Assembly (NCBI RefSeq): GCF_000372885.1
Contig: NZ_KB889967.1
Location: 2,228,655-2,292,654 of the forward strand
DNA length: 64,000 nt
Direction: 5' to 3'
Origin: Methyloversatilis thermotolerans
GTDB lineage: Bacteria; Pseudomonadota; Gammaproteobacteria; Burkholderiales; Rhodocyclaceae
Positions 1-64,000 of this stretch are shown here, piece after piece; position 1 is the first letter of the stretch; every line of letters begins with the position of its first letter. The translations under genes and the position numbers were made by a program. Under the pieces are notes generated by a model. The model saw only the letters and a program-made list of their open reading frames with translations. It did no database searches and was not told the origin of the DNA.

Positions 1-137
1 AGGCGGCCGCAGCCGACGTGGTGCTGATCGCCGGCAAGGGTCACGAGAATTACCAGGAGCGCAACGGCGTACGCACGCCGTGGTCCGATGTGGAACAGGC
101 GAGGGCCGCGCTGTCGGCCAGGAGGTCGGCGCAATGA
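1..137 (+). CDS. murE: UDP-MurNAc-tripeptide synthetase MurE, 3' end only
   Basis: These are the last 44 codons of a gene that begins before the window. The motif GKGHENYQ is the conserved C-terminal signature of MurE ligases, which add the third stem-peptide residue (meso-diaminopimelate in Gram-negatives) to UDP-MurNAc-dipeptide in the cytoplasm. The TGA stop overlaps the murF start as ATGA, and murF follows murE in the usual dcw order. Partial because of the window edge, not because of damage. Confidence 0.9.
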   Translation, partial: AAAADVVLIAGKGHENYQERNGVRTPWSDVEQARAALSARRSAQ

Positions 138-1531
138 AGGCGCTCTGGATGACTTCCGATGTCGCGCGGGCCTGCGGCGGCAGTCTGCACGGACCCGATG
201 TGGCAATTTGCGGTTATTCGACCGACAGCCGCGCGATCCGCTCGGGCGACCTGTTCGTCGCGTTGCGCGGCGATCGCTTCGACGCACACGATTTCCTGCC
301 CGAGGTACAGGTCGCGGGCGCCGCTGCCGCCGTGGTCGCCAGCGACTGTGCGCACACGGCCGGCACACTTGTCCGCGTCGCCGACACGCGCATCGCACTG
401 GGCGACATCGCGCGCGCCTGGCGCAGCCGCTTCACGCTGCCGCTGATCGGCGTCACCGGCAGCAATGGCAAGACCACGGTCAAGGAAATGATCGCCGCCA
501 TCCTGCGCGCCCACGCCCGATCCATGGGCTGGGACCCGGAGCAATCGGTACTGGCAACACGCGGCAATCTGAACAACGACATCGGCGTGCCACTCATGCT
601 GTTCGGACTGCGCGCAGACCACCGCCTGGCGGTGATCGAAATGGGCATGAACCACCCGGGCGAGATCGCATGGCTGGCCGGCATGGCTCGCCCCACGGTC
701 GCGCTCGTAAATAACGCGCAGCGCGAACACCTTGAGTTCATGCACAGCGTGGCCGAGGTGGCACGCGAGAACGGCGACGTGTTCGACGCACTCGGCGCCG
801 ATGGCATTGCCGTGATCAATGCGGACGACGAATACGCCGATTACTGGTGCAGTCGCAATGCCGGCCGCCGCGTGCTGCGCTTCGGACTCGATCGCGCAGC
901 CGAAGTCGGCGCCACGTTGACGCCCCAGGGTTTCGGCCACCGCCTGTCGCTGTACGGCGTATTCGGCACGGCCGACATTTCACTGCGCATTCCCGGCGTA
1001 CACAATGCCCGCAATGCGGTGTGCGCGGCGACCGCCGCACTCGCAGCGGGCGCCGACATGTCGGCCGTGGTGTGGGCACTGAACAACTTCGAGGGCGTAA
1101 GAGGCCGCCAACAGGTGCGCACCGGCATCGCCGGCAGCACGCTGATCGACGACAGCTACAACGCCAATCCGGATTCCGTCCGCGCCGCCATCGACGTGCT
1201 CGGTCGCGCCGCCGGCCGCCGGATACTGGTGCTCGGCGACATGGGCGAAGTCGGCGCACAGGGTGCCGACTTCCATCGCGAAGCAGGTGCCCTCGCCCGT
1301 GCCGCCGGTATCGACGCGCTGTACGCCACCGGCGACGCATCGATACACGCCGTTTCCGCCTTCGGCAGTGCCGCGCTGCACTGCCCCGACAACGCTTCGA
1401 TCATCGACATCCTGCGTCCGCAGCTCGATGCCGGCACCACCGTGCTGGTCAAGGGTTCGCGCTTCATGCGCATGGAACGCGTGGTCGAGGCCCTGCTCGC
1501 CTCAACGGGAACACCCGAAAATGCTTCTTGA
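134..1531 (+). CDS. murF: UDP-MurNAc-tripeptide:D-Ala-D-Ala ligase MurF
   Basis: 465 aa, a normal MurF length. It adds D-alanyl-D-alanine to UDP-MurNAc-tripeptide, the last cytoplasmic amino-acid addition of peptidoglycan precursor synthesis. The Mur-ligase P-loop [10 protein letters not shown] is at residues about 106-115. The central domain carries [10 protein letters not shown] and the C-terminal domain [10 protein letters not shown] and LGDMGEVG. The start is the ATG overlapping the murE stop; the frame is open further upstream, but that part lies inside murE. It overlaps mraY by 11 nt, so translation is probably coupled. Confidence 0.97.
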
Positions 1532-2609
1532 ACTTGCCCGCTGGCTGGCGGAAGACATCCGCGCCTTCAACGTATTCAACTACATCACGCTGCGCGCGGT
1601 ACTGGCGATGATGACCTCGCTCGCCGTGTGCTGGATCTTCGGACCCATGGTCATCCGCAAGCTCACCGAATACAAGATCGGTCAGGCGGTGCGCGACGAT
1701 GGACCCAAGTCCCATCTGACCAAGGCAGGCACCCCCACCATGGGCGGGGCGCTCATCCTCATTTCGCTCGGCGTCACCACACTGCTCTGGGCCGATCTGT
1801 CCAACCGCTATGTGTGGGTGGTGCTCATCGTCACGCTGGGCTTCGGTGCGGTCGGCTGGGTGGATGACTGGCGCAAGGTGGTGCATCGCGACCCCAAGGG
1901 ATTGCCGGCGCGTCCGAAGTTCCTCTGGTCCTCGGTATTCGCCGCCGGTGCAGCCGTCTATCTGGGGCTTACCGCGCAGGAGCCGGCACAGCTCGAGCTG
2001 ATCGTGCCCTTCTTCAAGACCGTGGCCTACCCGCTGGGCGCCATCGGCTTCATGATCCTCACCTACTTCGTCATCGTCGGCACCAGTCACGCGGTGAACC
2101 TCACCGACGGACTGGATGGCCTGGCCACCATGCCGGCCGTAATGGTGAGCGGCGCGCTCGCCATCTTTGCCTACGTGGCCGGCAACGCCGTGTTCTCGCG
2201 CTATCTCGGCGTGCCCTTCATTCCAGGCGCTGGCGAACTGGCCATCTTCTGCGGCGCGCTGTGCGGAGCCGGACTGGGCTTCCTGTGGTTCAACGCCTAT
2301 CCGGCAGAGGTGTTCATGGGCGATGTCGGCGCGCTGGCGCTCGGCGCCGCGCTCGGCACCGTGGCGGTCGTGGTGCGGCAGGAAATCGTTCTGTTCATCA
2401 TGGGCGGGCTGTTCGTCGCCGAAACGCTGTCGGTGATGATCCAGGTGCTCTATTTCAAGTGGTCCGGAGGCAAGCGCATCTTCCGCATGGCGCCTCTGCA
2501 TCACCATTACGAGCTGGGCGGCTGGAAGGAAACGCAGGTGGTGGTCCGCTTCTGGATCATCACGTTGATGCTGGTGCTGTTCGGCCTGTCCACCCTGAAG
2601 CTGCGGTGA
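1521..2609 (+). CDS. mraY: Phospho-MurNAc-pentapeptide transferase MraY
   Basis: 362 aa polytopic inner-membrane protein. It transfers phospho-MurNAc-pentapeptide to undecaprenyl phosphate to make lipid I. Signature segments are visible: KAGTPTMGG near residue 70, the Asp-rich GWVDDWRKV near 112, [10 protein letters not shown] near 193 and the His-rich [12 protein letters not shown] near 325. The start ATG lies inside the end of murF, and MLLELARWL matches the usual short N-terminus of the family. About 50 nt separate its stop from murD, a slightly looser joint than elsewhere in the cluster. Confidence 0.97.
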
Positions 2610-2660
2610 GATGAAGAACGCCCCCCACGCCCACTTCGTTCGCCCAGGGTGGAGTGCGCG

Positions 2661-4049
2661 ATGACGCTTGCGGGATGCCATGTTCTCGTCCTGGGCCTCG
2701 GTGAGTCCGGGCTGGCGATGGCGCGCTGGTGCGTGCGCCAGGGTGCGGTACTGCGCGTGGCCGACAACCGGCCCGAGCCGCCCGGACTGGACGCACTGCG
2801 CCGCGACTGCCCGCATGCCGAGCTGCGCTGCGGCGCATTCGGCCCCGCGCTGCTCGAGGGTATTGCCCTGCTGGCCCTGTCGCCCGGTCTGGCACCGCAC
2901 GAGGCCCTGGTTCAGGAAGCGCGGCGGCGCGGCATCGAAGTGGTGGGGGAAATCGAACTGTTCGCGCGCGCGCTGCGCGAACTGGGCTGGCGCGAGCGCA
3001 CCAAGGTGATCGCCGTCACCGGCACCAATGGCAAGACCACCACCACCGCGCTTGTCGGCGCGCTGGTACGCGCGTGCGGGCTGTCCACCGAGGTGGCCGG
3101 CAATATCTCGCCGGCGGCGCTCGATGCGCTGATGACAGCGCTCGACGAGGACCGGGTACCCCAGGCCTGGGTTCTCGAGCTGTCCAGCTTCCAGCTGGAA
3201 ACGACGGATACGCTGGACGCTGACGCGGCCACCGTGCTGAACGTGACGCAGGATCACCTGGACCGCCACCCGGGTGGCATGCCCGCATATGCGGCTGCCA
3301 AGGCGCGCGTTTTCGGTGCTGATACGGTGCAGGTGCTCAATCGCGATGACCGGTGGTCGATAGCCATGCGTCGTGACGGCACACGCGCGATCCGGTTCGG
3401 AGACGGTGCTCCGCATGAGGGCGACTACGGCCTGGTCGCGCGTGACGGCCAGCTCGTGCTGGCGCGCGGCAAGCGGGCACTGCTGGCTCTGGACGACATG
3501 AAACTCGCCGGTCGTCACAACGCGCACAACGCACTGGCCGCACTCGCGCTGTGCGAGGCGATCGGACTGCCGCTCGAGCTCTGCATCGCCGCACTGAAGG
3601 ATTTCGCCGGACTGCCCCATCGAGTGGAAACCGTGATGGACATCGACGGAATCCGCTTCATCGATGACTCCAAGGGCACCAATGTCGGCGCCACCGTTGC
3701 CGCGATCGAAGGCCTCGGCCGGCCGCTGAGCCTCATCCTGGGCGGCGACGGCAAGGGACAGGACTTCGCCCCGCTCGGTCCGGTGTGCGCCCGGCATGCA
3801 CGTTTCTGCGCACTGATCGGACGCGATGCGCCGGCCATCGCAGACGTGCTCGCCGCTCATGGCGTCGCGCACGGTCGCTACGCCACGCTGGAGGAGGCGA
3901 CCCGCGCGGCGCACGCCGCCGCGCAGCGTGGCGATGCGGTGCTGCTGTCGCCCGCCTGCGCAAGCCTGGACATGTTCCGCAACTACGCGCATCGCGCGGC
4001 GGTCTTCGTCGCCGAGGTGCAGCGCATCGCCTCAGGAGATACCCGATGA
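2661..4049 (+). CDS. murD: UDP-MurNAc-L-alanine:D-glutamate ligase MurD
   Basis: 462 aa. It adds D-glutamate to UDP-MurNAc-L-Ala in the cytoplasm. An N-terminal Rossmann-like segment ([11 protein letters not shown], residues about 9-19) is followed by the ATP loop [10 protein letters not shown] (119-128) and, in the C-terminal domain, DDSKGTN and LGGDGKG. An in-frame GTG at 2649 is possible, but the ATG at 2661 has GGTGGAG at a good distance and gives the family-like start [10 protein letters not shown]. The stop overlaps ftsW as ATGA. Confidence 0.96.
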
Positions 4050-5206
4050 GCGGCAGCATGCGTCTGGATTCGCCGCGCTTCGGCGAATCGCCGCGCCCGG
4101 CCGAACTCGACCCCTGGCTGTTGTGGCCGGCGGTCGCGCTGCTGCTGCTCGGGCTGATCATGGTGTATTCGGCTTCGATCGCGGTCGCCGACAGCGCGCG
4201 CTTCACCCAGGGCAGGCAGGAATACTTCCTGATCCGCCAGGCGGTATTCCTCGCGATAGGTGGCGTGGCGGGAATGATGGCCTTCCAGGTGCCGATCCGG
4301 TCCTGGCAGCACTGGTCGATGTGGCTGTTCCTGGGCGGCATCGTGATGCTGCTTCTGGTGCTCATCCCCGGCATAGGCAGCGTGGTGAACAACTCGCGCC
4401 GCTGGATCAATCTCGGGCCGGTGAACCTGCAGCCCTCCGAGCTGGTGAAGCTGTTCACCGTGCTGTACGCGGCGAGCTACATCGTGCGGCGCTTGCCGGA
4501 AATGCACTCCTTCCGGCGCGCCTTCGTACCGATGGCGCTGGTCATCCTGTTCGTCGGCGCACTGCTGGTGGCCGAACCCGATTACGGTGCTTTCGTGGTC
4601 ATCGTGCTGATCGCCTTCGGCATGCTTTTCCTGGGCGGGATCAACGGCAAGCTGTTCTTCTCGCTCGGCCTGGTGGCGATGATCGGCTTCGCCGTCATCA
4701 TCCGCTTCAATGAATTGCGCTGGGGCCGTTTCATCGCCTTCCTCGATCCGTTCAACAACGATCCGCTGGGCAAGGGTTACCAGCTCACCCACTCGCTGAT
4801 CGCCTTCGGCCGCGGCGAGTGGTTCGGCGTCGGACTGGGCGGCAGCGTGGAAAAGCTGCTCTATCTGCCGGAAGCCCATACCGACTTCCTGCTCGCCGTG
4901 ATCGGCGAAGAACTGGGGCTGGTCGGTGTTGCCACGGTGATCGGCCTGTTCGCGCTGGTGGTGCACCGCTGCTTCGCCATCGGCCGCCGCGCGCTGCAGC
5001 TCGAGCGCGCCTACGCCGGACTGGTCGCGCAGGGCGTGGGCATCTGGTTCGGTGTGCAGGCCTTCATCAATATGGGCGTGAACGTGGGCATCCTGCCGAC
5101 CAAGGGTCTCACGCTGCCGCTCATGAGCTACGGCGGATCGGGCATTCTGGTCAATTGCATCGCGCTCGCCATCATCCTGCGCATCGACTGGGAGAACCGT
5201 CGATGA
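4046..5206 (+). CDS. ftsW: Septal peptidoglycan glycosyltransferase FtsW
   Basis: 386 aa SEDS-family membrane protein. It polymerises lipid II at the septum together with the FtsI transpeptidase. About ten hydrophobic segments are evident. SEDS landmarks include MVYSASIAV near residue 35, [19 protein letters not shown] near 115, a large periplasmic loop with [17 protein letters not shown], and the C-terminal [23 protein letters not shown]. The start overlaps the murD stop and has GGAG upstream. Its stop overlaps murG as ATGA. Confidence 0.96.
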
Positions 5207-6273
5207 GCACTGCACTGATCATGGCCGGCGGCACCGGCGGACACATCTACCCGGGACTGGCGGTCGCCGACGAACTGCGCGCGCGTGGATGGCGCATCGT
5301 GTGGCTCGGCAATCCGGATGGCATGGAAGCGCGCATCGTGCCGGCGCGCGGTTATGAAATGCAAGCCATCCGCTTCACCGCGCTGCGCGGCAAGGGGCTG
5401 CTGCGCAAACTGCTGCTGCCGTTCAACCTGCTGCGAGGCTTCGGGCAGGCGCTCGCCGTGCTCGGCCGGGTGAAGCCGCAGGTGGTGCTCGGCCTCGGCG
5501 GCTATGTCACCTTCCCGGGCGGCATGATGGCCGCGCTGCGCGGCATTCCGCTGGTGCTGCACGAACAGAACTCGGTCGCCGGGCTGGCCAACCGCGTGCT
5601 GGCCGGCGTGGCCGACCGTGTGCTGGCCGGCTTTCCGGGAGCGTTGCCCAAGGCGCAGTGGACCGGCAACCCGGTACGCGCCGACATCGCTGCGCTGCCC
5701 GAACCGGCCGAGCGCTTCGCGCCGCGCAACGGTCCCCTGAAGCTGCTCGTGGTGGGCGGCAGTCTGGGCGCGCAGATGCTCAATACCATCGTGCCTCAGG
5801 CGCTGGCCCGCATGCCCGCCGACGCACGCCCGCAGGTGCTGCACCAGGCAGGCGAGCGCAACCTTCCCGCGCTGCAGGCCGCCTACGCCGAAGCCGGCGT
5901 GCCCGGCGACCTGCGGCCCTTCATCGACGACATGGCGACCGCCTACGCACAGGCCGATCTGGTCATCTGCCGCGCCGGCGCGCTCACCGTGGCCGAGCTC
6001 GCGGCGGCTGGCGTGGCCGCCATCCTGGTGCCCTTCCCCCACGCGGTCGATGACCACCAGACCGGCAATGCGCGCTTCCTCGCCGACGCCGGGGCCGCGC
6101 TGCTGCAGCCCCAGGAAACGCTGAGCGCGGACGGACTCGCCGCGCTGCTGCATACGCTGGACCGCGCACGCCTGCTCGACATGGCGCAACGCGCACGCGC
6201 ACTGGCCCGCCCGGGCGCGACCGCGGAGGTCGCCGACATCTGCGCCGCACAGGCGCAAGGACATCGCACATGA
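5203..6273 (+). CDS. murG: UDP-GlcNAc transferase MurG (lipid II synthase)
   Basis: 356 aa peripheral membrane GT28 glycosyltransferase. It adds GlcNAc to lipid I, giving lipid II, on the cytoplasmic face. The glycine-rich loop [10 protein letters not shown] is at residues 9-18. [23 protein letters not shown] and the donor-binding stretch [16 protein letters not shown] match MurG. It sits between ftsW and murC with 4-nt overlaps on both sides, so lipid I and lipid II enzymes are co-expressed with the flanking Mur ligases. Confidence 0.97.
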
Positions 6274-7667
6274 AGCACAAGATCAGCCACATCCATTTCA
6301 TAGGCATCGGTGGCTCGGGCATGAGCGGCATCGCGGAGGTGCTGCTCAACCAGGGCTATGTGGTGAGCGGCTCCGACCTCGCCGACAACGCGGTCACGCG
6401 CCGGCTTGCTTCGCTTGGCGCGCGCGTGGTGCGGGGCCATGCCGCCGAGAACATCGCCGGCGCGGACGCGGTCGTGACCTCGACCGCCGTCAGTGCCGAC
6501 AATCCGGAGGTGCTGCGCGCCCGCGAACGGCGCATCCCCATCGTGCCGCGTGCCCAGATGCTGGCCGAACTGATGCGCATCAAGCAGGGCGTGGCGGTCG
6601 CGGGCACCCATGGCAAGACCACCACCACCTCGCTCATCGCGAGCTGCCTGGCGGAAGGCGGGCTGGATCCGACCTTCGTGATCGGCGGCCGGCTCAACTC
6701 GGCCGGTGCGAACGCGCGGCTGGGCACGGGTGAATTCCTGGTGGCCGAGGCGGACGAATCCGATGCGTCCTTCCTGTTCCTGTCGCCGGTGGTATCGGTG
6801 GTGACGAATATCGATGCCGACCACATGGACACCTACGGCCATGACTTCAGCCGGCTCAAGCAGGCCTTCGTCGACTTCCTGAACCGCCTGCCCTTCTACG
6901 GGGTCGCGGTGCTGTGCGCGGACGACCCGAATGTGCGCGACATCATGGCCGACGTACCGAAGCAGATCATCCGCTACGGCCTGGACCCGGACGCCCAGGT
7001 GCGCGCTGAAAACGTGCGGGCCGACGGCACCCGCATGCTGTTCGATGCGGTGCGCGTGAATGGCTCGACCACGCGCATCCCGGTCGAACTGAATCTGCCC
7101 GGCCTGCACAATGTGCGCAATGCACTGGCCGCCATCGCGGTGGCCAACGAAGTGGGCGTACCTGATGCAGCCATCGTGCGCGCGCTGGCCGAATTCAAGG
7201 GCGTGGGCCGTCGCTTCACCCGTCACGGCGAGGTGGCGCTGCCGTCCGGCGGACATTTCACGCTGGTCGACGACTATGGCCACCACCCGGTCGAAATGGC
7301 GGCCACGCTGGAAGCGGCGCGCGGCGCCTACCCGGGCCGCCGCATCGTGCTTGCCTTCCAGCCGCATCGCTATACGCGCACCCGCGACTGCTTCGAGGAC
7401 TTCGTGCGCGTGCTGTCGGCGGCCGACGCGGTGGTACTGACCGAAGTCTATGCCGCCGGCGAAGCCCCCATCGTCGCCGCCGACGGGCGCGCCCTGGCGC
7501 GCGCGCTGAGAGTCGCCGGCAAGGTCGAGCCGGTATTCGTCGAAGACATCAACGACCTGCCGCAGACCCTGCTCGACACGGTGCGCGACGGCGACATCGT
7601 GATCGGCATGGGCGCCGGTTCCATCGGGCAGCTGCCCTCCAAATTCCTTCAGGACATCCAGAAATGA
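6270..7667 (+). CDS. murC: UDP-MurNAc:L-alanine ligase MurC
   Basis: 465 aa. It joins L-alanine to UDP-MurNAc, the first stem-peptide step. The N-terminal nucleotide-sugar loop [15 protein letters not shown] (residues about 9-23), the ATP loop [10 protein letters not shown] (111-120) and DDYGHHPVE in the C-terminal domain are diagnostic. It overlaps murG and ddlB by 4 nt each. Position and length are normal. Confidence 0.97.
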
Positions 7668-8590
7668 CCGCCCATTCCCCTGCTTCCCTCGGCAAGGTCG
7701 CCGTGCTGTTCGGCGGCCAGTCCGCCGAACGCGAAATCTCCATCATGTCCGGCAGCGCGGTGCTGGCCGCATTGAAGGAACAGGGCGTGGATGCCCATGC
7801 CTTCGACCCGGCCGAGCGCGATCTGTGGGAACTGAAACGCGACGGCTTCGCACGCGCCTTCATCGCGCTGCACGGACGCGGCGGTGAGGACGGCACGATA
7901 CAGGGCGCCCTGGAATGCCTCGGCATTCCCTACACCGGCAGCGGCGTCATGGCCTCGGCCATCGGCATGGACAAGTGGCGATCCAAGATGGTGTGGTTGT
8001 CCGCCGGATTGCCGACGCCGCGCTACAAGCTGCTGCATGCCGGCAGCGATTTCGCCGCCGTGGTCCGGGACCTCGGTCTGCCGCTGTTCGTCAAGCCGGC
8101 GCGCGAAGGATCCAGCGTCGGCGCCACCCGGGTGACTTCGCTCGACCAGTTGCCTGAGGCCTACGAGAAGGCGGCGCGCTGCGATGCGCTGGTACTGGCC
8201 GAACAGTTCATTGCCGGCCGCGAGCTGACCGCGCCCTTCCTCGGCGACATGGCCTTGCCGCTGATCCGCATCGAGGCGCCGCAAGGCAACTACGACTACC
8301 AGAACAAGTACTTCACCGATGACGTGAAATACCACTGCCCGAGCGGCCTCGATGCCGATCTCGAATCCGAGATACAGCAACTGGTGATGCGCGCCGCGCG
8401 CCTCATCGATTGCCGCGGCTGGGGGCGTGCCGATCTGATGCTGGACCAGGACGATCGTCCCTGGCTGCTCGAGATCAACACCTCGCCCGGCATGACCTCG
8501 CATTCGCTGGTGCCGATGGCCGCACGCGCGGTCGGCGTCGAGTTCGGCGAACTGTGCATGCGCATACTGGAGTCCGCCCGACTTGGCTAG
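7664..8590 (+). CDS. ddlB: D-alanine:D-alanine ligase
   Basis: 308 aa ATP-grasp enzyme. It makes the D-Ala-D-Ala dipeptide used by MurF. Landmarks are [12 protein letters not shown] at residues 12-23, [10 protein letters not shown] near 67, the substrate segment [11 protein letters not shown], and the Mg-binding [20 protein letters not shown] near the C-terminus. The DdlB (short) form within dcw is normal for proteobacteria. It overlaps ftsQ by 8 nt. Confidence 0.95.
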
Positions 8591-9383
8591 GAAACCCGCC
8601 GCGCGCAAGGTCAGCGCACAGCGCCGCGAGGACGGCGGCCTGTGGGACAGCCCGCGCGCACTGACCCTGATCGCCGACGCGATACTGCTGCTGGCGAGCG
8701 TCGCCATCGGCTACGCGGCGGTGGTCTTCGTCACCCGCATGCCGGTCATGCCGCTGCAGGCGGTCACGCTCACGCGCGCACCGGCCAACCTGAGCAGCGC
8801 GCAGATCGAAGACGCCGCGCGGCGCGCAGTGAATGGCAGCTTCCTGACCACGGACATCGAACGCGCGCGCAGCGTATTCGAAAGCCTGCCCTGGGTGCGC
8901 CACGCGTCGGTGCGTCGCGTCTGGCCGGGCTCGCTCGAGATCGAGCTGGAAGAGCATGTACCGGTGGCGCGCTGGTGGGTACCCGACAACGCGCCGCCAC
9001 GCATGGTGAATGCGCAGGGCGAGCTGTTCTTCGCGGAACACGAAGCATCTCTGCCGCTGTTCGCGGGCCCCGACGAGCGCTCCTCGACCATGCTCGCACG
9101 GCACATCGAATGGACCGGCACGCTGGCACCGCTGCACCGGCAGATCCGCAAACTCACACTGACCCGGCGCGAGGCATGGCAGGTGCAGCTCGACGACGGC
9201 GCGCGGCTCGAGCTGGGACGCGACGACGACAAGCTGCCGATCGCCGAGCGCCTGGAACGCTATGTCGCGACACAGCCGGAGGTCCTGCAACACAGGGACC
9301 AGAAGGTGATCTACGCCGATCTGCGTTACCCGAATGGCTACGCACTGCGCTTGAGCAATACCGAACACCAGGAAAAACCATGA
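8583..9383 (+). CDS. ftsQ: Cell division protein FtsQ
   Basis: 266 aa bitopic inner-membrane divisome protein that scaffolds FtsB/FtsL and recruits later division proteins. A short cytoplasmic tail of about 30 residues is followed by one TM helix (about 33-53), the POTRA-like domain beginning at [12 protein letters not shown], and the FtsQ beta domain. The best start is a TTG inside the end of ddlB; no ATG precedes the TM helix in frame, and a later start would remove part of that helix. The TTG start and 8-nt overlap suggest low, coupled translation. Confidence 0.9.
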
Positions 9384-10609
9384 CAAGAGACAGCAAAGAC
9401 CTCATCGTCGGTCTCGACATAGGCACCTCGAAAATATCGGCGGTCGTGAGTCAGCTCGCGCCGGACGGACGGCTGGACATCCTCGGCCTGGCGTCGCAGG
9501 AGGCGCAGGGTCTGAAGAAGGGCGTCGTGGTGAACATCGAAGCCACGGTCGATTCCATCTCGCGCGTCATCCAGGAGGTGGAACTGCAGGCCGACTGCAA
9601 AGTGCGTGAGGTGTTCACCGGCATCGCCGGCAGCCACATCCGCAGCTTCAACTCGAATGGCGTGGTGGCGATCAAGGACAAGGAAGTCACCCGTCTTGAT
9701 CTCGAACGCGTCGTCGAGACGGCGCGCGCGATGCCGATTCCCGCCGATCAGGAAATCCTGCATACGCTGACGCAGGAATTCATCATCGACGGACAGGACG
9801 GCGTGCGTGAGCCGATAGGCATGAGCGGGAAGCGGCTCGAGGTGCGCGTACATATCGTGACCGGCGCAGTGTCGGCGGCGCAGAACATCATCAAATGCGT
9901 GCGCCGTTGCGGACTGGAGGTCGTGGACCTCGTCCTGCAGCCGCTGGCCTCCAGTCAGGCCACCCTGTCCGAGGACGAGAAGGATCTCGGCGTTTGCCTG
10001 GTCGACATCGGTGGAGGCACCACCGACATCGCCATCTTCACCCAGGGCGCCATCCGCCACACGGCGGTCATCCCGATCGCCGGTGACCAGATCACCAACG
10101 ACATCGCGATGGCACTGCGCACGCCGACGGCCGAGGCCGAGGACATCAAGCTGCGCTACGGCGTGGCGATGTCGGCGCTGGCCGACGCCGAGGACATGAT
10201 CGAAGTCCCGGGCATCGGCGATCGTGGTCCGCGCCGCATGTCGCGCCAGGCGCTGGCCGACGTGATCGAGCCCCGGGTGTCGGAACTTTTCGAGCTGGTA
10301 CAGGCGGAACTGCGCCGCAGCGGCTACGAGGAACTGCTGTCGTCCGGCGTCGTGCTGACCGGCGGGAGCGCGACCATGCGCGGCATGACCGACCTGGCGG
10401 AGGATGTGTTCCATCTGCCGTCGCGCGTCGGCGTCCCCGAGTACAGCGGAAACCTGGCGGACGTGGTGCGCCACCCGCGCTACGCGACCGTGATCGGGCT
10501 GGTGATGGAAGGCGCTGCACAGCGACGCCGGGGTCAGGTGGCGCGCGAGACGCGCAATGTCCGTCAGGTGCTGGCGAACATGCGCTCGTGGTTCGAAAGA
10601 AATTTCTGA
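9380..10609 (+). CDS. ftsA: Cell division protein FtsA
   Basis: 409 aa actin-fold ATPase that tethers FtsZ filaments to the membrane. The phosphate-1 motif IVGLDIGTSKISA is at residues about 9-21, phosphate-2 is LVDIGGGTTDIAIF, and the adenosine motif is VVLTGGSATMRG. The last residues (VRQVLANMRSWFERNF) form the expected amphipathic membrane-targeting helix. It overlaps ftsQ as ATGA. After it the overlapping gene chain stops and about 150 nt of regulatory sequence precede ftsZ. Confidence 0.97.
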   Translation: MTRDSKDLIVGLDIGTSKISAVVSQLAPDGRLDILGLASQEAQGLKKGVVVNIEATVDSISRVIQEVELQADCKVREVFTGIAGSHIRSFNSNGVVAIKDKEVTRLDLERVVETARAMPIPADQEILHTLTQEFIIDGQDGVREPIGMSGKRLEVRVHIVTGAVSAAQNIIKCVRRCGLEVVDLVLQPLASSQATLSEDEKDLGVCLVDIGGGTTDIAIFTQGAIRHTAVIPIAGDQITNDIAMALRTPTAEAEDIKLRYGVAMSALADAEDMIEVPGIGDRGPRRMSRQALADVIEPRVSELFELVQAELRRSGYEELLSSGVVLTGGSATMRGMTDLAEDVFHLPSRVGVPEYSGNLADVVRHPRYATVIGLVMEGAAQRRRGQVARETRNVRQVLANMRSWFERNF

Positions 10610-10756
10610 AATTGCGGCGCAGACGGCATTTACGGCATGCGTTGCACTAAGTTTAGTCGTATACTCGCGATAAATCACTAAATCTAGTGCTGACGCGGGT
10701 TTTCTGCCGAAAGAGTCATCCGGCTCTGCGGCATTCGTGCAAACAGGAGGGCGGGT
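10610..10756 (+). promoter_or_regulatory. ftsZ leader with two NrdR-box-like palindromes
   Basis: This 147-nt gap is much more AT-rich than its surroundings around 10640-10690. It carries two 16-nt palindromes: GCACTAAGTTTAGTCG (10644-10659) and TCACTAAATCTAGTGC (10675-10690). Their centres are 31 bp apart, about three helical turns. From memory, the published NrdR box is acaCwAtATaTwGtgt, usually in pairs at this distance; both copies keep the C-w-A...T-w-G core. A possible -10 hexamer TATACT (10660-10665) lies directly between them, with no convincing -35. A ribosome site (CAGGAGGG, 10745-10752) precedes the ATG. Confidence 0.6.
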
Positions 10757-11917
10757 ATGTTCGAGATTCTCGACAAGGAGCCGGTAGGCGCAGTGATCAA
10801 GGTGATCGGCGTCGGTGGAGCCGGAGGCAATGCGGTCGATCACATGATTCGTGAAGGCGTGAATGGCGTCGAATTCATCGCTGCCAACACGGACGGCATG
10901 GCTCTGAACCGCAACCTGGCCCCGGTCAAGATCCAGCTCGGCAAGAACGGCCGCGGCGCAGGTGCCAAGCCGGAAGTGGGCCGCTCCGCCGCCGAGGAAT
11001 ACCGCGAACACATCGCTGACCAGTTGCGTGGTGCCGAAATGGTGTTCATCACCGCTGGCATGGGAGGCGGCACCGGCACCGGGGCCGCACCCATCGTCGC
11101 CGAGGTGGCCAAGGAGATGGGCATCCTCACCGTCGCCGTCGTCACCAAGCCGTTCGACTACGAGAATCGCATGCGCGCGGCGGAATCCGGCATCGAGGAA
11201 CTGGCCCGCCACGTCGATTCCCTCATCGTCGTGCTGAACGAGAAGCTGATGGAAGTGCTCGGCGAGGACGCCAGTCTGGAGGACGGCTTCAAGGCGGCCG
11301 ACAATGTGCTGCGCAACGCGGTCGGCGGCATCGCGGAAATCATCAACATCCCGGGCCTGGTTAACGTCGACTTCCAGGACGTGCGTACCGTGATGGGTGA
11401 GATGGGCCGCGCCATGATGGGTTCGGCCGAGGCGGCGGGCATGGACCGCGCCCGCATCGCAGCCGAACAGGCCGTCGCCAGTCCGCTGCTGGAGGGCGTC
11501 GAGCTGTCCGGCGCGCGCGGCGTGCTGGTGAACATCACTGCGAGCCGTTCGCTGAAGATGAAGGAAGTGAAGGACGCGATGGAAACCGTGCGCGCCTTTG
11601 CCGCCGAAGGCGCCCATGTCATCTTCGGCACCGTGTTCGACGATGCGATGGACGACCGGCTGCGCGTGACCGTGGTCGCCACCGGCCTGGGCGCACCGCG
11701 CGCGATGAGCAGCAAGCCGCCGATGACCATCATCCGCACCGGCACCGACGACGTCGCCATGTCGGCCGGTACCGGCACCGACTATTCACACCTCGAGATC
11801 CCTGCAGTGATGCGCGGGCGCGGCGGCCGCACCGCATCCAGCGCAGTCGAGGCGATGCGCGCCAATGGCGTGGAGACGCTGGACATCCCGGCCTTCCTGC
11901 GCAAGCAGGCCGACTGA
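10757..11917 (+). CDS. ftsZ: Cell division GTPase FtsZ
   Basis: 386 aa tubulin homologue that forms the Z ring. The GTP-binding signature GGGTGTGAAP is at residues 103-112, the T7 loop is NVDFQDV, and the C-terminal conserved peptide LDIPAFLRKQ, which binds FtsA, is complete. A linker of about 50 residues precedes it. The gene has its own upstream regulatory region, unlike the overlapping genes before it, so expression can be set independently of ftsQA. Confidence 0.98.
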   Translation: MFEILDKEPVGAVIKVIGVGGAGGNAVDHMIREGVNGVEFIAANTDGMALNRNLAPVKIQLGKNGRGAGAKPEVGRSAAEEYREHIADQLRGAEMVFITAGMGGGTGTGAAPIVAEVAKEMGILTVAVVTKPFDYENRMRAAESGIEELARHVDSLIVVLNEKLMEVLGEDASLEDGFKAADNVLRNAVGGIAEIINIPGLVNVDFQDVRTVMGEMGRAMMGSAEAAGMDRARIAAEQAVASPLLEGVELSGARGVLVNITASRSLKMKEVKDAMETVRAFAAEGAHVIFGTVFDDAMDDRLRVTVVATGLGAPRAMSSKPPMTIIRTGTDDVAMSAGTGTDYSHLEIPAVMRGRGGRTASSAVEAMRANGVETLDIPAFLRKQAD

Positions 11918-11926
11918 AGCGGGATT

Positions 11927-11965
11927 GCGTATCCACCCCTCCTGCATGTGAACGGGTGGATACGC
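11927..11965 (+). terminator. 12-bp perfect inverted repeat between ftsZ and lpxC
   Basis: The arms GCGTATCCACCC (11927-11938) and GGGTGGATACGC (11954-11965) are exact complements around a 15-nt loop, starting 9 nt after the ftsZ stop. No T-run follows, so classic intrinsic termination is doubtful. It could be a processing signal, a Rho-related 3' end or a DNA operator for lpxC, whose start is 68 nt further on. Confidence 0.45.
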
Positions 11966-12033
11966 ACTGTTACAGGAGTATTAAGCGCCGCTGAGGTAGA
12001 CTGGGGCTTTCGCCCACAGCGGTCGTTTCAGCC

Positions 12034-12978
12034 ATGATCCGGCAACGCACACTCCGTTCCATCGTCCGCGCCACCGGCGTGGGACTCCACTCCGGCCTCA
12101 AGGTCGATCTCGAGCTGCGCCCGGCGCCCGCCGACACCGGCATCGTGTTCCGCCGTATCGACCTCGATCCTGTGGTCGAACTGCGCGCGGATGCCCACGC
12201 GGTCGGGGATACCCGACTTGCCTCCTGCCTCGGACGCGACGGTGCGACGATCTCGACCGTGGAACACCTGATGTCAGCCCTCGCCGGCCTCGGTGTCGAC
12301 AATGCCTTCGTCGATGTCGATGCGCCGGAGCTGCCCATCATGGACGGCTCGGCGTCGACTTTCGTGTATCTGATCCAGCAGGCCGGCCTGATCGAGCAGA
12401 AGTCGGCGAAGAAATTCGTGCGCGTGCTCAAGGGTGTCGAGGTGAAGGATGGCGACAAGTGGGCGCGTCTCGACCCCTACGAGGGTTTCAGCCTCGATTT
12501 CTCGATCGAGTTCCGGCACCCGGCCATCGAGCGGACCGGCACCAAGGTGCGCATCGATTTCGCACAGCAGTCGTACGTGAATGACGTCGCGCGCGCGCGC
12601 ACCTTCGGTTTCATGCACGAGGTGGAATACCTGCGTCAGAACGGACTGGCCCAGGGCGGCAGCCTGGACAACGCCATCGTCATGGACGAGTACCGCGTGC
12701 TCAACAGCGACGGCCTGCGCTACGCCGACGAGTTCGTGAAACACAAGGTGCTGGATGCGATCGGCGATCTTTACATATTGGGTCATCCGCTACTCGCGGC
12801 ATTCTCGGCCCACAAGTCGGGGCATGCGCTGAACAACACGCTGCTGCGCGCGCTGCTTGCGGATCAAGGCGCCTGGGAATGGGCAAGTTTCGAGCAACCG
12901 TCGGACACGCCTTCCGCCGTATCCAACCAGTACCGCCCGCTGATCGAGGACAACGGCTCGGCTCCGGCCTTTGCCTGA
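12034..12978 (+). CDS. lpxC: UDP-3-O-acyl-N-acetylglucosamine deacetylase LpxC
   Basis: 314 aa zinc enzyme that catalyses the committed deacetylation step of lipid A synthesis. The first zinc ligand lies in TVEHLMSAL (His78). The second site [11 protein letters not shown] and the catalytic [10 protein letters not shown] are near the C-terminus, and MDGSASTF is also present. Length and position after ftsZ are normal. The C-terminal tail beyond the catalytic core is short and Pro/Ser-rich. Confidence 0.97.
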
Positions 12979-12984
12979 CCGCCG

Positions 12985-13167
12985 ATGCTGGTCCTGCGCC
13001 TGATCGGCGTCCTTCTCATCATCACCGTAGGCGCGAGTTTCGTCGCCTATGTGCTGACGCGCGACACGCGTTACCTGCAGTTCGCCTGGCGCGTGCTGCG
13101 CTATGCGGTGATCGCGACTCTTGGCGTCCTCGCGCTCTTCCTGCTGGAACGCGTCATCGTGCTGTGA
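12985..13167 (+). CDS. Small membrane protein of unknown function
   Basis: 60 aa, starting 6 nt after lpxC, so likely co-transcribed. Two hydrophobic helices (about residues 3-25 and 38-58) are separated by a short polar loop with RDTRYLQFAWR. I do not recognise a family. The strongly hydrophobic, evenly spaced pattern and tight spacing favour a real gene over a chance frame. Function unknown. Confidence 0.6.
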   Translation: MLVLRLIGVLLIITVGASFVAYVLTRDTRYLQFAWRVLRYAVIATLGVLALFLLERVIVL

Positions 13168-13178
13168 AGCCAGCGGCT

Positions 13179-13637
13179 TCAGTCCTGCCCGCTCTCACCG
13201 TCGCTGCGCAGGGCGCGGCTCACCAGATGCTCCAGGGCCTGCTTGAGCGGACTGTCACCACGCAGCCGGGCGGCTCCCTCAAGCACCGCCTTGCGCGCGG
13301 GAACACTGACCGGACGCACGGGCGATGCCGGGCGAATCCTTGGCGGATCAAATGCTTGCACCTTCACCTTGACTTCTGTAACCTCGCCGCAACTTTCCTG
13401 CATGGCCTGCCGGAGACTGGGCAAAAGCTGCTTCAACCGGTGCGCCACTGCACTCGATGAGGCACTGACAACGACAACACCCTGCTTCACATTCATGACC
13501 CGACTGACCTGTGTCAGTTCTGCCGGCATGAATTTTTCGTAAGCTGTCTGGGCGCGCGCAATCCGCTGAGCGTGCAGCGACAGATTTGCAAGCATGTCCT
13601 GTGCGCGAACATGTTCGTACAGGGGGCGGGCAGACAT
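13179..13637 (-). CDS. DUF721 (DciA-like) protein
   Basis: 152 aa. The N-terminal half (residues about 15-95) has the DUF721 pattern: an LSLHAQRIARAQ-type helix, then VSRVMNVKQGVVVVSASSSAVAHRLKQLLPSL. Members of this family include DciA, a loader of the replicative helicase, but many short members are uncharacterised. The Pro/Arg-rich C-terminal half is poorly conserved. It is divergent from the M23 gene with only 19 nt between start codons, so each start region must overlap the other's promoter. Start chosen at the ATG opening MSARPLYEHV. Confidence 0.75.
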   Translation of the reverse strand: MSARPLYEHVRAQDMLANLSLHAQRIARAQTAYEKFMPAELTQVSRVMNVKQGVVVVSASSSAVAHRLKQLLPSLRQAMQESCGEVTEVKVKVQAFDPPRIRPASPVRPVSVPARKAVLEGAARLRGDSPLKQALEHLVSRALRSDGESGQD

Positions 13638-13656
13638 AAGAACGATAGGAGCGGAC

Positions 13657-14622
13657 GTGCAGATCATTCTGGTTTCGAGCCGTCTGTCGACGGCCAAGGC
13701 CATCACGATACAGCCCTGGCACCTGATCGGGGTGTTTTTCGCGTTCACGCTGCTTGTTTTCGCGCTGGCCTCGGCGTTCTCCTTTCTGACGCTCAAGCAC
13801 GCGAACAGTCTCAAGCTCCCTTTCATCGACGAGGTGGTGACCGCAGCCCGCAACGAGGAAATCGCGCGCAGCGAACAGTTCGTGCGGGAGAACATCAACA
13901 CCATGGCGATGCGCCTCGGGCAGCTTCAGGCGCAACTCATCCAACTCGACACGCTCGGGACACGTCTCGCCAAGCTGGCCGGCGTCAAACCGCCTGAACC
14001 GGTGCAGGCCGTGCCTCCGGGCCAGGGCGGACCCCTCGTCGCGGAACAGCCGATCACCGCGGCGGAACTCGAGGCGCAGATGAAGTATTTCTCGGAACTT
14101 CTGGCACGTCAGGACGATTACCTGGGCGTGATCGAATCCGAATTGCTGCTCGATCAGGCCACGCTGTCGCTGGTGCCCTCCACACTGCCGGTCATCGGCG
14201 GCACCTGGAACGCCTCGGGTTTTGGCTGGCGCATCGACCCGTTCACCGGCGCGCGCGCGATGCATGAGGGCGTCGATTTCGTGTCCGAGGTCGGCACCCC
14301 CATCGTCGCCGCCGCAGCAGGTGTGGTCACCACAGCCGCCTTCCACCCGCAATACGGCAACATGATCGAGATCGACCATGGACGCGATCTGGTCACCCGT
14401 TACGCCCATGCAAGCCGCATGCTGGTGACGCCCGGCACCGTTGTACGGCGAGGGCAGAAGATCGGCGAGGTCGGCAGCACCGGCCGTTCAACCGGCCCGC
14501 ATCTGCACTTCGAAGTCAGGGTGAAGAACGTCGCCCAGAATCCCAATCGCTTCCTGGAACTCGCGCGCAAGGCTCTGCCGCCGGGCGCCGCCCAGGCGCG
14601 GGCGGAACGGCTCGACCACTAG
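13657..14622 (+). CDS. Membrane-anchored M23 (LytM) metallopeptidase
   Basis: 321 aa. The order is a short cytoplasmic tail, one TM helix (about 22-46), a predicted coiled coil (about 55-105), a Pro/Gly linker, and a LytM domain. The zinc motif HxxxD (HEGVDF, near residue 203) and HxH (HLHFE, near 283) are both complete, so it should be an active peptidoglycan endopeptidase facing the periplasm. The start is a GTG with AGGAG 5 nt upstream; the frame is open further upstream but without such a site. It lies before secA, an arrangement I associate with betaproteobacteria. Confidence 0.85.
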   Translation: MQIILVSSRLSTAKAITIQPWHLIGVFFAFTLLVFALASAFSFLTLKHANSLKLPFIDEVVTAARNEEIARSEQFVRENINTMAMRLGQLQAQLIQLDTLGTRLAKLAGVKPPEPVQAVPPGQGGPLVAEQPITAAELEAQMKYFSELLARQDDYLGVIESELLLDQATLSLVPSTLPVIGGTWNASGFGWRIDPFTGARAMHEGVDFVSEVGTPIVAAAAGVVTTAAFHPQYGNMIEIDHGRDLVTRYAHASRMLVTPGTVVRRGQKIGEVGSTGRSTGPHLHFEVRVKNVAQNPNRFLELARKALPPGAAQARAERLDH

Positions 14623-14808
14623 GTTCTTCCTGGCGCCGCGCAGACAGCGGAAGCGGCGCACGAAGCGGCAACACCCGGCTTCGGGCGGATCCTGGCCCCG
14701 GGCCTTCGCATCGTGCCGGCCGGGCGAGTCGCCCGGGACGCCTCCCGCCCCCATGTTAGAATCGCGGACTTTTCTGCCATCGGTTTGCCCGGCCCGGGCC
14801 TGTGTTCG
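14623..14808 (+). promoter_or_regulatory. secA upstream region
   Basis: 186 nt without a gene. It contains a short strong hairpin, CCGGGCG-AGT-CGCCCGG (around 14720-14736), and a possible -10 hexamer TAGAAT (14757-14762) with no clear -35. I see no SecM-like arrest peptide frame, so secA translation is not regulated here in the E. coli way as far as I can tell. No convincing Shine-Dalgarno precedes the chosen secA ATG. Confidence 0.4.
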
Positions 14809-17547
14809 ATGATCGCCTCCCTGTTCACCAAGATGTTCGGCAGCCGCAACGATCGCCTGCTGAAGAAGTACCGCCCCATCATTGCCCGCATCAATGCGCT
14901 TGAAACCGACATGTCGGCGCTGAGCGACGAAGCCCTGGCCGGCAAGACCGCCGAGTTCAGGCAGCGTGTTGCGAATGGCCAGACGCTGGACGAGTTGTTG
15001 CCAGAGGCCTTCGCCGTGGTGCGCGAAGCCGGCAAGCGGGTACATGGCATGCGTCACTTCGATGTGCAACTGATTGGCGGCCTCGTCCTGCATTCCGGAA
15101 AGATTGCCGAAATGCGCACCGGCGAGGGCAAGACGCTCACCGCCACGCTGCCGGTGTATCTGAATGCGCTGGCGGGCAAGGGCGTGCATGTGGTGACGGT
15201 CAACGATTATCTGGCCAGCCGCGACGCCGAGCAGATGGGCAAGCTGTACGGCTTCCTCGGCATGAGCACCGGCGTGAACCTGTCGCGCATGCCGCACGAC
15301 CGGAAGCAGACGGCCTACGCTGCCGACATCACCTATGGCACGAACAATGAATTCGGCTTCGACTACCTGCGCGACAACATGGTGTATTCGCCGGCTGAGC
15401 GCGTGCAGCGTGGACTGAATTTCGCCATCGTCGACGAAGTGGACTCCATCCTGATCGACGAAGCCCGTACCCCGCTCATCATTTCCGGTCAGGCCGACGA
15501 CCACACCGACCTCTACATCAAGCTCAATGCCGTCGCGCCGCTGCTCAAGCGCTGTGAGGTCGAGGATGGTCCGGGCGACTACTGGGTGGACGAGAAGGCG
15601 CACACCGTGCTGCTGACCGAGGAGGGTCACGAGCACGCCGAAGACATCCTGACGCAGCATGGCCTGCTTGAGGCCGGGCGCAGCCTGTACGAACCGGCCA
15701 ACATCACGCTGGTGCATTTCCTGTACGCCAGCCTGCGCGCGCACAACCTGTATCACCGCGACCAGCAGTACGTGGTGCAGAACGGCGAAATCATCATCGT
15801 CGATGAATTCACCGGCCGCCTGATGCCGGGCCGCCGCTGGTCGGACGGCCTGCATCAGGCGGTGGAAGCGAAGGAAGGCGTGAAAATCCAGGCGGAGAAC
15901 CAGACGCTGGCGTCCATCACCTTCCAGAACTACTTCCGCATGTACGGCAAACTGGCCGGCATGACCGGTACGGCCGATACCGAAGCGTACGAGTTCCACC
16001 AGATCTACGGCCTGGAAACAGTGGTCATCCCGACCCACCGGCCGATGATCCGCAAGGACAACAACGATCTGGTCTACCGCACGGCCAAGGAAAAGTACGC
16101 GGCGGTGATCGCCGACATCCAGGACTGCCACGAACGCGGACAGCCGGTGCTGGTGGGCACGACCTCGATCGAAAGTTCGGAGCTGCTGTCCTCGCTGCTC
16201 GACAGGGAAAAGCTGCCGCACCAGGTGCTGAACGCGAAGCAGCACGAACGCGAGGCGGAAATCATCGCCCAGGCCGGTCGGCCCGGCGTCATCACCATCG
16301 CCACCAATATGGCGGGCCGTGGTACCGATATCGTGCTCGGCGGCAATGTCGAGAAACAGGTGCAGGCGCTGGAGCGCGACGAAAGCATGAACGATGCGGA
16401 TCGCAGCACCCGCATCGAAAAGTTGCGCGGCGAATGGTCTTCGCTGCATGAACAGGTGGTGGGTGCGGGTGGCCTGCACATCATCGGCACCGAGCGCCAC
16501 GAATCCCGCCGCATCGACAATCAGCTGCGCGGTCGTTCCGGCCGCCAGGGCGACCCCGGATCCTCGCGTTTCTACCTGTCGCTGGAAGACCCGCTGATGC
16601 GCATCTTCGGCGGCGAGCGCCTGAATGCCATCATGCTGCGGCTGAAGATGCCGGAAGGCGAAGCGATCGAGCATGCGATGGTGAACCGCTCGCTGGAATC
16701 GGCGCAGCGCAAGGTGGAACAGCGCAATTTCGACATCCGCAAGCAACTGCTCGAATACGACGACGTGTCGAACGACCAGCGCAAGGTGATCTACGAACAG
16801 CGCAATGCATTGCTGGAAGCGGAGAACATCGGCGAAACCATTACCGCGATGCGCCACAGCGTGCTGGAGGACGTGTTCCGCCAGTATGTGCCGCTGGAAA
16901 GCGTCGAGGAACAGTGGGATCTTGCGGGCGCCCAGTCCGCCTTCCAGTCCGAGTTCCGGCTCGACACGCCGTTCGCCGAATGGCTGCTCGCCGAACCCAA
17001 TCTGGCGGACGAAGACCTGCTGAAACGCGCGCTGGACCTTTCCGACGAACAGTATGCAGTGAAGGTCGCACTGGTCGGCACCGAGGCTTTCGGCCAGTTC
17101 GAGCGCAACGTGATGCTGCAGAGTCTGGATTCGCACTGGCGCGAACACCTGGCCGCGCTCGACCATCTGCGTCAGGGCATACATCTGCGCGGTTATGCGC
17201 AGAAGAACCCCAAACAGGAATACAAGCGCGAGGCCTTCGAACTGTTCGAAACCCTGCTCGACCAGGTGCGCGCCGAGGTCACCCGCGTACTGCTGAACGT
17301 CGAAATCCGCTCACCGGAGCAGATCGAGGACAGCGAGCCTACCCCACCGCCGGTCGATGCGATGCGCTTCACCCATGCCGATTTCGACCCGGCGATGGCG
17401 GGCGAGGATGTCGATCCGCTGGCGCCGCCGGCGGGCGGCAATGCCGCCGCCACCCCGATGCCGGCCTATCCCAAGGTCGGCCGCAACGACCCCTGCCCGT
17501 GCGGTTCGGGCAAGAAGTACAAGCAATGCCACGGCCGCCTGGCCTGA
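14809..17547 (+). CDS. secA: Preprotein translocase ATPase SecA
   Basis: 912 aa, the standard proteobacterial length. It drives post-translational export through SecYEG. Walker A MRTGEGKT is at 102-109; Walker B and the DEAD-like [15 protein letters not shown], the [17 protein letters not shown]-type helicase region and [12 protein letters not shown] follow. The C-terminal zinc/SecB-binding tail [14 protein letters not shown] is intact. The start at [16 protein letters not shown] matches family N-termini; upstream in-frame sequence is not SecA-like. Followed by a clear terminator. Confidence 0.97.
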
Positions 17548-17566
17548 GCGCAGACCGGCGATGAAG

Positions 17567-17589
17567 AAGGCGGCCCAGGCCGCCTTTTT
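17567..17589 (+). terminator. Intrinsic terminator of secA
   Basis: GC-rich stem GGCGGC/GCCGCC with a CCAG loop, preceded by AA and followed by TTTTT (17585-17589). It starts about 20 nt after the secA stop. Confidence 0.85.
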
Positions 17590-17628
17590 CGTTTGTGCCG
17601 GAGGCGCTCCCCGTCAAGGAGACAGCTC

Positions 17629-18801
17629 ATGAGGATTTCACGGCGCGCACAATCCGTGGCGCCCTTCTTCGCGATGGAAATCGGCAAGCAGGCGGCGGCG
17701 CTGGAGGCGCAGGGCCGCTCCATCATCAAGCTCAATATCGGCGAACCGGATTCGGGGGCGCCGCCGGCCGTGCTCGAGGCGCTGCGCACGCAGTGCGACG
17801 GCCGGCCACTGCCCTACTCCGCCGCCCTCGGACTGCCGGAGCTGAGACAGGCCATCGCCGGCTTCTATGCATCGCAGCACGGACTTGACATCGACCCGGC
17901 ACGCATCGTGGTGACTGCGGGCGCGTCGGCGGCGCTGTTGCTGGTCACGGCGGCGCTGGTCGACCCCGGCGACGAGGTGCTGGTGGGCGACCCGTCCTAC
18001 CCCTGCAACAGCCAGTTCCTCGCCGGCTTCGGCGCCCGGGTGACGCGCGTGCCGACCGATGCCGGCAGCCGCTTCCAGCTCGATGCCGAGCGGGCGCGCG
18101 CGCACTGGAGCGCGCACACGCGCGGCGTCATGCTGGCCACGCCATCGAATCCCACCGGCACCTCCATCGCACCGACGGAACTGTCGGCCGTGCTGGACTG
18201 GACCGCCGCGCGCGGTGCCTGGACCCTGGTTGACGAAATCTATCTGAACCTGCAGGACGCGGATGCGGCCGGCCGGGCGCCAACCAGCGCACTGGCGCTG
18301 TCATCCGATGTCTGCGTCATCAACAGCTTTTCCAAGTACTTCGGCATGACCGGATGGCGTCTGGGCTGGTGCGTGCTGCCCGCTGCGCTGGTCATGGCGG
18401 TCGAGCGGCTGGCGCAGAACTACTACATCTGCCCTCCGGTGACCGCGCAGCGCGCCGCCCTGGCCTGCTTCACGCCGGAATCGATCGCCGTATGCGAAGC
18501 GCGCCGCGCCGAATTCTCGCGTCGCCGCGCGCATGTGCTGGCCGGGCTGGAACGCATCGGCCTCGCCGTGCCGGTCGCACCCGACGGCGCCTTCTATGCC
18601 TGGTTCGACGTCAGCGCCAGCGGCCTCGATGCCTGGGACTTCTGCCAGCGCGCCCTGCTGGAGGCCGGCGTGGCGCTGACGCCGGGGCGCGATTTCAGCG
18701 TGCAGTCGGCTGCGCGCTTCGTCCGCCTGTCCTGCGCCACATCGATGCCGGAGCTGGATGAAGGTCTGGCGCGCCTCGGGCAGTTCGTCAGTCGCCTGTA
18801 A
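17629..18801 (+). CDS. Class I/II PLP-dependent aminotransferase
   Basis: 390 aa fold-type I aminotransferase. Diagnostic elements are LNIGEPDSGAP near the N-terminus, TAGASAALL, DPSYPCNS, TPSNPTGTS, VDEIYLNL and the PLP-lysine motif SFSKYFGMTGWRLGW, with the lysine near residue 235. The closest general description is the AspC/AlaT-like group; the amino-acid specificity cannot be read from sequence. The start ATG has AAGGAGA 7 nt upstream. It stands alone after the secA terminator and overlaps the convergent DUF3025 gene by 14 nt at the 3' ends. Confidence 0.88.
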   Translation: MRISRRAQSVAPFFAMEIGKQAAALEAQGRSIIKLNIGEPDSGAPPAVLEALRTQCDGRPLPYSAALGLPELRQAIAGFYASQHGLDIDPARIVVTAGASAALLLVTAALVDPGDEVLVGDPSYPCNSQFLAGFGARVTRVPTDAGSRFQLDAERARAHWSAHTRGVMLATPSNPTGTSIAPTELSAVLDWTAARGAWTLVDEIYLNLQDADAAGRAPTSALALSSDVCVINSFSKYFGMTGWRLGWCVLPAALVMAVERLAQNYYICPPVTAQRAALACFTPESIAVCEARRAEFSRRRAHVLAGLERIGLAVPVAPDGAFYAWFDVSASGLDAWDFCQRALLEAGVALTPGRDFSVQSAARFVRLSCATSMPELDEGLARLGQFVSRL

Positions 18802-19582
18802 TGACCGCCCGGGCAGGCCGGAACTGACGCGCATCGTCGAAATAGCCGGCATGCAGGTTTTCCGGTGTCATGCCGGGCAGGCCGAGTACTGGCAAGGGGC
18901 GCAGGTCGCGCGGAGAGGCGGGCCAGTCGGCTGCGCGGATGCGGCCGGCCAGCCAGAGATCGAACGCGGCACACTCGAGTGGCGCCGCGTCGGCATGCAG
19001 GAGCAGCACCTTGGCGCACAGGCCGACAAACGGCATGCGCGCCTTGTCCAGCAGCGCATGACCGATCACATGCAGCGTCGCGCGTTCGAGCGCCGGACGC
19101 CGGCCATGCATGGCTTCGCGCCAGCGTTGCGCGTGCAGATCATCCAGCAAGGCCGCATCGTCGCTGATCAAGACCAGTCCTTCCTCGTCGAACAGCGTCA
19201 ATGCATCGCGCACCGGACCTCGCCCTGGCCCGGTCGCAGTCGCCAACACCTCGCAATGACGCGCATTCATTGCGGCCTTGATGCACGGATAGCGCAGCCA
19301 TACCAGGGCATTGAAGGTGTCGTGCCAGCAGTGATCGCGTGTGGACACCCCGCCGGTACGCGCGATCGTGGATTCGTAATCGCCAGCGGACGGCAGATCC
19401 CGCCGGAAATGGATCGGCGCCCCCGCCGCCGAGAGCGGGCGCCCGATGCGCGCAGCCAGCGCATCGATCGTGGCCGCCGATGGCGCTGGCGCCGCCGGGT
19501 TCGCGACGTCCGCCAGCTCGAGTTCCTGCAGCAGGGTGCCGTAGGCCGCATGCAGCGGGCCGGACCACGGCTCTGAAGACAC
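18788..19582 (-). CDS. DUF3025 family protein
   Basis: 264 aa cytoplasmic protein of unknown function. HDTFNALVWLRYPCIKAAMN near residues 85-105 and the downstream GHALLDKAR and LPVLGLPGMTPEN segments fit the DUF3025 family. The start is a GTG only 3 nt after the stop of the upstream lipoprotein gene, so the two are almost certainly translationally coupled. The family has no assigned activity that I know of. Confidence 0.75.
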   Translation of the reverse strand: MSSEPWSGPLHAAYGTLLQELELADVANPAAPAPSAATIDALAARIGRPLSAAGAPIHFRRDLPSAGDYESTIARTGGVSTRDHCWHDTFNALVWLRYPCIKAAMNARHCEVLATATGPGRGPVRDALTLFDEEGLVLISDDAALLDDLHAQRWREAMHGRRPALERATLHVIGHALLDKARMPFVGLCAKVLLLHADAAPLECAAFDLWLAGRIRAADWPASPRDLRPLPVLGLPGMTPENLHAGYFDDARQFRPARAVITGD

Positions 19583-19585
19583 GCT

Positions 19586-20017
19586 TCAGCGTGCTCCCGA
19601 CGCTTCCGCCTGCTTGCTGCGAACGAAGGTGAACTGCTCGCCCTGATCGCGGAACACGCCGATCACCGGCGGTTCGACCTGGGGCTTCTGTATCACCGCG
19701 AACACGCAGTCATTGGTGTTGACCGCATACCAACGGCTGGAGCCCTGTCGCAGCAGGTAACGGTTGGGTTCGCCACCTTCGAACACGGTCACGAAGGCCG
19801 TCGTCAGCCGCGCCGGCTTCATGTCGTAGCGTCGCTGGCAGCTCGGCATGCGCGACACGATGACATCCATTTCGTACTGGTCGCTCCAGAAATAGGGCTT
19901 CTCGCGGCTGATGGTCAGGGCGTGATCCTTGCCCTCAATCATGTAGGCGGCGTTGTCTATTTCGCAGCCCGCCAGCAGCAGGGCCAGCGGGAGCAGCAGG
20001 CGCGGATATCGTGTCAT
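19586..20017 (-). CDS. Small lipoprotein of unknown function
   Basis: 143 aa. The N-terminus MTRYPRLLLPLALLLAGCE is a lipoprotein signal with lipobox LAGC, so Cys18 should be lipidated. The rest is a soluble domain with two cysteines (around MPSCQRR and NTNDCVF) that could form a disulfide in the periplasm. No family recognised. It lies 13 nt after pyrC and 3 nt before DUF3025, so it is the middle gene of a three-gene operon. Confidence 0.8.
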   Translation of the reverse strand: MTRYPRLLLPLALLLAGCEIDNAAYMIEGKDHALTISREKPYFWSDQYEMDVIVSRMPSCQRRYDMKPARLTTAFVTVFEGGEPNRYLLRQGSSRWYAVNTNDCVFAVIQKPQVEPPVIGVFRDQGEQFTFVRSKQAEASGAR

Positions 20018-20030
20018 CGGAGTCGGACCG

Positions 20031-21074
20031 TCATTCGAGACGCCAGGCCACGCGCTCTCCTGCGCGCAGCGGCACCAGTACCTCACCATCGGCAAATTCC
20101 TGGCTGGGCTTGACCTCCCAGTCCTCGCGCAGCAGCGTGATCTGCGACGTATTGCGCGGCAATCCGTACCAGTCCGGGCCGTTGAAGCTGGCAAAGGCCT
20201 CCAGCCTGTCCAATGCGCCGGCGGCATCGAAGGCCTCGGCATACAGTTCGACACCGGCATGCGAGGTATAGCAGCCGGCGCAGCCACAGGCGGCTTCCTT
20301 GGCCCCGCGTGCGTGCGGTGCCGAATCGGTACCCAGGAAGAAGCGACGGTTGCCCGAGGTGACCGCCGCCACCAGGGCCTGGCGATGCACTTCCCGCTTG
20401 AGCACCGGCAGGCAGTAGTGATGCGGCCGTATGCCACCGGCGAATATCGCATTGCGGTTCATCAGCAGATGATGGGCGGTCACCGTGGCCGCGATGTTGT
20501 CGCCGGCTGCAGCGACGAATTCCGCCGCCTCGCGCGTCGTGATGTGCTCGAACACGACGCGCAGCGCCGGATGACGCGCCAGGAGGGGGCGCAGGATGCG
20601 TTCGATGAATACCGCTTCCCGGTCGAACACATCGACGTCGCCATCGGTCACCTCCCCGTGGATCAGCAGTGGCAGGCCGCGCTCGGCCATGCGTGCGATG
20701 GTGGCATCACAGCGCAGTACATCGGTCACGCCGGAATCGGAATTGGTTGTGGCACCGGCCGGATACAGCTTGACCGCCTTCACGAATCCGCTGTCGCAGG
20801 CGCGATCGATCTCGTCCGGCGACGTATTGTCGGTGAGGTAGAGCACCATCAGCGGCTCGAAGGGCGGCAGGCCCGGTGTGGCCGCATGCGCCGCGAGGAT
20901 GCGGTCGCGATAGGCTGCCGCCAGCGCCACTGTGGTGACCGGGGGCCGCAGATTGGGCATCACGATGGCGCGCGCGAAGCGGCGCGCCGTGTCGGGCAGC
21001 ACGGCCTTCAGCACGGCGCCATCGCGCAGATGGAGGTGCCAGTCGTCGGGGCGGGTGAGGGTCAGTCGATTCAA
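20031..21074 (-). CDS. pyrC: Dihydroorotase PyrC
   Basis: 347 aa type-II dihydroorotase. It interconverts N-carbamoyl-aspartate and dihydroorotate in pyrimidine synthesis. [10 protein letters not shown] near residue 10 supplies the first metal ligands; [49 protein letters not shown] and the GTDSAPH metal site follow in order. The start appears to be TTG with GGAG about 7 nt upstream, giving [12 protein letters not shown]. First gene of the pyrC-lipoprotein-DUF3025 operon. Confidence 0.95.
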
Positions 21075-21213
21075 GGGCGCTCCAGTCCAGTCAGCAAACC
21101 CGTCGGCGCCACGCCGGCGAGCGGTAGCGCCCGATTATCCCGCATAGTCATCCGCCGGCCCAGACGGGACGGGTGAATGGCCTTGGCCGGCGCTCTGTCG
21201 CGACCGCCGCCCA

Positions 21214-22125
21214 TCACTCGGTGTCGTCTTGCTGCGTCGCGGCGACGCCATGTGCCATCGCGTAGTCGTACAGCAGCTTGCGTGGCGCGCCCGTGATGTG
21301 CTGCGCCACCTTGACGGCGCGACTGGGCGGCAGTTCGTCGAGCAGTACGTCCAGAGTGCGCTGCGCGACCGCATCGAGTCCGTCCTGCTGCGGCGCCCCC
21401 GCCAGCAACAGCACGAATTCGCCACGCTGCCGGTTCGCGTCCGCCGCCAGCCAGGCTGGAGCCTCGGCCACCGGCAGCCGCACGATCTGTTCGAACAGCT
21501 TGGTCAGTTCGCGTGCGATCACCAGTTCGCGTTCCGCCTGCATGACCGCCGCAATATCGGCGACACACTCGACGATGCGGTGCGGCGCCTCGTAGAACAC
21601 CAGAGCACAGTCGTGGTCGCGCAGACTGTCGAGCGCCCTGCGGCGTGCCGCCGCTTTCACCGGCAGGAAACCGACGAAGCGGAACTGCGCATCGAGCAGG
21701 CCGCTGGCCGACAGCGCCACGATTGCGGCACTGGGGCCGCTCACCGGCACCACCCGATAGCCCGCGTCCTGCACCGCGCGCACCACGCGGGCGCCGGGAT
21801 CGGACACCGCCGGGGTGCCGGCATCCGACACCAGTGCCACCCGCCGGCCTGCAGCCAGCGCCGCGATCAGCCGCGCGGCACCGGCACGCTCGTTGTGCTC
21901 ATGCACCGCAATCAAAGGTGCACGCAGTCCGAGGTGACGCGCCAGCCGCGATGTCTCGCGCGTGTCCTCGCAGGCGATCAGGTCGGCCGCCCGCAGCGCC
22001 GCGACCGCGCGCGCGGACAGCTCACCGAGATGTCCGATCGGCGTGCCGACGACATACAATGTCGATGTCATGAACCCGGAAGAAGCATCGTCTCCGGAGG
22101 TGAGCGGCATGTCGTCTGTATTCAT
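21214..22125 (-). CDS. rsmI: 16S rRNA 2'-O-ribose C1402 methyltransferase RsmI
   Basis: 303 aa SAM-dependent methylase of the tetrapyrrole-methylase fold. LYVVGTPIGHLGELS, ACEDTRETSRL, VSDAGTPAVSDPG and VSGPSA are characteristic. It methylates C1402 of 16S rRNA. The start was placed at the ATG with AGGA just upstream; an ATG 54 nt downstream, directly before TSTLYVVGTPIG, is a credible alternative and would give 285 aa. It is divergent from yraN with about 17 nt between starts. Confidence 0.93.
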   Translation of the reverse strand: MNTDDMPLTSGDDASSGFMTSTLYVVGTPIGHLGELSARAVAALRAADLIACEDTRETSRLARHLGLRAPLIAVHEHNERAGAARLIAALAAGRRVALVSDAGTPAVSDPGARVVRAVQDAGYRVVPVSGPSAAIVALSASGLLDAQFRFVGFLPVKAAARRRALDSLRDHDCALVFYEAPHRIVECVADIAAVMQAERELVIARELTKLFEQIVRLPVAEAPAWLAADANRQRGEFVLLLAGAPQQDGLDAVAQRTLDVLLDELPPSRAVKVAQHITGAPRKLLYDYAMAHGVAATQQDDTE

Positions 22126-22142
22126 TTTCCTGGGGCCCGCGA

Positions 22143-22550
22143 ATGGCCCGTCATTCTGAGCGCCCGACGCAGGCGCCACAAGCCGGACACACCGCTGGCC
22201 AGCACGCCGGTGCGACCGCCGAGGCACTCGCTGCCCGCTTCCTGCAGGCGCGCGGTCTGCGCATCATCGGCCGCAACCTGCGCTGGCGCGATGGCGAGCT
22301 CGACCTGATATGCGAACACGGCGACACCATCGTGTTCGTCGAAGTAAGGCTGCGCCGCAGCAGCCGCTTTGGTGGTGCGGCTGCCAGCGTCGATGGCGTG
22401 AAGCAGGCACGCCTCATCCGCGCCGCACAGCGCTGGCTGGCCGGTGCCGGCCGACGCGCGCAGGGACGGCCCGCCCGTTTCGACGTGATCGCGATGTCCG
22501 GTCTGCACATGGAGGACATCGACTGGATACGCGATGCATTCGCGCTCTAG
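22143..22550 (+). CDS. UPF0102 (YraN-like) endonuclease-fold protein
   Basis: 135 aa. GATAEALAARFLQARGLRIIGRNLRWRDGELDLI and IVFVEVRLRRSSRFGGAAASVDGVKQARL match the UPF0102/YraN family, a restriction-endonuclease-like fold with catalytic-type Glu/Asp and Glu-x-Arg positions. Its cellular role is not established. It is divergent from rsmI and overlaps the following HIRAN gene by 17 nt, echoing the E. coli yra neighbourhood. Confidence 0.9.
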   Translation: MARHSERPTQAPQAGHTAGQHAGATAEALAARFLQARGLRIIGRNLRWRDGELDLICEHGDTIVFVEVRLRRSSRFGGAAASVDGVKQARLIRAAQRWLAGAGRRAQGRPARFDVIAMSGLHMEDIDWIRDAFAL

Positions 22551-22935
22551 ACGTCTGTTCTGCGCCACGGCGGCACTGCTGCTGTCCGCGGCCGCATCGG
22601 CGGATGGCCTGCGCATGCTGGTGCAACGCTCACCGCTGGCGGGCGCCCAGTATCACCGGCTGGCCGAGGCGTGGCCCCGCATGCGGGAAGGCGACGCGCT
22701 CGCGCTGGAGCGCGAACCGGACAACCGGCACGACAAGCGGGCGATACGCGTGTTATGGCGGGGCATCATGATCGGCTACCTGCCGCGCGCAGCCAACTTC
22801 GATGCGGCAGGTGAAATGGATGCCGGTCGCCGGCTGAGCGCCCGCGTCGGCCACATGCAGGCGGACCCCGATCCCTGGAAGCGCCTGCGCATCGATGTGT
22901 GGGCGGATCTGCATCCCCCCGGCGAGCGCCGCTGA
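22534..22935 (+). CDS. HIRAN-domain protein with signal peptide
   Basis: 133 aa. Residues 1-24 look like a Sec signal (basic start, hydrophobic LFCATAALLLSAAASA, likely cleavage at ASA-DG). The remainder fits a HIRAN domain: AGAQYHRLAEAWPRMREGDALALEREPDNRHDKRAIRVLWRG followed by IGYLPR. HIRAN domains in DNA-remodelling enzymes bind DNA ends, so an exported copy is unexpected. It overlaps yraN by 17 nt and lies about 110 nt upstream of diaA. Function unknown. Confidence 0.8.
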   Translation: MHSRSRRLFCATAALLLSAAASADGLRMLVQRSPLAGAQYHRLAEAWPRMREGDALALEREPDNRHDKRAIRVLWRGIMIGYLPRAANFDAAGEMDAGRRLSARVGHMQADPDPWKRLRIDVWADLHPPGERR

Positions 22936-22943
22936 CCGGATAA

Positions 22944-24292
<1,349 letters not shown>

Positions 24293-24294
24293 GC

Positions 24295-24720
24295 TCAGGA
24301 GGCGGCGAGACGCCGCCTCAGCCAGCGCATCAGCCCGCCCAGCAGCGGCAGCTTCTCGTACAGTTCCTGCGCCGCATCCCAGTAGTCGCGATGGTCGGCT
24401 ACCCGTCCTTCACGATCGAAACGGAGCCGGCTCGCTCCGACGATGGATTGCGGCCGGCCACGCAGTTCGAAGTGCATCACCCATTCCAGCCAGGCCGCAT
24501 CGCCCTGCCGCATCGCTGACAATACCTCGAAGCGCGGCGCATCCACCTGTGAGTACATGTGGCGGAAGATGCGCGCGATCGCCTCGCGGCCACGCACATC
24601 ATTGAACGGATCGCGAAAGCGCGCATCCGCCGCGTACAGCGCTGCCAGCGCGTCCACCGAGCCGGGCGTGAGCGACTCGAAGGCATGGACGAGCGGACGC
24701 AGCAGTTCATCGGTAGTCAT
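24295..24720 (-). CDS. SnoaL/NTF2-like fold protein
   Basis: 141 aa. HAFESLTPGSVDALAALYAADARFRDPFNDVRGREAIARIFRHMY and the later WDAAQELYEKLPLLGGLMRWLRRRL fit the NTF2-like fold seen in polyketide-cyclase-type and ketosteroid-isomerase-like proteins. The substrate is unknown. It is convergent with dolP, with 2 nt between stops, and downstream of hrpA on the same strand. Confidence 0.75.
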   Translation of the reverse strand: MTTDELLRPLVHAFESLTPGSVDALAALYAADARFRDPFNDVRGREAIARIFRHMYSQVDAPRFEVLSAMRQGDAAWLEWVMHFELRGRPQSIVGASRLRFDREGRVADHRDYWDAAQELYEKLPLLGGLMRWLRRRLAAS

Positions 24721-24772
24721 CGCGTACGGCTCCGGCGGGATATGGACGAGATTGCGGCGGCGCGGCGCGTGC

Positions 24773-27700
24773 TCAGCCGCGCGCCCGGGATTCCCAGATC
24801 TTCTGCAGCCGCTTGACCGAGACCGGCACCGGCGTGCGCAGTTCCTGCGCGAACAGATTCACGCGCAATTCCTCCAGCAGCCAGCGGAACTCCTCCAGGA
24901 AAGGGTCGGCCACACCAGCGCGCGCCCGCGCGATGCGTTCGCGCTCCCACAGCATGGCCAGGGACTGCCAGTCGGCCATCGCACGCGCATCGCGCGCCGG
25001 ATCGCTGCGCAATTTGTCGATGCGCAGCGCGATCGCCTTCAGGTAACGCGGAAAATGAGCAAGGCGCTCGAAAGGCGTACATTCGACGAAGTGCCGGGTC
25101 ACCAGCGCATCCAGTTGCGCGCGCATGTCGGCGCCGGCATCCGGATGCGCCTTCAATGCCGCCAGCTTCTTGTTCAGCGCCACGTACTCGGTCAGCACGG
25201 TGCCGGCAAGCCGGCCGATTTCCTGCGCCACCAGCGATATGCGCGGCCGCGCCTCGTCGCGTCGCGCGGCGAAACTCGCGGGGTCGGTCGGCCATGGCTC
25301 CATCATGCAGCAGCGGTCTATCGTCGCTGCCACGAGTTGCGCACGCAGTTCCGCCTCGCTGCCCAGACTCATGAACTGCATGGCCATGTCGCGCAGGCCG
25401 GGCAGGCTCTTCTCGATGAATTTCACCTGTTCGCGCAGCTCCAGCGCGAACAGCCGGCGCAGACCGCGGCGATGCACCTGGTGCGCCACTTCCGGCGTGT
25501 CGAACACGCGCACGCTGACCGCGTCACCGTCGTCCTGCAGCGCCGGAAAGCCGATCACCATGCGTCCGGCCACCTCGACTTCCATCAGCTCGGGCAGTTC
25601 GCCGAAGGCCCAGCTCGTATGGCGGCCATCGCCGGCCGGGTGCGCGGTGGCCGGGACTGCGGCCTCGGCCGCCGCGGCGGCCTTGCCCTTCTTTCCGCTA
25701 CGTTCGGGCACCGGTGCCTTCGCGACCGCGTCGCGCGCCCCCAGCGCAGCCAGCGCATCGGCCATGCTGCCACGTGCAGCACTGGCCTTCACGGCATGCG
25801 GCGGAGGCGTTGCCGCCGTTGCGGCTGACTGCGCGGGGCCGGCGGTGAGCACGCGTGGCGCTGCGGCAGGCTGCGCCGGCGCGGTCGGCAGCGCGATGCG
25901 CGCCTGTTCGAAACGGCGCGCCACCTCGTCCTTCAGTCGGGTACGCAGTTCGGCCAGATTGCGCGACTGGCCGAGCACGCGGCCGTGCTCGTCGATCACC
26001 CGCACATTCATGATGAGGTGGGCCGGCAGGTTTTCTGCGCGTATCGCGTCCGGCGGCAGTTTGAGCCCGACGTAGACCTCGATCGCGCGCGCCAGCACCT
26101 TCACCAGCGGCTCGCCATGGTCGTGTTCCTGGCCGAGGAATTCATCGACGAAGCCGCTGATCGGCTGGATGCGGTGGCGCAGCTTGGGCGGAATGGTCTT
26201 GGCAAGCTGCACCACCTTCTCTTCCAGCAAGCCGGGCACCAGCCAGTCCAGCCGCGCCGCCGGAATCTGGTTGAGCAGCGTGAGCGGCACGGTCAAGGTC
26301 ACGCCGTCATCGGCAGCGTTCGGTTCGTGCCGGTACTCCAGCTTCAGCTTCTGCCCCAGCAATTCCATCTTTGCCGGGAAGCGTTCGCTGCTCACACCTG
26401 CGGCCTCGTGCCGCATCAACTGTTCGCGCGTCAGGTAGAGCAGTTTGGGGTTGTCGCGCTCGGCGTCGCGGCGCCAGCGATCCAGGCTGCGCAGGTCGAT
26501 CACGTCGGCCGGCAGGATGGCATCGTAGAAGGCCTCGATCAGCGATTCATCGACCAGCAGGTCCTGCCGGCGCTGCTTTTCCTCCAGCCGCTCGATCTGC
26601 GCGACCAGATCGAGGTTGTGCTGCAGGAATTTCATCTGCCTGAGCGCGATGTCGCTCACATCGCCATTGACCAGCGCCTCGCGGATCAGCAGTTCGCGGG
26701 CGAGTTTCGGATCGGTCTTGCCATACTGCACCGCGCGCTTGGCGTACAGCGTGATGCCATGGATGACGCCGCGCTCCCATGCCACGGTCTCACCGCGGCT
26801 TTTCGACCAGTGCGGCTCATAGGTCGAGCGGCGTATCAGGTGGGCGCCCACCTCCTCCACCCACTCCGGTTCGATGCGCGCGAGACAGCGCGCGAACAGG
26901 CGGGTGGTCTCGACCAGTTCGCCGCACATGATCCACTTGGCGCTCTTCCTGGCCAGCGAAGAACCCGGGTGCGGCCAGAACTTGATGCCTCGCGCGCCCA
27001 GATAGGGCGGCTCGCCGGCGCGCGCGTCCTCGATGCGCTGCCCGAGGTTACCCAGCAGGCCGGTGAGCAGCGCGCGGTGCAGCGCCTCGACCGCGGCCGG
27101 CCTTTCGTTTTCCTTCCAGTCGTGTTCGGCGCACAGCGTGTGCAGTTGAGTGTGCACGTCGCGCCATTCGCGCATGCGCATCCAGTTCAGGAAGTGGTCG
27201 CGGCACCATGCGCGCTGCTTGGCCTGGGACTGGTGGTGCCATACCTCGTCGAATGCCGACCAGGCCTTCAGGTACCACAGGAATTCGCTGCGTTCGTCAG
27301 CGAACTTCGCATGCGCCTGGTCGGCGCTGCCGGCGCGCTCTTCCGGCCGCTCGCGCGGATCCTGCACCGACAGCCCGGCGGTGATGATGAGCACTTCCTT
27401 CAGCGCAGAGTGACTGCGCGCCGCCAGGATCATGCGGCCGACGCGCGGGTCCAGCGGCAGCTTGGCCAGTTCACGGCCCAGTGCGGTGAGCCGGCGTTCC
27501 TCATCCACCGCGCCCAGTTCCTGCAGCAACTGGTAGCCGTCGGCGATCGCGCGCGGCGCCGGCCGGTCGATGAAGGGAAAGTCCTCGACGTCGGCCAGGC
27601 CCAGCGACTTCATGCGCAGGATGACGCCCGCCAGGGACGAGCGCAGGATTTCCGGATCGGTGTGGGCAGCGCGCTGCTTGAAGTCGTCCTCGTCGTACAG

Positions 27701-28915
27701 CCGGAAGCACACGCCGCTGGACACCCGGCCGCAGCGGCCGGCGCGCTGCTTGGCGGCCGACTGCGCGACCGGCTCGACCTGCAACTGTTCCACCTTGTTG
27801 CGGTAGCTGTAGCGCTTCACCCGCGCCAGGCCGGTATCCACCACGTAGCGGATGCCCGGCACGGTGAGCGAAGTTTCGGCCACATTGGTCGACAGGATGA
27901 CGCGGCGTCCGTTCGAGCCCTGGAACACGCGTGACTGTTCCTGCGCCGACTGGCGCGCGAACAGCGGCAGGATGTCGGGCTTCACGCCGGGCAGCCGGCC
28001 ATGATGTTTGCGCAGCGTTTCCGCGCATTCGCGGATTTCGCGCTCGCCCGGCAGGAACACCAGCACGTCGCCCGGACCGCAGGAAAAGGCCTCATCCACC
28101 GCGTCGGCCACTGCGTCGTAAAGGTCTCTTTCCTTGTTCGCGTCGAACGGCCGCCAGCGCATTTCGATCGGATAGAGCCGGCCACTCACCTCGATCACCG
28201 GTGCCGGCCGCCCGTTCTGCGCGAAGTGATTGGCGAAGCGCTCTGCGTCCAGCGTGGCCGAGGTGACGATCACCTTGAGGTCGGGCCGACGCGGCAGGAG
28301 CTGGCGCAGGTAGCCGAGCAGGAAATCGATGTTCAGGCTGCGCTCGTGCGCCTCGTCGATGATGAGCGTGTCGTAGGCCGACAGCCAGCGGTCGTGCTGC
28401 GTTTCCGCCAGCAGGATGCCGTCGGTCATGAGCTTGATTCGGCTGTCTTCCGAGGTACGGTCGGTGAAGCGGATGGCAAAGCCGACCTCGCGGCCGAGCG
28501 GCACCTTCAGTTCCTTCGCCACCCGGTCGGCAGTGGCGCGCGCGGCGATGCGTCGCGGCTGCGTGTGACCGATCAGGCCGCGTGCGCCGCGGCCCAGTTC
28601 CAGGCAAAGTTTGGGCAGCTGCGTGGTCTTGCCGGAGCCGGTTTCGCCGCACACGATGATCACCTGATTCGCAGCCAGCGCTGCGCCGATCTCGTCGCGG
28701 CGGGACGACACCGGCAGTTCTTCCGGATAGTCGACCGCGGGCGCCGACGCACGACGCGCGACCACCTTTGCCTGCGAAGCAGCGATGCGTTCGGCCAGTT
28801 TCGCGGGCCATCTGTCCGGCGCGCGCAGCGCAGGCGCGAGATCGCGCAGCGCACGCGCAATGCTGCCGGCGTCACGGCTCATGCAGGTTTCGAGAAGGGA
28901 ATCGATGTCACTCAT
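24773..28915 (-). CDS. hrpA: DEAH-box ATP-dependent RNA helicase HrpA
   Basis: 1380 aa. Walker A GETGSGKT is at 90-97, HTQPRRIAARATADRVA follows, and the DEAH box is at 187-190; QRAGRCGRV marks motif VI. The long C-terminal region (DUF3418 and OB-fold areas) is present. An Ala/Pro-rich low-complexity stretch around residues 1030-1120 probably explains the length above the E. coli 1300 aa. HrpA acts on stalled or colliding ribosomes and mRNA processing in E. coli. The ATG giving MSDIDSLLE was chosen; a GTG 15 nt upstream is also possible. Confidence 0.93.
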   Translation of the reverse strand: MSDIDSLLETCMSRDAGSIARALRDLAPALRAPDRWPAKLAERIAASQAKVVARRASAPAVDYPEELPVSSRRDEIGAALAANQVIIVCGETGSGKTTQLPKLCLELGRGARGLIGHTQPRRIAARATADRVAKELKVPLGREVGFAIRFTDRTSEDSRIKLMTDGILLAETQHDRWLSAYDTLIIDEAHERSLNIDFLLGYLRQLLPRRPDLKVIVTSATLDAERFANHFAQNGRPAPVIEVSGRLYPIEMRWRPFDANKERDLYDAVADAVDEAFSCGPGDVLVFLPGEREIRECAETLRKHHGRLPGVKPDILPLFARQSAQEQSRVFQGSNGRRVILSTNVAETSLTVPGIRYVVDTGLARVKRYSYRNKVEQLQVEPVAQSAAKQRAGRCGRVSSGVCFRLYDEDDFKQRAAHTDPEILRSSLAGVILRMKSLGLADVEDFPFIDRPAPRAIADGYQLLQELGAVDEERRLTALGRELAKLPLDPRVGRMILAARSHSALKEVLIITAGLSVQDPRERPEERAGSADQAHAKFADERSEFLWYLKAWSAFDEVWHHQSQAKQRAWCRDHFLNWMRMREWRDVHTQLHTLCAEHDWKENERPAAVEALHRALLTGLLGNLGQRIEDARAGEPPYLGARGIKFWPHPGSSLARKSAKWIMCGELVETTRLFARCLARIEPEWVEEVGAHLIRRSTYEPHWSKSRGETVAWERGVIHGITLYAKRAVQYGKTDPKLARELLIREALVNGDVSDIALRQMKFLQHNLDLVAQIERLEEKQRRQDLLVDESLIEAFYDAILPADVIDLRSLDRWRRDAERDNPKLLYLTREQLMRHEAAGVSSERFPAKMELLGQKLKLEYRHEPNAADDGVTLTVPLTLLNQIPAARLDWLVPGLLEEKVVQLAKTIPPKLRHRIQPISGFVDEFLGQEHDHGEPLVKVLARAIEVYVGLKLPPDAIRAENLPAHLIMNVRVIDEHGRVLGQSRNLAELRTRLKDEVARRFEQARIALPTAPAQPAAAPRVLTAGPAQSAATAATPPPHAVKASAARGSMADALAALGARDAVAKAPVPERSGKKGKAAAAAEAAVPATAHPAGDGRHTSWAFGELPELMEVEVAGRMVIGFPALQDDGDAVSVRVFDTPEVAHQVHRRGLRRLFALELREQVKFIEKSLPGLRDMAMQFMSLGSEAELRAQLVAATIDRCCMMEPWPTDPASFAARRDEARPRISLVAQEIGRLAGTVLTEYVALNKKLAALKAHPDAGADMRAQLDALVTRHFVECTPFERLAHFPRYLKAIALRIDKLRSDPARDARAMADWQSLAMLWERERIARARAGVADPFLEEFRWLLEELRVNLFAQELRTPVPVSVKRLQKIWESRARG

Positions 28916-29035
28916 ACCGGGGAGGTGCACGACTCAAGGCTCAAGCGGTGCCTGCCAGAGATGGCCGTGCACGGTGGAACTTGCGCCTTGAATCCGGTTT
29001 CTTGAAGCTTGCAAGGTGAATCCCGCCCGGCGGCC

Positions 29036-29413
29036 TCAGGCCGCAAGGCGATGCCAGAGCCACCAGCCGAGCGCGGTCATCGCCAGCGATCCGAGCACGT
29101 GGGCCGCCACCGCCAGCAACGCCCAGCCGGTTTCGCCACTTTCGAACAGTGCAAACACCTCGCCGGAAAAACTGGAGAAGGTGGTGAGCCCGCCGAGGAA
29201 GCCGGTAGTGAGCAGCAGTCGCAGATGCGCGGGCAGTTCCGGGAAGGCCTGCAGCATGGCAAGCGCGCTCCCCATCAGCAGGCCGCCGATCAGATTCACC
29301 GCCAGCGTACCCAGAGGGAAGCCCGCAAACAGGGGATTCAGCGCGAGCGAAAGACCCCAGCGCAGCCAGGCGCCTGCCGCCGCCCCCACGCCCACCGCCA
29401 TCAGATTCAGCAT
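29036..29413 (-). CDS. crcB: Fluoride channel CrcB/FluC
   Basis: 125 aa with four hydrophobic helices. GAAAGAWLRWGLS near residue 12, PLGTLAVNLIGGLLMG near 40 and the TTGFLGGLTTFSSFSGE pore segment near 70 are the CrcB signature. It exports fluoride as a dual-topology dimer. An in-frame GTG lies 9 nt upstream; the ATG gives the family-like start MLNLMAVGVG. The 52 nt between it and miaA are too short for a fluoride riboswitch. Confidence 0.93.
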   Translation of the reverse strand: MLNLMAVGVGAAAGAWLRWGLSLALNPLFAGFPLGTLAVNLIGGLLMGSALAMLQAFPELPAHLRLLLTTGFLGGLTTFSSFSGEVFALFESGETGWALLAVAAHVLGSLAMTALGWWLWHRLAA

Positions 29414-29465
29414 GTCGCCCACCCGGACTGTCTATCGGCCCGCATTGTAATTCGCCTGCGCGCCG

Positions 29466-30392
29466 TCATCCTGCGCCAGCCACCCGGTCGAGCAGGCGGT
29501 CCATCGCGTCCGCACGCATGCAGTCCACTCTTTCGTCGATCGGCATCGAACGCAGCCAGGTGATCTGACGCTTGGCGAGTTGGCGCGTCGCATAGATGCC
29601 GGTGTTGCGCATGACCAAGGGGTCGGTCAGCCCTTCGAGATAGGCCCACACCTGGCGGTAACCGACGCAACGCATGGACGGCATGCCGGCGTCCAGGCGA
29701 TAGCGTTCGCGCAGCATGCGCACCTCGTCCACCAGCCCTTGTTCCAGCATCTGGTCGAAACGCCGCTCGATACGCGCGTGCAGCCACGCACGGTCTGCCG
29801 GCTCCAGCGACAGCACGGTCATCGGCGGCAGCGGACTGTCCGCTTCGCGCCGCGCATAGCTTTCGGCGAGCGGCCGTCCAGTGAGCATGACGATTTCCAG
29901 CGCGCGCTGTATCCGCTGCGCGTCATTCGGCTCCAGCCGGGCCGCGGCATCGGGATCAAGCGCGGCCAGTTGCGCGTGCACCGCCGGCCAACCGTGCTCC
30001 GCGGCACGGCGGTCGATGTCCGCGCGCAACCCGGCGTCAGCCTCCGGCAGATCGGACAAGCCTTCGCGCAGGGCCTTCATGTAGAGCATGGTGCCGCCCA
30101 CCAGCAGAGGAATGCGGTCGCGCGCCAGGATGTCCGCGATCAGGCGGCGCGCGTCCTCGGCGAAGCGCGCGGCCGAATAGGCCTGCTCCGGCGACACGAT
30201 GTCTATCAAGTGGTGCGGACACAGCGCCCGTTCCGCCGCCGTCGGCTTGGCGGTGCCGATGTCCATGTCGCGGAACACCAGCGCCGAGTCGACGCTGATC
30301 ACCTCGACCGGCAGCGCGCGCGCAATGCGCTCGACCGCCGCCGTCTTGCCGCTGGCGGTCGGCCCGAGCAGAGCGAAGGCGCGACCGCTCAT
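29466..30392 (-). CDS. miaA: tRNA dimethylallyltransferase MiaA
   Basis: 308 aa. The P-loop GPTASGKT is at residues 10-17; [31 protein letters not shown] and the tRNA-binding CVGYRQVW follow. It prenylates A37 of tRNAs reading UNN codons. The start ATG overlaps the mutL stop, and the in-frame extension upstream is inside mutL. The mutL-miaA order is common in proteobacteria; hfq is not downstream here. Confidence 0.95.
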
Positions 30393-32149
30393 CGGCCACG
30401 CATGAACAGCCGATCCAGCTCGGCCATCGACAGTTGCACCCAGGTGGGCCGGCCGTGATTGCACTGATCGGCGCGCTCGCATGCTTCCATGTCGCGCAGC
30501 AGCGCATTCATTTCCGGCAAGGTCAGCAGCCGGTTCGCCCGCACTGCACCGTGGCAGGCCATGGTGGCCAGCAGCTCATTGCGGCGGCGTTCGACCACCT
30601 GGCTGGCGGGCGCCTCACGCAGTTCCTCCAGCAAGGCACGCAGCAGCGCACCGGTATCGGCGCGCGCAAGCAGTGCCGGCACCGCGCGCACCATCAATTC
30701 CTGCGGACCGGCCTGGCCTACGTCGAAGCCAAGCTTTTCCAGCACGTCGGCGTACTCAAACGCGGTGGCGACCTCGCCGCTGCCCAGCGCCAGCACGGCC
30801 GGGATGAGCAGTCGCTGCACCGCGGGCTCGCCGTCGAGCAACTTCTTCAACTGCTCGTACAGGATGCGCTCATGCGCGGCATGCATGTCGACCAGCACCA
30901 GCCCGCCGGCGTTCTGCGCCAGCACATACACCCCATGCAACTGGGCAATCGCGAACCCCAGCGGCGGCGCACCTTCCTCCTGCACCGGCAGGTCCGGTCG
31001 CTGCATCACCGCCGCGCCCGCCGCGGAGGGCGCGGCCGCGTCCTGCCGCACGAAATCGAAATAGCGGGCCAGGGGCTGCTCGACATTCATCGCCTGCTGA
31101 CGTGCCGGCCATGGCGACGCGACAATACCCGGCTGCGCAGGCGCAGCATCGGCGGCTGGCGACGCGGGCACCTGCACGGCCGGTGCCAGCGCCCGTTCGA
31201 CCGCATGGAACACGAACTGATGCACCGCGCGTGAATCACGGAATCTGACCTCGGTCTTGGCCGGATGCACATTCACGTCGACCGCGCGCGGCTCCACCTC
31301 GATGAACACCACGTACGCCGGATGGCGGGCGCCGTGCAGCACGTCCGCGTAAGCTTCGCGCAAAGCGTGCGCGAGCAGCCGGTCGCGCACGAAACGACCA
31401 TTGACGAAACAGTACTGGGCGTCGCGCCCGGCGCGCGAAAAGGCGGGCTGTGCCGCGAAGCCGCGCACCCGGATCGCGCCCGCATCGGCATCGACGACGC
31501 GCGCGTGCTGCATGAATTCATCGCCGAGCAAGGCCCGCACGCGCCCCGCCATGTCGGTGGCCGGCAGCCGCTGCATGAGCCGGCCGTTGTGCGAGAGCTG
31601 GAAAGCCACGGCAGGCATCGACAGCGCGATGCGGCCGAACACGTCGTCACAATGCCCGTATTCGGTCTGTTCGGTACGCAGGAACTTCCGGCGTGCCGGC
31701 GTGTTGTAGTACAGATCGGCGACATCCACCACCGTGCCGGCATCGAGCGCGGCGGGTTCGACCCTGCCTTCATGGTCGATGCGCCAGGCATGCGTGCTGC
31801 CCGCTTCACGGCTGGTGACGGTGACCCGCGCCACACTGGCGATCGACGCCAGCGCCTCGCCGCGGAAGCCCATGGTCGACACCGATTCCAGATCGTCGAG
31901 CGACGCGATCTTCGACGTCGCATGCCGCGCCAGCGCGAGCGGAAGGTCTTCGCGCGGCATGCCGCAACCGTCATCCGCCACGCGCAGCCGCTTCACGCCA
32001 CCGGCCTCGAGCTGCACGCGAATGTCGCGGCTGCCCGCATCAAGACTGTTTTCCAGCAATTCCTTCAACACGGAGGCCGGGCGCTCGACAACTTCGCCGG
32101 CGGCGATCTGGCTGATCAACGGGTCGTGCAGCAGACGGATGGAAGGCAT
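30389..32149 (-). CDS. mutL: DNA mismatch repair protein MutL
   Basis: 586 aa. The GHKL ATPase motifs are at the N-terminus: LLENSLDAG (residues 31-39), VADDGCGM and [13 protein letters not shown] Pro/Ala-rich linker (about 340-400) leads to the dimerisation domain. There, [12 protein letters not shown] fits the nuclease motif DQHAxxExxxxE except Gln to Met, and CNHGRP fits CPHGRP. The protein may therefore be a nicking endonuclease, unlike E. coli MutL. The ATG opening [21 protein letters not shown] was chosen. Divergent from dedA. Confidence 0.95.
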
Positions 32150-32244
32150 GGTGGAGCGGAGGGGGAAGCAGCCCAAAGCGCCCGATTCTACGGCCCGTCA
32201 TGCGCATCCGCTATCATCGGCCGTCCTCGAAGCTTCTCATCCCC

Positions 32245-32898
32245 ATGGAACTGCTCGCTACCTTCATCGACATCCTGCTGCACCTCGACCGCCACCTCGC
32301 CATGCTGGTCGAGAACTATGGAGCGTGGGTGTACGCCATCCTCTTCCTCATCGTGTTCTGCGAAACCGGTCTGGTGGTCACGCCCTTCCTGCCCGGCGAT
32401 TCGCTGCTGTTCGTCGCAGGCGCGCTGGCGGCGGCCGGTGGCATGCACATCGGACTGCTCATCGTGCTGCTCATCGTCGCGGCGGTGCTCGGCGACGCGG
32501 TGAACTACAGCGTGGGGGCCTGGTTCGGGCCCAAGGTGTTCCGCTGGGAGGATTCGCGCTTCTTCAACCGTGCCGCGTTCGAACGCACACACGCGTTCTA
32601 CGAGAAGCACGGCGGCAAGACGGTCATCATCGCGCGCTTCATGCCGCTCATCCGCACCTTTGCCCCCTTCGTCGCCGGCGTGGCGCAGATGAGCTACCCG
32701 CGCTTCGCGCTGTTCAACGTGAGCGGCGCGGTGATCTGGGTGGTGTCGCTGACGCTGGCTGGCTACTGGTTCGGCAACCTGCCCTGGGTGAAGCAGAACC
32801 TGACCCTGGTCATCCTGGCCATCATCGCGATTTCACTTGCGCCACTGGCAGTGGCCTGGGTGAAGGCGAAATTCGGCGCTCCGGATCAGGCAGCCTGA
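32245..32898 (+). CDS. DedA-family membrane protein
   Basis: 217 aa inner-membrane protein with about four to five helices. ETGLVVTPFLPGDSLLFVAGALAA near residues 35-58 and FYEKHGGKTVIIARFMPLIRTFAPFVAGVAQM near 120-150 are the DedA signature, with the conserved acidic and Arg positions. The family translocates lipid carriers such as undecaprenyl phosphate. Its last 77 nt overlap the 3' end of the opposing AAA-like gene. Confidence 0.92.
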   Translation: MELLATFIDILLHLDRHLAMLVENYGAWVYAILFLIVFCETGLVVTPFLPGDSLLFVAGALAAAGGMHIGLLIVLLIVAAVLGDAVNYSVGAWFGPKVFRWEDSRFFNRAAFERTHAFYEKHGGKTVIIARFMPLIRTFAPFVAGVAQMSYPRFALFNVSGAVIWVVSLTLAGYWFGNLPWVKQNLTLVILAIIAISLAPLAVAWVKAKFGAPDQAA

Positions 32899-33346
32899 TG
32901 CGCGGCCAGCAGGCCTCAAGCGCGACGCCGTAGCGCGTCGCACCCGCCAGCACCACGACCACCCCGGCACGCTCGACGTCGGTCAGCAGGTGTTCTGCAC
33001 AGTGGTTGGCCGCCTGCCGGGCACCCGGGCTGAAGAGGGCGGCCGCCGCCTCATCGAGGTGCACGTACAGCAAGGCTGAATGCTGGCGCGCCTGTTCCAG
33101 CGACGGGCGCCAATGTTCAGCGCTCAGTGCGGCATCGTTTGCCGCTTCCAGGTCGAGGCGCAGCAAAGGCTGGTCGCGCAGGCGGGCGAGCGCCATCGCA
33201 AGCGCGTCGCACTGCACGCCCAGCCCGCCACAGATCAGCACACCGCCGCGCTCGACACGGGTGAGGCTGCGCAGAAGCCGGCCGAAGCGCAGGCTGCCGG
33301 CCCGGACACCGGGTGCACGCACGCATTCGAGCGGTTCCATCTTCAT
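32822..33346 (-). CDS. Degenerate stand-alone AAA-like domain protein
   Basis: 174 aa. The pattern follows an AAA ATPase core but with lost catalytic residues. GGVLICGGLGVQCDALAMAL sits where a P-loop GPPGTGKT would be; QPLLRLDLEA resembles the next strand; ALLYVHLDEAAAALF resembles Walker B; GVVVVLAGATRYG resembles sensor 1; and RIRLPDPERR resembles the end of the core. With no Gly-Lys-Thr it cannot bind ATP normally. A remnant or an evolved adaptor are both possible. It is convergent with dedA (77-nt overlap) and divergent from a lipoprotein gene. Confidence 0.55.
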   Translation of the reverse strand: MKMEPLECVRAPGVRAGSLRFGRLLRSLTRVERGGVLICGGLGVQCDALAMALARLRDQPLLRLDLEAANDAALSAEHWRPSLEQARQHSALLYVHLDEAAAALFSPGARQAANHCAEHLLTDVERAGVVVVLAGATRYGVALEACWPRIRLPDPERRISPSPRPLPVAQVKSR

Positions 33347-33427
33347 TGCAGAGGCCCCTGCGCAACGGATTGGTCGACATGCCATTGCGCTCACACAAAG
33401 CGGGCGCCATGGCGTACGCTGTCGGAC

Positions 33428-34162
33428 ATGGATGCCCGGTCAGCCTGCCTGCCGATTCTGCGCGCCCTGTGCTGCGCTGCGATAGCCAATTTGGTCACAG
33501 CCTGTGCCGGCAACGGCCACAAACCGGCTCCTGTGGCCGATTCCATGCATCCTAAACAGATTGTTAAAAGTGACATCGACCGCGTGCTGGAAGCTCATCA
33601 CCGGGAAATTTTTGTCACTCTCGAACGACTCGCCGACAAGCTCTATCGCCGCAATCCGAGGGAATGGAAGCACGTGGGCCTGGCAAGCCGCGAAGCGGCC
33701 CTGGCCCGGATCTTCTCGGCCGAACACGACTGGCGGCTGAAGGAATTCGACGGCCGGCGCGACATCGACGTGATGCGCATGGCGTTCGCACCGGAATTTT
33801 CCGGCGATCGGGTCGCCGCCCTCATCGTCGGCATGGGCGGCATGATCCAGACCGCCTGGGGCGATCGCAGCGAACTGTTCATCATGGACGAGCTGGATCC
33901 GCAGGCACTGTCGAACTGCGCGCGCAATATCGAGATTGCCGCCTGGAAACTGGCACAGTCCAGGGATGCCATCGGGCAGCCGCTGCTGCTGTCCAACGAG
34001 ATCACGGCCGACGGCACACGCAACCTCAGTTTCGAGCGCGAGATCGGCAAGATGATCAGCATGCTGGACATGAGTTCGCAGATCGTTGCCGACAAGAACC
34101 GCCGCGTGGTCACGCGCATCTTCCAGTCGCTGGCCACTGCCGTGTTCCTGCCTGTCCGTTGA
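33428..34162 (+). CDS. Conserved lipoprotein of unknown function
   Basis: 244 aa. The N-terminal signal ends in LVTAC, with Cys26 as the likely lipidated residue. The mature part is mainly helical, starting with SDIDRVLEAHHREIFVTLERLADKLYRRNPREW and including a small glycine-rich hydrophobic stretch (ALIVGMGGMIQTAWG, about 137-151). I do not recognise a characterised family. It lies 66 nt before purN on the same strand. Confidence 0.75.
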   Translation: MDARSACLPILRALCCAAIANLVTACAGNGHKPAPVADSMHPKQIVKSDIDRVLEAHHREIFVTLERLADKLYRRNPREWKHVGLASREAALARIFSAEHDWRLKEFDGRRDIDVMRMAFAPEFSGDRVAALIVGMGGMIQTAWGDRSELFIMDELDPQALSNCARNIEIAAWKLAQSRDAIGQPLLLSNEITADGTRNLSFEREIGKMISMLDMSSQIVADKNRRVVTRIFQSLATAVFLPVR

Positions 34163-34228
34163 TACGCCGGCAGGCGTCCTGGGCGATAATCCGGGGTCGA
34201 GCCGCTTGTCGGCACAACACCCTATCGT

Positions 34229-34870
34229 ATGAAATCCCTGGTCATCCTGATATCCGGACGTGGCAGCAATATGCGCTCCATCGTCGACGCCGGACTGTCC
34301 GCGGACATCCGCGCCGTGATCAGCAACCGTCCGGACGCGGCGGGTCTGGCCCATGCACGCGAACGCGGCATAGCGACCGCCGTCGTCGACCACATGGCAT
34401 TCCCGGATCGCGCCCATTTCGACCGCGCGCTGGCGCGCGAAATCGACCGCCATGCGCCGGATCTGGTCGTGCTCGCGGGCTTCATGCGCATCCTGACGCC
34501 GGAATTCGTCGATCATTACCGCGGCCGCATGATCAACATCCACCCGTCGCTGCTGCCCGCGTTCACCGGCCTGCATACGCATCGACGCGCGATCGAGGCC
34601 GGCTGCCGCCTGGCCGGTGCGACGGTGCATTTCGTCACCGGCGAACTGGATGGCGGTCCCATCATTGCGCAGGCCGCGGTGCCGGTGCTGCAGGACGACA
34701 CGGAGGACGCGCTGGCGGCACGCGTGCTCGCCCAGGAGCACATCCTCTATCCTCAGGTCGTACGCTGGTTCATCGACGAAAGGCTCGCCCTGCGCGACGG
34801 CCGCGTCCATCTGCACGGCGAAGCGACGCCCTCATCGGCCGCGCTGCGCGTACCGGCGACGGATGTCTGA
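34229..34870 (+). CDS. purN: Phosphoribosylglycinamide formyltransferase PurN
   Basis: 213 aa folate-dependent GAR transformylase of purine synthesis. ILISGRGSNMRSI at residues 7-19 binds the phosphate. VLAGFMRILTPEFV, INIHPSLLPAFTGLHTH (catalytic Asn/His) and GATVHFVTGELDGGPIIAQ (catalytic Asp) are intact. It is the first gene of a five-gene chain in which every junction overlaps; the next gene overlaps it by 8 nt. Confidence 0.96.
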   Translation: MKSLVILISGRGSNMRSIVDAGLSADIRAVISNRPDAAGLAHARERGIATAVVDHMAFPDRAHFDRALAREIDRHAPDLVVLAGFMRILTPEFVDHYRGRMINIHPSLLPAFTGLHTHRRAIEAGCRLAGATVHFVTGELDGGPIIAQAAVPVLQDDTEDALAARVLAQEHILYPQVVRWFIDERLALRDGRVHLHGEATPSSAALRVPATDV

Positions 34871-36059
34871 GCGGCTCACGCGCGGCCGCCTCATGGCGGC
34901 CCTGCTGCTGTCCCTGCTGCTGCACGCACTGCTTCTCGGTGGCCTGGCGCGCTTTGACCACGTACGCGACATGATGCCGGTGGAACCCATTACCGCAGTA
35001 CTGCTTCCCCCTCCGCCCGCGCCAAGGCCGCCACCGGCGCAACCGCCCGCGCCTGAGGCAAAGCCGGTGCCGGTAGCGAAGCAGGAGAGGCCGGTTCGCA
35101 CGCCACCGGCGACAACGCTTCCGGCGCCGACCGTTCCCCGCTCCGGCACGGCGATCGAGCAGGCGTCGGTTCCGCCCGAGGGAGAAGCGAGCACGACGAA
35201 CGAGAACGACGGTCGGATGCAGGCCGCGGCGCGCATCGAGCGGGATGGAGACATCACCGATCGCCCCAAGGACGGGCCGGTCATGGACAATGCGGAGCAA
35301 CTGTCGCCCCTGAATGCGCTGATCGGCGAGGCCGAACTCGAATTCGATGTCTATCGGAACGGCTCCCTGCACCTGGGACGGACCCACTACCAGTGGGCCC
35401 ATGACGGCAGCCGCTACCGCATCGACACGGTGACCGAAACGACCGGTCTCGCCGGCCTGCTGAAACCGCTGCGCATCGAGCAGCGCAGCGAAGGCATGCT
35501 GGACGCCCGGGGCATTCAGCCGCAACGTTATGTGCAGACCGCGAGCCAGGCCAAACCACCGCCGGAAGAGGTGATATTCGACCGCGACGCGGGTCGCTTG
35601 TCCCTGCGCAGCGGCGACCGGCTCAGCAGCGACGAACTCGCGCCGGCGACACAGGACATGGTGAGCCTGTGGCTGGAAATCATCTGGCGCGCCCAGGAAG
35701 GCGGCGAATTCGACTTCGCAGTCGCCAACGGCCGCCGCAGCGCACCACGCTGGTTCGTACCGGACGACGAGCTGTCCAGCCTGGAAACCGGCCTTGGTCG
35801 GCTGCTGGTCAAGCACATTCATGTGCGCGCACTGCCCGGCGACAACCAGGTCGACGTCTGGCTGGCGCCCAATCTGCGCTGGCTGCCGGTGCGCATCCTG
35901 TTTACCGACCGCAAGGGCGAAACCTATGATCAACGCATCCGCCGGATGTCCTTTGCCGGCCAGACCCTGAGCGCGCAGGACACACGCGCATCTGCGCCAG
36001 CCGGCGAACGCGCTGCGCCGCCGGCTTTCGATTCCGACGTTCCCATATTCCTGCGATGA
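34863..36059 (+). CDS. DUF3108 protein with TonB-like N-terminus
   Basis: 398 aa. A cytoplasmic tip, one TM helix (about 11-29) and a Pro/Ala-rich periplasmic spacer (about 45-110) recall TonB architecture. The C-terminal 240 residues (AELEFDVYRNGSLHLGRTHYQW onward) form a DUF3108 domain, which likely folds as an antiparallel beta structure in the periplasm. The function is unknown; similar proteins commonly sit beside purN in betaproteobacteria. It overlaps purN by 8 nt and the next gene by 4 nt. Confidence 0.8.
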   Translation: MSERLTRGRLMAALLLSLLLHALLLGGLARFDHVRDMMPVEPITAVLLPPPPAPRPPPAQPPAPEAKPVPVAKQERPVRTPPATTLPAPTVPRSGTAIEQASVPPEGEASTTNENDGRMQAAARIERDGDITDRPKDGPVMDNAEQLSPLNALIGEAELEFDVYRNGSLHLGRTHYQWAHDGSRYRIDTVTETTGLAGLLKPLRIEQRSEGMLDARGIQPQRYVQTASQAKPPPEEVIFDRDAGRLSLRSGDRLSSDELAPATQDMVSLWLEIIWRAQEGGEFDFAVANGRRSAPRWFVPDDELSSLETGLGRLLVKHIHVRALPGDNQVDVWLAPNLRWLPVRILFTDRKGETYDQRIRRMSFAGQTLSAQDTRASAPAGERAAPPAFDSDVPIFLR

Positions 36060-37339
36060 AACCCACCGACAAACTGATCGATGCCACGGCCGACGTACTG
36101 GCCCGGCTGCTGCGCTTCGAATACCCTGCCGATGGCGTCCTGTCGGCCTATTTCCGGGAACAGCGCGCACTGCAGTCGCGCGACCGCGCCTTCATAGCGG
36201 AGCACGCCTATCTGGTGCTGCGCCGGCTGCGCTGGCTGCGCGCCATCGCCGGCCAGAATGCCGGGCCGCGCAAGCTGCTCATCGCGGCGCTCGCCCGCAT
36301 CGAAGGGCTGGGGCTGAAACAGCTCGCTCCCGCGGTGTCGCGCAATGAGGCACAGTGGCTGGAGAGCCTGCCACCGAGCCGCGCGGACGAACTGTCCCTG
36401 GGAGAACGCACCGATCTGCCCGACTGGGTGATCGAGCGGCTGTCGGCACGCATGGACGAAGCCTCGCTTCTGTCGCTGGCACGCGCACTCAACCAGCAAG
36501 CGCCGCTGGATCTGCGCGTGAACCTGATGAAAAGCGATCGCGAGGCCGTTGCCGCCACGCTGGCCAACAACGGCATCACGGCAGAAGCCGGTCGCTGGTC
36601 GCCGTGGGCGCTGCGTCTGGCCGAGCGCCCGGCGCTGACGAAGAACCCGCTGTACGAAAAGGGCATCGTCGAAGTGCAGGACGAAGGCAGTCAGTTGCTC
36701 GCACTGCTGCTGGCGCCCAAGCGCGGCGAAATGGTGGTCGATTTCTGCGCCGGCGCAGGCGGCAAGACACTGGCCCTCGGCGCGATGATGCGGTCGACCG
36801 GTCGCCTCTACGCCTTCGACGTATCGGAAAAACGCCTGCTCAAGATGCGCCCGCGGGTCGCGCGGTCCGGACTGTCGAACGTGCACCCGGTGCTGATAGA
36901 CAGCGAAACCGATATCAAGGTGAAGCGGCTGGCGGGGAAGATTGATCGGGTACTGGTCGATGCGCCCTGCTCCGGCCTCGGCACCCTGCGCCGCAACCCC
37001 GACCTGAAATGGCGACAGACGCCGGCAGCGGTCGACGAGCTGCGCGCCAAGCAGGCATCGATACTGGCCGCGGCCGCGCGGCTGGTAAAGCCTGGCGGCC
37101 GGCTGGTCTATGCCACGTGCAGTCTGCTGGACGAGGAAAACCGGGCCATCGTCGATGACTTCCTGGAGCGCCACACCGACTTCGTCAGACAACCGGCAAA
37201 TGCCCTGCTGGCCGCCGCGCGCGTCGAACTCGATACCGGCGTCGACCTGGAACTGCGTCCCGACCAGCATGGTACGGATGGTTTCTATGCCGCGGTGCTC
37301 GAACGCGTCATTCCCGGTAAACAAGGAGAACCTTCGTGA
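36056..37339 (+). CDS. RsmB/NOP-family RNA cytosine-C5 methyltransferase
   Basis: 427 aa. The N-terminal half is the NusB-like/RsmB N-domain region. The SAM domain begins near residue 220 with VVDFCAGAGGKTLALGAMM. The catalytic pair is visible: motif IV DAPCSGLGTLRRNPDLKW and motif VI YATCSLLDEEN, both with their cysteines. The exact rRNA target cannot be read; the canonical RsmB (C967) is one option. Starts by ATGA overlap with DUF3108. Confidence 0.87.
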   Translation: MKPTDKLIDATADVLARLLRFEYPADGVLSAYFREQRALQSRDRAFIAEHAYLVLRRLRWLRAIAGQNAGPRKLLIAALARIEGLGLKQLAPAVSRNEAQWLESLPPSRADELSLGERTDLPDWVIERLSARMDEASLLSLARALNQQAPLDLRVNLMKSDREAVAATLANNGITAEAGRWSPWALRLAERPALTKNPLYEKGIVEVQDEGSQLLALLLAPKRGEMVVDFCAGAGGKTLALGAMMRSTGRLYAFDVSEKRLLKMRPRVARSGLSNVHPVLIDSETDIKVKRLAGKIDRVLVDAPCSGLGTLRRNPDLKWRQTPAAVDELRAKQASILAAAARLVKPGGRLVYATCSLLDEENRAIVDDFLERHTDFVRQPANALLAAARVELDTGVDLELRPDQHGTDGFYAAVLERVIPGKQGEPS

Positions 37340-37938
37340 TTTCACGCCTGCGCGGCCCGCTCTGCGGCCTGATCGGAACACTGCTCATCGCGCTGCCCGC
37401 GCCCGCGTTCGCCGGCGCAAACCTGCCGGCGGAAGGCCGCGTGGAAGTCGGCTTCGCGCCCTGGGACGATGTGGAGAGGCTGGTGATGGACCAGATCGAC
37501 GGCGCGCGCCAGGCGATCTATGTCCAGGCCTACACGCTCACCAGCCGCAACATCGTGAAAACCCTGATCGCGGCAGCGGAACGCGGCGTGCGGGTCGAGG
37601 TGGTGGCGGACCGGGACAAGGTGCTCAAGGACGAACGCAGCGCCTTGCCGCGCGCCGCCGGCAACGGCATCGCCCTGTGGCTGGATGGCAACCATGCGGC
37701 CGCCCACAGCAAGGTGATGATCATTGACCCGGATGGCAAGGAGCCCGTCGTGGTGACCGGCTCGTACAACTTCAGCCACTCGGGCAAGTCGGAAAACGCG
37801 GAAAACGTGCTGATCCTGACCGGCCACCGCGCACTCGCCCGGAGCTATCTCGACAACTGGAAAAGACATCGCGCACAGTCGGTCAGCTTCGCCGATGCGG
37901 TCGTCCAGACCCGGGCACAGGAACCGGCAAGGCCATGA
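37336..37938 (+). CDS. Exported single-HKD phospholipase D-family nuclease
   Basis: 200 aa. A signal peptide (residues 1-26, ending AFAGA) is followed by one PLD domain with the complete motif HSKVMIIDPDG...TGSYNFSHSGKSENAEN. One HKD motif per chain implies dimerisation to form the active site, as in the Nuc/EndA nucleases. Periplasmic nucleic-acid hydrolysis is the likeliest role. The start is a GTG overlapping the previous stop, with AAGGAGA upstream. Confidence 0.85.
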   Translation: MISRLRGPLCGLIGTLLIALPAPAFAGANLPAEGRVEVGFAPWDDVERLVMDQIDGARQAIYVQAYTLTSRNIVKTLIAAAERGVRVEVVADRDKVLKDERSALPRAAGNGIALWLDGNHAAAHSKVMIIDPDGKEPVVVTGSYNFSHSGKSENAENVLILTGHRALARSYLDNWKRHRAQSVSFADAVVQTRAQEPARP

Positions 37939-39236
37939 CCGGTATTCCATTCGATGCATTGCTGCACATGCTGTCGCTGGACAGCACGCGCATCGAGCTG
38001 GCGATCATTGCGCTCATCCTGCTCGCGGCAGGAGGTCTATCCCGCCATCTGAAACGGCGCCAGCGCAGCAGCGCTGGCGCCAGTTCGCTCGGCACCGCGG
38101 CCCGGCTGGGCGTGGATGGTCTGCAGCGCCTGCTGTTCCCGCTCACCGGCATCGCACTGCTGTCCCTGGGCAGCGCGATCTACACCGCGACCCACGAAAG
38201 ACCGGTGCTGATGCATCTGGTGATCGCCATGCTGTTCGCCATGGGCGTGATACGCATGATCGTATTCGCCCTGCGTCAGGTGTTTTCGCCGGCGGGCTGG
38301 CTGAGCACCTTCGAATTCCTCATCGGCCTCACCATCTGGACCGCGTGGGCGCTGCACGCACTGGACATCCTGCCCGAGGTGATCGAATGGCTGGATCACC
38401 AGCAGGTGGCACTGGGCAAGCAGAAACTGTCGGTGTGGGCGCTGCTCCAGGGCGGCGCGTGGGTCATGGTTACCCTGACCGTGGCGATATGGCTGTCGGC
38501 CTCGGTCGAGCGCAAACTGATGCGCGCACCGATGGACAGCAATCTGCGCATCGTGCTGGCGCGGCTGTCCAAGGTGGCCCTTGTATTCCTTGCGCTGATG
38601 GTCACGCTGCCGCTGGTCGGCATAGACCTCACCGCACTGTCGGTATTCGGCGGTGCGCTGGGTGTGGGGCTGGGCTTCGGCCTGCAGAAGATCATGGCCA
38701 ATTACGTGTCGGGCTTCATCATCCTGCTCGACCGTTCCATCCGCATCGGCGACCTCATTTCGGTGGCCGGCGAACGCGGTCAGGTGCAGCAGATCACCAC
38801 GCGTTACACCGTCCTGCGCAGCCCTTCGGGCATACAGTCCATCGTGCCGAACGAAACCCTGGTCAGCTCGGTCGTACAGAACGAGGGCTTGTCAGATCGC
38901 GAAGTCAGACTGGCGATGACCGTGCAGGTCGCTTACTCGACAGATGTGGAACGCGCGCTGGCCATCATCGAGGAATGTGCACACGCGCACGAGCGGGTGC
39001 GCCCCGAACCGGTGCCCAAGGCCTTTCTCCACTCTTTCGGGGATTCAGGCATCAATCTCGAACTGGGCGTCTGGATCACCGACCCCGAGAACGGTACCCT
39101 GGCCATCCGCTCGGCAGTCCAGCTCGAGATATTGCGGCGCTTTCGCGAGGAGGGGATTGAAATTCCCTTCCCGCAACGCGAGATACGTTTATTGAACCCT
39201 CCACCCGCGGCTCCAGCGTGTGACGCCGGGCCTTGA
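37935..39236 (+). CDS. MscS-family mechanosensitive channel
   Basis: 433 aa. Five or so TM helices lead to the pore helix GGALGVGLGFGLQKIMANYVSGFIILLDRSIRIGDLI (about 238-275) and the cytoplasmic beta domain VAGERGQVQQITTRYTVLRSPSGIQSIVPN. This is the long-N-terminus type of MscS family member, larger than E. coli MscS (286 aa). It should relieve hypo-osmotic pressure. Last gene of the five-gene overlapping operon. Confidence 0.92.
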   Translation: MTGIPFDALLHMLSLDSTRIELAIIALILLAAGGLSRHLKRRQRSSAGASSLGTAARLGVDGLQRLLFPLTGIALLSLGSAIYTATHERPVLMHLVIAMLFAMGVIRMIVFALRQVFSPAGWLSTFEFLIGLTIWTAWALHALDILPEVIEWLDHQQVALGKQKLSVWALLQGGAWVMVTLTVAIWLSASVERKLMRAPMDSNLRIVLARLSKVALVFLALMVTLPLVGIDLTALSVFGGALGVGLGFGLQKIMANYVSGFIILLDRSIRIGDLISVAGERGQVQQITTRYTVLRSPSGIQSIVPNETLVSSVVQNEGLSDREVRLAMTVQVAYSTDVERALAIIEECAHAHERVRPEPVPKAFLHSFGDSGINLELGVWITDPENGTLAIRSAVQLEILRRFREEGIEIPFPQREIRLLNPPPAAPACDAGP

Positions 39237-39247
39237 CGCTGCGCAAA

Positions 39248-39275
39248 TTGACCGCTAGCCGCGGTCGCGTAGAAT
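39248..39275 (+). promoter_or_regulatory. Desaturase promoter with embedded dyad
   Basis: -35 TTGACC (39248-39253) and -10 TAGAAT (39270-39275) are separated by 16 bp, a good sigma-70 match. The dyad GACCGC-TAGCC-GCGGTC (39250-39266) overlaps the -35 and fills most of the spacer, a natural place for a repressor. It lies directly after mscS, so the desaturase is a separate transcription unit. Confidence 0.65.
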
Positions 39276-39297
39276 CCGTTACTTCACTTCGTGTCCC

Positions 39298-39314
39298 AAG
39301 GAATATCCTTAATG
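39298..39314 (+). promoter_or_regulatory. Desaturase ribosome site in a small hairpin
   Basis: The Shine-Dalgarno-like AAGGA (39298-39302) is followed after 3 nt by its exact complement TCCTT (39306-39310), just before the ATG at 39312. A five-pair hairpin would hide the ribosome site. The stem is short, so it could melt readily; this is a structural possibility, not proof of control. Confidence 0.4.
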
Positions 39315-40487
39315 TTGACTGGTCTTATCGACCTGCCCTGGTGGGGCTATATCGTCGTCACCCTGGTCATGACGCACATCACGATCGCGGCGGTCACGAT
39401 CTATCTGCATCGCCATCAGGCGCACCGGGCGCTCGAACTGCACCCCATCCCCAGCCATTTCTTCCGCTTCTGGCTGTGGATGACGACAGGCATGGTGACC
39501 AAGGAGTGGGCGGCGATCCATCGCAAGCACCACGCCAAGTGCGAAACGCCGGAAGATCCGCACAGCCCTCAGGTGCTCGGACTGAAGAAGGTGGTGTCGG
39601 AAGGTGCCGAACTTTACCGGAGTGAAGCGAAGAACGAGGAAACGCTGAAGCGCTACGGCCACGGTACGCCGGACGACTGGATGGAGCGCAATGTGTATAC
39701 GCCGCGTTCCGGTCTGGGCATACGCATCATGCTGATCGTGAACCTGCTGCTGTTCGGACCGATAGGTCTGACCATCTGGGCGGTACAGATGGCGTGGATC
39801 CCGTTCTGGGCCGCCGGCATCGTCAATGGCGTCGGTCACTACTGGGGCTATCGCAATTACGACTGCTCGGATGCGGCCACCAACCTCGTGCCGTGGGGCA
39901 TCATCATCGGCGGCGAGGAGCTTCACAACAATCACCATGCCTTCGCGACTTCGGCCAAACTGTCATCGAAGTGGTACGAATTCGATATCGGCTGGATGTA
40001 TATCCGCATCCTTGAAATGCTGGGGCTGGCCAAGGCCAAGAAGACCATCCCGCAGCCGCGCTTCGAAGCACGCAACGTGATTGACACGCACACGCTGGAA
40101 GCCATCATTACCCACCGCTACGACGTGATGACCCGCTACATGAAGTCACTGCGTTCGATCTATGCGGAAGAAGTCGAGAAGCTGCGCAAGACCCATGCAG
40201 CGCTGGCCGATGGCGACCGCTTCAGCCGCTTCAAGCGCTGGCTGACACGCGGCGAAAATGCGCAGCCTGCGGGCGATGACGCGGAAATGGAATCGGTGCT
40301 CGCTCACAGCAGCCGACTGGCCACCGTGCACGCGATGCGTCAGGAGCTGATTTCCCTGTGGGCACGCTCCACCGCCTCCAGCGAACAGTTGCTCAAACAG
40401 TTGCAGGACTGGTGCGCACGGGCTGAATCAAGCGGCATCAAGCAACTTCAGGATTTCTCGATGCGTCTCAAGACTTACGCGATCTGA
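39312..40487 (+). CDS. desA: DesA-type fatty-acid desaturase
   Basis: 391 aa membrane di-iron desaturase acting on phospholipid acyl chains. The His boxes are HRHQAH (33-38), HRKHH (70-74) and HNNHH (205-209), with hydrophobic helices between them. The architecture resembles Pseudomonas DesA, a delta-9 desaturase. A long C-terminal helical tail (about 270-391), including WCARAESSGIKQLQDFSMRLKTY, follows the catalytic part and recalls the C-terminal region of ISL3-type transposases. The ATG at 39312 has AAGGA at the right distance; a GTG 21 nt upstream lacks one. Confidence 0.9.
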   Translation: MLTGLIDLPWWGYIVVTLVMTHITIAAVTIYLHRHQAHRALELHPIPSHFFRFWLWMTTGMVTKEWAAIHRKHHAKCETPEDPHSPQVLGLKKVVSEGAELYRSEAKNEETLKRYGHGTPDDWMERNVYTPRSGLGIRIMLIVNLLLFGPIGLTIWAVQMAWIPFWAAGIVNGVGHYWGYRNYDCSDAATNLVPWGIIIGGEELHNNHHAFATSAKLSSKWYEFDIGWMYIRILEMLGLAKAKKTIPQPRFEARNVIDTHTLEAIITHRYDVMTRYMKSLRSIYAEEVEKLRKTHAALADGDRFSRFKRWLTRGENAQPAGDDAEMESVLAHSSRLATVHAMRQELISLWARSTASSEQLLKQLQDWCARAESSGIKQLQDFSMRLKTYAI

Positions 40488-40509
40488 TTCGCATCCGCCG
40501 CACCCGAGA

Positions 40510-40540
40510 AGCCGGAAGTGCTCCGCACTTCCGGCTTTTT
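40510..40540 (+). terminator. Intrinsic terminator of the desaturase gene
   Basis: Perfect 12-bp stem AGCCGGAAGTGC/GCACTTCCGGCT around TCC, followed by a T-run (40536-40540), 22 nt after the stop codon. Confidence 0.92.
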
Positions 40541-40683
40541 ACTTGGATCAAACCAAATGGCGGTTCGACGCTCAAAATAATGTACGGATAGCCGATAGAA
40601 TCTGCATGGACGCAGTTTCGGAACAGTTGAGCCAGGCCGTTACCGTGGCGGTAGCGGTCGATAACAACGAGAAGGAGTCAAGG

Positions 40684-41136
40684 ATGTTTCGCCACGTACT
40701 GGTACCCATCGATGGTTCGGAGCTTTCCAGGACGGCTGTCAAGCACGCCGTGTGCTTTGCCAAGGATGTCAAGGGCCGCGTCACCTTCCTGTTCGTGATG
40801 AAGGACTATCACGTTTCCATGCTGCACAGCGAGGACGACGAGGAAAACATCGACCCGATCGCGCCAAACGATTTCACCGACGCGATGCGTACTCACGCGG
40901 ACCGCATCCTGCAGGCGGCACGTGCCGAGGCCGGCGCAGAGGGCGTACCGGTGGATACCGTAGCCGTCACCAACGACGAGCCACACAAAGCCATCATCGA
41001 AATCGCCCTGAGCCGCAGTGCCGACGTGATTTTCATGGCGTCGCACAGCCGGCGCGGGCTGGCCAGCCTGTTGCTTGGCAGCGTCACCCAGAAGGTGCTG
41101 TCGAATTCCAAGATACCGGTGCTGGTCGTCCGCTGA
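40684..41136 (+). CDS. Universal stress protein (UspA family)
   Basis: 150 aa single Usp domain. It begins FRHVLVPIDGSELSRTAVKHAV and ends with the nucleotide-binding pattern MASHSRRGLASLLLGSVTQKVLSNSKIPVLVV, the G-2x-G-9x-G(S/T) type that binds ATP. Role: stress survival; the specific trigger is not readable. The ATG has AAGGAG upstream. It lies between two terminators, so it is a single-gene unit. Confidence 0.92.
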   Translation: MFRHVLVPIDGSELSRTAVKHAVCFAKDVKGRVTFLFVMKDYHVSMLHSEDDEENIDPIAPNDFTDAMRTHADRILQAARAEAGAEGVPVDTVAVTNDEPHKAIIEIALSRSADVIFMASHSRRGLASLLLGSVTQKVLSNSKIPVLVVR

Positions 41137-41163
41137 ACCGGGACACGCGGTACGCGTCGGCCG

Positions 41164-41189
41164 AAAGGGAGCTCACGGGCTCCCTTTTT
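41164..41189 (+). terminator. Terminator after the universal stress gene
   Basis: GGGAGC/GCTCCC stem with a TCACGG loop, preceded by GAAA and followed by TTTTT. It may also slow transcription arriving from the convergent minus-strand operon. Confidence 0.85.
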
Positions 41190-41259
41190 CATGCGCTGAT
41201 CGTTCGCCCGCGACGCCGGCCCGAGGTCCCCGCCTGCCCCGGCGCTGCGACGAGCTGGC

Positions 41260-41538
41260 TCAGGGCAATCGGTCGGCCAGCCATGCGGTGAGCAGGCTGG
41301 ACGCACCGGCCACGCACCAGAAGCCGAAGAACCCTATCGAGTAGGTGGCCACCACAGAAAAGTGGGCCGGCTCCCCGAGCAGATACAGTTCGCGCGGATT
41401 GATCAGACAGAAAAAGACGATTTCCGCGACCGCCGCAATCAGGAACGAGGGCCACGACACGACTGCGAACAGCCGTTCGTAACGCCCCGGTACCCGGCGG
41501 GTTTCAAGCAGTTCAAGCCCGTCATCGTTGGCCACCAT
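41260..41538 (-). CDS. Unknown small membrane protein at the end of the cco operon
   Basis: 92 aa with two hydrophobic helices (about 27-50 and 61-87), the first containing FLIAAVAEIVFFCLINP. No family recognised. It overlaps fixH by 17 nt, so it is part of the cbb3 operon. It stands where ccoI/ccoS often follow in other bacteria, but it resembles neither. A role in oxidase assembly is only suggested by position. Confidence 0.75.
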   Translation of the reverse strand: MVANDDGLELLETRRVPGRYERLFAVVSWPSFLIAAVAEIVFFCLINPRELYLLGEPAHFSVVATYSIGFFGFWCVAGASSLLTAWLADRLP

Positions 41539-42028
41539 CTTTGGTCTCCACGGTCAGCGACTCCTGCACACGCCAGCTTCGTGCCTCATCTTCTATCAGG
41601 ACTTTCCAGTGGGTGGCCTGCAAAGCCCGGACCACACCGCCGTAATGTCCTGCCTGACCATCGAGCAGCAGCTCGCGATCGAGATCTCCCCGCGTCGGAT
41701 GAGCCAGCAACATCCTGATCCGGGTTGGCAGGTCTGCAGCATCGCGCGCTTTCAGAACGACATCAAGACGCGTTGCATCATTTGCTTCCGGCACCGCCGA
41801 CAACGTCACCTCGAGCCCGAGCATTTCGGCCCGCCGTTCGCGTTCCAGCGTCCGGTTGATGGACAGCCCCTGCTTGTAATAGTCATCGGCCACCAGCGCA
41901 TCGTTGCTGCGTATCGCAAGCCAGGCCGTCACGATGCCGGCAACGACCACGATGAACGGGCCTGCCATCAGTATCCAGGGCCAGCGGTGGCGGTACCACG
42001 GCTGGACGCTCGGTCCTTCCTTCTGCAT
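41522..42028 (-). CDS. fixH: FixH-family oxidase accessory protein
   Basis: 168 aa. One N-terminal TM helix (about 17-39, WPWILMAGPFIVVVAGIVTAW) is followed by DDYYKQGLSINRTLERERRA, the FixH signature, and a periplasmic beta domain. FixH/CcoH is needed for assembly or stability of cbb3 oxidase. It starts 3 nt after ccoG and overlaps the next small gene. Confidence 0.9.
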   Translation of the reverse strand: MQKEGPSVQPWYRHRWPWILMAGPFIVVVAGIVTAWLAIRSNDALVADDYYKQGLSINRTLERERRAEMLGLEVTLSAVPEANDATRLDVVLKARDAADLPTRIRMLLAHPTRGDLDRELLLDGQAGHYGGVVRALQATHWKVLIEDEARSWRVQESLTVETKDGGQR

Positions 42029-42031
42029 GTC

Positions 42032-43501
42032 TTACCTCGGCTGCAGGAAGGATGTCTTCTCCTTCACCCGGACGTCGGGCGCATCGATTGCCTGCAGATT
42101 GAATGTGATTTCGTGGGCGCCGGGCTCCAGAGCGCCAGCATCGATCTGCACCTGAACCGGAACGTCGCGCGAACCGGAAGCTTCCACCTCGATATCGCGC
42201 AACCCGACCAGTTCGGCCCCATCCAGTCCCTCCAGCGTTACCGTGAAGCGCTGCGCGTGCTCGGATGTATTCATGATGCGCACGCGATAGGCATTCTCGA
42301 TCCGGCCGCCCTCGACCTCCCGCGCCAGGGTCGCCCGGTCGCGCAACACATTCATCTTGACCGGTGTACGGGTAAACAGCGACCACGCGAATCCGGATAC
42401 GATGAGCGCGAGCAGACTGCAATAAAGGATGACACGCGGGCGCAGGATGTGGGCAAGAACCTCGCGCCAGCCTTCGTGCGCCGGCTTCTTGTCGAGCAAT
42501 GTACGCTCGGTCGTGTAGGCGATCAGGCCGCGCGGCCGGCCAAGCTTGTCCATCACCTGGTCACAGGCATCGATGCACAGCGCACAGCCTATGCATTCGT
42601 ATTGCAGCCCCTTGCGGATATCGATGCCGGTCGGACAGACCTGCACGCACCAGTCGCAATCCACGCAGTCCCCGACCGCCTGGCCGTCCTTGGCACGCTT
42701 CTTGTTGCCACGGGGCTCGCCACGGTTGTAGTCGTAGCTCACCACCAGGGTGTCCGGGTCGAACATGACGCTCTGGAAGCGCGCGTACGGGCACATGTAC
42801 TTGCACACCTGTTCGCGCATATGGCCGGCGAACATGTAGGTGAAGGCGGCGTAGAAGAACATCCAGAAGGTTTCCCACGGCCCCAGGCTCCATTTCGCCA
42901 CCTCGCCGGCCAGTTCGCGTATCGGCGTGAAGTAGCCGACAAAGGTGAAGCCGGTCCATAGCGCGAGCGCCGCCCACGCGCCGTACTTCGCGCCGCGCAG
43001 CGCGAGCTTGCGCACGCCCAGAGGTGTGGCGTCGAGCTTCATGCGCGCAGCGCGATCGCCTTCGATCTTGCGCTCTATCCACATGAAGATTTCGGTATAG
43101 ACCGACTGCGGACAGGCGTAACCGCACCAGACGCGCCCGGCAACCGCGGTGACCAGGAACAATCCGAGCGCACTGATGATGAGGAGCAAGGTGAGGTAGA
43201 GCACATCCTGCGGCCACAGGATGAGCCCGAAAATGTAGAACTTGCGTTCCACCAGGTGGAACAGCACCGCCTGGCGGTCGTTCCACGGCAGCCAGGCCAG
43301 ACCGTAGAACACCAGCTGCGTGATCCACACCATGGCCCACCGCAGTGTGTTGAAGCGCCCCTTGATCGCGCGCGGCTGGATCTTCTTGCGCGCCGCGTAG
43401 AGCCCTCCCTCGTCGCTGTCGGCCTGGGCTATCGGGATCACCCTGGCCTGCGGAGCATCGCCGCCCGATCCGGCATCGACTGGGGAGGGGTGAGAGGACA
43501 T
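42032..43501 (-). CDS. ccoG: Cytochrome cbb3 oxidase accessory protein CcoG (FixG/RdxA)
   Basis: 489 aa membrane iron-sulfur protein. Several TM helices surround a ferredoxin region with CVDCDWCVQVCPTGID and CIGCALCIDACD (two 4Fe-4S motifs). WCGYACPQSVYTEIFMWIE is a family hallmark. The C-terminal third is a periplasmic FixG-type Ig-like domain. CcoG reduces Cu(II) to Cu(I) for delivery to the CcoN copper site. Directly adjacent to the ccoP stop. Confidence 0.95.
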   Translation of the reverse strand: MSSHPSPVDAGSGGDAPQARVIPIAQADSDEGGLYAARKKIQPRAIKGRFNTLRWAMVWITQLVFYGLAWLPWNDRQAVLFHLVERKFYIFGLILWPQDVLYLTLLLIISALGLFLVTAVAGRVWCGYACPQSVYTEIFMWIERKIEGDRAARMKLDATPLGVRKLALRGAKYGAWAALALWTGFTFVGYFTPIRELAGEVAKWSLGPWETFWMFFYAAFTYMFAGHMREQVCKYMCPYARFQSVMFDPDTLVVSYDYNRGEPRGNKKRAKDGQAVGDCVDCDWCVQVCPTGIDIRKGLQYECIGCALCIDACDQVMDKLGRPRGLIAYTTERTLLDKKPAHEGWREVLAHILRPRVILYCSLLALIVSGFAWSLFTRTPVKMNVLRDRATLAREVEGGRIENAYRVRIMNTSEHAQRFTVTLEGLDGAELVGLRDIEVEASGSRDVPVQVQIDAGALEPGAHEITFNLQAIDAPDVRVKEKTSFLQPR

Positions 43502-44413
43502 TTACTTGGCTCCGTCACCCTTGTTGGAAAGACCCCACACATAGGCCGCCAGCAGATGGATCTTCTTCTCGCCGAGCAGTTCTTCGTGTGCGGGCATGTG
43601 GCCGGCGCGTCCCTTGGTGATCGTCTGCACGATGATGGGCTCGGTGCTGCCGTACAGCCAGATGCCATCTGTCAGGTTGGGCGCCCCCATGAGCTGGTTA
43701 CCCTTGCCTTCCGGACCGTGGCAGGCGACACAGTTGGTGGCGAAGAGGGTCTTGCCGCGCTGCACCCGGATGCTGTCCGCCGCCAGGCCGGACAGCGAAC
43801 GTACGTAATTGGCGACGTCACGCACCTGTTCGCTGTCCAGCGCACCGCCGAAGGCCGGCATGGCGCCGTTGCGTCCGTTGGTGAGCGTGGCCACGATGGT
43901 TTCCGGCTCACCGCCGTACAGCCAGTCCTTGTCGGTGAGGTTGGGGAAACCACGCGAGCCGCGCGCATCGGTGCCATGGCAGACAGCGCAGTTGTTCAGG
44001 AACAGGCGCTCGCCCATCGCGCGCGCTTCGGGATCCGCAGCGACCTGCTTGATATCCATGGCGGCGTAACGATCGAACAGCGGTGCCACCTTGGCCTCGG
44101 CGGTCGCAACCTCCTTGTCGTAGGCGCCGGTAGCCGACCAGCCCAGCGCGTTGCCCAGGCTGCCCAGGCCCGGATAGGCCACCAGATAGATCACCGAGAA
44201 AATGATGGTGATCCAGAACAGCCACACCCACCAGCGCGGCAGCGGATTGTTCCATTCGGCCAGGGTTTCATCCCACTGGTGGCCGTGCAGTTCGACCGGC
44301 CCCTTGGGGCGTGCGCTGCGGTTCGAGAGCACGATGAATGCACAGAACAGCAGGCTGGCAACTACCAGCACCACCACGTACATGTTCCAGAAATTGTTGA
44401 TGAAGTCGCTCAC
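43502..44413 (-). CDS. ccoP: cbb3 oxidase diheme cytochrome c subunit CcoP
   Basis: 303 aa. Two TM helices (about 10-30 and 60-82) are followed by two cytochrome c domains with CAVCH (142-146) and CVACH (228-232). It passes electrons from cytochrome c toward CcoO/CcoN. The start is a GTG overlapping the ccoQ stop (GTGA). Confidence 0.96.
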   Translation of the reverse strand: MSDFINNFWNMYVVVLVVASLLFCAFIVLSNRSARPKGPVELHGHQWDETLAEWNNPLPRWWVWLFWITIIFSVIYLVAYPGLGSLGNALGWSATGAYDKEVATAEAKVAPLFDRYAAMDIKQVAADPEARAMGERLFLNNCAVCHGTDARGSRGFPNLTDKDWLYGGEPETIVATLTNGRNGAMPAFGGALDSEQVRDVANYVRSLSGLAADSIRVQRGKTLFATNCVACHGPEGKGNQLMGAPNLTDGIWLYGSTEPIIVQTITKGRAGHMPAHEELLGEKKIHLLAAYVWGLSNKGDGAK

Positions 44414-44586
44414 TTGTGTTCTCCGTTCTCAGGGCGGGCGCGATCGTCATCGAGGAAGGGCAGCATGGCCGCTTCCTGATGGGCACGCTGCGCACTCGGG
44501 CGCCAGGCCACGATCACGATGGCGATGAAGCAGATGAAGCCCACCACCGTCACGATCGAGCGCAATGTGTTGATGTCCAGGTCCAT
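44410..44586 (-). CDS. ccoQ: cbb3 oxidase small subunit CcoQ
   Basis: 58 aa, starting MDLDINTLRSIVTVVGFICF. One TM helix (about 8-27) is followed by a charged cytoplasmic tail ending ARPENGEHK. Length, topology and position between ccoO and ccoP identify CcoQ, which stabilises the oxidase complex. It overlaps ccoP by 4 nt. Confidence 0.88.
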   Translation of the reverse strand: MDLDINTLRSIVTVVGFICFIAIVIVAWRPSAQRAHQEAAMLPFLDDDRARPENGEHK

Positions 44587-44601
44587 GCAGGGAACTCCCG
44601 C

Positions 44602-45216
44602 TCAATTCACACGCTTGATCGCCGTCCCGAGGCCTTGCAGATAGGCGATCAGGGCCTCAAGCTCGGTCTTGCCCTTGAGCTCTTCGGCTGCGCCCTTGAT
44701 CTGCTCCTCGGTGTAGGGGGTGCCGACCAGCGTCAGCGCACGCATGCGCTGCTCGATGGTGCTGCCGTCGACCGGGCGATCGAGCCACGGGAAAGCCGGC
44801 ATGTTCGATTCCGGCACCACGTCGCGCGGATTGATCAGGTGCACGCGGTGCCACTCGTCGGAATAGCGACCACCGACACGCGCCAGGTCCGGACCGGTAC
44901 GCTTGGAGCCCCACTGGAACGGGCGGTCATAGACGAACTCGCCCGCAACGGAGTAGTGGCCGTAGCGCTCGGTTTCGGCGCGGAACGGACGGATCATCTG
45001 CGAATGGCAGTTGTAGCAGCCCTCGCGGACATAGATGTCGCGGCCAGCCAGTCGCAGAGGGCTGTACGGCTCGACCCCCTTGACCGGCTCGGTCGTCGAA
45101 TGCTGGAAGAACAGCGGGACGATCTCGACCAGACCACCGATGGCAATGGTGATGAAGGTCAGGATGGCCAGCAGGCCGATATTGCGTTCGACCAGTTCGT
45201 GCTTGGATGCAGCCAT
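44602..45216 (-). CDS. ccoO: cbb3 oxidase monoheme cytochrome c subunit CcoO
   Basis: 204 aa. One TM helix (about 14-36) anchors a periplasmic cytochrome c domain with the heme motif CYNCH at 67-71. SNMPAFPW supplies the likely axial methionine. It relays electrons to the CcoN active site. It starts 18 nt after ccoN. Confidence 0.96.
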
Positions 45217-45234
45217 GATGTCTTTCTCCAGTTA

Positions 45235-46677
45235 TCAGGCGTGCGCGGCAGCCGGTTCGAGAACAGGGGCGTTGTAGGGCTTGTTGTTGGCAATCGTCTT
45301 CCAGACGTTCCAGGCCATCACGAACATGCCGGACAGATAGAGCAGACCGCCCACGAACCGGATGAACCAGAACGGATAGCTGGCCTTGACCGCTTCGACG
45401 AAGGTGTAGGTGAGCGTGCCGTCGTCGTTGATCGCGCGCCACATCAGGCCTTGCATCACGCCGGCGATCCACATGGACGCGATGTAGAGCACAACACCGA
45501 GGGTGGCCATCCAGAAATGCAGGTTGATCGCCTTGACCGAATACATGCGTTCCTGGCCGAACAGACGCGGGATCAGGTAGTAGATCGAGCCGATGGAAAT
45601 CATCGCCACCCAGCCCAGCGCACCGGAATGCACGTGGCCGACGGTCCAGTCGGTGTAGTGCGAAAGCGCATTCACCGTCTTGATCGCCATCATCGGACCT
45701 TCGAAGGTCGACATGCCGTAGAAGGACAGCGAAGTGATCAGGAACTTGAGGATGGGGTCGGTGCGAAGTTTGTGCCATGCGCCCGACAGGGTCATGATGC
45801 CGTTGATCATGCCGCCCCAGCTCGGTGCCAGCAGGATGAGCGAGAACACCATGCCCAGCGACTGCGTCCAGTCGGGCAGCGCGGTGTAATGCAGGTGGTG
45901 CGGACCCGCCCACATATAGGTGAAGATGAGGGCCCAGAAGTGCACCACCGACAGCCGGTAGGAATACACCGGGCGTTCCGCCTGCTTGGGCACGAAGTAA
46001 TACATCATGCCGAGGAAGCCTGCGGTCAGGAAAAAGCCCACGGCATTGTGACCGTACCACCACTGCACCATGGCATCCTGCACGCCGGCATAGGCGGAGT
46101 AAGACTTCCAGAATCCTGCGGGAATGGCGGCGCTATTGACCACGTGCAGCAGCGCGACCGCAAGGATGAAGCCACCGTAGAACCAGTTGGCCACGTAGAT
46201 GTGCGAAGTCCGGCGCTTGGCGATGGTGCCGAAGAACACCACGGCATAGGCAACCCACACCAGGGTGATCAGCACGTCGATCGGCCACTCGAGCTCGGCA
46301 TATTCCTTGCCCGAAGTGATACCGAGCGGCAGCGTGATTGCGGCGGCAACGATGACAAGCTGCCAGCCCCAGAAAACGAATTCAGCAAGCCACGGAGCGA
46401 ACAGCCGGGTGTGGCAGGTGCGCTGCACAACGAAGAAGGAGGTCGCCATCAGCGCACAGCCACCGAATGCGAAGATCACCGCATTGGTGTGGAGCGGGCG
46501 AAGACGTCCGAAATGGAACCATTCGGCGAAGTTGAGCTGCGGCCAGACGAGCTGCGCAGCGATGACCACACCCATCAGCATGCCCACGATGCCCCAGACC
46601 ACGGTCATGATGGCGAACTGCCTCACGACCCTGTAGTCGTAGGTGCCCTGGACGGACCCCGTTGCTTCACTTTTCAT
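45235..46677 (-). CDS. ccoN: cbb3 oxidase catalytic subunit CcoN
   Basis: 480 aa heme-copper oxidase subunit with about 12 TM helices. Heme and copper ligands are visible in [31 protein letters not shown] and [26 protein letters not shown] contains the tyrosine region typical of cbb3 enzymes. It reduces oxygen to water at low oxygen tension. First gene of the operon, with an FNR/ANR-type site upstream. Confidence 0.97.
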
Positions 46678-46775
46678 TTTTACCTGCTCCTACATTGAAA
46701 TAGCACAGCCCACCCAGCCGGGCGCACGTACGCATAATCGGGGCGGGAGCTTAATGTCTCGCGCCGGCCGGAGCC

Positions 46776-46789
46776 TTGACCCACGTCAA
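46776..46789 (-). promoter_or_regulatory. FNR/ANR-type binding site upstream of ccoN
   Basis: TTGAC-CCAC-GTCAA is a perfect dyad close to the FNR/ANR consensus TTGAT-N4-ATCAA. Its centre lies 105 nt before the ccoN start. If it activates at -41.5, transcription would start near 46741 and a -10-like stretch (CATTAAGCT on the minus strand, 46748-46756) falls in the right place. This fits low-oxygen induction of cbb3 oxidase. Confidence 0.75.
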
Positions 46790-46950
46790 GCCACTCCAAC
46801 GCGTGCTCCGTGGCCGGGCAGAGCACTTCGTCGTTAACGGTTCGTTTAGCGCGCAAATTAAGCCCGCCCGGCAACGAAATTCCGGAAATTGATTTACTGC
46901 TCGCAATTCTCCATTTATGATTTTCCAACCCTGAACATGGAGACACAGGA

Positions 46951-47283
46951 ATGTCCGGTCAAAGTTATGATGAATTGATGGCAAAGATCGCCGAGCTTCA
47001 GCAACAGGCAGAAGTCGCCCGCCGTGCCGAACTTGACGCCGTGATTGCCGATGTCCGCGGGAAAGTAAAAAAATACAATCTCACCGCATCCGATATCGGA
47101 CTGCCCGGTATGTCCGGCAGGAAGAGCGGACGCGGCCCTTCCGCGAACAAGTTGAAGATCGCTCCTGGAAAGTATCGCAATCCGGCTACCGGAGAAATCA
47201 AGGACGTAGGCGCTGCTGGCCGCAAGCCCGGTTGGCTGGTGGCCATGAGCGCAGATGAGCTGGCGGCTGCCCGGGTGTCCTGA
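46951..47283 (+). CDS. H-NS-family nucleoid protein
   Basis: 110 aa. An N-terminal coiled-coil oligomerisation segment (SYDELMAKIAELQQQAEVARRAELDAVIADV, about 5-36) leads through a basic linker to the DNA-binding motif KYRNPATGEIKDVGAAGRKPGWL. This is the short betaproteobacterial H-NS/Bv3F type, a silencer preferring AT-rich DNA. Divergent from ccoN across 273 nt; a strong site (GGAGACACAGGA) precedes the ATG. Confidence 0.9.
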   Translation: MSGQSYDELMAKIAELQQQAEVARRAELDAVIADVRGKVKKYNLTASDIGLPGMSGRKSGRGPSANKLKIAPGKYRNPATGEIKDVGAAGRKPGWLVAMSADELAAARVS

Positions 47284-47310
47284 TTCACGACGGAAAGCGC
47301 GGCATAAGCA

Positions 47311-47348
47311 GCGACAGAAAAGGCAACGCAATATGCCTTTTCTGTCGC
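47311..47348. terminator. Bidirectional terminator between hns-like gene and fadD
   Basis: A perfect 15-bp inverted repeat, GCGACAGAAAAGGCA/TGCCTTTTCTGTCGC, with an 8-nt loop. The stem itself contains an A4/T4 block, so either strand ends in a U-run within the hairpin. It serves two convergent genes whose stops flank it at 28 nt and 13 nt. Confidence 0.8.
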
Positions 47349-47360
47349 CCTATCGCGTAC

Positions 47361-49031
47361 TCAGGATTTACGCACCTCTTCCTTCAATGCGCGGCGCAGG
47401 ATCTTGCCGACATTGGTCTTGGGCAATTCTTTCCTGAATTCCACACTTTTCGGAATCTTGTACGAGGTGAGCTGACCGCGACAGTGTTCGATCACCTGCT
47501 GCTCGGTGATGCTGGCATCCCGAGCCACCACGAACACCTTGACCACCTCCCCCGAACGCTCGTCCGGAAGCCCGATGGCACAGCATTCGAGCACTCCGGG
47601 GCAGCTTGCGATGACCTCCTCGACCTCATTGGGATAGACGTTGAAGCCGGACACCAGAATCATGTCCTTCTTGCGGTCGACCAGTTTGACATAACCTCGC
47701 TCGTCGACAGACGCGATGTCTCCGGTTCGCAGGAATCCATCGTCTGTCGTGATCTCCGCCGTCTCCACCGGACGCCGGAAATACCCCTTCATCACCTGCG
47801 GCCCGCGCACGCACAATTCCCCTGTATCACCGATCCCGAGCTCGTTGCCCGAATCGTCGCGGATGGATATTTCAGTCGAGGGAATCGGCAGCCCGATGGA
47901 CCCCGTGAACGACGTTTCATCGGGGCGGTTGATACATACCGCTGGCGAGGTTTCAGTCAAGCCATAGGCTTCAATCAACGGCTGTCCGGTCACACGCATC
48001 CAGCGATCCGCGACCGCGCGCTGCACTGCCATTCCACCACCCAGGGAAACCTTCAGGGCGGAAAAATCGAGATTCGCGAAATCCGGATTGTTCAAAAGGG
48101 CATTGAACAGCGTATTGACACCGGTCATCACGGTGAAGCGGTATTTGGCCAGTTCCTTCACGAATCCGGAAATATCCCTGGGATTGGTGATCAGGACATT
48201 GGTCGCCCCGAGCTGGAAGAACACCAGGCAATTCGCGGTGAGCGCAAAGATGTGATACAGCGGCAACGCCGTGATCACGACCTGCTCCCCCTTCAGGAAG
48301 GGGCGGATCCAGACGTGGGCCTGCATCATGTTGGACACGATGTTCCGATGCGTGAGCATCGCCCCTTTGGCCACGCCGGTCGTCCCTCCGGTGTACTGCA
48401 GGAAGGCGATGTCCTCGGGCACCACGCTGACCGGGTTGAGGCCCGCGCCACGCCCCAGCTTCAGCACGTCGTTGAAGCGGCGCGCATCCGGCAGATCGAA
48501 GGAAGGCACCATCTTCTTGACATGCCTCACGACGAAGTTCACCAGCCAGCCCTTGGGTACATCGAGCAGATCGCCTATCGCGGTGACAATGACGTGCCGC
48601 ACTGAAGTGCGCGCAATCACGCGCTGCAGTGTGGAGGCGAAATTCTCCAGGACAACGATGACTTCCGCCCCGCTGTCGTTGAGCTGGTGCTCGAGCTCCC
48701 GCGGCGTATACAGGGGATTGCAGTTCACGATGGTATAGCCTGCACGCAGCGCGCCGAACATGGCGATCGGATACTGCAGGACATTCGGCATCATCAGTGC
48801 TATGCGCGTACCGGGCGCCAGGCCGAGTCCCGATTGCAGATGTGCGCCGAAGGCGGCACTCAGCCGGTCCAGTTCGGCAAACGAAAGTGCCTTGCCCATG
48901 CAGACGAAGGCATCCCGTGTGGCGAATTCCCTGCAACTGCGTTCGAACACCTCACCGATCGACATGAATTCCGAGGGATCGATCTCGGCCGGCACTCCTT
49001 CGGGGTAGCTTCTGAGCCACACCTTCTCCAT
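47361..49031 (-). CDS. fadD: Long-chain fatty-acid CoA ligase
   Basis: 556 aa AMP-forming acyl-CoA synthetase. The adenylation core YTGGTTGVAKGA is near residue 212, EAYGLTETSP near 357, TGDIASVDERGYVKLVDRKKDMI near 436, and the C-terminal catalytic lysine region KTNVGKILRR near 540. It activates fatty acids for degradation or phospholipid use. A strong ribosome site (GAGGAGGCGG) precedes the ATG. Ends at the shared terminator. Confidence 0.92.
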   Translation of the reverse strand: MEKVWLRSYPEGVPAEIDPSEFMSIGEVFERSCREFATRDAFVCMGKALSFAELDRLSAAFGAHLQSGLGLAPGTRIALMMPNVLQYPIAMFGALRAGYTIVNCNPLYTPRELEHQLNDSGAEVIVVLENFASTLQRVIARTSVRHVIVTAIGDLLDVPKGWLVNFVVRHVKKMVPSFDLPDARRFNDVLKLGRGAGLNPVSVVPEDIAFLQYTGGTTGVAKGAMLTHRNIVSNMMQAHVWIRPFLKGEQVVITALPLYHIFALTANCLVFFQLGATNVLITNPRDISGFVKELAKYRFTVMTGVNTLFNALLNNPDFANLDFSALKVSLGGGMAVQRAVADRWMRVTGQPLIEAYGLTETSPAVCINRPDETSFTGSIGLPIPSTEISIRDDSGNELGIGDTGELCVRGPQVMKGYFRRPVETAEITTDDGFLRTGDIASVDERGYVKLVDRKKDMILVSGFNVYPNEVEEVIASCPGVLECCAIGLPDERSGEVVKVFVVARDASITEQQVIEHCRGQLTSYKIPKSVEFRKELPKTNVGKILRRALKEEVRKS

Positions 49032-49124
49032 ACCGCCTCCTCACACATGGGTCACAGCCGGGCACGCACTGCGGCGACAACCGGTCCGGAAAACGGGGGC
49101 GCCGCAATTCGTCCGGCCGGTGTC

Positions 49125-49574
49125 TCAGCCGGACGTGTCGTCCATCGGCCAGTCACGGATATAGCTCTTCAACATGCGGTTCTCGAAGCTCTGTTCCTCG
49201 AGCATGGCACGCGCGACATCGTGGAAGGACAGCACACCCATCAGCGTGTCGCCTTCCATGATGGGAAGGTAGCGGCAGCGGTTCTCGAGCATGAGGCGCC
49301 GCAACTCGTCGACCTCCATGTCCGGATGCGCAGTCTGCGGATCGCGCTGCATGACATCGGCGACCGACAATGCCTGCCAGTTGGCGCCCGTCCCCCTCAC
49401 CGCCCGCAACACCTCACGAAAACTGAGCAGCCCGACCATGTGACCGCTTTCCATCACGACAAGCGAACCCACGTCCAGATCGGTCATCGTGACAACCGCA
49501 TTGCCCAGATTCTGCTGCGGCGCAACGGTATACAGCACCGTGCCCTTGATCCGCAGGATTTCATGTACTTGCAT
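49125..49574 (-). CDS. Two-CBS-domain protein
   Basis: 149 aa consisting almost entirely of a CBS pair: about 12-62 (TVAPQQNLGNAVVTMTDLDVGSLVVMESGHMVGLLSFREV) and about 72-125 (DPQTAHPDMEVDELRRLMLENRCRYLPIMEGDTLMGVLSFHDV). Such modules bind adenosyl ligands and regulate partner proteins; no partner domain is attached. The ATG has GGGAG upstream; the frame continues upstream but without CBS features. About 90 nt separate it from fadD. Confidence 0.88.
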   Translation of the reverse strand: MQVHEILRIKGTVLYTVAPQQNLGNAVVTMTDLDVGSLVVMESGHMVGLLSFREVLRAVRGTGANWQALSVADVMQRDPQTAHPDMEVDELRRLMLENRCRYLPIMEGDTLMGVLSFHDVARAMLEEQSFENRMLKSYIRDWPMDDTSG

Positions 49575-49738
49575 CACGACTCCCTTCTGCCGTAAAAGCG
49601 TGCGCGCAGGGGCGCCCTCGCGCTGGATGGTAGTCAAATACCGGTGGCGCGCAAAGCGTTGCGCGTGAAGCGCAGCACGCCGGTTGAACCAGCGGGAAGC
49701 CCTCACCGTGTCTTCCCTGCCACCGGGCCCGCCAAATG

Positions 49739-49758
49739 CCCGTCGAGCACACGACGGG
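49739..49758 (-). terminator. Hairpin after addA
   Basis: Stem CCCGTCG/CGACGGG with a 6-nt loop lies just past the addA stop on the minus strand. No T-run follows, so termination is uncertain. Confidence 0.4.
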
Positions 49759-49761
49759 TGG

Positions 49762-52700
49762 CTAGACGATCTGACGCAACTCACCATCGGGACCCAGCAA
49801 TGCCGCCCGCACCGGTTTTCCGGGCAACAGTTGTGACACCGCGTCCGCATAGCCCCTCATCTGTTCGACATAGCCGTCCGCAAAGGATTCGCTGAATCCG
49901 CTCTTGTAATCGATGATCCAGATGTCCTCGTCGAACTCGACCAGCCGGTCCATGCGCCCGATCCGGCCATCGGTCAGCACGAACTCGACTTCGTTCTGCG
50001 CTTGCCGGTAAAGAGCCGGATCGAAGAACCGGCGCAATGGGGGACGTGCGATCAGCATCCGCGCAGCGCCCTCGAGTTCGTTCCACTGCCTCGCATCGAG
50101 ACCCGCCGGTCGCGGCGGCGCAGGCTCGCCATTGGTCAGCGCTTCCAGCCATGCATGCAGACCGCTGCCCCAGATCTGGGCATCGTTCATCGTCTGTCTG
50201 GCACGTCGCGCACCAACCGGCGGTGCAACCGGCTCGACCCGCGACAGGGGCGGAGGCTGGCACGCGCCGGCATCCTCCGTCCAGCACAATTCACCGAACG
50301 ACGTACTGCAGCCGCCTGCGTCATCCTGCACGGCGTTCGGGATGGACTGCACCGCGCTGCGGGCGCGTTCAAGCCAGGTATCGTCGAGCCGGCCGCGTGC
50401 CGGCTCGACGCCGCTGACGAACAGGCACTGGCGGGCGCGGGTCACCGCCACATAGAGCAGATTGGCATCCTCGCGTGCGGCGGCGGCCTCGCTGCCGGCG
50501 AGCAGACCTTCACGCACCGAACCCCGGTCCTCCTTGCGCAACAGGATGGAAAGATGTTCGGGTGCGGATTGCCCGGGCGGCCAGGAAAGCACGACGCGTG
50601 CGCCAGTGTCGCCACGCGGCTTCGCGGCGGCATCGGCCAGCCACACGATGGGCGCTTCCAGGCCTTTCGCGGCGTGCACCGTCAGCACGCGCACTCGTCC
50701 CCGGCTCGGGTCGTCGCCGAGAATGAGTCCTTCGTCCGGCGATTCGTCCTGTTCGACGCGCAGCCGTTCCAGCTCATCGAGGAAACGCGGCAGGCTGGGA
50801 TAGCGCCCGCTGTCCACGCGCAAGGCAAGTTCCATGAAGGCTTCGATGTTTGCGCGCACCCCCGGCCACGCCAGCTCATCAACGCGACCGGCATAGCGCG
50901 CGAGCAGATCGCCTTCGTGCAGGATGCGATCGAGCAGATCATGCACCGGCAAATGTGCCGAGGCGAGCCGCCACCCGTCGAGCAAGGTCGCGGCGCGTCG
51001 CAACTCCGGCGCTGCATCCGCGTCCGCTCGACGCAACGCGTCCCAGGGCTCGACGCCCTCTTCCGTGAGCAACAGCAAATGGGCGTCGGTGAATGCGAAC
51101 AGGGGGCTGCGCAGCACATGCGCCAGCGCCAGCGCATCGGCCGGCGCAGCGAGGAATCCGAGCAGCGCACGCAGATCCGCCGCCTCCAGCGTTTCCAGCA
51201 GACGCCCGCGGCTGGCGCCGAAGTAAGGGATTCCGTGCGCACGCAAGGCGGCTTCGTACACGGCGAGGCCGGTCCGCCGACGCAACAGGATCATCATGTC
51301 CCCATAGCGAGCAGGCCTGTCCTCGCCAGTGTGCGGATCACGTACGCACAGTCTGCCCGCCATGTCCCGCAAACGCCTGCACAGAGCGTCCGCTTCGTTC
51401 GTGCGCCGCACATCCTCGATCGCGGCGCGCGGAACGAGCAGCGGATTGCGCAAACCCGACGGCGCCGCGGCGTCCTCAGGCGGGGCATCATGGCCGAATG
51501 GCGGCAACACCTCGACCCGGCCGGGCAGATCGTGCTGCGTCGTGTGGTGCGCGGAGAATCCTTCGAATGTTTCCAGCTGGCCGAACAAAGCATTCACCAG
51601 AGACACCACGGCCGGGCTGCTGCGCCGGGTTTCGTTGCGCCGGATGTCGGCAGCGCCGAAGCGCTGGCCGAAAGCTTCGCGCGCGTGGGCGAAGATGCGC
51701 GGATCGGCGCGGCGGAAACGGTAGATGGACTGTTTGGGATCGCCGACCACGAACAGCGTGGGCTGGACCTGGTCCGGGGCGTAGGCATCGAGCCAGTGCA
51801 TCAGCACCTGCCATTGCAAGGGATTGGTGTCCTGGAACTCATCCAGCAGCACGTGCCGGTAGCGTGCGTCCAGGCGCGCCTGGATGAACGGCCCGGTCTG
51901 CGCATCGGCCAGCAGTTGCGACGCATGCCATTCGAGATCGCCGAAATCCAGCACTCCGGCCGCCCGCTTGACCTGGTCATAGGCATCCAGCATGGCCTCG
52001 GCGACCATCAGTCCGTGGACGTTGACGGCCCACGCGTGGCGATCCGCACACGCCCGCATGCATTGGTCGAGGCGCGACACGACCTGGGAGAACAGGCTCT
52101 GCGCGCGCTCGGCGACGCCCCGCTTCTCGAGCGACCGGCCGGGCTTGAATGCAACGGGCACGCCGGCCTGGGTCAGCAGCGCGGATCGCAGCAGAGCCAG
52201 ATAGCGCGGCGCGTCGCGATCTGCGGACGCCTCGAGCAAGGCATGCGCCTTCTTCTGCTGGGCATCGGTTCCCTGTCCGAGCAGGCGCGCCAGATCAGCG
52301 ACGGCTTCGCGTACCGGACCATCGGCCGCCAGCGCAAGGACCGGGTCTTCCGCGTCGCCTCCGAAGAAAGCCCGCAAGTGTGCCTGCACACCCTCCATGC
52401 CGCCGCCGCAGGCGGCCTTCCACGCCTCCCACTCGGCACGACGGTCGATCAGCACGTCGGCCGTTTCGCGCGCGCCCGTAAGCCCCGCATAGGCAAAAAG
52501 CCAGCGCAGCGACTGCGCCAGATCGCCCTCTGGTCGTGCGCCCGCGCGACGCGTCAGCACGCGCCACGCCTGGTCGCGCAGTCGCGCCGTGCGCTCCGCA
52601 AGTTGCAGCCCCCCCAGCCCGGCGCTGAGCGGCGCAGCCGACAGCAGCGACGAAAACCACCCGTGGAAGGTGTTGATGGTGAGGCCAGGCCGGGCCGACA

Positions 52701-53010
52701 GCAGGCGTTCGAACAGTGCGCGCGCCTGCATCAGCATTTCGTCGTCGGCATGCAGCCCACGCTCGCACAGGAAGTGACGGACCGCATCGTCATCCGCCAC
52801 GGCAAGCATGCCGAGCCAGCCTTGCAGCCGCTCTTCGATCTCGCGCGCCGCCTTGCGCGTGTAGGTGATGGCCAGGATATCGCCCGGCTGGGTGCCGGCC
52901 AGCAGCAGACGGATGATGCGCGACACCAGGGTCCAGGTCTTGCCGCTTCCCGCGCAGGCCTCGATCACGACGCTGCGCCCGGGGTCGAGTGCGGTGAGCG
53001 CGTCGCTCAT
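49762..53010 (-). CDS. addA: AddA-type helicase-nuclease (UvrD family)
   Basis: 1082 aa. Walker A EACAGSGKT is at residues 17-25; ITYTRKAAREIEERL, VLLDEFQDTNPLQW, VVGDPKQSIYRFRRAD and LTVHAAKGLEAPIVWL are the UvrD helicase motifs in order. The C-terminal RecB-like nuclease shows GRMDRL and IIDYKSG. With AddB it processes double-strand breaks for recombination. The start overlaps the addB stop as ATGA; an upstream in-frame start would lie inside addB. Confidence 0.9.
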   Translation of the reverse strand: MSDALTALDPGRSVVIEACAGSGKTWTLVSRIIRLLLAGTQPGDILAITYTRKAAREIEERLQGWLGMLAVADDDAVRHFLCERGLHADDEMLMQARALFERLLSARPGLTINTFHGWFSSLLSAAPLSAGLGGLQLAERTARLRDQAWRVLTRRAGARPEGDLAQSLRWLFAYAGLTGARETADVLIDRRAEWEAWKAACGGGMEGVQAHLRAFFGGDAEDPVLALAADGPVREAVADLARLLGQGTDAQQKKAHALLEASADRDAPRYLALLRSALLTQAGVPVAFKPGRSLEKRGVAERAQSLFSQVVSRLDQCMRACADRHAWAVNVHGLMVAEAMLDAYDQVKRAAGVLDFGDLEWHASQLLADAQTGPFIQARLDARYRHVLLDEFQDTNPLQWQVLMHWLDAYAPDQVQPTLFVVGDPKQSIYRFRRADPRIFAHAREAFGQRFGAADIRRNETRRSSPAVVSLVNALFGQLETFEGFSAHHTTQHDLPGRVEVLPPFGHDAPPEDAAAPSGLRNPLLVPRAAIEDVRRTNEADALCRRLRDMAGRLCVRDPHTGEDRPARYGDMMILLRRRTGLAVYEAALRAHGIPYFGASRGRLLETLEAADLRALLGFLAAPADALALAHVLRSPLFAFTDAHLLLLTEEGVEPWDALRRADADAAPELRRAATLLDGWRLASAHLPVHDLLDRILHEGDLLARYAGRVDELAWPGVRANIEAFMELALRVDSGRYPSLPRFLDELERLRVEQDESPDEGLILGDDPSRGRVRVLTVHAAKGLEAPIVWLADAAAKPRGDTGARVVLSWPPGQSAPEHLSILLRKEDRGSVREGLLAGSEAAAAREDANLLYVAVTRARQCLFVSGVEPARGRLDDTWLERARSAVQSIPNAVQDDAGGCSTSFGELCWTEDAGACQPPPLSRVEPVAPPVGARRARQTMNDAQIWGSGLHAWLEALTNGEPAPPRPAGLDARQWNELEGAARMLIARPPLRRFFDPALYRQAQNEVEFVLTDGRIGRMDRLVEFDEDIWIIDYKSGFSESFADGYVEQMRGYADAVSQLLPGKPVRAALLGPDGELRQIV

Positions 53011-55664
53011 GAGCGCCAGTCCTTCCTGCACAGGCCGCGCATCTGGCAATGGCTGCACGCAGCGGCATCGCCGTGCGCCGGCAGTGCGGCGCCGGCGCGC
53101 AGCGCGACGAACATGTCGTCGAGCAAGCCGCCAAGCACAACCGCGGCATCGACCGGCGCCGGGTGCGCAACGTCGATCGGACTGTCCTCGTCCAGCGCGA
53201 CATAGGCGGCGCTGACCACGTCCTCATCGTGCAGCAAGGTATAGAACGCAAGCTGGGTGTCCTCGTCCGATTCCAGCGAAGCGCGGACTGCCTTGGCGTT
53301 GCGCAGCTTGTAATCGATCAGCGCGTGACCGCCCGCCGATCGGTCGATGCGATCGATCCGGCCATGCAGCACCAGGGATGCGCCGTCAGACAGCGTCAGC
53401 GCGCGCTCGCGATCACTTTCGCCGGCCTCGAACTGCCAGCCTTCCGCCTCGCGCGTGCGCGCCCAATGAACGTAGGCGGCTGCACGCTGATGCAGGCGGT
53501 CGGCCCACGCGTACTCCTGGAAATTGGCGGCGACCGCCTGCGCGAAAGATCCGGCGATCGCGGCCCCGAGGTCGTCAACCAGCGCATCGAATGGCGCGTC
53601 CTGCAATCGAGGGTGCGCACGGTGGAAGCGATGCAGCACCGCGTGCACCTGCTCGCCCACGCGCCCCTTGCCAAGCACTTCCTCGACCTCGTCGCGCACC
53701 CCCAGACGCAGCACGCGTCGCGCGAAATAGCGATAGGGGCAGGCGACGAGATCGGCCAGCGCGCTGGCCGAAATGCGCTGCGGCACGCGCTCTGCAGGCA
53801 GCGAGGGCGCGGCGGAGAACGCCGGCAGGACGGCCGCCGGAGGATCGGCCTGAACCGGTACCGGCGTCATGATGGACGGCAGGCCCGACCGCACGCAGGC
53901 ACGGTCGAGACGCTGCAGCGCCGCCGCCGGCAGGCAGGTTTCGCCATCGCGCTGCGCCTGCCAACTGAACACGACCCTGCCCGCACACAGCACGAGCGAC
54001 GCAATATCCTCCTGCAGTTGCCGCGCCGCCTCCCGGGCATCCGCCAGCCCCAGTTCGCGGCGCAAGCCGTCGTGTGCCAGGATGCCGCGCGGGCTCGCGG
54101 CCGACAGATGATCGCTGTCGGCGCCGATGACGTAGGCGGCATCGAAATGACGAAGCCGCGTTGCGGCGATATGGGTCAGCACCACCGGGCTGTCCAGTTC
54201 GTCATCGCGGAACAGCGCCTGTTCGAACTCGGCGTTCAGCCATTTCCGCCATTCCGCGAATTCGAAGGCAGTGACCACGTTCGCACTGTCGGCGACCAGG
54301 GTGTCGAGCAGCGCGATCACCTGAACGCCAGCCAGATCGCCGGCCAGGCGGGCGCGCGCGCCCAGCGCATCGAGCGCGGCCAGCAGGCGGCCGGTCCAGA
54401 AGCTGGCCGGGGCCTTCCCGGTGGGCATCATCGCGAACGCGGATGCGAGCGCACGGATCAGTCCGGCCGCCGGACCTGCGGGCAGTGCGCGGGAGGCATC
54501 GGCCAGCAGCGCATGCAGCCCCTCGACATGATTGGCATCGACCACCCACTCGTCGATGGCACGAATGGCCAGCGCATGACCGTCGTCATCCAGCCCGCCC
54601 GCAATATAGGGGGAGCGGATCAGATCCAGCAGATCGCGGAAGTAGCCATCGGACGCAAGGCATTGCAGGAAGGCATCCACCGTCGCCGCAGCCCGCGTGG
54701 TCGACAGCTTCCAGCCGGTTTCGTCGGCGAGCAGTATCTGTTGTCGCTCCAGCAGCGCGCGTGCGCGCCGGGCGGCCTCGCGATCCACCGCCACCAGGGC
54801 GATGTCGCGCATGCCTGATACCAGCCAGCCGGCAATGCAGTCCGCCGCGTGGCGCGCCTCCTGTTCCAGCGACTGGGCACTGAACACCTGTACCCGGCGA
54901 CTCAGCTCGCGCATGTCGCCCATTGCCACCTGGCGCAGGAACAGCGGCGGCGCTTCATCGCCTTCCACCGGCCACGCCGCCTGCAGCGCCCGCGCTAGCG
55001 GCGTGCCCTGTGTCGGGCGCTGCGCGCGCACCACGGTCACCGCCGCCCGCTCGCCCCAGGAAAGTACCCAGCGCGGCACCGGAGCGAGACGGTCGAGCAG
55101 CACGACCAGCGGCCGCGTCGCCGAAGCGGCCGCGCGCAGCAGCGCGAGCTGGCGGGCCCGGGCGTGTCCCGGCGCGCCGATGCGATCGCTCTGCCAGACG
55201 GCGGACACGAGCCGCGCTTCGAGCGACAGCGCACCACAGTCCGACAGCGCGTGCGTGCGGGCAAACAAGGCGGCAAGCTCATCCTCGTCAGGGAGGTCGA
55301 CCTCGGCCAGTTCATCGCTCAGTTCAAGCAGCTCGCGGGCAATCGTCCACAGGTCGGCATTGCCGAGCCAGCCCTGCCGTCTGAGCATGTCGACCAGGGA
55401 AAGCAGACGACGCGCCCGAGGATCGACGTCGACATCGCCCGACCAACGCGCGGCAAGGGTCGCTTCGGTAAGCAGTCGCGGCATGAACACTGCCGTGCCG
55501 GCATGGGCGAGCAGCGCGGCACGCACGCGTCCGGCGAGCGCGAAGGAAGGCAGCACCAGATCGCATGCGCGCAGGGCATCGCCGTGGCGACCGATCAACA
55601 GACGGGCGAACCCGGCGAAAAAGTCCGGCCCCGGCGGAAGCAGAACGGTGTCTATGACAGGCAC
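53007..55664 (-). CDS. addB: AddB-type PD-(D/E)XK nuclease subunit
   Basis: 885 aa. A UvrD-like region without a working P-loop precedes a C-terminal nuclease: GRIDRIDRSAGGHALIDYKLRN gives the D...DYK signature. Cysteines in VACPYRYFARR and in CSHCQMRGLC near the end match the 4Fe-4S staple of AddB nucleases. The start appears to be GTG. It precedes addA with a 4-nt overlap, the usual AddB-AddA order; a recBCD system is not seen in this window. Confidence 0.85.
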   Translation of the reverse strand: MPVIDTVLLPPGPDFFAGFARLLIGRHGDALRACDLVLPSFALAGRVRAALLAHAGTAVFMPRLLTEATLAARWSGDVDVDPRARRLLSLVDMLRRQGWLGNADLWTIARELLELSDELAEVDLPDEDELAALFARTHALSDCGALSLEARLVSAVWQSDRIGAPGHARARQLALLRAAASATRPLVVLLDRLAPVPRWVLSWGERAAVTVVRAQRPTQGTPLARALQAAWPVEGDEAPPLFLRQVAMGDMRELSRRVQVFSAQSLEQEARHAADCIAGWLVSGMRDIALVAVDREAARRARALLERQQILLADETGWKLSTTRAAATVDAFLQCLASDGYFRDLLDLIRSPYIAGGLDDDGHALAIRAIDEWVVDANHVEGLHALLADASRALPAGPAAGLIRALASAFAMMPTGKAPASFWTGRLLAALDALGARARLAGDLAGVQVIALLDTLVADSANVVTAFEFAEWRKWLNAEFEQALFRDDELDSPVVLTHIAATRLRHFDAAYVIGADSDHLSAASPRGILAHDGLRRELGLADAREAARQLQEDIASLVLCAGRVVFSWQAQRDGETCLPAAALQRLDRACVRSGLPSIMTPVPVQADPPAAVLPAFSAAPSLPAERVPQRISASALADLVACPYRYFARRVLRLGVRDEVEEVLGKGRVGEQVHAVLHRFHRAHPRLQDAPFDALVDDLGAAIAGSFAQAVAANFQEYAWADRLHQRAAAYVHWARTREAEGWQFEAGESDRERALTLSDGASLVLHGRIDRIDRSAGGHALIDYKLRNAKAVRASLESDEDTQLAFYTLLHDEDVVSAAYVALDEDSPIDVAHPAPVDAAVVLGGLLDDMFVALRAGAALPAHGDAAACSHCQMRGLCRKDWRS

Positions 55665-55728
55665 GTGCGCACCGCGATGAGAAGCTTCATACGGGCCGCA
55701 GCCTGGACCGGCAAGGGCGAAAGGCGGC

Positions 55729-56052
55729 TCAGCGCTCCAGCATGCCCAGCTTGTCCTTCACCTTGGCCCAGTCGTCCGCGTCCGGCAAGGGATCCTTGCG
55801 TTCGATGATGGCGGGCCATTCCTTGGCCAGTTCGGCATTCAATTCGATGAACTGCACCTGATCGGCCGGCACATCGTCTTCCGAGAAAATGGCTTCGGCC
55901 GGGCATTCGGCGACGCACAGCGTGCAGTCGATGCACTCATCCGGATCGATCACCAGGAAATTCGGGCCTTCGCGGAAGCAGTCGACCGGACATACATCGA
56001 CGCAGTCGGTGTACTTGCACTTGATACAGGATTCGGTGACGACGTAAGTCAT
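55729..56052 (-). CDS. fdxA: Seven-iron ferredoxin FdxA
   Basis: 107 aa. [17 protein letters not shown] (from Cys9) and [12 protein letters not shown] (from Cys40) supply the 3Fe-4S and 4Fe-4S clusters, followed by the C-terminal extension typical of FdxA (about 107 aa). Low-potential electron carrier; partner unknown. The ATG has GGAGAAATC upstream. It is a separate unit from addBA, 64 nt apart. Confidence 0.93.
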
Positions 56053-56620
56053 GATTTCTCCGTGGAACCGCCGACATGCAGGATGGCGCGCGGGTCCGGC
56101 GACATCGTTTTGCAGCGCCGGCGCGACAACTGGCAGACCCCGCGCGGGCGCATCGATGGCCCGCAGCGACCATCCGGAACAGGAATGAGGGGTCAAAGTC
56201 TACCATCCGGCTGCTGCCGGAGCGGCATTCCCTGTCGTGCCGGTACGACATGCCGGTATGAATTTTTGTGAGGGGTCGCGGCAACGCACTGCACCAGCGG
56301 ATGTTTTTTGTATTAGCATTCGTGACATGGCTTGATGACTGCCATGACCATCTGCAGTCGTCCGGATGAATCCGGTCCGTCAGCCCGCAGTCGCGGAATC
56401 TGGAACTACGAGCCGACGCTCATTCTCCAGAACAATTCGGTGGCCTGCCGGACGGGCATCTCCAACCAGCTAATCGATATCCTTTTCAGGCGCGCCACCG
56501 GTCGGTCAGCATGCAGGCGCATCCAGACCGCTCCGGCATATTCCGTGACCATGAAGGTCTCTGGCGTGCCCCGACTCCATCCATCCGATCACGTTCCCAG
56601 TCAAGCACCGCGAGGACACA
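56053..56620. other. 568-nt gene-free region between fdxA and trxA
   Basis: Both flanking genes start from this region, so it must hold two promoters. I see no convincing sigma-70 pair, no tRNA and no clear small-RNA terminator. A short near-repeat (GTGCCGGTACGACATGCCGGTA, in part) lies around 56238-56260, and an AT-rich patch (TTTTTTGTATTAGCAT) around 56304-56320. An open frame from 56332 runs into trxA but has no ribosome site or protein-like pattern. Confidence 0.5.
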
Positions 56621-56947
56621 ATGAGCGAACACATCCACCACGTCACTGACGCCAGCTTCGAAGCCGAGGTCATCAAGTCGGACCAGCCGGTTCTGGTCGA
56701 TTACTGGGCGGAATGGTGTGGTCCGTGCAAGATGATTGCGCCCATCCTCGACGAAGTGGCCCGCGATTACGCAGGCAAGCTGCGGGTCGCCAAGCTCAAT
56801 ATCGACGAGAACCAGGAAACGCCGGCCCGTTTCGGGATCCGCGGCATCCCGACGCTGATGTTGTTCAAGGACGGAAACGTCGAAGCGACCAAGGTCGGCG
56901 CACTTTCAAAGTCCCAACTGACCGCTTTCCTGGACAGCCACCTCTGA
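56621..56947 (+). CDS. trxA: Thioredoxin
   Basis: 108 aa, the standard thioredoxin 1 length. The active site WCGPC is at 32-36 within [16 protein letters not shown]; the cis-proline is in [11 protein letters not shown]. General cytoplasmic disulfide reductant. The trxA-rho order is conserved in many proteobacteria. Confidence 0.97.
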
Positions 56948-57038
56948 TTCATCGCCCCGCGGCACGGGCGCGTCCGCGCCCGGCCCGACCCGGCGCCTGA
57001 CGCGCCCCTCCCCACCCCGCCTTCCGCACATCTTCACC
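56948..57038 (+). promoter_or_regulatory. rho leader with hairpin and C-rich tract
   Basis: A GGGCGCG/CGCGCCC hairpin (56966-56981) is followed by a strikingly C-rich, G-poor tract: 57001-57038 has 24 C and 4 G by my count. That is the composition of a Rho utilisation site. There is no Shine-Dalgarno before the rho ATG. Self-attenuation by Rho is a reasonable inference. Confidence 0.5.
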
Positions 57039-58298
<1,260 letters not shown>

Positions 58299-58402
58299 GA
58301 CAGGGGTTTCGCAGCGCACTGCGCTGCGCCTGTCGAACCGGTTTGCCATGCAGGGCAAACCGTGGATGAAGCAGGAGTTTCGCGAAGCGCCGCTTCGCGC
58401 CC
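58299..58402. repeat. Cluster of three hairpins with a duplicated unit behind rho
   Basis: Starting at the rho stop, a unit CAGGGGTTTCGC (58301-58312) leading into hairpin CGCAGCGC/GCGCTGCG recurs as CAGGAGTTTCGC (58372-58383) leading into CGCGAAGC/GCTTCGCG. Between them lies CGGTTTGCC/GGCAAACCG (58339-58362). The 12-nt units differ at one position. The first hairpin can extend with GACAGG/CCTGTC. No T-runs follow, so it looks more like a repeat element than a plain terminator, though it lies between convergent genes. Confidence 0.6.
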
Positions 58403-58403
58403 C

Positions 58404-59471
58404 CTAAGCTCGCAAGGCCTCCACCACCGACAGCACTTCACCGGGTGCGTCCGCCGAGTAGCCGGGCAGGCGCGACACCGCCGCCAGAAATTCCGCCGAC
58501 TTCAAGGCTTCGAGCAGCCGTTGCATAGACGGCAGTTCCAGCGCTTCGGCTCGACAGGCGAGAAAGTAATCCTCCTTGGCGATGGGCACGAAATCCAGCT
58601 TGAACTGTGTTGCCGCCGCCTCGACGCCGAAGCCGGTATCCGCCATGCCGCTCGCGATATGTGCTGCAACGGCCGCATGCGTGAATTCCACCGTTTCATA
58701 GCCGGAAACCCGGTCCGCATCGATGCCGGCCTCGGCCAGCATGAGATCCAGCAGCACGCGCGTACCCGAGCTGGCCTGCCGGTTGATGAAACGCACATCC
58801 TTGCGGGTGAGGTCCTGCAGCGAACGGATGCCGAGCGGGTTGCCGGTGGCGACGAACAGGCCCTGGGTGCGTCTGACCAGCCGGATGATGCGATGCGCAC
58901 GCGGCTTCAGATGGCGCATCAGCTGCGCAGTGAGATCCGGCGACAACCTTCCGCTGGGAAGGTGAAAGCCGCACAGGTCGCAGCTTCCGCGCGCCATCGA
59001 ACTGAGACCATCTATCGCACCCAGATACTGCAGTTCGAGCCGCACGCCGGCGATGCGGCCGATCAGATCGGGCAGGAGGGCCACTGCATAACCATGACTC
59101 GCGTGCAGACGGAGCACGGGCTGGGTATTCATCAGTGATGCATTGATCTCGCGATCGATCTCCACCGAAAGGTTTTCCAGTTGCGGCGACAGACGCGCCT
59201 GGATGCGCTGCGCCGCCCAGGTGAGCTTCTCTCCGAGCGGGGTGAGCGCGGCGCCACGCCCCTGCGACAGCTCCACCAGCGGCGTGCCGAAGAAGGCCGA
59301 CCAGGTGCGGATGAGGTTCCAGCAATGCCGATAGGAAAAGCCCACCTCACGCGCCGCCTGGGTCAACTTTCCACTGCGCTGCACGGCGGCCAGCACCTGG
59401 AACAGCAAAGGGTCGATTTCCCGTCCTTCGGCATTCCTGAAGCGCCACGCGGGCTCGATCTGTATGCGCAT
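58404..59471 (-). CDS. ModE-type HTH regulator with binding-protein domain
   Basis: 355 aa. The N-terminal winged HTH resembles ModE/LysR types (LLFQVLAAVQRSGKLTQAAREVGFSYRHCWNLIRTWSAFFGTPLVE, about 21-66). From about residue 115 a periplasmic-binding-protein-like domain follows (HASHGYAVALLPDLI, FINRQASSGTRVLLDLMLAEAG, AHIASGMADTGFGVEAAA), as in molybdate/tungstate-sensing regulators. Being divergent from a molybdenum formate dehydrogenase, it probably adjusts fds expression to metal or substrate. The ligand is not proven. Confidence 0.82.
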   Translation of the reverse strand: MRIQIEPAWRFRNAEGREIDPLLFQVLAAVQRSGKLTQAAREVGFSYRHCWNLIRTWSAFFGTPLVELSQGRGAALTPLGEKLTWAAQRIQARLSPQLENLSVEIDREINASLMNTQPVLRLHASHGYAVALLPDLIGRIAGVRLELQYLGAIDGLSSMARGSCDLCGFHLPSGRLSPDLTAQLMRHLKPRAHRIIRLVRRTQGLFVATGNPLGIRSLQDLTRKDVRFINRQASSGTRVLLDLMLAEAGIDADRVSGYETVEFTHAAVAAHIASGMADTGFGVEAAATQFKLDFVPIAKEDYFLACRAEALELPSMQRLLEALKSAEFLAAVSRLPGYSADAPGEVLSVVEALRA

Positions 59472-59489
59472 GATTAGGAAGTTTTTTTC

Positions 59490-59508
59490 ATATCGTTAAG
59501 AAGGATAT
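59490..59508. promoter_or_regulatory. Dyad in the fds/regulator intergenic region
   Basis: ATATC (59490-59494) and GATAT (59504-59508) are inverted around 9 nt, in an AT-rich patch 19 nt upstream of the regulator start and upstream of fdsG. Placement suits an operator that lets the regulator control itself and fds. Arms are only 5 bp, so chance is not excluded. Confidence 0.4.
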
Positions 59509-59528
59509 CGGCTGCTAACCTCAGTTTG

Positions 59529-59560
59529 AAGCCACTGTATCTTCCGCAGGGTGGCTTTTT
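59529..59560 (+). terminator. Terminator-like hairpin in the fdsG leader
   Basis: AAGCCAC (59529-59535) pairs with GTGGCTT (59551-59557), with extra CTG/CAG pairing possible inside, and five Ts (59556-59560) follow. It points toward fdsG, about 107 nt before the start. No plus-strand gene ends here, so it is more likely an attenuator of fds than an ordinary terminator. Confidence 0.5.
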
Positions 59561-59667
59561 CGCAATTATGAACAAGAGTTCCGATTCGATGGCTGGCCGG
59601 TTCTGATTTCAGGACATCCCCAAATGGCCGTTGACTGTCGACCGCAGGAATTCGGAGGAGAGTAGTC

Positions 59668-60162
59668 ATGTCATTGCACCACACCGGCGCAGGCATCGAC
59701 GGCCAGAAGCTGAAAAGCCTGGTCGACAGTCATGCCGCTCTGCCCGGCGCGCTTCTGCCCATGCTGCACGCCATCCAGGACGAATTCGGACACGTTCCGG
59801 AACAGGCCGTGCCCGTCATTGCACGCAGCCTCAATCTATCCCGCGCCGAAGTGCATGGCGTGATCACCTTCTACCACCACTTCCGCACCCATGCGCCTGG
59901 ACGCCACGTCGTCCAGGTCTGTCGCGCGGAGGCCTGTCAGTCCGTCGGTGCGGCGGCACTTGAAGCGCATGCGAAAAAGTGCCTCGGCATCGACTTCCAT
60001 GAAACAACAGCGGATGGCGCGGTCACGCTCGAAGCGGTGTATTGCCTCGGCAACTGTGCGCTGGGCCCGTCGGTGCGCGTCGGCGACGACGTGATCGGCC
60101 GGGTAAGCCCGGAACGTTTCGACGACATCATCGCCGAACTGCGCGCGGAGGTGGCCGCATGA
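59668..60162 (+). CDS. fdsG: NAD-dependent formate dehydrogenase gamma subunit FdsG
   Basis: 164 aa NuoE-like 2Fe-2S protein. The cluster cysteines are C85, C90, C126 and C130 (CRAEAC and CLGNC); GVITFYHHFRT is typical. It works with FdsB as the diaphorase arm passing electrons from formate oxidation to NAD. A strong ribosome site (GGAGGAGAG) precedes the ATG; stop overlaps fdsB as ATGA. Confidence 0.94.
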   Translation: MSLHHTGAGIDGQKLKSLVDSHAALPGALLPMLHAIQDEFGHVPEQAVPVIARSLNLSRAEVHGVITFYHHFRTHAPGRHVVQVCRAEACQSVGAAALEAHAKKCLGIDFHETTADGAVTLEAVYCLGNCALGPSVRVGDDVIGRVSPERFDDIIAELRAEVAA

Positions 60163-61712
60163 GCACCCGCATCTACGTTCCGATCGATTCGAGCGCGCTG
60201 TCGCTCGGCGCCGGCCGTGTCGCCAAGGCGATCGCAGACGAAGCAGCCCGCCGCGGCATCGCGATCGAACTGGTACGCAACGGTTCGCGTGGCGCCTTTT
60301 TCCTGGAACCCATGGTCGAAGTGCAGACCCCGGCTGGCCGCATGGCCTACGGTCCGGTTCAGGTGAAAGATGTCGCTTCGCTGTTCGACGCGGGGTTCAT
60401 CAGCGGCGGCGGACAGCACGGGCTGTCGCTCGGTCCGGCCGACGAAATTCCCTACCTGAAGAACCAGGAGCGCCTGACCAGCGCGCGCATCGGCATCACC
60501 GATCCCCTGAGCCTGGATGACTACACCGCGCATGGCGGCTACGAAGGCCTGAAGAACGCCCTGGCGATGAGCGGGGCGGACGTCGTCAAGGAAGTGACCG
60601 ATTCCGGCCTGCGCGGCCGCGGCGGCGCAGCCTTCCCGACCGGCATCAAGTGGAATACCGTGCTCGGCGCCAGCGCCGACCAGAAGTACGTGGTGTGCAA
60701 CGCCGACGAAGGCGATTCCGGCACCTTCTCCGATCGCATGATCATGGAGGGCGACCCCTATGTGCTGATCGAGGGCATGACCATCGCCGGCATCGCGGTC
60801 GGCGCCACCCAAGGCTATATCTACCTGCGTTCCGAGTATCCGCATGCCTTCGCCACGCTGAAGGAAGCGATCCGGCGCGCCCGCGCCGCCGGCTGGCTGG
60901 GCCAGGATGTGCGCGGTTCGGGCAAGGCGTTCGAACTGGAAGTGCGCCTCGGTGCCGGCGCCTACATCTGCGGTGAGGAAACCTCGCTGCTGGAAAGCCT
61001 GGAAGGCAAGCGCGGCATCGTGCGCTTCAAACCGCCGCTGCCGGCGCTGCAGGGCCTGTTCGGCAAACCGACGGTCATCAACAACGTGATTTCGCTGGCG
61101 TCGGTACCCATCATCCTTGCCAGGGGCGGCGCCTGGTATCGCGATTACGGCATGGGTCGCTCGCGCGGAACGCTGCCGTTCCAGCTCACCGGAAACATCA
61201 AGCGGGGTGGACTGGTCGAAAAGGCATTCGGCCTGACACTGAACGAACTGATCTACGACTTCGGCGGCGGCACGCTGTCCGGACGACCGGTGCGTGCGGT
61301 TCAGGTCGGCGGCCCGCTCGGCGCGTATGTGCCGGCATCGCAGTTCGACGTGCCGCTCGATTACGAGGAATACGCGAAGCGCCAGGCGATGATCGGTCAC
61401 GGCGGCATCGTGGTGTTCGACGACACGGTGGACATGTCCCGTATGGCGCGCTACGCGATGGAATTCTGTGCGATCGAATCCTGTGGCAAATGCACGCCCT
61501 GTCGCATCGGTTCGACGCGAGGCGTAGAAGTGATCGACCGCATCATCGCCGACGAACAGCGCGGCAAGAACATCGCGCTGCTGCAGTCGCTGTGCGACAC
61601 CATGCTCAACGGCTCGCTCTGCGCGCTGGGCGGCATGGCGCCCTATCCGGTGCTGTCGGCGCTGAACCATTTCCCCGAAGACTTCGGCATCTCCAAGACC
61701 GAAGCGGCATAA
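60159..61712 (+). CDS. fdsB: NAD-dependent formate dehydrogenase beta subunit FdsB
   Basis: 517 aa NuoF-like flavoprotein. GLRGRGGAAFPTGIKW near residue 151 and NADEGDSGTFSDR form the NADH/FMN site; GAGAYICGEETSLLESLEG follows, and ESCGKCTPCRIGSTRG plus a later cysteine bind a 4Fe-4S cluster. The N-terminal part of about 110 residues is a thioredoxin-like extension. Reduces NAD with electrons from FdsA. Confidence 0.95.
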   Translation: MSTRIYVPIDSSALSLGAGRVAKAIADEAARRGIAIELVRNGSRGAFFLEPMVEVQTPAGRMAYGPVQVKDVASLFDAGFISGGGQHGLSLGPADEIPYLKNQERLTSARIGITDPLSLDDYTAHGGYEGLKNALAMSGADVVKEVTDSGLRGRGGAAFPTGIKWNTVLGASADQKYVVCNADEGDSGTFSDRMIMEGDPYVLIEGMTIAGIAVGATQGYIYLRSEYPHAFATLKEAIRRARAAGWLGQDVRGSGKAFELEVRLGAGAYICGEETSLLESLEGKRGIVRFKPPLPALQGLFGKPTVINNVISLASVPIILARGGAWYRDYGMGRSRGTLPFQLTGNIKRGGLVEKAFGLTLNELIYDFGGGTLSGRPVRAVQVGGPLGAYVPASQFDVPLDYEEYAKRQAMIGHGGIVVFDDTVDMSRMARYAMEFCAIESCGKCTPCRIGSTRGVEVIDRIIADEQRGKNIALLQSLCDTMLNGSLCALGGMAPYPVLSALNHFPEDFGISKTEAA

Positions 61713-61740
61713 GAACGGCACGTAGCTGAGGAGAATCGCC

Positions 61741-64000
61741 ATGTCACTACCCCGCAATACCGATTACGGCACCCCCGCCCGGGAATCCGAAAAGGAAGTC
61801 ACGCTGTCGATCGACGGCATCGAAGTCACGGTGCCGGCCGGCACCTCGGTCATGCGCGCCGCCCAGGAGTGCGATGCCAGCATTCCCAAGCTGTGCGCGA
61901 CCGACAGCCTCGAGCCTTTCGGATCCTGCCGCCTCTGTCTGGTGGAGATCGAAGGTCGCCGCGGTTACCCCGCGTCCTGTACCACGCTGGTCGAACCCGG
62001 CATGCAGGTGCGCACCCAGACGCCCAAACTGGCCGAAATCCGCCGCGGCGTCATGGAGCTCTACATTTCCGACCATCCGCTGGACTGTCTCACCTGCTCC
62101 GCCAACGGGAACTGCGAACTGCAGGACATGACCGGTGTGGTCGGCCTGCGCGAAGTGCGCTACGGCATGAAGGGCAAGAACCACTTCGATCTGCTGTCGG
62201 CACTCAGCAAGGACGAATCCAACCCCTACTTCACCTACGATCCTTCCAAGTGCATCGTCTGCAACCGGTGCGTGCGGGCGTGCGAGGAAACCCAGGGCAC
62301 CTTCGCGCTCACCATTTCCGGCCGCGGTTTCGATTCGCGCGTGAGCCCGGGCGAGAGCCAGCCTTTCATGGAATCGGAATGCGTGTCCTGCGGCGCCTGC
62401 GTGCAGGCCTGCCCGACCGCCACGCTGATGGAAAAGGGCGTGATCGAGCATGGTCAGGCGGAAAAGAAGGTCACCACCACCTGCGCCTACTGCGGCGTGG
62501 GCTGCTCGTTCGACGCCGAGGTGAAGGGCACGACCGTGGTGCGCATGGTGCCGAACAAGGACGGCGGCGCCAACCACGGTCACTCCTGCGTGAAAGGCCG
62601 GTTCGCCTTCGGCTACGCGACCCATCCGGATCGCATCACCACGCCGATGATACGCAAGAGCATCGAGGACGCATGGCAGCCGGTGAGCTGGGACGAGGCG
62701 ATCGGCTATGCCGCTTCGGAATTCAAGCGCATCCAGGCGAAGTACGGTCGCGATTCGATCGGCGGCATCGTGTCCAGCCGCTGCACCAATGAAGAAGGCT
62801 ATCTGGTGCAGAAGCTGGTACGCGCGGCATTCGGCAACAACAACGTCGACACCTGCGCCCGTGTCTGCCACTCGCCCACCGGTTACGGCCTGAAGCAGAC
62901 CCTGGGTGAGTCGGCCGGCACGCAGACCTTCGATTCGGTCATGAAATCGGATGTGATCATGGTGATGGGTGCCAACCCCACCGATGGACATCCGGTTTTC
63001 GGTTCGCAGATGAAACGTCGTCTGCGCCAGGGCGCCAAGCTCATCGTGGTCGATCCGCGTGCAATCGACCTGGTGCGCTCGCCGCACATCCAGGCCACGC
63101 ATCACCTGAAGCTCAAGCCGGGCAGCAACGTCGCCATCATCACTGCCATGGCCCACGTGGTCGTGACCGAAGGCCTGGTGCAGGAGGACTTCGTGCGCGA
63201 GCGCTGCGAATGGGTGTCTTTCGAGCAATGGCGCGATTTCGTGTCCAAGCCGGAAAATTCGCCGGAAGCGATGGAAATCCATACCGGCGTGCCGGCAGCC
63301 GAAGTGCGCGCCGCCGCCCGCCTGTTCGCCACCGGCGGCAACGCAGCCATCTACTACGGTCTGGGCGTGACCGAACACAGCCAGGGTTCGACCACGGTGA
63401 TCGGCATCGCCAACCTCGCGATGGCCACCGGCAACATCGGCCGCGAAGGCGTGGGCGTGAATCCGCTGCGCGGTCAGAACAATGTGCAGGGCTCGTGCGA
63501 CATGGGCAGCTTCCCGCACGAACTGCCGGGCTATCGCCATGTGTCCGATTCGGCCACGCGCGCCTTGTTCAAGGATGCGTGGGGTGTGGAGCCGCAGCCG
63601 GAGCCGGGATTGCGCATCCCGAACATGTTCGAGGCCGCGATGGAAGGCTCCTTCATGGGCCTGTACTGCGAAGGCGAGGACATCGTCCAGTCCGATCCGA
63701 ACACCCAGCACGTCGAAGCCGCGCTGCGCGCGATGGAATGCGTGGTGGTGCAGGATCTTTTCCTGAACGAAACCGCCAAGTTCGCGCACGTGTTCCTGCC
63801 GGGCTCCAGCTTCCTCGAAAAGGACGGCACCTTCACCAATGCGGAGCGCCGCATCTCGCGCGTGCGCAAGGCCATGCCGCCGCTGGCCGGGAAGGCCGAC
63901 TGGGAAGTGACCTGCATGCTGTCGAATGCGCTCGGCTATCCGATGGACTACACGCATCCGTCGGAAATCATGGATGAGATCGCGCGCCTGACGCCGACTT
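61741..64000 (+). CDS. fdsA: NAD-dependent formate dehydrogenase alpha subunit FdsA, 3' end missing
   Basis: 753 codons are present; the family is about 950 aa, so roughly 200 are cut off. The N-terminus is NuoG-like: 2Fe-2S (C52, C63, C66, C80), His-ligated 4Fe-4S (H112, C116, C119, C125) and two ferredoxin motifs (C171-C181, C214-C224). Then comes the molybdopterin domain with its own 4Fe-4S (C248, C251, C255, C283) and TCARVCHSPT, where C376 is the likely Mo ligand, a cysteine rather than selenocysteine. It oxidises formate to CO2. Confidence 0.95.
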   Translation, partial: MSLPRNTDYGTPARESEKEVTLSIDGIEVTVPAGTSVMRAAQECDASIPKLCATDSLEPFGSCRLCLVEIEGRRGYPASCTTLVEPGMQVRTQTPKLAEIRRGVMELYISDHPLDCLTCSANGNCELQDMTGVVGLREVRYGMKGKNHFDLLSALSKDESNPYFTYDPSKCIVCNRCVRACEETQGTFALTISGRGFDSRVSPGESQPFMESECVSCGACVQACPTATLMEKGVIEHGQAEKKVTTTCAYCGVGCSFDAEVKGTTVVRMVPNKDGGANHGHSCVKGRFAFGYATHPDRITTPMIRKSIEDAWQPVSWDEAIGYAASEFKRIQAKYGRDSIGGIVSSRCTNEEGYLVQKLVRAAFGNNNVDTCARVCHSPTGYGLKQTLGESAGTQTFDSVMKSDVIMVMGANPTDGHPVFGSQMKRRLRQGAKLIVVDPRAIDLVRSPHIQATHHLKLKPGSNVAIITAMAHVVVTEGLVQEDFVRERCEWVSFEQWRDFVSKPENSPEAMEIHTGVPAAEVRAAARLFATGGNAAIYYGLGVTEHSQGSTTVIGIANLAMATGNIGREGVGVNPLRGQNNVQGSCDMGSFPHELPGYRHVSDSATRALFKDAWGVEPQPEPGLRIPNMFEAAMEGSFMGLYCEGEDIVQSDPNTQHVEAALRAMECVVVQDLFLNETAKFAHVFLPGSSFLEKDGTFTNAERRISRVRKAMPPLAGKADWEVTCMLSNALGYPMDYTHPSEIMDEIARLTPT

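Follow-up and report, generated by a model that had tools for sequence, protein, structure and literature searches.

Outside the SOS response, it is largely an open question how bacteria match cell division to DNA synthesis. The gap between ftsA and ftsZ of Methyloversatilis thermotolerans, located in the 64-kb stretch of DNA analysed here (the window), raises this question in a concrete form. An earlier note on this DNA pointed to two palindromes at 10644-10690, with centres 31 bp apart and flanking a TATACT, which in core and three-turn spacing resemble the paired NrdR boxes of ribonucleotide reductase (RNR) genes. Is this pair an operator for NrdR? Judged from the sequence comparisons reported below, we think it very probable that the pair truly serves NrdR as an operator and that ftsZ of this genus belongs to the NrdR regulon together with nrdA(B), being repressed by dATP-loaded NrdR. 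One sensor of the dNTP supply then probably controls both ftsZ and nrdA in this beta-proteobacterial genus. If true, the operator before ftsZ would represent a one-step coupling in this lineage, in which the nucleotide ratio that sets dNTP production also sets the dose of the division ring, and NrdR could no longer be viewed as a repressor of RNR genes only.

Two palindromes in the ftsA-ftsZ gap

Both genes bordering the gap are encoded on the plus strand. The upstream neighbour ftsA (9380..10609, 409 aa), named by eye and from the gene order, lies in an open frame of 8642-10609 whose start was placed at 9380; its stop ends at 10609, 34 nt ahead of the first palindrome. The presumed target ftsZ (10757..11917, 386 aa) is an open reading frame that scores over the cut-off of NCBIfam TIGR00065 and has homologues in 41 out of 41 relatives. 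By eye, a probable ribosome binding site AGGAGG precedes it at 10745..10750 (plus strand).

The predicted NrdR box 1, GCACTAAGTTTAGTCG, covers 10644..10659 and the predicted box 2, TCACTAAATCTAGTGC, covers 10675..10690 (no strand is assigned to either), exactly at the coordinates first given for them. Both are 16-bp palindromes whose cores are exact ACTAN4TAGT sequences, in box 1 with ACTA at 10646-10649 and TAGT at 10654-10657. They are separated by a spacer of 15 bp (10660..10674, plus strand) which begins with the putative -10 TATACT (10660-10665), and their centres are 31 bp apart. The key C and G are 9 positions apart inside each box (C10647/G10656 and C10678/G10687) and 31 positions apart between the boxes. 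A further hexamer, CGTTGC (10640..10645, plus strand), shares its last two bases with the first two of box 1. The centre of box 1 has G-T instead of A-T; the nrdA box of the same genome, GCACTATAGGTAGTGG, likewise deviates at its centre. From box 2 to the ATG of ftsZ at 10757 there are 66 nt, similar to the 74 nt between box 2 and the ATG at nrdA.

According to the accessible part of PMC12051234, NrdR needs two boxes, a single box being left unbound, and accepts spacers of 14-17 bp, with 15-17 bp as the best range. The conserved C/G pair in each box corresponds to positions 9/18 and 40/49, which are contacted by residues 15 and 17 of the repressor (excerpts of PMC9110341). The ftsZ site, with two palindromes, a 15-bp spacer and the C and G in both boxes, follows these published sequence rules, and the likeness to paired NrdR boxes is borne out to this extent. 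A sigma-70 scan returned no promoter with a -35 matching TATACT at the normal distance, and the ftsZ promoter between the boxes is therefore a putative one.

The position of the boxes also bears on the direction of control. The gene topA of Pseudomonas aeruginosa, which like ftsZ has been put forward as an NrdR target although it is no RNR gene, is reportedly activated by NrdR (PMC4409342, available in part), and NrdR might in the same way bind in the ftsA-ftsZ gap and activate ftsZ. We consider this most improbable, because boxes straddling the putative -10 represent the arrangement of a repressor. Moreover, topA has a single box whereas ftsZ has the full pair in repressor geometry, and the topA claim itself is questioned in the accessible part of PMC12051234.

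Occurrence of the pair in the genome

The two ftsZ boxes are the sole exact ACTAN4TAGT boxes in the window. A search of the whole 4.16-Mb genome for ACTAN4TAGT-N19-ACTAN4TAGT, in which up to 3 mismatches were tolerated, gave just two places, nrdA and ftsZ, both with 0 mismatches, while a reversed control pattern gave 6 matches per strand in the same search. By chance, 4.16 Mb of DNA should contain 3.5e-5 exact pairs with this spacing when calculated from the base composition (65% G+C) and 3.4e-7 under a first-order Markov model.

An NrdR matrix was trained on 17 RNR-adjacent pairs from other genera (0-2 mismatches). With this matrix boxes 1 and 2 score 10.9 and 18.6 at ftsZ (29.4 in total) and 18.4 and 14.7 at the genome's own nrdA (33.1 in total); the next-best pair in the window reaches 0.5 and reuses box 2. 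Taken alone, ftsZ box 1 scores below 31 out of 34 training boxes. The second large-subunit RNR gene of this genome, a class II nrdJ assigned by NCBIfam, has no such box pair. The comparison with the genome's own nrd sites, proposed in the earlier note as a check, thus puts the ftsZ pair on a par with nrdA, both in score and in the absence of mismatches, but finds no counterpart at nrdJ.

Conservation within the genus

The pair before ftsZ is kept in all 13 genomes of the genus that were compared, in 12 of them exactly and in one (G070) with a single mismatch, which falls in box 1; the core of box 2 is exact in 13/13. The nrdA pair is likewise present in all 13 genomes, with exact cores and varying N positions, and the downstream neighbours of the two pairs are constant (nrdA 13/13, ftsZ 13/13). 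Even with the spacing left free between 5 and 35 nt, exact pairs in these genomes occur only at nrdA (13/13) and ftsZ (12/13), always as N19, and the reversed control pattern has no match in any of the 13.

In the alignment of the ftsA-ftsZ gap 15 of the 16 core columns are invariant versus 44 of the 105 remaining columns (Fisher p 7e-5, an optimistic value because the 13 genomes are related), and at the ftsZ pair three of the eight 'N' columns of the motif vary. Identity to the window sequence is 0.61-0.80 in the gap outside the element and 0.87-0.94 within it; the proteins on both sides are 94-98% (FtsA, 12 other genomes) and 95-98% (FtsZ) identical in the genus. TATACT and CGTTGC are also invariant in 13/13. 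Therefore the putative promoter belongs to what is kept, and part of the conservation may serve the promoter.

The fact that some conservation falls outside the boxes could suggest that the palindromes are a chance resemblance inside a conserved promoter. The probability of this is next to negligible: 3.5e-5 perfect pairs are expected per genome and the pair is kept in 13/13, so that a chance origin was rejected on this expectation together with the genome-wide uniqueness and the conservation in the genus.

Two palindromes could also act as an RNA hairpin in read-through transcripts from ftsA to ftsZ, by attenuation or cleavage, instead of as a protein operator. Indeed the site in the window folds at -22 kcal/mol (z -2.85, with 3 of 200 shuffles as good), and several of the elements from other genera described below form long hairpins. 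However, the long stem forms in just two of six sequences folded from the genus (G000 and G118) and is missing from G155, G153, G154 and G070, the box substitutions read from the genus alignment lack compensation, and the conserved -10 would lie within the loop. There is no intrinsic terminator at the site (no T-run), and Rfam gave no match up to E 1. We therefore regard an RNA element as very unlikely here, and hairpin and terminator were both rejected on the grounds that members of the genus do not share the fold, a T-run is missing and no Rfam family fits.

The regulator and its proposed action at ftsZ

All 13 genus genomes encode an NrdR over the curated cut-off, and almost the entire protein is homologous to NrdRs with solved structures, 7P3F among them. 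In the family an nrdR match is found in 148 out of 150 genomes, the two without being G050 and G056. The NrdRs of the genus uniformly have Glu at residue 15 (13/13), for which the relatives read have Asp (17/17), while Arg17 is kept in the NrdRs of the relatives compared at that residue. In Streptomyces coelicolor NrdR both D15 and R17 contact bases; the R17A variant fails to bind, and the D15A variant still binds well, even to boxes that carry mutations (excerpts of PMC9110341). Residue 15 is reported to set DNA specificity, and its natural change in the genus provides a way to study how NrdR acquires targets.

The sequence of the pair, its spacing, its uniqueness, its genus-wide conservation and the presence of nrdR are established. 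Binding of NrdR, the nucleotide switch and repression at ftsZ we infer from the NrdRs studied so far, of which a tetramer loaded with dATP plus ATP or dATP plus ADP binds DNA and an ATP-only dodecamer does not (PMC9110341, available in part). By analogy, a build-up of dATP during slow or stalled DNA synthesis, or a low energy state, would load NrdR with dATP plus ATP or ADP and favour the tetramer. Its two pairs of Zn-ribbons would hold the boxes at their distance of three helical turns, and the bound tetramer would kink the DNA across the -10 and the start site, blocking transcription of ftsZ and nrdA alike. Upon consumption of dNTPs NrdR would carry ATP only and leave the operator, and the supply of FtsZ would rise together with that of dNTPs. 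Such an effect on Z-ring supply would have no known precedent; its physiological size may also depend on read-through from ftsA and on other promoters, which may feed ftsZ as well.

A related element before ftsZ in other genera

Among the family genomes from other genera 144 have an ftsZ match, and 110 of the 144 upstream regions were examined. An exact full pair is present in none of the 110, and one exact box only in G051. Conservation of the palindromes in relatives, the other check proposed in the earlier note, thus holds throughout the genus but not for the full pair beyond it. Deep conservation as a full pair was also rejected for the named ftsZ loci: in 78 of 80, mostly from beta- and gamma-proteobacteria, upstream DNA could be scanned (two have none) and yielded at most 11 of the 16 core matches.

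A half-degenerate form of the element was found in 43 of the 110 regions, from 20 genera. It consists of ATTTAGT followed by TArACT and ACTArAT in a register of 31 or 32, and about 43-112 nt lie between the end of its second core and the ftsZ match. Because the search rule was TTTAG plus an ACTA-like word, the invariance of these words is built in, and the key C of box 2 and the key G of box 1 are uninformative. Features outside the rule are the AT flanking both half-sites, conserved in 95-100%, and the -10 TA..T, present in 36/36 aligned sequences. The outer half of box 1 agrees with ACTA in 1.11 of 4 positions, no better than shifted frames, and has the key C in 50% of the 43 regions; the outer half of box 2 agrees with TAGT in 1.9 of 4 (best shifted frame 1.79) and has the key G in 87%. 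With the NrdR matrix 30 of the 43 element regions beat all 200 shuffles versus one of the 67 element-free regions, a difference which the selection of the regions favours and which is no independent test.

By the search rule 67 of the 110 regions are element-free, though nrdR is nearly universal. These include G050 and G056, which lack nrdR, and 65 regions from genomes with nrdR, so that the absence of the element in the former two says little.

The RNR promoters of relatives (read in 30 out of 41 genomes) give a different picture from the ftsZ element. A pair scoring above 20 is present in 17 out of 21 nrdA regions (not in G108, G139, G094 and G047) and in three out of nine nrdJ regions, the other six having one strong and one weak box. 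RNR promoters in element-bearing genera still use the canonical NrdR motif. Since the ftsZ element outside the genus keeps mainly the inner half-sites, the full NrdR form before ftsZ is a genus trait among the sampled genomes.

As a separate observation, the nrdJ promoters of six relatives combine one perfect NrdR box with a much weaker second box in a 30-32-bp register.

The half-degenerate element can be read in a second way, namely as an ancestral dyad TATTTAGT-N19-ACTAAATA straddling the -10 in about 21 genera and bound by a regulator dedicated to ftsZ, whose half-site coincides with that of NrdR; the genus would then have drifted to the full pair. In its favour, 43 genomes from 20 genera keep the inner half-sites and TArACT while the outer halves are degenerate. 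The outer arms are also complementary to each other beyond shuffled pairs, although the excess is weak (k8-12, 1.88 vs 1.44, 33/2000). In addition, a search with up to 2 mismatches in 22 other-genus genomes located the element at ftsZ in 20 and in a single other case, some 400 nt ahead of an nrdJ match (G011); its fixed-spacing pattern misses elements one base longer, such as those at ftsZ of G011 and G036. No wider regulon is visible, and a separate regulon for the element was rejected, as nothing beyond these sites appeared in the 22 genomes. Nevertheless we consider a dedicated regulator unlikely, because the genus has all 16 NrdR core positions in 12 of 13 genomes and 15 of them in the remaining one, matching nrdA, and because the key G of box 2 is so widely kept outside the genus. 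The matrix scores of the 30 regions point in the same direction, though the matrix favours the very half-sites by which the regions were chosen, and there is no candidate protein.

Some elements from other genera fold into long hairpins (G110 at -27.4 kcal/mol), and together with the complementary outer arms this suggests that outside the genus the element may serve another binder or have a role in RNA. Extending the NrdR reading to these genera is possible, without our leaning towards it: NrdR could be a dATP-sensing, SOS-independent brake on Z-ring supply across about 21 genera of the family, with the half-degenerate operators as weaker NrdR sites and the genus operator perfected along with the Asp15-to-Glu change.

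Comparison with known systems

The NrdR regulon known from nrdAB, nrdJ, nrdDG and nrdHIEF (accessible parts of PMC9110341, PMC12051234 and PMC12176259) shares with the ftsZ site the two 16-bp palindromes, the 15-bp spacer, the three-turn register, the C and G in each box, the placement of the boxes around a putative promoter and an nrdR in the genome, here accompanied by a matching nrdA site. The ftsZ site differs in that the target is not an RNR gene, that box 1 has the G-T centre and that residue 15 of the repressor is Glu rather than Asp. In Streptomyces WhiA connects division genes and nrdR within one network, as might be the case for ftsZ here; however, WhiA binds before nrdR and ftsW, and NrdR there is not described as a regulator of division genes (excerpts of PMC3781837).

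In the titles and abstract openings of the literature matches listed we found no description of NrdR controlling ftsZ, in keeping with the earlier note, which knew of no such link. The main text of a study that reconstructs NrdR regulons for 186 genomes contains no mention of ftsZ (PMC5343134), and in the accessible part of PMC4898720 FtsZ is named once, in a sentence on an interaction network.

A pair of NrdR boxes with 0-2 mismatches also lies between ampD and a histone-H1-like gene in nine genomes from other genera (order checked in 9/9; the AmpD and HC2/H1-like assignments are family matches for part of the nine loci). Eight of these loci were extended, and their 1.7 to 6.9 kb of downstream DNA contained no match to the NrdA of the window genome. 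In the window genome the pair occupies the same place after ampD (identified by eye) and is followed by nrdA. Judged from these sites, NrdR may control the gene of a histone-H1-like nucleoid protein in those nine genomes.
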